A stretch of DNA of 32,639 nt from Pseudomonadota bacterium. GTDB lineage: Bacteria > Pseudomonadota > Gammaproteobacteria > GRL18. Below the pieces are notes generated by a model. It had not been told where the DNA came from. It saw only the letters and a program-made list of their open reading frames with translations, and ran no database searches. The stretch spans positions 1 through 32,639 of the forward strand of contig JADFVK010000174.1 of NCBI GenBank assembly GCA_015222495.1, read 5' to 3'. The position numbers and the translations under genes are program-made. Every line of letters starts with the position of its first letter. Positions within the stretch are counted from its first letter, which is position 1. Below are positions 1 through 32,639 of the stretch, piece after piece.

Positions 1-345
1 GAAGCCTTAAGCTGGATAGGCAGTTATCTGAAATATGCCCGTGCTGATTTATTAAACTTATCAGTATCTGATAAATTATTTGTCACACGTCGAGGCGGTG
101 GAATGACCAGACAAACTTTCTGGTATGTAGTGAAACGCTATGCCCGACAGGCCAGTATTTCCCTCACTCTATCACCACATGTTTTACGCCATGCTTTTGC
201 TACCCATCTATTAAACCATGGTGCAGATCTAAGAGTTGTACAAATGCTATTAGGACATAGTGATTTATCGACCACGCAAATTTATACTCATGTCGCCAAA
301 GAACGCTTAAAAGAATTACATTCACAGCACCATCCCAGAGGTTAG
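1..345 (+). CDS. xerD: Tyrosine recombinase XerD, C-terminal part (5' end outside window)
   Basis: Frame 1 is open from base 1; [42 protein letters not shown] contains the HxxR/LGH/Y catalytic motifs and the XerD-type ending HQHHPR; dsbC lies nearby as in the common xerD-dsbC neighbourhood. Confidence 0.93.
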
Positions 346-452
346 ATGATTGACAAATATAATTAGTTAATTAAAATGGAAAGTCGTTGTTTTTAATTAA
401 ATTATCCCTATATTATTAATAGACTATTCTTGTTTAGCCCTAGGAATTAAAA

Positions 453-935
453 ATGCCATCATTTGATATTGTCTCAGAAGTGGATTTACATGAACTCAGT
501 AATGCCGTAGACAATGCTAATCGTGCAATTAAACAACGCTATGACTTTAAAGGCACTGATACCAGTGTGAAGCAAAATAAAGAAGAAGTGATTCTTAGTA
601 GTGAAAGTGAGTTTCAGGTACAACAAGTTTTAGATATTATGCATAAAGAATTAGTACGTCGTAAAGTAGATATAAAAAGCCTTGAAGAAGGGGATTTAAA
701 ACCTCTGGGTAAACAAGTTCAACAAAAACTATTGATCAAACAAGGGGTTGATAAGGATACCAGTCGTAAAATTGTAAAATTAATTAAAGATAAAAAATTA
801 AAAGTACAGTCATCTATTCAAGGTGAGCAAGTACGTGTCACAGGGAAAAAGCGTGATGATTTACAGGCAGTAATGGCTATGTTGAGAGAGCTTGATTTGC
901 CAGTCGCCTTACAATATACAAACTTTAGAGATTAA
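453..935 (+). CDS. yajQ: YajQ family (DUF520) nucleotide-binding protein
   Basis: MPSFDIVSEVDLHELSNAVDNANRAIKQRYDFKGT N-terminus is characteristic. Confidence 0.95.
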   Translation: MPSFDIVSEVDLHELSNAVDNANRAIKQRYDFKGTDTSVKQNKEEVILSSESEFQVQQVLDIMHKELVRRKVDIKSLEEGDLKPLGKQVQQKLLIKQGVDKDTSRKIVKLIKDKKLKVQSSIQGEQVRVTGKKRDDLQAVMAMLRELDLPVALQYTNFRD

Positions 936-940
936 ACACT

Positions 941-1045
941 TAATTAAGAGCCCTCAGCCAACATAACAAGGCCACCATAAATTGTAGTAACATTAAATTT
1001 CTATAATTTATGGTGGTAAAACTTTTGTTATTCAAGAGCTAATTA
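941..1045 (+). repeat. Structured intergenic repeat, copy A
   Basis: TTAAGAGCCCTCAGCCAA motif; perfect 12-bp stem CCACCATAAATT (972-983)/AATTTATGGTGG (1005-1016), GTAG/CTAT extension, loop TAACATTAAATTT; outer ATAACAA/TTGTTAT and TAATTA/TAATTA pairing; shares motif and loop with copies B, C and D. Confidence 0.75.
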
Positions 1046-1077
1046 TAACCATAATAACCATAATAAATAGGATAAAT

Positions 1078-1806
1078 ATGTTTAAATTAATACCAGCAAT
1101 TGCAGCAGTTTTAACAGCAGGTAGTTTGATAATCACTAGTACTGCTTTAGCAAAATCAACACCAGAATTAGATGCGGCTCTGACAAACCTAATGCCGGGT
1201 ACTCAGCCAAGCAGTATTGATGAAACAGCAGTACCGGGTTTATATGAAGTCAGTTATGGTTCAACTGTTTTATATTTCAATAAAGATGCTTCTATCATGT
1301 TTCGTGGTGATTTAATTGATGTGAGTAGTCGCGAAAACTTAACGGAAAAGAAACGCGGTGAAGCTAGATCAGCTTTGTTAAAGTCTATGGATGAAAGCAA
1401 AATGATTGCCTATCCTGCTAAAAATGAAAAAGCAAAAGTAACCGTTTTTACGGATATTGACTGCCCTTATTGTGTGAAATTGCATCGTGAAATGGCAGAT
1501 TATAATGAAGCTGGAATTACTATTCAATATATGGCTTACCCTAGAGCTGGTATTGGTTCAGATTCATATAAAAAATCAGTGAATGTGTGGTGTTCGGATA
1601 ATCCACAAAAAGCCATGGGTGATGCTAAGGAAAAAAAGAGTATTGCTGATAAAACTTGTGATAATCCTGTTGCACAACAATTTCAGTTAGGTCAGGCATT
1701 GGGTGTGAATGGTACACCATCGATGTTTCTGGAAGATGGTACGAGCTTACCAGGCTATGTTCCTGCGCAACGTCTTTCAGGTCTTATCCAACAAAGTAAA
1801 AACTAA
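1078..1806 (+). CDS. dsbC: Thiol:disulfide interchange protein DsbC
   Basis: Signal peptide, DsbC N-terminal dimerisation region, thioredoxin motif FTDIDCPYCVKLH, and cis-Pro GVNGTPSMF. Confidence 0.93.
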   Translation: MFKLIPAIAAVLTAGSLIITSTALAKSTPELDAALTNLMPGTQPSSIDETAVPGLYEVSYGSTVLYFNKDASIMFRGDLIDVSSRENLTEKKRGEARSALLKSMDESKMIAYPAKNEKAKVTVFTDIDCPYCVKLHREMADYNEAGITIQYMAYPRAGIGSDSYKKSVNVWCSDNPQKAMGDAKEKKSIADKTCDNPVAQQFQLGQALGVNGTPSMFLEDGTSLPGYVPAQRLSGLIQQSKN

Positions 1807-1929
1807 TATTTGCTACATATTAATATCTAAATGAGTAACAGACTTTTAAATAATGCCAGTAAAACAATCCATCATTCCAGGTAACTGACTGATCAGTTTT
1901 ATTGCTTAATATTTAAAAAGGAATTTTTT

Positions 1930-2319
1930 ATGCGAATTCTTCACACCATGATCCGAGTTGCTCATTTACAGCGTTCAATCGAATTTTATACAAATATTTT
2001 AGAAATGACTCTATTACGTCAAAAAGAATATCCTGAGGGACGTTTTACTTTGGCATTTCTAGGCTATGGTGATGAAAGCACTAATACCGTGATTGAGTTG
2101 ACACACAATTGGGATACTGATCATTATGAGCAGGGAACAGGTTTTGGTCATCTTGCCATTGAAGTGGATGATGTTTATCGAGCAACTGAACAAATTAGAA
2201 GTCAGGGTGGTGAAATAACACGTGATGCAGGTCCAATGAATGCAGGCAATACCATCATTGCTTTTGTAAAAGATCCTGATGGTTATGAAATTGAACTCAT
2301 TGGTGTTAAGAAAACATAA
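1930..2319 (+). CDS. gloA: Lactoylglutathione lyase (glyoxalase I)
   Basis: MRILHTMIRVAHLQRSIEFYTNILEMTLLRQKEYPEGRFTLAFLGYG...GYEIELI is typical of GloA. Confidence 0.93.
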   Translation: MRILHTMIRVAHLQRSIEFYTNILEMTLLRQKEYPEGRFTLAFLGYGDESTNTVIELTHNWDTDHYEQGTGFGHLAIEVDDVYRATEQIRSQGGEITRDAGPMNAGNTIIAFVKDPDGYEIELIGVKKT

Positions 2320-2340
2320 ACAAAAAGAATGTCTGCAGCT

Positions 2341-2595
2341 TTATAAGTGTCCGATTTTTACTAAAATCAGGCTTTCCTCTTCGACTCGAGGATAATGTTG
2401 ACTCATATGTGTATGTGGCTGGAAAAGCTCATTTTTCGGCCAAAATACTAATGCAGTGCTTTTAGTTTCAAATTCATGCAGTGATACAACCCTTAAACCA
2501 CCTATGCCATCTCTCCATTGCTGTTGTTCTGGCCGGATACAAACTTTTTTTGAAATATCCATATTTAGAGTAAATTTATATGATAAATGATACAT
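2341..2595 (-). pseudogene. Truncated ChrR-like cupin domain fragment
   Basis: WRDGIGGLRVVSLHEFETKSTALVFWPKNELFQPHTH resembles the first half of a ChrR-type cupin; the second half of the barrel is missing. Confidence 0.45.
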
Positions 2596-3149
2596 TAGCT
2601 GAATTTTATATGATGTCGGGTAAGTTTAGTGATCATAATGACTTTAAAAATAAGTTGAGCGATGCTCTTTCTCAGGGTAATAAAATTGTTCAACTTAAAA
2701 ATAAAGGTGTTATAGACTCTGATGAATATTTAGAATTAGCCAATATTGCAAACTCAGTTTGTCTGCAGTTTAATGCGATTTTATTATTGGCAACTTCTGT
2801 TGATATTTTTCAACAAACTAATGCCAATGGTTTGCATTTAAATAGTTATGCCTTATCTGAACACCTGGAACGACCTGTTGCTACAAATAAATTATTATCT
2901 ATTTCATGCCATACACTTGAAGAAATGAAACTGGCGGAAAAGTTTTCTGCTGATATCATCTTACTTTCGCCAGTTAAGGCAACTTCTAGTCATCCTGAGT
3001 TAGAAGGTATTGGCTGGCAACAATTTAGTCAAATGATCAAGCAAGTGAGTTGCCCTGTTTATGCCCTGGGTGGGATGCAGGTGACTGATTTAAATGATGC
3101 TAAACAAGTTGGTGCACAAGGTGTGGCAGTGTCATCATTATGGAAATAA
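2580..3149 (+). CDS. Thiamine-phosphate synthase/TenI-like family protein
   Basis: KIVQLKNKG..., LLSPVKATSSHPELEGIGWQQFSQM and VYALGGMQVTDLNDAKQVGAQGVAV match the TenI/ThiE TIM-barrel; resembles the C-terminal TenI domain of MutT-TenI fusions. Confidence 0.75.
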   Translation: MINDTLAEFYMMSGKFSDHNDFKNKLSDALSQGNKIVQLKNKGVIDSDEYLELANIANSVCLQFNAILLLATSVDIFQQTNANGLHLNSYALSEHLERPVATNKLLSISCHTLEEMKLAEKFSADIILLSPVKATSSHPELEGIGWQQFSQMIKQVSCPVYALGGMQVTDLNDAKQVGAQGVAVSSLWK

Positions 3150-3185
3150 TACCCTGTAACTTTTATAGTAATAATATTTTTACTG

Positions 3186-4358
3186 ATGTGTACTATTATG
3201 TTTAGGCAAATTCATTTTTATTTATTGATATTTTTTTTACTGATTTCCATTTCATTCTCCAGCCATGCGGATGTTGTTAAACCGGCCTTAGTTGAAATCA
3301 GTGTTAATACGAATGGTAGTTTTAGTATTGAAGTTCGTGCTAGTATTGAAGCACTATTAACAGGTATTAATAGCCGCTATAAGAATACCAAGGATGCACC
3401 CAATGCCCAGGCTTATGATGAATTAAGAGCCTTACCTAAGGAACAACTATTAGCTTCTTTTCAGAAATTTGAAAATCAGTTTTATCAGCAGATAAAGTTG
3501 TCATTTGACCAACAGCCCACAGCATTTAAAATTACTGCGGTAAAAATCCCAGAACCCGGTTATGTAAAAGTCCCAAGAATTAGTGTGATTAGCCTGACAG
3601 GTGAAGCACCTATAACAGCTAAATCACTAAGTTGGTATTATCCCATGAGTTTTGGCGATAATGCCGTCAGAGTCAGGCAAATTGATGAGACTAATGAAAA
3701 ATGGCATTGGTCTGCCTGGCAATGGCTGAGAGAGGATAAGACGAGTCAGCCTTTCTCTCTCACTGAAGTTTTTACTCAGCAAAGTCTATCAGAAATTATA
3801 TCCACCTATCTGGTTTCAGGCTTTGAACATATTCTGCCCAAGGGACTGGATCATATTTTATTTATTCTGGGTATTTTCCTGCTTAGTATTCATTTGCGCC
3901 CATTATTATGGCAAGTGACGATGTTCACCATTGCTCATACGATTACACTTGGTCTTTCCATGAATGGGGTGATCAATTTACCGGCTAATATTGTTGAACC
4001 ACTGATTGCCTTATCGATAGCTTTTATTGCTATAGAAAATATCCTATCGCCAAAATTACATAAGAGTCGTTTGTTCATAGTTTTTGGTTTTGGTTTATTA
4101 CATGGATTAGGCTTCGCCAGTGTTTTGACTGATTTTGGTATGCCGGAAAATGATTTTGCCACGGCTTTAATCAGCTTTAATATTGGTGTGGAGATTGCTC
4201 AATTGGCTATTATATTAATAGCCTACTTGTTTTTAGGCTATGGATTGCGTCGTCATTTAGCAGATGATCAGCAGTATCGAAAAGTTGTGGTTATTCCAGG
4301 ATCTTTAATTATTGCATTGATAGGTCTTTACTGGACTTATGATCGTATTATTTTTTAA
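3186..4358 (+). CDS. HupE/UreJ-2 family membrane protein
   Basis: Signal peptide; C-terminal multi-TM with GLDHILFILGIFLL...FTIAHTITLGLS...PLIALSIAFIAIENI, characteristic of HupE/UreJ_2; start may be ATG 3201. Confidence 0.82.
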   Translation: MCTIMFRQIHFYLLIFFLLISISFSSHADVVKPALVEISVNTNGSFSIEVRASIEALLTGINSRYKNTKDAPNAQAYDELRALPKEQLLASFQKFENQFYQQIKLSFDQQPTAFKITAVKIPEPGYVKVPRISVISLTGEAPITAKSLSWYYPMSFGDNAVRVRQIDETNEKWHWSAWQWLREDKTSQPFSLTEVFTQQSLSEIISTYLVSGFEHILPKGLDHILFILGIFLLSIHLRPLLWQVTMFTIAHTITLGLSMNGVINLPANIVEPLIALSIAFIAIENILSPKLHKSRLFIVFGFGLLHGLGFASVLTDFGMPENDFATALISFNIGVEIAQLAIILIAYLFLGYGLRRHLADDQQYRKVVVIPGSLIIALIGLYWTYDRIIF

Positions 4359-4363
4359 TGAAT

Positions 4364-5215
4364 TCATTCGCCTATGACCACCTCATCCACTCCATGATAG
4401 GTCTGTATTTGTTCAATGACCTGAGTTAATAGCGGTAACATTGCTTTAGAATAGATTAATTCACGATCAATCCCTTCCATCCAACCATATAAAGAATGAA
4501 TGAGTTGTTGTTCAGTATGGATGGTATAGTGAACATCCTGCAGAATATTTTTGTATTCGCTATGAGTGGGAGCAACTTCCAGTTTATCAAATACACTAGC
4601 CAAGGTTGTCATTACGGGTAAAACATCATCATAAAGATCAAAATCAGCGGGTGAATAGTTTTTATGAGCTGATGAGACATTATTAATCCAGACCCTAAAA
4701 CTGCATTTTTGTAAACTATGATAGAGAGAATCTTCACTAATTAATAAGAATAATAAGTTTTTTGTATTGGCTTTGAGCTTATTATCGCCATAAATCCATT
4801 CGCAGGATTTGATAAAATGATAAATACGAATATGATCTTTAAAGTCAGCAAATTGTAATTGATCCAGAATTAATACCGTTTGCTCTCCCTCACTAAATGC
4901 ACAGCTTTCACTCATAATATGATCAAAGTCAGAAACCGGCTGTTCTGCAATCCCATGTTCATCTTCACTGGGCGGGATAACCACCTTACCTTCCAAGGAA
5001 TTTTTTTGGGTGAAATCATAATAAAGCAGGTTAGGATATGCCAGTGCTCTACCCAGAGCACTGGCAAAGGCTGTTTTACGACGCCCTTTATGACCCTCAA
5101 TATTAATTGTTTTTATACCATTAAATGTACAATTTTCCAGGCAGCGCAACTGATACTCATAATCATCATTGGATTCAAATCCATGGTCGGCCATTCTTTT
5201 TTGCAATGTTGTCAT
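4364..5215 (-). CDS. Hypothetical P-loop-like ATPase
   Basis: Degenerate Walker-A-like NIEGHKGRRKTAFASALGRAL and Walker-B-like QTVLILDQLQ; no specific family recognised. Confidence 0.5.
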   Translation of the reverse strand: MTTLQKRMADHGFESNDDYEYQLRCLENCTFNGIKTINIEGHKGRRKTAFASALGRALAYPNLLYYDFTQKNSLEGKVVIPPSEDEHGIAEQPVSDFDHIMSESCAFSEGEQTVLILDQLQFADFKDHIRIYHFIKSCEWIYGDNKLKANTKNLLFLLISEDSLYHSLQKCSFRVWINNVSSAHKNYSPADFDLYDDVLPVMTTLASVFDKLEVAPTHSEYKNILQDVHYTIHTEQQLIHSLYGWMEGIDRELIYSKAMLPLLTQVIEQIQTYHGVDEVVIGE

Positions 5216-5245
5216 TTTGTTGTTCAGGAATGCTATAAAGAATAC

Positions 5246-5908
5246 TTAATGAGACAGCAGGCGGATATAACTAATCAAAGCTTCAACATCACTTTGACTA
5301 AGAATATGGCGCCATGCAGGCATAAACTTCCCCTTGCCATCTAAAATGCTTTTTTCCAGTTCATGGTTGTTAAGACTATTGGTTTCATTGGGGTTGGTAT
5401 GATCCATGGGCATGATACCCATTAACTGCGTCATAATACCATCACCATCACCTTCAACACCATGACAAACCTGACAGTATTGCTGATAGAGATTATATCC
5501 CACCTTAGGATCACCCATTAACTCATGTTTTGCACTGCCAAGAAAACGTAAATAGGCAATTAATGCTTTGACTTGTTTATCATTGAAAATATCTTTCCAT
5601 TCGGGCATGGCTTCACTAAGTATATTGTGACGATCCCGACCAGTGATAGTTTGCTTGCCATTACCAGTGATAATTTTTGTTAAAATGGTATCGCTTCTTG
5701 AGCGAACGGTTGTGGTCAGGTCGGCTGGGTTTATCTGCATAGATTTAGCCAAAGCTCCGTCACCTTTACCCTCTGTACCATGACATAATTGACAATAAGA
5801 CACATAAAGCCTTCTTCCCTCATAGGCAGGAGGGGGGTTAGCAAAAGACTGGGATGGTAAAATAATCAGACAGCTTAAATAAAGTAATATATATTTTGTT
5901 AAATGCAT
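5246..5908 (-). CDS. Diheme c-type cytochrome (two cytochrome c domains)
   Basis: Signal peptide; two CxxCH motifs (CQLCHGTEGKGDG, CQVCHGVEGDGDG) in duplicated domains. Confidence 0.9.
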   Translation of the reverse strand: MHLTKYILLYLSCLIILPSQSFANPPPAYEGRRLYVSYCQLCHGTEGKGDGALAKSMQINPADLTTTVRSRSDTILTKIITGNGKQTITGRDRHNILSEAMPEWKDIFNDKQVKALIAYLRFLGSAKHELMGDPKVGYNLYQQYCQVCHGVEGDGDGIMTQLMGIMPMDHTNPNETNSLNNHELEKSILDGKGKFMPAWRHILSQSDVEALISYIRLLSH

Positions 5909-6020
5909 GAATTCAACTTGATTGTTATTTTTATGTAATGTTTTAGTGGTTTTTATACATTATTATCCATAATAACAAATAAAGTCTATAAATTTCTAAC
6001 CTGAAAGTGATTTAAAACAA

Positions 6021-6120
6021 TTAAGAGCCTTCAGCCAAACTTGAATTTAGCCAGCATCATTTGTAGTAACATAACAACTACACAATGATGGTGGAAAAAT
6101 TTAAGTTACTTAGAAGGCTT
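6021..6120 (+). repeat. Structured intergenic repeat, copy B
   Basis: TTAAGAGCCTTCAGCCAA motif; nested helices AGCCTTC (6026-6032)/GAAGGCT (6113-6119), AACTTGAATTT (6038-6048)/AAATTTAAGTT (6097-6107), CCAGCATCATT (6051-6061)/AATGATGGTGG (6084-6094), GTAG/CTAC; loop TAACATAACAA. Confidence 0.75.
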
Positions 6121-6193
6121 TATTTACGGGAAAGAATGTTGTTAAATAGCCTCATCAAAATCATTTAGTTAAATTCGAGATAGAAGCTGCCTT

Positions 6194-8449
6194 ATGTCTG
6201 AGACATTTTTTCAGGAAGATGGGGTTGAATCCCTTCCAATAAAGACCTTTACCGAACAAGCCTACCTGGATTATTCCATGTACGTTATTCTTGATCGTGC
6301 TTTACCGCACATTGCGGATGGTTTAAAGCCGGTACAAAGGCGAATTATTTATGCCATGTCTGAACTGGGCTTAAAATCTACAGCCAAACATAAAAAATCA
6401 GCTCGAACTGTGGGTGATGTATTAGGTAAATACCATCCTCATGGAGATACTGCCTGTTATGAAGCTATGGTATTAATGGCACAGCCTTTTACCTATCGTT
6501 ATCCTCTGGTGGATGGCCAGGGTAACTGGGGTTCTATGGATGATCCTAAGTCCTTTGCCGCCATGCGTTATACAGAATCTAAACTCTCTCTTTTTTCAGA
6601 AGTTTTATTAGATGAGCTAGGACAGGGGACAGTAGACTGGGAACCTAATTTTGATGGTACGCTGGATGAGCCCAGATTATTGCCGGCACAGGTTCCACAT
6701 ATTTTACTTAATGGTACTACAGGGATTGCTGTGGGTATGGCGACTGACATTCCTGCGCATAATCTCAACGAAATTGTAGCAGCCTGTATTTTATTATTAG
6801 ATACACCTACTACAACACTGGATGAAATCTGTACAGTGGTTAAGGGGCCTGATTATCCAACTGATGCAGAGATTATTACGTCTAAAGATGATATTTTTAA
6901 AATGTATCAAACAGGACATGGCTCTATTCGTATGCGTGCCTGTTTTGAGAAAGAAGCCAATGATATTATTATCACTGCCTTACCCCATCAAACATCCGGA
7001 GGTAAAGTTTTAGAACAAATAGCTGCCCAGATGCAGGCCAAAAAATTGCCCATGGTTTCTGATCTAAGAGATGAGTCTGATCATGAGAATCCAACACGTC
7101 TAATTATTACTCCTCGTTCCAATCGAATAGATCTTGAGCAGTTAATGCAGCACCTTTTTGCTACCACTGATCTGGAAAAAACCTATCGGGTAAATATGAA
7201 TATGATTGGCCTGGATGGAAGGCCACAGGTTAAAAATCTTAAAAACATTTTAACAGAATGGATTCTCTATCGTTTCGAAACGGTGCGCAGGCGTTTGCAA
7301 TTTCGTCTGGATAAAGTCAATGAGCGTTTGCATTTACTTGATGGTTTTATGATTGCTTTTTTAAATATTGATGAAGTGATTCATATTATTCGCACAGAGG
7401 AAAAACCTAAGCCTGTATTAATGGCCAGATTTAAATTGTCTGATATTCAGGCAGAAGCCATACTTAACTTGAAATTACGTCATCTTGCCAAGCTGGAAGA
7501 AATGAGAATTCAAGAAGAGCAATTGGAGCTGCAAACAGAACGTGACTGGCTGCAAACAACATTGGGTTCACGTCAACGTATGAAAACTTTGATTAAAAAA
7601 GAGTTAAAAGAGGCAGTCAAAAAACATGGTGATGAACGTCGTTCTCCTATAGTGAGCCGTGATGCTGCCAAAGCCATGGAAGAAACAGATTTAGTTGGGG
7701 CGGATCCTATTACAGTGGTACTTTCAGAAAAAGGCTGGATCCGTGCTGCTAAAGGACATGATGTAGATGCCTCATCACTCAACTATAAAGCAGGGGATGG
7801 CTTTAGAGCCAGTACGCAGGGCAAAACCAATCAAATAGTGGCTATTTTAGATAGTAGTGGTCGTAGTTATTCTCTATCAGGACACACTTTACCATCAGCA
7901 CGGGGCCAGGGAGAACCATTAACTGGTCGTTTGACTCCTACTGGAAATGTCGAATTTATTTCTGTTCTTATGAATACTAATGAAGCTCAGCTTTACCTAT
8001 TTAGTACCGATGCGGGTTATGGTTTTGTCGGTAAACTCAGTGATATGTTCAGTAAAAATAAAAAAGGTAAGGCTTTAATTAAAATTCCAGCAGGTGGAAA
8101 AGTATTAGAACCTTTAGCTGTTATAGATGTTGAAACTGATAAAGTCGTTGCTGTTAGTAATGAAGGGCGTTTATTGATTCACTCACTTTCTGATTTACCA
8201 TTATTGGCTAAGGGTAAAGGGGTAAAAATTATTTCTATTCCTTCTTCCAGAGTAGTGGATCGTGAAGAGTATATACAGGCAATTACTTTATTACCAGCTG
8301 ATGAAAAACTTACTATTGTTTCCGGCAAACGTCATTTAACTCTAAAAGGGAGTGATTTAGAGCATTATATGAATGAACGTGGTCGTCGAGGTAATAAACT
8401 TCCTAGAGGTCTGCAAAAAGTTGATTCAATCTATACCGGAGATAAGTAA
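6194..8449 (+). CDS. parC: DNA topoisomerase IV subunit A
   Basis: [38 protein letters not shown]...[30 protein letters not shown]...RYTE: GyrA/ParC catalytic region; length fits ParC. Confidence 0.96.
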
Positions 8450-8469
8450 ATTAACATTAGGATTATAAT

Positions 8470-9102
8470 TTAGATACTTGCATTCTGCTTTATAATCCTT
8501 TCAACTGTTTCAACAATGGCCTGGGTTTGCGGATCAATTTCTATATTGATCCTATCGCCAATTTCTCTTGTATCAATATTGGTGCGTTCCAGTGTTTCCG
8601 GTATAAGATTAACATTAAATAAGCAGGTCTGATTGTCAGAATCTTTTTTTACATCACCTATGGTCAAACTGATGCCATCAATACCAATATAGCCCTTAGT
8701 AAAAATAAACTTTTGATAATCCAATGGCAGTTCCAACCAGATTTGGCAATTATTTTCAGAGCGCATGACTTGTGATACTTGAGCGGTTACTAAAATATGT
8801 CCGGACATTTGATGACCACCAATTTCATCACCAAATTTAGCAGCACGTTCAATATTAATGCTATGACCTATTTTTAAATCACCTAGATTAGTGACCCTAA
8901 GAGTTTCCTGCATTAAATCAAATGAAACCAGATTGTTATTAATTTCTGTGACTGTCAGACAGCAACCATTATGAGCTATAGATGCACCAATTTGTAAGTT
9001 TTTTAATAATGCTGGAGTCAGTTCAATAATATGGGTTTGAAAATTTTCTTTTTTAATAATATCAACAACCAGGCCAACACCTTGTACAATTCCAGTAAAC
9101 AT
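8470..9102 (-). CDS. ribE: Riboflavin synthase alpha chain
   Basis: [12 protein letters not shown]...[16 protein letters not shown] and duplicated lumazine-binding domains. Confidence 0.94.
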
Positions 9103-9987
9103 TTATTTCTTCTCTTCTTTTGCTCTAGTATTTTCTTTGGGTTCCCAACGACGAGTATTAATGGCATATTCAGAAATTTTACCCTGAAAGGGTAATAACA
9201 ACATGCCTAAAAACTGATTACATTGTTTAGGATCTTTATGATGATGAATGCCAATAATCATACCTAATTGACCATCTCTGGGATACTTTCGATAAGTACC
9301 AAATAGACGATCCCAGCAAGTTAAATTAAAGCCGAAATTACTATTAGTTTCATCATCTTCAACAGAATGGTGAACCCGATGCATATCTGGTGTGACAATA
9401 AACCAGCGAATATACTTTTCCAGAGGTTTAGGGAGTCCCACATTAGAATGATTAAACATGGCTAAAGCATTGAGAATGATTTCAAAAAGTATGACGGCAA
9501 TAATAGGAGGCCCTAATACAACAATAGTGGAAAATTTTATTAACATAGAAAGAATGATTTCAATAGGGTGAAAACGAGCCCCGGTAGTGACATCATAATC
9601 CAGATCTGCATGATGGACACGATGCAGACGCCATAATAAAGGTACTGCATGTACCATGATATGTTGTAAATAAATAATAAAATCCATAATAACAATGGAT
9701 AAAATCACTGAAAGTGCAAAGGGTAGGGAGTAATAATTTAGTAAGCCCCATCCATGTTCACTGGCAAATGCAGCGACTCCTACAGCCGCTGCTGGAAAGA
9801 GAAGGCGCAAAAGAATGGAATTAAAAAAAACTAAACCTAAATTATTTAGCCAGCGTTGCATTTTTGGTAATAATAGTACTCGTTTGGGTTTGATTATTTC
9901 CCAGGTGGCCATAATAGCGAAAATACCAAAGAAAAATAACAGACGAAGAGGTATCTCGTTTTCTAAAATAAAAGTATTAAAATCCAT
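9103..9987 (-). CDS. Sterol desaturase / fatty acid hydroxylase family protein
   Basis: Multi-TM protein with His clusters QHIMVH, HRVHHAD, MHRVHHS. Confidence 0.88.
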   Translation of the reverse strand: MDFNTFILENEIPLRLLFFFGIFAIMATWEIIKPKRVLLLPKMQRWLNNLGLVFFNSILLRLLFPAAAVGVAAFASEHGWGLLNYYSLPFALSVILSIVIMDFIIYLQHIMVHAVPLLWRLHRVHHADLDYDVTTGARFHPIEIILSMLIKFSTIVVLGPPIIAVILFEIILNALAMFNHSNVGLPKPLEKYIRWFIVTPDMHRVHHSVEDDETNSNFGFNLTCWDRLFGTYRKYPRDGQLGMIIGIHHHKDPKQCNQFLGMLLLPFQGKISEYAINTRRWEPKENTRAKEEKK

Positions 9988-10037
9988 AAATAGTCATTCT
10001 CATTAATCGTTTGGAAATGGTGTATAAAACGCACTTC

Positions 10038-10140
10038 GGTATGCAGGTTATAGTTCAGGAGGACGCTCAAGCACATCCATGTGTCGCTCAGCCTCGCCAT
10101 CCATGGCTCGAAAAGCCTCCTGAATTATAACCTGCATACC
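10038..10140. repeat. Hyper-palindromic element 1 (25-bp outer arms)
   Basis: GGTATGCAGGTTATAGTTCAGGAGG (10038-10062) / CCTCCTGAATTATAACCTGCATACC (10116-10140), one mismatch; internal mini-hairpins ACATCCATGT and GCCATCCATGGC. Confidence 0.9.
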
Positions 10141-10174
10141 AAATTGCTCTTATGTCATTTCCTCTCTGGGGGCG

Positions 10175-10296
10175 GAAGAGCAAAAGAAAAAGCTAGAGCT
10201 AGAGCAAAATCAAGGTTCATCATAGAAATGTGAAACTGCTTGTTGTTACGGGCTCTCTTTTTATTGCTTTGGACTTTTCTTTTGCTTTTGCTCTTC
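10175..10296. repeat. Inverted repeat between the two hyper-palindromes
   Basis: GAAGAGCAAAAG (10175-10186) / CTTTTGCTCTTC (10285-10296). Confidence 0.5.
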
Positions 10297-10335
10297 AACC
10301 TCCAAAAGTGAGGATAAATACAGTGGGAGAGTGTG

Positions 10336-10440
10336 CAGAGAAGTAGTTGGCATTATTGGGGATTATGAAAACATGGATGTTTTCATATAGCGTGCCATGG
10401 ATGGCCTTGAGCGTCCCCAATAATGCCAACTACTTCTCTG
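10336..10440. repeat. Hyper-palindromic element 2 (27-bp perfect outer arms)
   Basis: CAGAGAAGTAGTTGGCATTATTGGGGA (10336-10362) / TCCCCAATAATGCCAACTACTTCTCTG (10414-10440); internal hairpins ATGAAAACATGGATGTTTTCAT and GCCATGGATGGC. Confidence 0.92.
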
Positions 10441-10519
10441 TGCAATCGTTCCTAAAGTACTTATCCGAACGCCACCCCTTCTTTTGTCTCTTGATCTTTT
10501 TTAACCCTAAGTATAGCCA

Positions 10520-12265
<1,746 letters not shown>

Positions 12266-12327
12266 CTAGGAATAAATACTTAGTATAAAATTTATATTTT
12301 TTGAACTAATCCTATAGGGGAAAATGA

Positions 12328-14277
12328 ATGAGTGTTGAAGCACATAAAGAAACATTAGGCTTTCAAACAGAAGTCAATCAGTTATTGAAATTAATGATCC
12401 ATTCTTTATATAGTAATAAAGAAATCTTTCTGAGAGAACTAGTGTCTAATGCATCAGATGCGATTGATAAGTTACGTTTTGAAGCTATTAGTGAAAGTGA
12501 GCTTTATGATGGTGATACAGATTTAAAAATTAGCCTATCCTTTGACAAGGAAGCAAAAACACTGACTTTATCTGATAATGGCATCGGTATGTCACGTGAT
12601 GAAGTGGTTGAAAATATCGGTACGATTGCCAAATCAGGTACGCGTGAATTTTTGGATTCCTTATCCGGCGATCAAAAGAAAGATGCTAATGCTATTGGTC
12701 AGTTTGGTGTAGGCTTTTACTCATCTTTCATCGTTGCAGATAAAGTCACCATGACAACTCGTCGTGCCGGTGCCGGTGCGGATCAGGCTGTTTCATGGGA
12801 ATCTGCCGGTGAAGGTGAATTCAATATTGAAACAGTTAATAAAGACACTCGTGGTACTGAAATTGTATTACACCTTAAAGATGATGCTGATGAGTTTCTT
12901 GATGGTATGCGTTTAAGAAATGTGATCCGCACTTATTCTGATCATATTACTGTGCCCATTGAAATGCTTAAAGAAGCAACACCTCCTATGCCGCCAATGC
13001 CGGGTGAAGAGGGTGAGGAAGCAGAAGAAGTTGTGGAAGATATCGAAGACGTGATTGAATATGAAACTGTCAATAGTGCCTCAGCATTATGGACACGTCC
13101 TAAAACAGAAATTTCGGATGAAGAATATACAGAATTTTATAAGCATGTGGGACATGATTTTGAAGAGCCATTAGCGCGCTCTCATAATCGAGTAGAAGGT
13201 AAGTACGAGTATACTTCATTATTATTTGTACCTAAGAGAGCACCATTTGATTTATGGGAACGTGATCGCCAACACGGTATCAAGCTTTATGTACGTCGTG
13301 TATTTATTATGGATGAAACTGAAAAGTTAATGCCTAATTATTTACGTTTTGTTAAAGGTATTATTGATTCCAATGATTTGCCTTTAAATGTATCCCGTGA
13401 AATTCTGCAAAACTCTAAGGTTCTGGATAATATTCGTTCTGGTTCAGTGAAAAAGATCCTGGCTTTATTACAAAAAATGGCTAATAAAGATACTGATGAC
13501 TATAAAGTATTCTGGAAAGAGTTTGGTCGTGTGATGAAAGAAGGACCAGGGGAAGACTTTGGTAATCGTGATAAAATTGCAAAACTATTACGCTTCTCCA
13601 GTACGCATGATGATAAAGAAGATCAGGAAGTTTCTTTAGATGACTACATTTCTCGTATGGTAGAAGGTCAGAAGGATATTTATTATATTACTGCAGATAG
13701 TTTTGCTGCCGCAAAAAATAGTCCTCATTTGGAAGTTTTCCGTAAGAAGGGGATTGAAGTTTTATTACTCAATGAGCGTGTTGATGAGTTCTTAATGTCA
13801 TCTTTACCTGAATATGAAGAAAAGTCTATTAAATCTGTGGCTCGTGGAGAGTTAGACCTGGGTGAGATGGAAGATGAAGAAGAAAAGAAAGAGCAGGAAA
13901 AATCTCAGGAAGAATATAAGGACTTCTTAGAAAAAGTGACTAAGTCTCTAGGTGATGAAGTTAAAGAAGTTCGTATGACGCATCGACTCACGGATTCTCC
14001 TGCTTGTCTGGTTACTGGTGATCATGATATGAGTGCTAATTTGGAACGTCTATTAAAACAGGCAGGTCAGGATGTGATGGGGCATAAGCCAATCTTTGAG
14101 TTGAATCCAGAGCATCCTCTAGTTCAGCGTCTTAGCAAAGACGGTGATAGTGAACGTTTTGATGACTGGACAAAAATTCTGTTTGAACAGGCCTTATTAA
14201 GTGAGGGTGGGCAATTAGAAGACCCGGCCACATTTGTCAGCCGTCTTAATAAAATGTTATTGGACTTGACTAAATAG
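12328..14277 (+). CDS. htpG: Molecular chaperone HtpG (Hsp90)
   Basis: [63 protein letters not shown]. Confidence 0.97.
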
Positions 14278-14302
14278 TTCATTGTCAAGTATGTACAGAA
14301 GC

Positions 14303-14341
14303 ATATAGGTTGTTACTCTTTGCAGTACAACCTATTTTTTT
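14303..14341 (+). terminator. Rho-independent terminator of htpG
   Basis: ATAGGTTGTTACT...AGTACAACCTAT hairpin followed by TTTTTTT. Confidence 0.75.
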
Positions 14342-14343
14342 GA

Positions 14344-15240
14344 TTAAAATAAAATTTTCAGGTGACTAATAATGCGACTGAGATCAAGATCAAAAATAAT
14401 TCCTTCCCCAGCAGTATTAGTACCTATCAAATATATATTATTTTGGTCTATATAAAATTGCTCTAAAGTTTGGCCAATTCTCAATCGTTTAACCGGGAAT
14501 AAAGGTTTATCCATATGATCTTTCAAACAACGATAATCATGATTCCATCCGTCACCAAAGCCAATAGGTGGTGGGTTAAGGTAGCTGATTTTCCAGATTT
14601 GATGAAAGTTCTGTGGTGCAACAATAAAGCCGTGTAGTTCACCAGCATTATGGACAGCATTGATGGGAGATAAAATGCCTTTACGGTCTTGTACCGGGAT
14701 AATTTGAACCACACTCAGATCTTCAGGTTTAAGAAATATCAAATCAGCGGGTTGTTTATTTCCCACCAATATAAATTGACCATTACTTGATAAAGCACTA
14801 TTAGCAGTCTCAAGTCCAACTCTGACTTTTATTACAGGTTTGCCTGTTTGCAGATTATACTTCCAAATCCATCCATCCTCTGTGGTAAGAAATGTATAAC
14901 AAGCTTCATCGTCATAAAGGGGCTTTCCAGCAAGATTTCCCTGTATGAATTCAGATAATGGAGTCAATGTTTTATGATCCAGAGATGTCATATGCTGGTC
15001 AGTCACCTTTGCTGATAAATAAAGATTATTTTTATCACATTCTTTATTAACATTATTGCTGTAAACAACGCGAGAAGCATTAATTGCATTCAAATCCCAA
15101 TTAGAGATTTCAAGTGGATCAGCTGCAAATATGCTTACACTATTCAACAACAAGAAAATAGACAAGAGCAGTATGGATAAGAGATTAAAATGGTATAAAA
15201 AGCTTTTAATTAGTGGCATAGGATAATACTTATTAGTCAA
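14344..15240 (-). CDS. Cytochrome D1-domain / NirF-like beta-propeller protein, apparently C-terminally short
   Basis: Signal peptide; EDGWIWKYNLQTGKPVIKVRVGLETANSALSSNGQFILVGNKQPADLIFLKPEDLSVVQIIPVQDRKG...GFIVAPQNFHQIWKISY is the cytochrome D1/NirF propeller signature. Confidence 0.6.
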   Translation of the reverse strand: MTNKYYPMPLIKSFLYHFNLLSILLLSIFLLLNSVSIFAADPLEISNWDLNAINASRVVYSNNVNKECDKNNLYLSAKVTDQHMTSLDHKTLTPLSEFIQGNLAGKPLYDDEACYTFLTTEDGWIWKYNLQTGKPVIKVRVGLETANSALSSNGQFILVGNKQPADLIFLKPEDLSVVQIIPVQDRKGILSPINAVHNAGELHGFIVAPQNFHQIWKISYLNPPPIGFGDGWNHDYRCLKDHMDKPLFPVKRLRIGQTLEQFYIDQNNIYLIGTNTAGEGIIFDLDLSRIISHLKILF

Positions 15241-15402
15241 TTTAGATTTTAGGGTATAGATAATTATAGTGTTGTATTAAAACTATGAAAGTAATCAAAA
15301 TCACAATAAATCAATTTAAAAAAATTCTGGCACACCATATCTTGTAGCAACTTTCCAGCCAATATATAATAAAGACTCGAGCGTTCAGGTATTTTGTTTG
15401 TA

Positions 15403-15497
15403 TTAGGAGCCATCAGCAAATAAAATTGTGCCGCTGTCGCTTTGCTAACATTATAATAGCAAATAAGGCAGTGGAATAACTTTATGTTAGATAAGAG
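15403..15497 (+). repeat. Structured intergenic repeat, copy C
   Basis: TTAGGAGCCATCAGCAAA motif; stem TTTGCTA (15441-15447)/TAGCAAA (15457-15463), CCGCTG (15431-15436)/CAGTGG (15469-15474, one G-U); loop within CTAACATTATAATAG; outer AAATAAAATT pairing region. Confidence 0.65.
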
Positions 15498-15530
15498 AAT
15501 TTATTGACTGAACACTTTTAAGAAATAATT

Positions 15531-17861
15531 ATGCCGAAAAAAAAATCATCAACTAGAAAAAAAAGAGTATCAAATAAATCCTTTAAATCTCGTGTTGGAC
15601 AAACAATAAAAAAACTAGCAATATATTCCTTTGTTATAGGAGGTATATTATTAAGCCTATATACTTTTTATCTCAACTCAATTATCAAGGAAAAATTTGA
15701 AGGTCGTCTTTGGGATATTCCAGCCAAGGTTTATGCGCGCTCATTGGAAATCTATCCAGGCTCAAGTTTATCTGCAAAACAACTGCAAAAAGAGTTATTG
15801 TTAGCAGGTTATCGCAAGGATAAAAAACCTTCCACTCAGGGTAGCTTTTCCATAAATAAACAAGTTATTGATGTGGTAACACGAGAATTTTCATTTCCTG
15901 ATGGTGATGAGGTCTCACGTAAATTACGTATAAAATTTAGCAGTAATCAGGTTAAATCTATTTATGATTTGAGCCGCCGCCGTAGTATTTCACTGATTCG
16001 ACTTGATCCAGCACAAATTGGCAGTATCCATCCAAAGCTTCATGAAGACCGATTATTATTAACTCAGCAACAAGTGCCGAACAAATTAAAAGAGGTATTA
16101 TTAGCTGTTGAAGACCGGGGTTTTTATGATCATTATGGTATTGATCCCAAAGGTATTATTCGTGCTATCTGGACAAATATCAAAGCTGGTGCCACAGTTC
16201 AGGGAGGGAGTACATTAACACAGCAATTGGTTAAAAATTATTTTCTGAGCAGAGAAAGAACCCTGGTTCGTAAGTTAAATGAAGCCATTATGTCTTTATT
16301 ACTGGAATACCATTATAGCAAGGATGAAATTTTAACTGCCTATATTAATGAAGTATATCTGGGACAGGATGGTCGGCGTGCTGTACATGGTTTTGCACTG
16401 GCCAGTGAATTTTATTTTAAACGCCCAATCCAGCAATTATCAACTGCACAAATTGCTTTACTTGCTGGTCTGGTTAAAGGACCATCCTGGTATAATCCTA
16501 GATCTCATGAGGATAGGGCTTTAAAACGGCGCAATACAGTTTTAAAGGTGATGCTTGGACAACAGTTATTAACTAAAAATCAATATCAACGGGCGCTTAA
16601 ATCCTCGCTTGGCGTCAGTCGTCGTTTATCTTATAGTTCTTCACGCTTTCCAGCCTTTTTGGATAGTGTTAAAAATCAATTGCAGCAGGATTATGATCAG
16701 GATGATTTAAAGAAAAAAGGACTTAATATTTTTACTACCTTTGATCCAAAAGTTCAATGGGCAGCAGAGTATGCTTTGTCAGAACGCTTAAAATACACCA
16801 ATAAAAAGCTGGCTAAAAACCTACAGGGTGCTATTGTGGTCAGTCGTAGAAATTCTGCTGAAATTCTGGCGATAGTAGGTGGTAAGGATAGCCAGGAAGG
16901 TAGTTTTAATCGTGCGATTAATGCACATAGACAAATAGGCTCATTAATTAAGCCGGCAATTTATTTAACGGCATTTGAACAGCAATACACATTGGCTTCA
17001 GTATTAAATGATACCTCCTTTTCAGCAAAAAGTTCTAAAGGAAAATACTGGCAACCCAAAAACTATGATAAGAAAGAACATGGTCAGGTTCCACTGCATG
17101 TGGCCCTGGCAAAGTCATATAATTTATCCACTGCCCGTTTAGGCATGGAAATTGGCGTGGACAAGGTGCTTAATACGGTAAGAAAATTAGGTGCTGCAAC
17201 TGATGCCTTGCCTTACCCTTCTGTATTATTGGGGTCTATTGCTTTATCACCTCTGCAAGTGACACAGATGTATCAAACCATAGCTGATCAGGGATTTTAT
17301 TCACCCTTGCATAGTATTATTTCTGTACAGGATGAACAGAATGAACCGGTACAGCGTTATCCTATTAAGGTGGAACGGCGTATAGATGAAAATCTGATGT
17401 ATTTGCTCAATGCCAACCTTCAAGAAGTGGTAAGTATGGGCACAGGAAAAGGCTTAGCACGTTATTTATCCCAGGCTAATCAATTGGCAGGTAAAACAGG
17501 CACCACAAATAATTTACGTGATAGTTGGTTTGCCGGTTATGGTCAAAATCTAGTAGGTGTTGTCTGGATGGGGAGAGATGATAATAAATCTGCAGGTTTA
17601 ACCGGTTCATCAGGAGCTTTACGAGTCTGGGGACTGATGATGAAACAGTTGGATGTGGGTAAATTAGAACAAAACCAGCCTAAAGGAATTAAATGGCATT
17701 GGGTTGATTCAAAAAATCAGTTAACATTGTCAGGAAAATGTAATAATGCTGAATATTTACCTTTTGTCAAAGGTACTGAACCTTCAAATAAACGCTCTTG
17801 TCAATCGGGAAAAGTACAAAAAAAATATAGCAAAAATTGGTTTGAACAGTTATTTGAATAA
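15531..17861 (+). CDS. mrcB: Penicillin-binding protein 1B
   Basis: AVEDRGFYDHYGIDPKGIIRAIWTNIKAGATVQGGSTLTQQLVKNYFL transglycosylase; transpeptidase IGSLIKPAIYLTAFE and KTGTTNNLRDSWFAGY. Confidence 0.95.
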   Translation: MPKKKSSTRKKRVSNKSFKSRVGQTIKKLAIYSFVIGGILLSLYTFYLNSIIKEKFEGRLWDIPAKVYARSLEIYPGSSLSAKQLQKELLLAGYRKDKKPSTQGSFSINKQVIDVVTREFSFPDGDEVSRKLRIKFSSNQVKSIYDLSRRRSISLIRLDPAQIGSIHPKLHEDRLLLTQQQVPNKLKEVLLAVEDRGFYDHYGIDPKGIIRAIWTNIKAGATVQGGSTLTQQLVKNYFLSRERTLVRKLNEAIMSLLLEYHYSKDEILTAYINEVYLGQDGRRAVHGFALASEFYFKRPIQQLSTAQIALLAGLVKGPSWYNPRSHEDRALKRRNTVLKVMLGQQLLTKNQYQRALKSSLGVSRRLSYSSSRFPAFLDSVKNQLQQDYDQDDLKKKGLNIFTTFDPKVQWAAEYALSERLKYTNKKLAKNLQGAIVVSRRNSAEILAIVGGKDSQEGSFNRAINAHRQIGSLIKPAIYLTAFEQQYTLASVLNDTSFSAKSSKGKYWQPKNYDKKEHGQVPLHVALAKSYNLSTARLGMEIGVDKVLNTVRKLGAATDALPYPSVLLGSIALSPLQVTQMYQTIADQGFYSPLHSIISVQDEQNEPVQRYPIKVERRIDENLMYLLNANLQEVVSMGTGKGLARYLSQANQLAGKTGTTNNLRDSWFAGYGQNLVGVVWMGRDDNKSAGLTGSSGALRVWGLMMKQLDVGKLEQNQPKGIKWHWVDSKNQLTLSGKCNNAEYLPFVKGTEPSNKRSCQSGKVQKKYSKNWFEQLFE

Positions 17862-17880
17862 CACAAAATAGAGAAGATAA

Positions 17881-18426
17881 TTGATGTTGAAAAAAATAAT
17901 AATTTTATTAATTCCCTTAACGCTGATGAATGCCTGTGCTTCCACTACCACTGAGTATACAAGAACAGAGGCTAAACCCTATTCAGCTGCAGAATCGAGC
18001 AAAGTAGAGGTTTACGACCATTCGGTCACTTATAAAGAGGATCCTGGGCAGGCAAAAGTGATTACAACGGCAGCTATAGATAAGCAATATCAGCCAGCCA
18101 GTAATAAAAAAGCAAGCGTGCCAGCCAGTCGGAAAGCAGTGATTGATTTAATTAATCAATCCAAACAATCGATGGACAAGAATGATTATGTGTCAGCAGA
18201 AAATTCTTTAAAACGTGCCTTGCGTATTGAGCCGAGTAATGCAAAACTCTGGCATAATATGGCTGTGGTCAATTTTTATCAGGAAAATTATCACCAGGCA
18301 ATTCAACAGGCTCTTAAATCCAATAATCTGGCAAAAAATAATCGTCAGCTCATCGCCAATAATTCAAAAGTGATTAAACAAAGTTATATTGAACTGGGTG
18401 AACCTGATAAAGCTAACAAATATTAA
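17881..18426 (+). CDS. TPR-repeat lipoprotein
   Basis: Lipobox PLTLMNAC; C-terminal TPR-like repeats DYVSAENSLKRALRIEPSNAKLWHNMAVVNFYQENYHQAI. Confidence 0.78.
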   Translation: MMLKKIIILLIPLTLMNACASTTTEYTRTEAKPYSAAESSKVEVYDHSVTYKEDPGQAKVITTAAIDKQYQPASNKKASVPASRKAVIDLINQSKQSMDKNDYVSAENSLKRALRIEPSNAKLWHNMAVVNFYQENYHQAIQQALKSNNLAKNNRQLIANNSKVIKQSYIELGEPDKANKY

Positions 18427-18431
18427 GCCTG

Positions 18432-18529
18432 ACTCTTTGTTAACAAAAATTTTGCACAAATCATTTTAAGTGTATTTAATGTTACTAAAAATGATTCATG
18501 CCAATTTTTTTGGCTGTGGGCACTTCTAA
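18432..18529 (-). repeat. Structured intergenic repeat, copy D (inverted orientation)
   Basis: Reverse complement reads TTAGAAGTGCCCACAGCCAAAAAAATTGGCATGAATCATTTTTAGTAACATTAAATACACTTAAAATGATTTGTGCAAAATTTTTGTTAACAAAGAGT; same TAGTAACATTAAAT loop as copy A; stem 18459-18470/18485-18496. Confidence 0.65.
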
Positions 18530-19008
18530 TGAATAAAAAAGTTCAAATTGCTATCAGTGCCTGCTTATTAGGAGAGAAAGTACGCTATGATGCTAAAATC
18601 CTGCCTGCTTTTGATAAAAATTCAGTTTTAAAACAATTGAATATTGCAGAAGATGAAGTTGAATTTATATCTTTTTGTCCGGAAGTGGGTATTGGCTTAG
18701 GGGTGCCCAGGGCAAAAATACAAGTTATTAGAAATAAACAGCAGAAAATTCGGGTGCTTGGTGTGGAAAATCACACACTGGATGTCACCACGGAGTTAGA
18801 ATCCTATGCACAGAATTTCTTTAAGCAGCATCCTGATATTTTTGCCTATTTGGTTAAATCTAAATCACCTAGTTGCGGATATGCTTCAACACCGCTTTTT
18901 GATGATTCTGAAAAACATGCTCAACAAATTTCTATAACTTCCGGTTTGTTTGTACAGACAATACTTAAAATAAAACCTCAGATATTGGTCATTGATATAA
19001 AATGTTAA
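18529..19008 (+). CDS. DUF523 family protein (YbbK-like)
   Basis: IAISACLLGEKVRYDAK...FCPEVGIGLGVPRAKIQ...SKSPSCGYAST. Confidence 0.9.
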   Translation: MNKKVQIAISACLLGEKVRYDAKILPAFDKNSVLKQLNIAEDEVEFISFCPEVGIGLGVPRAKIQVIRNKQQKIRVLGVENHTLDVTTELESYAQNFFKQHPDIFAYLVKSKSPSCGYASTPLFDDSEKHAQQISITSGLFVQTILKIKPQILVIDIKC

Positions 19009-20288
19009 AAAAAGCTATTATTCCAGTCATTATTTTTGTTGTGGCCATTATTTTTTTTAAAATTATGCTCAGTAGTAAAGATAAAGCAGCTGATATTGAA
19101 TTTAAGGAACATGTCTGGCGTGTTGAACAAAATGTTATTGAAAAAAAGACGCTTTCTCCCAGTATTACTCTTTATGGAAAAATAGAGAGTTTTGATTTAT
19201 TTAATGTAGCAGCACCGGCATCCAGTCAGGTCGATAAAATTCTGGTAAGAGAAGGACAGCGTATTGAAAAAGGTCAGTTAATGCTTGCCCTGGATCAGGC
19301 TGATTTTGAACCCTTATTAAAACAATCTCAGGCTAAGGTTGCTGAATTACATGCCCTGATAAAAGCTGAAGACTTACGTCATATTCTTAATCAAGATTCA
19401 CTGCTCAATGAGAAAAAACTATTACAGCTCAGTAAAAAGGCATTATCCCGTGCTGAGAAAGTAAAAAAGCAAAACCTTGGATCTATTTCTGAGACTGAGC
19501 AGGCGATGCAGCAAGTTGAAAGTCGTCGTCTAAGTTTTAATATGAAGCAATTTTCAGTGAAAGAATATCCCGCTAGAATGGAACAACTACAGGCTCGATT
19601 ACTTCAGGCAGAAGCTGATTTGGAAAGAAGTCGTCTAGCATTACAGCGTAGTCAGGTGTATGCACCGTTTACCGGTATTGTCGCAAAACTCAATGTCGGG
19701 CAGGGTGACAGGGTTAATAGCAATGAAAAACTGCTCAGTTTTTATTCATTAGAACAATTAGAGATTCGTGCAAAACTACCTATTAATATTCTCTATGAAA
19801 TACAAAATAACCTGCTTGAAGATATTAAACTAACAGGTATTGCATCCACCGGTGGCCGTCAGCTGAATATCTCTCTGGATCGTTTGTCGGGACAAGGCCA
19901 GGCGAGTGGTATTGATGCTATCTTTGCTATTGATGAAAGCCTTCAGCCAAATCTAAGAATTGGCTCTATTGTTGTGCTGAGTTTACAAAGAGCAGCACAA
20001 AAAGATCTCATTAAAGTACCTTATCAGGCAATGTATGGTACTGATCGACTGTATAAAATTGTAGATAGTCGGCTTGAGTTGGTAAAAGCAGAAACGATTG
20101 GTGAATATCAGTTACAGGCAAATCAGAAAATAGATAACAGCGTCCAACAATCTCAGTTATTGATTCGCAGTGATGATTTACAATCTGGAGATACTATTCT
20201 TGTTACTCATTTGCCAAATGCTTTCACTGGTTTGAAAGTCGAAACTGTTAGCATCGACAATAGCATCTCTAAGACTCAGAATAAATGA
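19002..20288 (+). CDS. RND efflux periplasmic adaptor (HlyD/MFP family)
   Basis: N-terminal TM, biotinyl-lipoyl half-motifs VAAPASSQVDKILVREGQRIEKGQLMLALDQ and VYAPFTGIVAKLNVGQGDRV, coiled-coil; directly followed by an RND gene. Confidence 0.9.
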   Translation: MLKKAIIPVIIFVVAIIFFKIMLSSKDKAADIEFKEHVWRVEQNVIEKKTLSPSITLYGKIESFDLFNVAAPASSQVDKILVREGQRIEKGQLMLALDQADFEPLLKQSQAKVAELHALIKAEDLRHILNQDSLLNEKKLLQLSKKALSRAEKVKKQNLGSISETEQAMQQVESRRLSFNMKQFSVKEYPARMEQLQARLLQAEADLERSRLALQRSQVYAPFTGIVAKLNVGQGDRVNSNEKLLSFYSLEQLEIRAKLPINILYEIQNNLLEDIKLTGIASTGGRQLNISLDRLSGQGQASGIDAIFAIDESLQPNLRIGSIVVLSLQRAAQKDLIKVPYQAMYGTDRLYKIVDSRLELVKAETIGEYQLQANQKIDNSVQQSQLLIRSDDLQSGDTILVTHLPNAFTGLKVETVSIDNSISKTQNK

Positions 20289-23200
20289 AAATCCTATCGG
20301 TTTTTGCCCATCATAAGGTTGCTTCCAACCTTTTAATGCTCATTATGATCCTCTCTGGTGTGCTTGCTTTGGCAAAGCTGAATATTCAGTTTTTCCCTAG
20401 TTTTGAGTTAGATAGAGTGAGTGTCCGGGTTATCTGGAGCGGTGCCAGTGCTGAAGATATTGAAGAGGGGATTACTATTCCTTTGGAGCAATCTTTAAAA
20501 TCTGTAGATAATGTGAAAAATATGACCTCTACATCGGCACAGGATGTCTCTTCAATTCAGCTTGAGTTTTATGAAGGGGTGGATATGATTTTAGCCCTGG
20601 ATAAAGTAAAACAAAAAGTATCAGAGTTTCGTAACCTGCCAAAAGATGCAGAGCAACCACAAATTGAAACTTTGACTCGTTATGAGGGTGTGGTCAAACT
20701 GATATTGTCCGGTCCTAAAGACTTCCACGAACTAAGATTACTGGCCAATCAATTTGAACGTGAATTGACTCGTAAAGGTATTGATAAGGTTGAAATCAAT
20801 GGTCTGCCTGATGAGCAGGTAATTATTGAAATATCTGTGGAAAGTTTACAATATCTTGACATGACATTGGATGAAATCAGTGCAAGAATTGCTCAGTTTA
20901 GTCGTGATATGCCTGCCGGAACGATTGGCGGACAACAAAATACTAAAGAATTGCGCAGTTTAGAACAAGCTCGCAGCGAGTTAGAATTTGCGCAAATTCC
21001 TATTATTAGCAATAGCACAGATTATATGCGTCTTGGTGATGTAGCTTCCATTAAACGCCAGGCTGATCCCGATGGTGTATTACGTCTTAAGGATCAACAA
21101 ACTGTTGTTGAATTGGCCTTGCAGCGAACAGAAGGGGGCAATGCATTAGAGGCGGCAGAAATTTTTCGCAAATGGGTAGATGAAAAACAGGCAACTTTAC
21201 CAGCCAATATAAAAATAGAAGTGTTTGATGAAAGCTGGCAAATGATTCGTGACAGAATATATCTATTGCTGAAAAATGGTGGTGGCGGACTGGTTCTGGT
21301 GGTATTAATTTTATATCTATTTCTAAATGCACGGGTGGCTTTTTGGGTAGCTGTGGGCATTCCAGTCTCATTTATGGCTACTTTGGCGATACTATATGCC
21401 GTAGGTGGAACCATTAATATGATCAGCTTATTTGGTCTTATTATGGCCCTGGGTATTATTGTTGATGATGCCATCGTGGTAGGTGAGGATGCGCTGACAC
21501 ATTATCAGGAGGGTGAAGCACCCTTAATGGCGGCAGAGGGAGGTGCCAAGAGAATGTTTCTCCCAGTCCTGGCTTCTTCAATGACGACTATTGCGGCTTT
21601 TTTACCCTTAATGATGATAGGCGGTATTATGGGAAATATCTTATTTGATATTCCTCTAATTGTGATTTGTGTCATTTTAGCCTCTTTAGTAGAAAGCTTC
21701 TTTGTCTTACCGGGACATTTACGCCATTCCTTTTCTCATGCAAAAAGTGAAAAAAATAAGGATGAATACGCAGGTCAACTTAAAAAACCTGGTTTGCGGG
21801 AAAAACTGGACTTAATATTTGATAATTTTCGTCAGAACAAATTTAGACGAGTCATTAGCTGGGCATTAATGCATCGTAGTATTGTGGTGTCTCTGGTTCT
21901 GTCCAGTCTGATTATTACTATTGGTTTGCTGGCTGGCGGGCGTATTAATTTTTCCTTTTTTCCATCTCCGGAAGCACAAATTGTCTATGCCAATGTCAGC
22001 TTTGTCTCTGGTACTTCACGCGAAAAAACTCAGGCCTATCTGCTGCACATAGAAGAAAAACTCAATGAGACTAATAAGGAATTGGGTGGTGATTTAATTG
22101 AAATGGCTGTGACGATTAGCGGCAGTTCATTCAGCGGCGGTAGTGCACGTAAAAAAGGTGATCAATTAGGTGCTGTATTCCTACAATTAGCTCCTCCTGA
22201 TCAGCGCAGTGTTAGAAATCCGGTATTTATTCAGCATTGGAAAGATAAATTAGAATACCCGGCAGGCATAGAAAATGTCACCATAGTGTCACGCAAGACA
22301 GGACCTCAGGGAAGTGACCTGGCCATACGTTTAAGCGGCTCTGATAATGAACAGTTAAAAAAGGCGGCAGTGGATCTCTCACAGGCATTAAAGGGGGTTG
22401 ATGGGGTCTATGGTGTGGATGATGATATGCCCTATGGTAAGGAGCAGTTAATCTATGAACTCAAACCTGCAGGGGAAATTCTGGGTTTAACTGTAGCAGA
22501 TATTGGTCAACAATTGAGAACCGCTTATGATGGTCAATTGGTGCAGATTTTTCAGGATGGTGCTGATGAAGTGGAGGTCAGAGTTCAACTGGCTGAATAT
22601 GAACGTGAACAATTGAATACTCTGGAGCGCATTAATATCAGAACTCCTGATGGGCAATTTGTGCCCTTAAGCAGTGTTGCACAATGGACGGTAAAACAGG
22701 GTTTTGAAGTATTACGTCATGCTGATGGTCTATTAGCTCTGGAGGTGACAGCTGAAGTGAACTCTGAAGTGAATAATGTAAATAAAATTATAGCCTCTTT
22801 GGAAGAAAAAGTGCTTCCAGAGATAAAGCAAAAATACTGGATTGATTATAGTTTTGAAGGTCGGGCAGCTGATCAAAAAGAAACTATGGCTGATATGAAG
22901 TGGGGTGGTTTATTAGGACTGAGTTTAATTTATATCGTGCTGGCCTGGGTGTTTTCATCCTATGGCTGGCCTTTAGTGGTGATGGCAATAATTCCCTTTG
23001 GTCTGGTAGGTGCACTATGGGGGCATTGGATTCAGGGCATTGATTTAACCCTGCTTTCTATCTTCGGCTTCTTTGGACTTTCCGGTATTGTAGTGAATGA
23101 TTCAATTATTTTAGTAACTTTTTATAAACATCTGCGTGATAAAGGAATGCTCGTTAATGATGCGCTTGTAGAAGCTTCTGTACAGCGTTTAAGAGCAGTT

Positions 23201-23404
23201 TTGCTGACATCTTTAACCACTATTGCCGGCTTAACTCCACTATTATTTGAAACTTCCCTGCAAGCTCAGTTTCTTATTCCCATGGCAGTTTCTATTGCTT
23301 TCGGACTGGCCTTTGCCACTGTATTGGTGCTTATTATTATTCCCGTGTTTTTATCCATTCATGAATCTATTCATTTCAAATTGAGGCATTTTATAGATGG
23401 CTGA
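20285..23404 (+). CDS. RND (AcrB/AcrD/AcrF-family) efflux transporter permease
   Basis: 1039 aa, AcrB-like: NIQFFPSFELDRVSVRVIWSGASAEDIEEGITIPLEQSL, GIIVDDAIVVGED, FFGLSGIVVNDSIILV. Confidence 0.95.
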   Translation: MKILSVFAHHKVASNLLMLIMILSGVLALAKLNIQFFPSFELDRVSVRVIWSGASAEDIEEGITIPLEQSLKSVDNVKNMTSTSAQDVSSIQLEFYEGVDMILALDKVKQKVSEFRNLPKDAEQPQIETLTRYEGVVKLILSGPKDFHELRLLANQFERELTRKGIDKVEINGLPDEQVIIEISVESLQYLDMTLDEISARIAQFSRDMPAGTIGGQQNTKELRSLEQARSELEFAQIPIISNSTDYMRLGDVASIKRQADPDGVLRLKDQQTVVELALQRTEGGNALEAAEIFRKWVDEKQATLPANIKIEVFDESWQMIRDRIYLLLKNGGGGLVLVVLILYLFLNARVAFWVAVGIPVSFMATLAILYAVGGTINMISLFGLIMALGIIVDDAIVVGEDALTHYQEGEAPLMAAEGGAKRMFLPVLASSMTTIAAFLPLMMIGGIMGNILFDIPLIVICVILASLVESFFVLPGHLRHSFSHAKSEKNKDEYAGQLKKPGLREKLDLIFDNFRQNKFRRVISWALMHRSIVVSLVLSSLIITIGLLAGGRINFSFFPSPEAQIVYANVSFVSGTSREKTQAYLLHIEEKLNETNKELGGDLIEMAVTISGSSFSGGSARKKGDQLGAVFLQLAPPDQRSVRNPVFIQHWKDKLEYPAGIENVTIVSRKTGPQGSDLAIRLSGSDNEQLKKAAVDLSQALKGVDGVYGVDDDMPYGKEQLIYELKPAGEILGLTVADIGQQLRTAYDGQLVQIFQDGADEVEVRVQLAEYEREQLNTLERINIRTPDGQFVPLSSVAQWTVKQGFEVLRHADGLLALEVTAEVNSEVNNVNKIIASLEEKVLPEIKQKYWIDYSFEGRAADQKETMADMKWGGLLGLSLIYIVLAWVFSSYGWPLVVMAIIPFGLVGALWGHWIQGIDLTLLSIFGFFGLSGIVVNDSIILVTFYKHLRDKGMLVNDALVEASVQRLRAVLLTSLTTIAGLTPLLFETSLQAQFLIPMAVSIAFGLAFATVLVLIIIPVFLSIHESIHFKLRHFIDG

Positions 23405-23810
23405 GCAAACATTTAAACTGGATTCCCGTTTAGCTAATGATTGTATTATGGTATCGGAATCTGAACAGTTTTGCCTATTATTAATGGATAATAGTCTGGT
23501 CAGCTGGTTTATTCTGGTACCTAAAATAGATAAAACTGAGCTTTATCTATTAGATGAGGCGTTGCAATCACAAATTTTTGAAAAAATTAATCTTTTATCA
23601 AGAATTCTAATCAATGATTTTAAAGCTGATAAGCTCAATGTTGCCAGTATTGGTAATATAGTAGAACAGCTGCATATTCACGTGGTTGGACGTTATCAAT
23701 CTGACCCTTATTGGCCTGGAGTAGTGTGGGGCGAATCGAAAAAAAAAGCTTATACGGCAAAAGAAGTAAAAAAAATCAAAATTCAATTGGAATCTATATT
23801 AGAATTATGA
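23397..23810 (+). CDS. HIT domain-containing protein
   Basis: IVEQLHIHVVGRYQSDPYWPGVVWG: HIT-type HxHxxxR motif; 8-bp overlap with the upstream RND gene. Confidence 0.88.
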   Translation: MAEQTFKLDSRLANDCIMVSESEQFCLLLMDNSLVSWFILVPKIDKTELYLLDEALQSQIFEKINLLSRILINDFKADKLNVASIGNIVEQLHIHVVGRYQSDPYWPGVVWGESKKKAYTAKEVKKIKIQLESILEL

Positions 23811-23970
23811 TATATTAGCAAATACTGTAATAGATATTTCGATTATAAAAATTTATAATCAGTGAAAAATTATCTTAATTAGTGTTATAGTAATATTTGA
23901 CACACATTAATTAAAATAACAAAAAAACACATATATAATACTAATATAATAAAATCAAATTGGAGAGAAA

Positions 23971-24384
23971 ATGAAAAAGTTAATCGCTGCATCAGTTTTT
24001 AGTGCTCTTATTCTTGGAGCTGGCAATGCTTCTGCATTTTGGGGTGGTGGTAATGATTGGGAATGTCGTGGTCCTTATGGCGATATCCCTGATTGTAATC
24101 CTTATGATGAGTGGGATCCAAGATACTGGATGGAAGAAATGGAAAGTGTTTGGGATGATGATGATAATTATTACCCAGGTGGTTATGGTGGTCAAGGTTA
24201 TGGTAATCCTTATGGAAACCAAGGCTATGGTAACCCATACGGTGGTGGTTATGGTAATCCTTATGGCGGCGGTTATGGTAACCCATATGGCGGTGGCTAT
24301 GGTAATCCTTATGGCGGTGGTTATGGTAACCCATACCAGCAAGCACCTGTTGCTCCAGCAGCACCAGCGGCTCCAGCACAGTAA
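23971..24384 (+). CDS. Probable sulfur globule protein-like Gly/Tyr-rich secreted repeat protein
   Basis: Signal peptide; WGGGNDWECRGPYG...DEWDPRYW...DDDDNYY then GGGYGNPY octapeptide repeats and Ala/Pro tail; composition resembles sulfur globule proteins. Confidence 0.65.
   Translation: MKKLIAASVFSALILGAGNASAFWGGGNDWECRGPYGDIPDCNPYDEWDPRYWMEEMESVWDDDDNYYPGGYGGQGYGNPYGNQGYGNPYGGGYGNPYGGGYGNPYGGGYGNPYGGGYGNPYQQAPVAPAAPAAPAQ
24187..24336 (+). repeat. In-frame tandem repeat (six ~24/27-nt units in three dimers)
   Basis: Units encode G(G/N)(G/Q)GYGNPY; units alternate strictly AAT-CCT-TAT and AAC-CCA-TAY. Confidence 0.9.
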
Positions 24385-24407
24385 GTTTTATTGCTGAATT
24401 GAGCTGT

Positions 24408-24456
24408 CAAAGCCATACGTTGACCCGTTATCGGGTTCAACGTATGGCTTTTTTTA
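24408..24456 (+). terminator. Rho-independent terminator
   Basis: AAAGCCATACGTTGACCCG-TTAT-CGGGTTCAACGTATGGCTTT followed by T-run. Confidence 0.93.
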
Positions 24457-24479
24457 TTGTAATAAAAAATAGGTAAATT

Positions 24480-25034
24480 ATGTCAGAACATAATAATAAA
24501 AATTCTGATTTGGTACAAAATTATCGTCAAACTATTGGTCTTTTTGCAACCGGAGTGACGGTATTAATTATTGAACATGAAGGTGAAGTTCGTTGTATGA
24601 CGGCGAATGCAGTTAGTTCCTTATCTTTAGATCCCATACAATTATTAGTTTGTCCTTCTAAAACAGCGGCTTTTTCAGAGTTTTTACAGGAAGGGGCGCA
24701 CTTTAGTGTCAATATTCTTGGTATACATCAGGAAGAACTTTCTAATTTTTATGCCGGTGCGAAAACAAGTATTGGTGATGAGCAGAGTCATTATGCAGCA
24801 CTTTTTTCTAATTCATTTACAGCCCCGCGTTTGAATGATTGTATTGCTTCATTTGCTTGTCAGATTAAAAAGCAATATGATGGAGGCGATCATTGGATTG
24901 TCGTAGGAGAAGTGATGGAACTGTATAAGAATGACAAGACTCCAGAGCCCTTATTATTTTTTGGTGGTAAGTATCACTATCCACAGACTGCTGAGGCTGA
25001 GTTAATCAAGCCTGCTGCTGATCCTTATAAATAA
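24480..25034 (+). CDS. Flavin reductase-like domain protein
   Basis: YRQTIGLFATGVTVLIIEHEGEVRCMTANAVSSLSLDPIQLLVCPSKTAAFSEFLQEGAHFSVNIL is characteristic. Confidence 0.9.
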   Translation: MSEHNNKNSDLVQNYRQTIGLFATGVTVLIIEHEGEVRCMTANAVSSLSLDPIQLLVCPSKTAAFSEFLQEGAHFSVNILGIHQEELSNFYAGAKTSIGDEQSHYAALFSNSFTAPRLNDCIASFACQIKKQYDGGDHWIVVGEVMELYKNDKTPEPLLFFGGKYHYPQTAEAELIKPAADPYK

Positions 25035-25042
25035 TCAATTGA

Positions 25043-27202
25043 ATGTCCGTTCAGACTAAAAAAGACAATAAATCTTCCCCACGCTCTAAAAAGGCTAGCA
25101 GACCCACTCACCTAAAAAATATATTCAGTTACGATCAATACTGGGCTGAGTGTTATGGTATTTCAAAATATCTCCCTCATTCTTATGCAGAAATGCTGGC
25201 CCTGGGCTGGGATTCCTGTGATGTAATTCTGGTGACAGGAGATGCCTATGTTGATCATCCCAGTTTTGGTATGGCTCTGATTGGACGATTATTGGAATCA
25301 CAGGGCTTTAGAGTAGGAATTATTGATCAGCCTGACTGGCAAAGTAGCGAAGCATTTAAAATATTAGGCAAGCCAAATCTATTCTTTGGTGTGACAGCCG
25401 GTAATATGGATTCGATGATCAATCGTTATACGGCTGATCGTAAATTACGTCATGATGATGCTTATACACCTGATGATATTGGCGGAAAACGCCCGGACAG
25501 AGCCGTTACAGTTTATACTCAACGTTGTAAGGAAGCCTGGTCAGATGTGCCGGTTATTGTGGGTGGCATTGAGGCTAGTCTGAGGCGTATTGCTCATTAT
25601 GACTATTGGTCTGATAAGGTAAAACGCTCAGTTTTATTTGATTCTAAGGCAGATTTATTAGTTTTTGGTAATGGTGAACGACAGATTGCTGAAATTGCAC
25701 ATCGTTTGTCTCGTGGCGAAGCCATTGATAAGTTAGATAATATCCGTGGTACTGCCTATATAGTGAAACACCAGCAAAAGGGCTGGATGGAAATTGATTC
25801 CACAAGAATTGATCGGCCGGGGAAAGTGGATGCGGTAGTGAGTCCTTATCAAATGATTGATCAGGAAAGCTGTAGTGATTCTCAGGCTGAAAAACCTTTA
25901 TCTAACTCTGTAAAAGAAGTCGCTATTCCACTGAAACAAATTGTTAAATCTCTTGAACGTGACCATTGTGTGATTCGCCTGCCATCCTATGAAAAAGTTA
26001 AAAACGATCAGGTTCTCTATGCCCATGCTTCTCGGGTACTGCATATGGAGACTAACCCCGGCAATGCCCGTGCTTTAGTACAAAAACATGGTGACAATGA
26101 TATCTGGCTCAATCCACCACCATTTCCTTTGACCACAGAAGAACTGGATCAATTATTTGAACTGCCTTATACACGCTTGCCGCATAGTGATTATCAAGCG
26201 GCAAAAATGCCTGCGTATGAGATGATTCGTTTTTCTATTAATATTATGCGTGGCTGTTTTGGCGGCTGTACTTTTTGTTCCATTACCGAGCATGAAGGCA
26301 GGGTTATTCAAAATCGTTCAGAAGATTCTATTATTAGGGAAATCGAAGAAATTCGCGATAATATCCCTGAATTTAAAGGCTATATTTCTGATCTGGGTGG
26401 GCCGACTGCCAATATGTGGCGCCTGGCCTGTGATGATAAAGAAATTGAAACTGTTTGTCGGCGTTTGTCCTGTGTGTACCCATCAATTTGCTCACATATG
26501 AATACCGATCATGATCCTCTAATTCATCTTTACCAAAGAGCCAGAGAATTACCCGGCATTAAAAAGGTTTTTGTCGCTTCAGGCTTACGCTATGACTTGG
26601 CTATACGTTCTCCTGAATATGTTAAAGAACTGGTGACTCATCATGTGGGTGGTTATTTAAAAATAGCACCGGAACATACAGAAGAGGGCACTTTGAGCAA
26701 AATGATGAAGCCTGAAATAGATTCATATTATGAATTTAAAAGGATGTTCGAAAAGTTTTCCAAAGAAGCCGGTAAAGAGCAATATCTTATTCCCTATTTT
26801 ATTGCCGCTCATCCCGGAACAAGCATAGATGAAATGATCAATTTGGCTCTATGGTTAAAAGAAAACAATTTTCGTCTGGATCAGGTACAAAATTTCTATC
26901 CTTCTCCCATGGCAACTGCAACAGCCATGTATTATAGCGAACGTAATCCTTTAAAAAAATTGAGCTATAAGTCTGAAAAAGTTTTTACAGCAAAGGGTGA
27001 AAAAGTTAGACGCTTACATAAGGCATTATTGCGTTATCATGATCCTAAAAACTGGCCAATGATTAGAGATGCACTTAAAGAACACGGTCGTATGGATTTG
27101 ATTGGTGAAGCAGAAAAATGCTTAGTCCCCTCAAATCAATCATTTGATAAGAGAGGAATACGCAAGCCAGTAGTAAAAAAACATTCAATCAAAAGAAAAT
27201 AA
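25043..27202 (+). CDS. ygiQ: YgiQ family radical SAM protein
   Basis: [60 protein letters not shown] radical SAM cysteine motif. Confidence 0.95.
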
Positions 27203-28006
27203 TTAGTTTTGCCTTCCCATTTGATGCTGTTTTTGTTGTGCTGAAAATTCTTCGGGTGAAATTTTGCCATCAGCATTGCTGTCAATATCCTTGAATTGAG
27301 TGATATTTGGTGTATTTCGCATTTGATAGCCCTGTTGTATTCTATTACTGATACGCATGCTGCGAGCTTCTATCAGTTCTTGCTCACTAATATAGCCATC
27401 ATTATCAGTATCAAAATCTGTAAATTTCGGCTTATTACGGCCACGATTCATTTCTTGCCCTTGCCCTTGCATTTTCCTCATCCCCATTCCCATGCTCTGA
27501 CTTCGCATCATATTTTGTCGATTTTGCATGTGAGACTGCATGCCTGAAGAAAATTCATCGGGAGTTAATAAGCCATCCTGATTTTTATCAAAATTTTCAA
27601 ATACTGGCATACTATGCCCTTTAGCATTTCCTCTGCCTTGTCTCATTGACATGCGTTGGCTTTGTCTTTTTTGTCTCTGTAATTGCTGTCCATGAATCAG
27701 TTCATCTGGGCTTAACTGGCCATTTTTATCACTATCAAACTGAGCAAATTTTGGTTCTGATGACATATTTTTCATGGGGCGCCCCTGTTCAGCTCTACTT
27801 TGCATGCGTAAGCCACGAATCGTATTAAATTCATCCTCACTGATGGATCCATTAGAATTTATATCATAAACATAAAAAGGTATTGGTCCTCTTGTGGGTA
27901 ATGAGTTAGCCTGCAGACTTTGTACGCCAAACAGTGAGGTGATAATACAACTTGATAGAATAATAAATGGCTTGCTTTTGAATAATTTATTAGATAATTG
28001 TTTCAT
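27203..28006 (-). CDS. EF-hand Ca2+-binding secreted protein
   Basis: Signal peptide and five EF-hand loops: DINSNGSISEDEF, DSDKNGQLSPDEL, DKNQDGLLTPDEF, DTDNDGYISEQEL, DSNADGKISPEEF. Confidence 0.88.
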   Translation of the reverse strand: MKQLSNKLFKSKPFIILSSCIITSLFGVQSLQANSLPTRGPIPFYVYDINSNGSISEDEFNTIRGLRMQSRAEQGRPMKNMSSEPKFAQFDSDKNGQLSPDELIHGQQLQRQKRQSQRMSMRQGRGNAKGHSMPVFENFDKNQDGLLTPDEFSSGMQSHMQNRQNMMRSQSMGMGMRKMQGQGQEMNRGRNKPKFTDFDTDNDGYISEQELIEARSMRISNRIQQGYQMRNTPNITQFKDIDSNADGKISPEEFSAQQKQHQMGRQN

Positions 28007-28045
28007 AATATTCCCCTAAGTTTAGTTAAACCTAAATAAATTAGT

Positions 28046-28342
28046 TTACTCATCCTGAGGTTTTTCACTCATGATCTTTTTACCACTAATCATTGAGGAA
28101 ACCAATCTCTCATCATCTTTTACCTCAGCACGTACCACTGCAGCAATATGAACAATGATCAAAAACATTAGAAAATAGGCAGTATATAAATGAATTTTCC
28201 CGACTGGCTTTCTAATGGCATTCAGTGCTGTCATTTTTTCCTGATTGATACCTTCTTTTTGATAAGGTATTAAACTGCCAGGGTCAATACCATCTTCAGC
28301 AAGGTAGCTAGCAATAGCATTACCAAACAGGTCTGATAGTTT
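28046..28342 (-). pseudogene. 3' remnant of cytochrome b561-type (Ni/Fe-hydrogenase b-type) cytochrome gene
   Basis: Minus-strand reading KLSDLFGNAIASYLAEDGIDPGSLIPYQKEGINQEKMTALNAIRKPVGKIHLYTAYFLMFLIIVHIAAVVRAEV...MISGKK; in-frame TAG at 28343-28345 and no N-terminal TM helices. Confidence 0.75.
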
Positions 28343-28418
28343 CTATATGATAGTGACTATTATGCTCCATTAATATTAAATTTCTTGATGACGTTTTATA
28401 GAATTATAGCATCTTAAA

Positions 28419-28478
28419 ATGAATTGAAGCTGAAAAAGCTATTAATTCAATATCTTTATATTTTCAGGTTCAATTCAT
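28419..28478. repeat. Inverted repeat upstream of diheme cytochrome gene
   Basis: ATGAATTGAAGCTGAAAA (28419-28436) / TTTTCAGGTTCAATTCAT (28461-28478), one mismatch. Confidence 0.7.
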
Positions 28479-28521
28479 CTTCTACTAATATACTTCAGAA
28501 ATTATTATTAAGGAGATACTG

Positions 28522-29037
28522 ATGAAAAAATTATTAATGAGCGTCCAACTACGTTTTATTATTTTAATAAGTCTATTAAGTATGACTGTATATGCTGATG
28601 GTGATGAGTCGGTGATTTTTAAGAATTGGTTTGATAATAAAAGTTCTGGAGTCTCTACTGTACAGTTTCAGCAATATACGGATATTTGTGGTCGTTGTCA
28701 TTTTCCATATCAAGCAGGCTTACTTCCCGGTATTTCATGGGAAAAACTTATGATGAATTCAAATGATCATTTTGGCCAGCCTTTAAATCTCACTGAGGTG
28801 GAAATACGAACAATGATGCGCTACTTATTAGATAATTCAGCAGGTCATATTAATGATGAAATATCCAGTCAGATACTGAAAACTTTAGACTATAATCCTA
28901 TTCCTATAAGGATTACAAAAACACCATTTTTTATTAAAAAGCATAAAAATCTGGAAAATAATAAAAATATTGTACAATGTGATAATTGTCATAAAGATGC
29001 CAGGATTGGTAGCTATAAAAAAGATAAACTGAAGTAG
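28522..29037 (+). CDS. Dihaem cytochrome c (DHC-like)
   Basis: CGRCHFPYQAGLLPGISWEKLMMNSNDHFGQPLNL and CDNCHKDARIGSY: two CxxCH motifs in DHC-type context. Confidence 0.85.
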   Translation: MKKLLMSVQLRFIILISLLSMTVYADGDESVIFKNWFDNKSSGVSTVQFQQYTDICGRCHFPYQAGLLPGISWEKLMMNSNDHFGQPLNLTEVEIRTMMRYLLDNSAGHINDEISSQILKTLDYNPIPIRITKTPFFIKKHKNLENNKNIVQCDNCHKDARIGSYKKDKLK

Positions 29038-29047
29038 AGGTCTTAAT

Positions 29048-29407
29048 ATGATTGGAATTTTTATTGTGAGCAGACAAAAACTTATCCTAAAATATACTAT
29101 TGTTATTTTTATCCTATTATTATTGACACCCTGTATGGCTGATGACAGGGAAGAAGATCATCAAGAACATAATATAATAGAACTTAAAAATGCAGGAAAA
29201 ATAACTTCTCTGGAAGATATTCTGATGAATTTATCCAGTCATCATATTGAACGTATACTTGAAATTGAGTTGAAACATTTTCATAACAAGCATGATAAGC
29301 AGTTATTTGTTTATGAAATTGAATATATTAATGACGCAGGGATAGTTATGGAAATTGAAGTCAATGCCCTAACTGCTCAGGTTTTAAAATTAGAACGAGA
29401 GTATTAA
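29048..29407 (+). CDS. PepSY-domain membrane/secreted protein
   Basis: SLEDILMNLSSHHIERILEIELKHFHNKHDKQLFVYEIEYINDAGIVMEIEVNALTAQVLKLE matches the PepSY pattern. Confidence 0.75.
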   Translation: MIGIFIVSRQKLILKYTIVIFILLLLTPCMADDREEDHQEHNIIELKNAGKITSLEDILMNLSSHHIERILEIELKHFHNKHDKQLFVYEIEYINDAGIVMEIEVNALTAQVLKLEREY

Positions 29408-29410
29408 TAT

Positions 29411-30079
29411 ATGCGCTTATTACTGGTTGAGGATGATATTGAACTTTCACAAAGTTTACAAAAAAAATTAACTGGCAAAGGCTTTGCTGTTGATATTGCT
29501 GATAATGGTCTTGATGCAGAGTTTATGGGTGATGAAGAATCCTATGATATTGCTATTCTAGATTTAGGACTGCCACAGCGCTCGGGTATTGAGGTGTTAA
29601 CGAACTGGCGGAAAAAATCTAATAAAATTCCCGTAATTATCCTGACAGGGCGTGATACATGGCATGAGAGAATTGATGGTTTTAAAGCTGGAGCAGATGA
29701 TTATTTAGGCAAGCCCTTTCATATTGAAGAACTTATTATGAGAATTCAGGCCTTATTAAGGCGAACCCATGATATGACTGGACAGATATTACAATGTGAT
29801 AATTTTCAATTAGATGAAGAGTGCCAGCAACTGCTTATTGAAGGTCAGGAAGCCTTACAATTGACCGGAACAGAATTTAAATTATTACGTTATTTTATGT
29901 TGAATCCTTCCAAAGTGCTTTCTAAAACACGACTGGTGGAGCATGTTTATGATCAGGACTTTGATAGGGATAGTAATTTAATCGAAGTTTATATTAGACG
30001 CTTAAGAAATATACTTGGGAAGGAGCGTATAGTGACCCGAAGGGGACAGGGTTATATCTTTATGGATAGTATTGCATGA
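29411..30079 (+). CDS. OmpR/PhoP-family response regulator
   Basis: MRLLLVEDDIELSQSLQKKL...DIAILDLGLPQRSG...GADDYLGKPF plus winged-helix DNA-binding domain. Confidence 0.95.
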   Translation: MRLLLVEDDIELSQSLQKKLTGKGFAVDIADNGLDAEFMGDEESYDIAILDLGLPQRSGIEVLTNWRKKSNKIPVIILTGRDTWHERIDGFKAGADDYLGKPFHIEELIMRIQALLRRTHDMTGQILQCDNFQLDEECQQLLIEGQEALQLTGTEFKLLRYFMLNPSKVLSKTRLVEHVYDQDFDRDSNLIEVYIRRLRNILGKERIVTRRGQGYIFMDSIA

Positions 30080-31452
30080 ATTCACTGGAACATCGCCTGC
30101 ATTTGGGGATTTCGCTCAGTTTAGTTCTACTGTTTATTCTATTATGGTTTCTAGGCCAAAGGTCAATGAATGACTTAACCCATGAATTTGTTGGCTCGCG
30201 TATTGAACATGATATTGAAAGCTTATTGGCTGCCATAGAAGTGGATGCTGATAAAATAACTTTACCCAAGGATAAAATGCCAGCGGTTTATCAACAGCCA
30301 TTTTCCGGACATTATTTTGTTATTGCAGTCAATAATATACTTACTATAAATTCACGTTCTTTATGGGATCAAACACTGATTCTTCCTAAGTTGAAAGCAG
30401 GGGAACGAATATTAAAAATATCTGAGGGACCTGATAATCAGAAATTATTGCAGATTAATATGGGCTTTATTAAAAATAATTTGCATATATCCATTGCTCT
30501 GGCAGAAGATTTAACACAAATTGATTCAGAAAAACTCAAATTTAAAAAATATTTTTTTATTTTATCCCTGCTTGGTTTAATCATTTTATTATTACTGCAA
30601 AGCCTTATTTTACGGCTTTCTTTTAAACGCCTTGAATCTGTATGTTCAGACATTGAGAATATTGAAGAGGGGGAGTTAGTCAAACTTTCAGAAAACGTCC
30701 CTACAGAAATCTTACCCCTGGTTCAGGAAGTGAATCATCTATTAGGTTTACTTGAAAAGCGCTTAGATCGATCACGTAATGCCCTGGGGAATCTATCCCA
30801 TGCACTTAAAGGGCCTCTGAATTTATTATTTCAGTACTCTGATAAAACCCAGGATCAAAAGGGTAGGAATTCCTATGATAATCCTTTTGGGCAGTATAAT
30901 ATTGAGGCAAAAGAGCAATTAGAAAGAATTAATCAACTTATTACACGTGAACTTAAACGAGCTCGTTTAGCAGGCAAGGGCATTTCCACGCAACGCTTTA
31001 ATGCTATTAAAGAAGTACCTGATCTGGTTTATGTTGTTAATAAAATATATGCTCACCGTGAGTTAAGCATTAATCAACAGATAGATAATACGCTGCAGCC
31101 TTTTGCTGATAGAGAAGATATGCTTGAATTGATAGGTAACTTATTGGATAACGCCTGTAAATGGGCAGATAGTAAGGTTAATATTTTTATTCAAAGGACT
31201 TCTGAGAGCGATAAAAATATAGAATCAGAAAAACTTAAGATTATCGTTGAGGATGACGGTCAGCCTATTAGTGATGAACAATTAGCCTCTATTACTCAGC
31301 GTGGAACACGTCTTGATGAATCAGTGGATGGACATGGTCTGGGCTTGTCCATCGTCAATGATATCGTTAAACTTTATGCCGGCACTATAGTCATCAAAGC
31401 CTCCTCTTCTCTGGGGGGATTATATGTCTGTATTACTATAGATATTAATTAA
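30076..31452 (+). CDS. Sensor histidine kinase
   Basis: Two TM segments; H-box LGNLSHALKGPLN; N-box ELIGNLLDNACKWA; G-box GHGLGLSIVNDIV; overlaps the regulator stop. Confidence 0.94.
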   Translation: MNSLEHRLHLGISLSLVLLFILLWFLGQRSMNDLTHEFVGSRIEHDIESLLAAIEVDADKITLPKDKMPAVYQQPFSGHYFVIAVNNILTINSRSLWDQTLILPKLKAGERILKISEGPDNQKLLQINMGFIKNNLHISIALAEDLTQIDSEKLKFKKYFFILSLLGLIILLLLQSLILRLSFKRLESVCSDIENIEEGELVKLSENVPTEILPLVQEVNHLLGLLEKRLDRSRNALGNLSHALKGPLNLLFQYSDKTQDQKGRNSYDNPFGQYNIEAKEQLERINQLITRELKRARLAGKGISTQRFNAIKEVPDLVYVVNKIYAHRELSINQQIDNTLQPFADREDMLELIGNLLDNACKWADSKVNIFIQRTSESDKNIESEKLKIIVEDDGQPISDEQLASITQRGTRLDESVDGHGLGLSIVNDIVKLYAGTIVIKASSSLGGLYVCITIDIN

Positions 31453-31470
31453 TACTAATTTATTAGCTAT

Positions 31471-31597
31471 TCATAAGTTGGGTGGAATAACATAAAATAT
31501 TTCATCCTCATCTAAAGGTTTGTCAATATGATCATTCATACCCACTTTGTTACACTTCTCAATATCACAGAGTATTTTCCAATACATTAGCTGCACG
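31471..31597 (-). pseudogene. Relic of a response-regulator receiver domain (hybrid kinase type), frameshifted
   Basis: Minus strand: RAANVLENTL (one frame) then DIEKCNKVGMNDHIDKPLDEDEIFYVIPPNL* (next frame); matches the canonical TANxxxxDxEKCxxAGMNDHIxKPIDxDELF receiver C-terminus. Confidence 0.65.
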
Positions 31598-31716
31598 TTA
31601 TGCTTTTGTTGATGGCGGCTTAGAAAAAGCATTTGCTTCCTTATCAAAAATCATGCAACAGAGTGTAGCATGTCATACTTCATACAAAATACACAAATAG
31701 CTGTATCAAAGTAATT

Positions 31717-31735
31717 GATTATCATTATCATTTAA
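31717..31735. promoter_or_regulatory. Possible weak Fur-box-like site
   Basis: GATTATCATTATCATTTAA contains two adjacent NATWAT hexamers about 85 nt upstream of the cytochrome gene. Confidence 0.25.
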
Positions 31736-31818
31736 AATATAATCTAGTTTTCTTATTAAATGATGAATATTTACAAAATATTAAAATTTTAAATATATTA
31801 ATATTAAAGGGGTAATCT

Positions 31819-32514
31819 GTGTACAAGATAATTATTATCGGACTTTCTTTTGTTTTCTTAACAACCAACGCATCAGCTGAAGAAGACTCATCAATTGCGA
31901 GAGGCGGAAAGCTCTACGATAAATGGTTTAAAGTAATAGATGCAGAAAAACCCAAAGATACGCATCCTTCATGGCCCAGTTCAAACACAAAGAAAAAAGA
32001 TAATGCAACCCATCGATGTAAATCATGCCACGGTTGGGACTTGATGGGAAAGGAGGGAGCCTATGCTTCAGGGTCATACAAGACAGGAATTAAAGGATTA
32101 AGACATCTTGATGGGGGATCAAAGGATACTGTTATAACGGCAATGAAAGATGCAACCCATGGATATTCCGGAAAGATAACTGTTCAAGACTTTAATGATC
32201 TAGCTATGTTTGTGACCAAAGGACAGGTTGATATGGATAAAATTATAGACCGTGAGTCAAAACAGGCTAAAGGCGGCAACGTAACTAAAGGCTCAGCTTA
32301 TTACAATACGGTTTGTTCAAATTGTCATGATAAGTCTGGTAAAGAGCCCAAGGATATGCCTCCACTAGGTGCACTATCAAACAAGAACCCTTGGGAAGTA
32401 GTACATAAGATTCAAAATGGACAGCCCGATGAAGATATGCCTGCTATGCGTGCTTTTGGTCTTCAAGTAACTGTGGATATACTGGCTTATCTTCAAACAC
32501 TACCAAAAGAATAG
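31819..32514 (+). CDS. Diheme c-type cytochrome
   Basis: Signal peptide; RGGKLYDKWFKV...THRCKSCHGWDLMGKEGAY and YYNTVCSNCHDKSGKEP. Confidence 0.88.
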   Translation: MYKIIIIGLSFVFLTTNASAEEDSSIARGGKLYDKWFKVIDAEKPKDTHPSWPSSNTKKKDNATHRCKSCHGWDLMGKEGAYASGSYKTGIKGLRHLDGGSKDTVITAMKDATHGYSGKITVQDFNDLAMFVTKGQVDMDKIIDRESKQAKGGNVTKGSAYYNTVCSNCHDKSGKEPKDMPPLGALSNKNPWEVVHKIQNGQPDEDMPAMRAFGLQVTVDILAYLQTLPKE

Positions 32515-32639
32515 ATTTATTGAGGATATTGATTTTGTTATTTTCTAGCCCCACATAAGGGACGGTTCTGACATTTTGAGATAATTCATAAGGAAAATTT
32601 GATAATGATAAGTCTGAATTAACCAAATTGATCTAAACC

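What the first reader, a model, noticed from the sequence alone, without database searches (positions are those of the whole stretch)
941..1045. Copy A of a four-member structured intergenic repeat with conserved loop and covarying stems
Seen directly: four ~100-nt intergenic segments (941-1045, 6021-6120, 15403-15497, reverse complement of 18432-18529) share a 5' motif (TTAAGAGCCCTCAGCCAA, TTAAGAGCCTTCAGCCAA, TTAGGAGCCATCAGCAAA, TTAGAAGTGCCCACAGCCAA) and an apical loop beginning TAACAT(T)A. The stems between them differ in sequence yet still pair: A CCACCATAAATT/AATTTATGGTGG, B CCAGCATCATT/AATGATGGTGG, C TTTGCTA/TAGCAAA plus CCGCTG/CAGTGG, D AATCATTTT/AAAATGATT. Conserved loop and 5' motif with variable but paired arms implies selection on structure. 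Inference: a structured RNA, or a folded-ssDNA mobile element (REP/MITE-like), abundant in this genome (4 in ~18 kb). I do not recognise it as a named family.
Basis: partly seen in the sequence, partly recalled or inferred. Interest (0 to 1): 0.85.

Follow-up and report, generated by a model that had tools for sequence, protein, structure and literature searches.

The report
Mobile hairpin repeat tagging its own end
The four look-alike hairpins are members of a large, previously unnamed family of roughly 90-base mobile DNA repeats found only in one order of deep-sea sulfur bacteria, and the tip of each hairpin carries a five-letter tag that matches that copy's own right-hand end, which hints at how such elements recognise themselves when they move.

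Summary
The four intergenic segments share a 5' block, a conserved loop and variable but pairing arms. They are members of a large family: about 70 matches in this 76%-complete MAG and about 80 units per Mb in a relative (a Taylorina symbiont). The family occurs in three of four sampled Thiohalomonadales genera. None of about 660 sampled class-level genomes outside the order has it, and Rfam has no match.

It is mobile. Empty sites exist in relatives. Isolated copies sit 3' of a short degenerate A-A-G-(A/T) target and carry their own ...(T/C)AAGAG right end. Tandem arrays share one such junction.

New here: five loop bases (x1x2AAC) are complementary to the element's own terminal GTTy2y1 and covary with it across subfamilies (GTAAC/GTTAC, CAAAC/GTTTG, CTAAC/GTTAG, AGAAC/GTTCT). 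In G006, 80 of 89 copies form all five pairs. G·T over A·C bias points to the + strand as the folded one.

The mobilising enzyme was not found. RAYT/Y1, IS110 and TnpB genes do not fit, no recurrent neighbour exists, and orientation shows no replication bias. Best reading: a non-autonomous, strand-specifically folded mobile repeat working like REP or IS200/IS605-derived miniature elements, but failing tested defining features of both. ssDNA versus RNA remains open.

The parts
950..1038 (+). Copy A, type 1 unit (element proper): GCCCTCAGCC ... GTTATTCAAGAG; left flank target TTAAGA at 944-949
   Evidence: boundaries from the flank profile; absent at the yajQ-dsbC junction of G006
950..959 (+). 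Copy A conserved 5' block GCCCTCAGCC (consensus GCCnnCAGCC)
   Evidence: alignments
972..987 (+). Copy A 5' hairpin arm CCACCATAAATTGTAG
987..991 (+). Copy A loop tag GTAAC, complementary to the tail (G.U at one pair)
1001..1016 (+). Copy A 3' hairpin arm CTATAATTTATGGTGG
1027..1031 (+). Copy A tail GTTAT that pairs with the loop tag
1032..1038 (+). Copy A right terminus TCAAGAG
   Evidence: right-end profile
6027..6116 (+). Copy B, type 1 unit; loop tag GTAAC 6066-6070, tail GTTAC 6105-6109, terminus TTAGAAG 6110-6116
15409..15497 (+). Copy C, type 3 unit with the compensated tag: loop CTAAC 15445-15449, tail GTTAG 15486-15490, terminus ATAAGAG 15491-15497
18433..18521 (-). Copy D, type 2 unit; loop tag GTAAC 18485-18481, tail GTTAA 18444-18440 (4 of 5 pairs), terminus CAAAGAG 18439-18433
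   Evidence: 39-nt gap between the flanking genes in G006

Best explanation
A family of roughly 89-91-bp non-autonomous mobile elements. Shown: copies are inserted in intergenic DNA just 3' of a short degenerate target (about A-A-G-A/T), with no long target duplication and no terminal inverted repeat at the extreme ends. They end in their own GTTy2y1-N-(T/C)AAGAG. The + strand is the one under selection to fold into a long hairpin. The five-base loop tag is complementary to the GTTy2y1 just upstream of the right terminus and is kept so by compensatory change. Inferred: an enzyme supplied in trans acts on the folded + strand, most likely as single-stranded DNA. The tag-tail pairing, formed in trans or after the lower stem opens, marks the right end for cutting, much as guide sequences pair with cleavage sites in IS200/IS605 elements (established knowledge of that family). 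The enzyme joins the piece after an AAG-type target. Insertion beside a resident copy, or tandem duplication, makes the arrays. A host function is not needed to explain the pattern.
For: Copy number and restriction to one order. Empty sites: copy A against G006, where yajQ and dsbC are nearly adjacent; copy D; L059/L136 with the empty junction GGGAAG|AAAATAA, L047/L147 and L023/L152. Asymmetric ends in 114 isolated left flanks and 85 right ends: only about 6 nt conserved on the left, the last 12 nt of the element on the right, then no conservation. Loop-tail covariation: 93% of cells paired against 83% shuffled, covariation score 0.327 against 0.146 with 0/500 shuffles reaching it, and 20-54% paired when slid. 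RNAalifold found only this pairing on the diverse alignment. Within G006: 48/51 GTTAC tails with GTAAC/GTAAT loops, 23/26 GTTTG tails with fully pairing loops (20 of them CAAAC), 2/2 GTTCT with AGAAC, and no GTTTG tail with a GT-type loop. Strand asymmetry: G.T 221 against A.C 53 raw, 91 against 46 after de-duplication by context. Clusters in G006 are nearly all intergenic, in every gene orientation.
Against: No autonomous parent or recurrent neighbouring gene was found. Orientation shows no replication-strand bias (45 against 42), whereas lagging-strand bias is expected for IS200/IS605-type transposition. The only Y1-fold gene found in the window's own incomplete MAG has lost the HUH motif. 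Loop-tail pairing cannot form in cis while the full stem (mean 28 aligned positions) is closed. G.T bias is expected for RNA as well as for ssDNA.
Confidence: 0.55

Rival explanations
1. The folded molecule is RNA: the element is transcribed, and the RNA hairpin acts as a guide (loop tag against the DNA of the element's own right end) or as a retro-mobilised RNA, used by an unknown recombinase or reverse transcriptase.
For: G.U tolerance on the + strand; loop-tail complementarity that geometry puts in trans, comparable in logic to bridge/seek RNAs pairing with their own donor ends; no replication-strand bias.
Against: IS110 transposases are absent from G000, G005 and G006, the three genomes richest in copies. 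Reverse transcriptases are not found in G005 and are patchy. No promoter or expression evidence. The target side shows no loop-dependent sequence.
Confidence: 0.2
2. Ordinary REPs mobilised by a RAYT (Y1 transposase).
For: Abundant, intergenic, palindromic, singletons plus clusters; RAYT-like genes of about 236-241 aa occur in G005 and G006, and the one read, from G005, has an intact NHVH motif.
Against: About 90 bp rather than 20-40 bp, with no GTAG or CGTC tag at an end (PMC3733652). No copy within the loci around the Y1 genes. Y1 genes of this length also occur in G001 and G013, which have no copies. Few copies lie between convergent genes (4 of 53), unlike REPs.
Confidence: 0.1
3. A host-serving element: transcription terminator, attenuator or small RNA gene that happens to be repeated.
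For: Strong hairpins with a T-run on the 3' side of type 2 units; many copies lie just after stop codons.
Against: Convergent gene pairs are rare (4 of 53) and all orientations occur. Orthologous sites are empty in relatives. Tandem arrays. A terminator role would not explain loop-tail covariation.
Confidence: 0.06
4. Integron attC-like recombination sites.
For: Folded single-strand sites, arrays, a GTT near the right end.
Against: Tails GTTACTY, GTTTGAT and GTTAGAT do not fit the attC GTTRRRY core; units carry no cassette genes; attC sites have no conserved apical loop.
Confidence: 0.02

Closest known systems
REP elements / REPINs with RAYT transposases
   Same: High-copy extragenic palindromes, strand-specific hairpin with a fixed 5' block, singletons and clusters, presumed mobilisation in trans
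   Different: 89-91 bp instead of 20-40 bp, no GTAG or CGTC end tag, no associated RAYT, same-orientation tandem arrays, loop tag complementary to the right end, rarely between convergent genes
IS200/IS605 family and its miniature derivatives (PATEs)
   Same: Target motif in the left flank with a related motif inside the right end; hairpin close to the right end; internal sequence complementary to the region of the right cut
   Different: One hairpin instead of two ends; the complementary tag is in the hairpin loop and pairs upstream of the terminal motif; no lagging-strand bias; no matching TnpA identified
IS110/IS1111 bridge (seek) RNAs
   Same: RNA-like hairpin loop complementary to, and covarying with, the element's own end
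   Different: No DEDD transposase in the genomes richest in copies; target not specified by a loop; far smaller and non-coding
MITEs, ERIC and RU repeats
   Same: Small non-autonomous intergenic repeats
   Different: No terminal inverted repeats at the extreme ends and no detectable target-site duplication
Integron attC sites
   Same: Imperfect hairpins that can lie in arrays
   Different: Core sequence does not match, conserved loop, no cassettes

Membership tests
REP (RAYT-associated) | 20-40 bp palindrome tagged at one end by GTAG or CGTC | tested here: not met
   Unit is 89-91 bp and begins GCCnnCAGCC after an AAG-type flank; definition from PMC3733652
REP (RAYT-associated) | Cognate RAYT gene flanked by the repeats | tested here: not met
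   No unit in any of the Y1_Tnp loci tested and no high-copy segment near the Y1 genes of G000, G005 and G006; definition from PMC2817692
REP (RAYT-associated) | High-copy, extragenic | tested here: met
   About 80 units per Mb in six nearly complete contigs of G006; nearly all intergenic
IS200/IS605-derived miniature element | Insertion 3' of a short fixed target, no target duplication, asymmetric ends | tested here: met
   Flank and end profiles, empty sites; the exact junction is inferred because relatives are only about 75-85% identical, and the target is degenerate rather than strictly fixed
IS200/IS605-derived miniature element | Two hairpin ends and a cognate Y1 transposase with the same ends | tested here: not met
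   Single hairpin per unit; the ends of the IS200-like copies differ; no autonomous parent in 1.83 Mb of G006
IS200/IS605-derived miniature element | Lagging-strand orientation bias | tested here: not met
   45 lagging against 42 leading, on contig-level GC skew of a draft genome
IS110/IS1111 bridge RNA element | DEDD transposase (PF02371) available in the genome | tested here: not met
   Zero matches in G000, G005 and G006
Integron attC | Core GTTRRRY / RYYYAAC boxes | tested here: not met
   Observed tails GTTACTY, GTTTGAT, GTTAGAT
Any Rfam RNA family | Score at or above the gathering threshold | tested here: not met
   No gathering match at the four sites; best low-threshold scores for A and C far below thresholds
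MITE of a DDE transposon | Terminal inverted repeats and target-site duplication | tested here: not met
   Ends GCC... and ...AAGAG are not inverted repeats; the left AAG-type motif is a degenerate target, not a copy of the right end

The most novel reading that the evidence does not exclude
A minimal self-addressed mobile element: a 90-base hairpin, as RNA or ssDNA, whose loop is a guide that recognises, in trans, the element's own right end. Different subfamilies in one genome carry different matching addresses, and an unknown enzyme reads the address. Array junctions carry matching tags: 23 GTTAC-GTAAC and 3 GTTTG-CAAAC, with no cross pairing between these two tags.
Probability: 0.18. Interest if true: 0.9.

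Novelty: new variant of a known kind. Interest (0 to 1): 0.62.

Why it matters
It adds a mobile repeat family in which an internal loop and the element's own terminus co-evolve as a complementary pair. If the pairing works as a guide, this is a very small natural example of address-based self-recognition in DNA mobility, with several distinct addresses in one genome. It may also help explain fragmentation of Thiohalomonadales symbiont assemblies, since several contigs of the window's MAG end inside these repeats.

Tried and rejected
Rfam at gathering and at low threshold: nothing. IS110/bridge RNA: enzyme absent from the richest genomes. RAYT/Y1: not adjacent and not correlated; the genus-wide roughly 280-aa Y1-like protein, read in the window's genome, lacks the HUH motif. 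TnpB and reverse transcriptase: no correlation with copy number. Search for an autonomous parent with split ends in 1.83 Mb of G006: none. Recurrent neighbouring genes: none beyond a broad cluster of what look like signalling proteins. Replication-strand bias: none (the 61-cluster sample showed a non-significant trend that vanished). Viral contigs, exact pattern: no match. A per-column count of G.T against A.C gave only 18 against 9, so the strand claim rests on the context-deduplicated count. Orthology of copy B with a G006 copy upstream of the same cytochrome gene was unclear.

Full report
Observation. Each folds better than dinucleotide shuffles on the stated strand, strongly for A and B (z -5.4 and -8.8) and moderately for C and D (z -2.6 and -2.5). 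A BLAST search with copy A finds the repeat in many contigs of the same MAG. A covariance model from 15 copies finds 72 matches, including some reverse-strand echoes of the palindrome. A broader sequence model finds 73 in G000, 85 in G005 and at least 151 in G006. In six nearly complete contigs of G006 (1.385 Mb) I count 111 units with score at least 25, about 80 per Mb.

Taxon and range. G006 has the contig sizes of JAHXIV01, a MAG from a symbiont of the lucinid clam Taylorina. PMC9938160 reports that T. solomonensis carries symbionts of the order Thiohalomonadales, family SZUA-152; I infer the window's order from this. The element is present in 18 of the 24 genomes of the order that are held (3 of 4 genera). 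In two class-level samples of 291 and 387 genomes, only genomes of the window's own genus matched. An exact pattern found it in no viral contig and, among named genomes, only in the Taylorina symbiont and in one MAG labelled Pseudomonadota bacterium CSMAG_1671.

Anatomy. The unit starts with GCCnnCAGCC, continues into a long hairpin with variable arms, has an apical x1x2AAC(A/G)T, and ends GTTy2y1-N-(T/C)AAGAG. Three types occur: type 1 (A, B), type 2 (D) and type 3 (C). Units also stand in same-orientation arrays with a period of about 90 bp, in which one TYARRAG junction is shared by neighbours.

Mobility. The yajQ-dsbC interval that holds copy A is nearly closed in G006. The site of copy D has 39 nt in G006 instead of about 105. 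Further empty sites are L059/L136, L047/L147 and L023/L152. In the first of these, the empty GGGAAG|AAAATAA is split so that the left gene reads into the element. Profiles over 114 isolated left flanks and 85 right ends show the asymmetry. On the left only about six bases are non-random (W-T-A-A-G-A/T). On the right the last 12 bases of the element are conserved and the flank beyond is close to random. So the left motif is a target preference and the right motif belongs to the element. Because the relatives are diverged, the junction is inferred to within a base or two.

Loop-tail pairing. The loop pentamer is complementary to the GTTy2y1 of the tail. On a 37-copy alignment from several species, 93% of cells pair against 83% in shuffles, with 15 double-changed cells against 4.5. 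No shuffle reached the observed covariation score, and sliding the partner drops pairing to 20-54%. RNAalifold, with no hint, predicted exactly this helix and nothing else on that alignment. Within G006, GTTAC goes with GTAAC or GTAAT (48/51), GTTTG with a fully pairing loop, nearly always CAAAC (23/26), GTTAG with CTAAC or CTAAT (3/5) and GTTCT with AGAAC (2/2). Overall 80 of 89 copies form all five pairs. Copies are related, so the number of independent compensatory events is smaller, perhaps four or five (G-C to C-G, U-A to A-U, U-A to G-C, G-U to A-U). The first two loop bases can also pair within the hairpin apex, so part of the change is three-way.

Which strand, which molecule. In the stems G.T mismatches exceed A.C mismatches, 221 to 53 raw and 91 to 46 after removing repeated contexts; a stricter per-column count gave 18 to 9. 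This points to the + strand as the folded one and does not separate ssDNA from RNA. Because the tail follows the base of a stem of about 28 aligned positions, the loop and tail of one molecule cannot meet unless the lower stem opens (inference from geometry). Pairing in trans is therefore a serious option.

Mechanism. I favour a non-autonomous element moved in trans, most probably as folded single-stranded DNA, with the tag marking the right end. The enzyme is unknown. Y1 genes carry no unit nearby. IS110 is missing from the three richest genomes. TnpB and reverse transcriptase do not track copy number. No transposase-like gene family recurs beside copies, no split parent was found, and copies show no replication-strand bias, which counts against a plain IS200/IS605 mechanism. 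Of 32 array junctions, 26 join identical full tags (GTTAC-GTAAC 23, GTTTG-CAAAC 3) and none joins one of these two tags to the other. This fits tag-directed insertion beside resident copies but also simple tandem duplication.

Comparison. The element works like REPs and IS200/IS605-derived miniatures but fails tested defining features of both (see the membership table; REP definitions from PMC3733652 and PMC2817692; IS200/IS605, IS110, attC and MITE features from established knowledge). I rate it a new variant of a known kind, with a smaller chance that it is something new.

Noticed in passing
window 10007-10510: A second multi-copy intergenic repeat of about 500 bp, with partial matches in many contigs of G005, G006, G012 and G015. 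It contains the window's only Rfam hit, TwoAYGGAY RNA (RF01731) at 10328-10448. A G006 copy also scores (L164:3511-3641), so this cis-regulatory RNA seems to travel with a repeat here.
   Followed up: partly
L125:1429-2271 (G000:C8): A 280-aa Y1-transposase-like protein in which the HUH motif reads FSDSYQIL, so it is probably catalytically dead. Y1 matches of about 280-300 aa recur as apparent single copies in most genomes of the genus, which suggests domestication; only this one was read.
   Followed up: partly
L198, at the site matching L024:406-499: The G006 site without the element carries a different small palindrome, GGGATCGGAGTCAAATGG...CCATTTGATTCCGACCCC.
   Followed up: no
L134:15675-15811 and L148:16518-16650 (G006): Two copies carry the same roughly 40-nt insertion, itself a hairpin (AGGTAGAGT...ACTCTACCT), inside the apical loop, so the loop tolerates extra structure.
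   Followed up: partly
G000 contigs C147, C155, C157, C158, C207, C211, C291: Contigs end inside these repeats, and G006 arrays contain runs of N, so copy numbers are underestimates and the repeat breaks assemblies.
   Followed up: no
L134:89-184 (G006:C44): A group II intron domain (RF01998) beside a reverse transcriptase gene.
   Followed up: no
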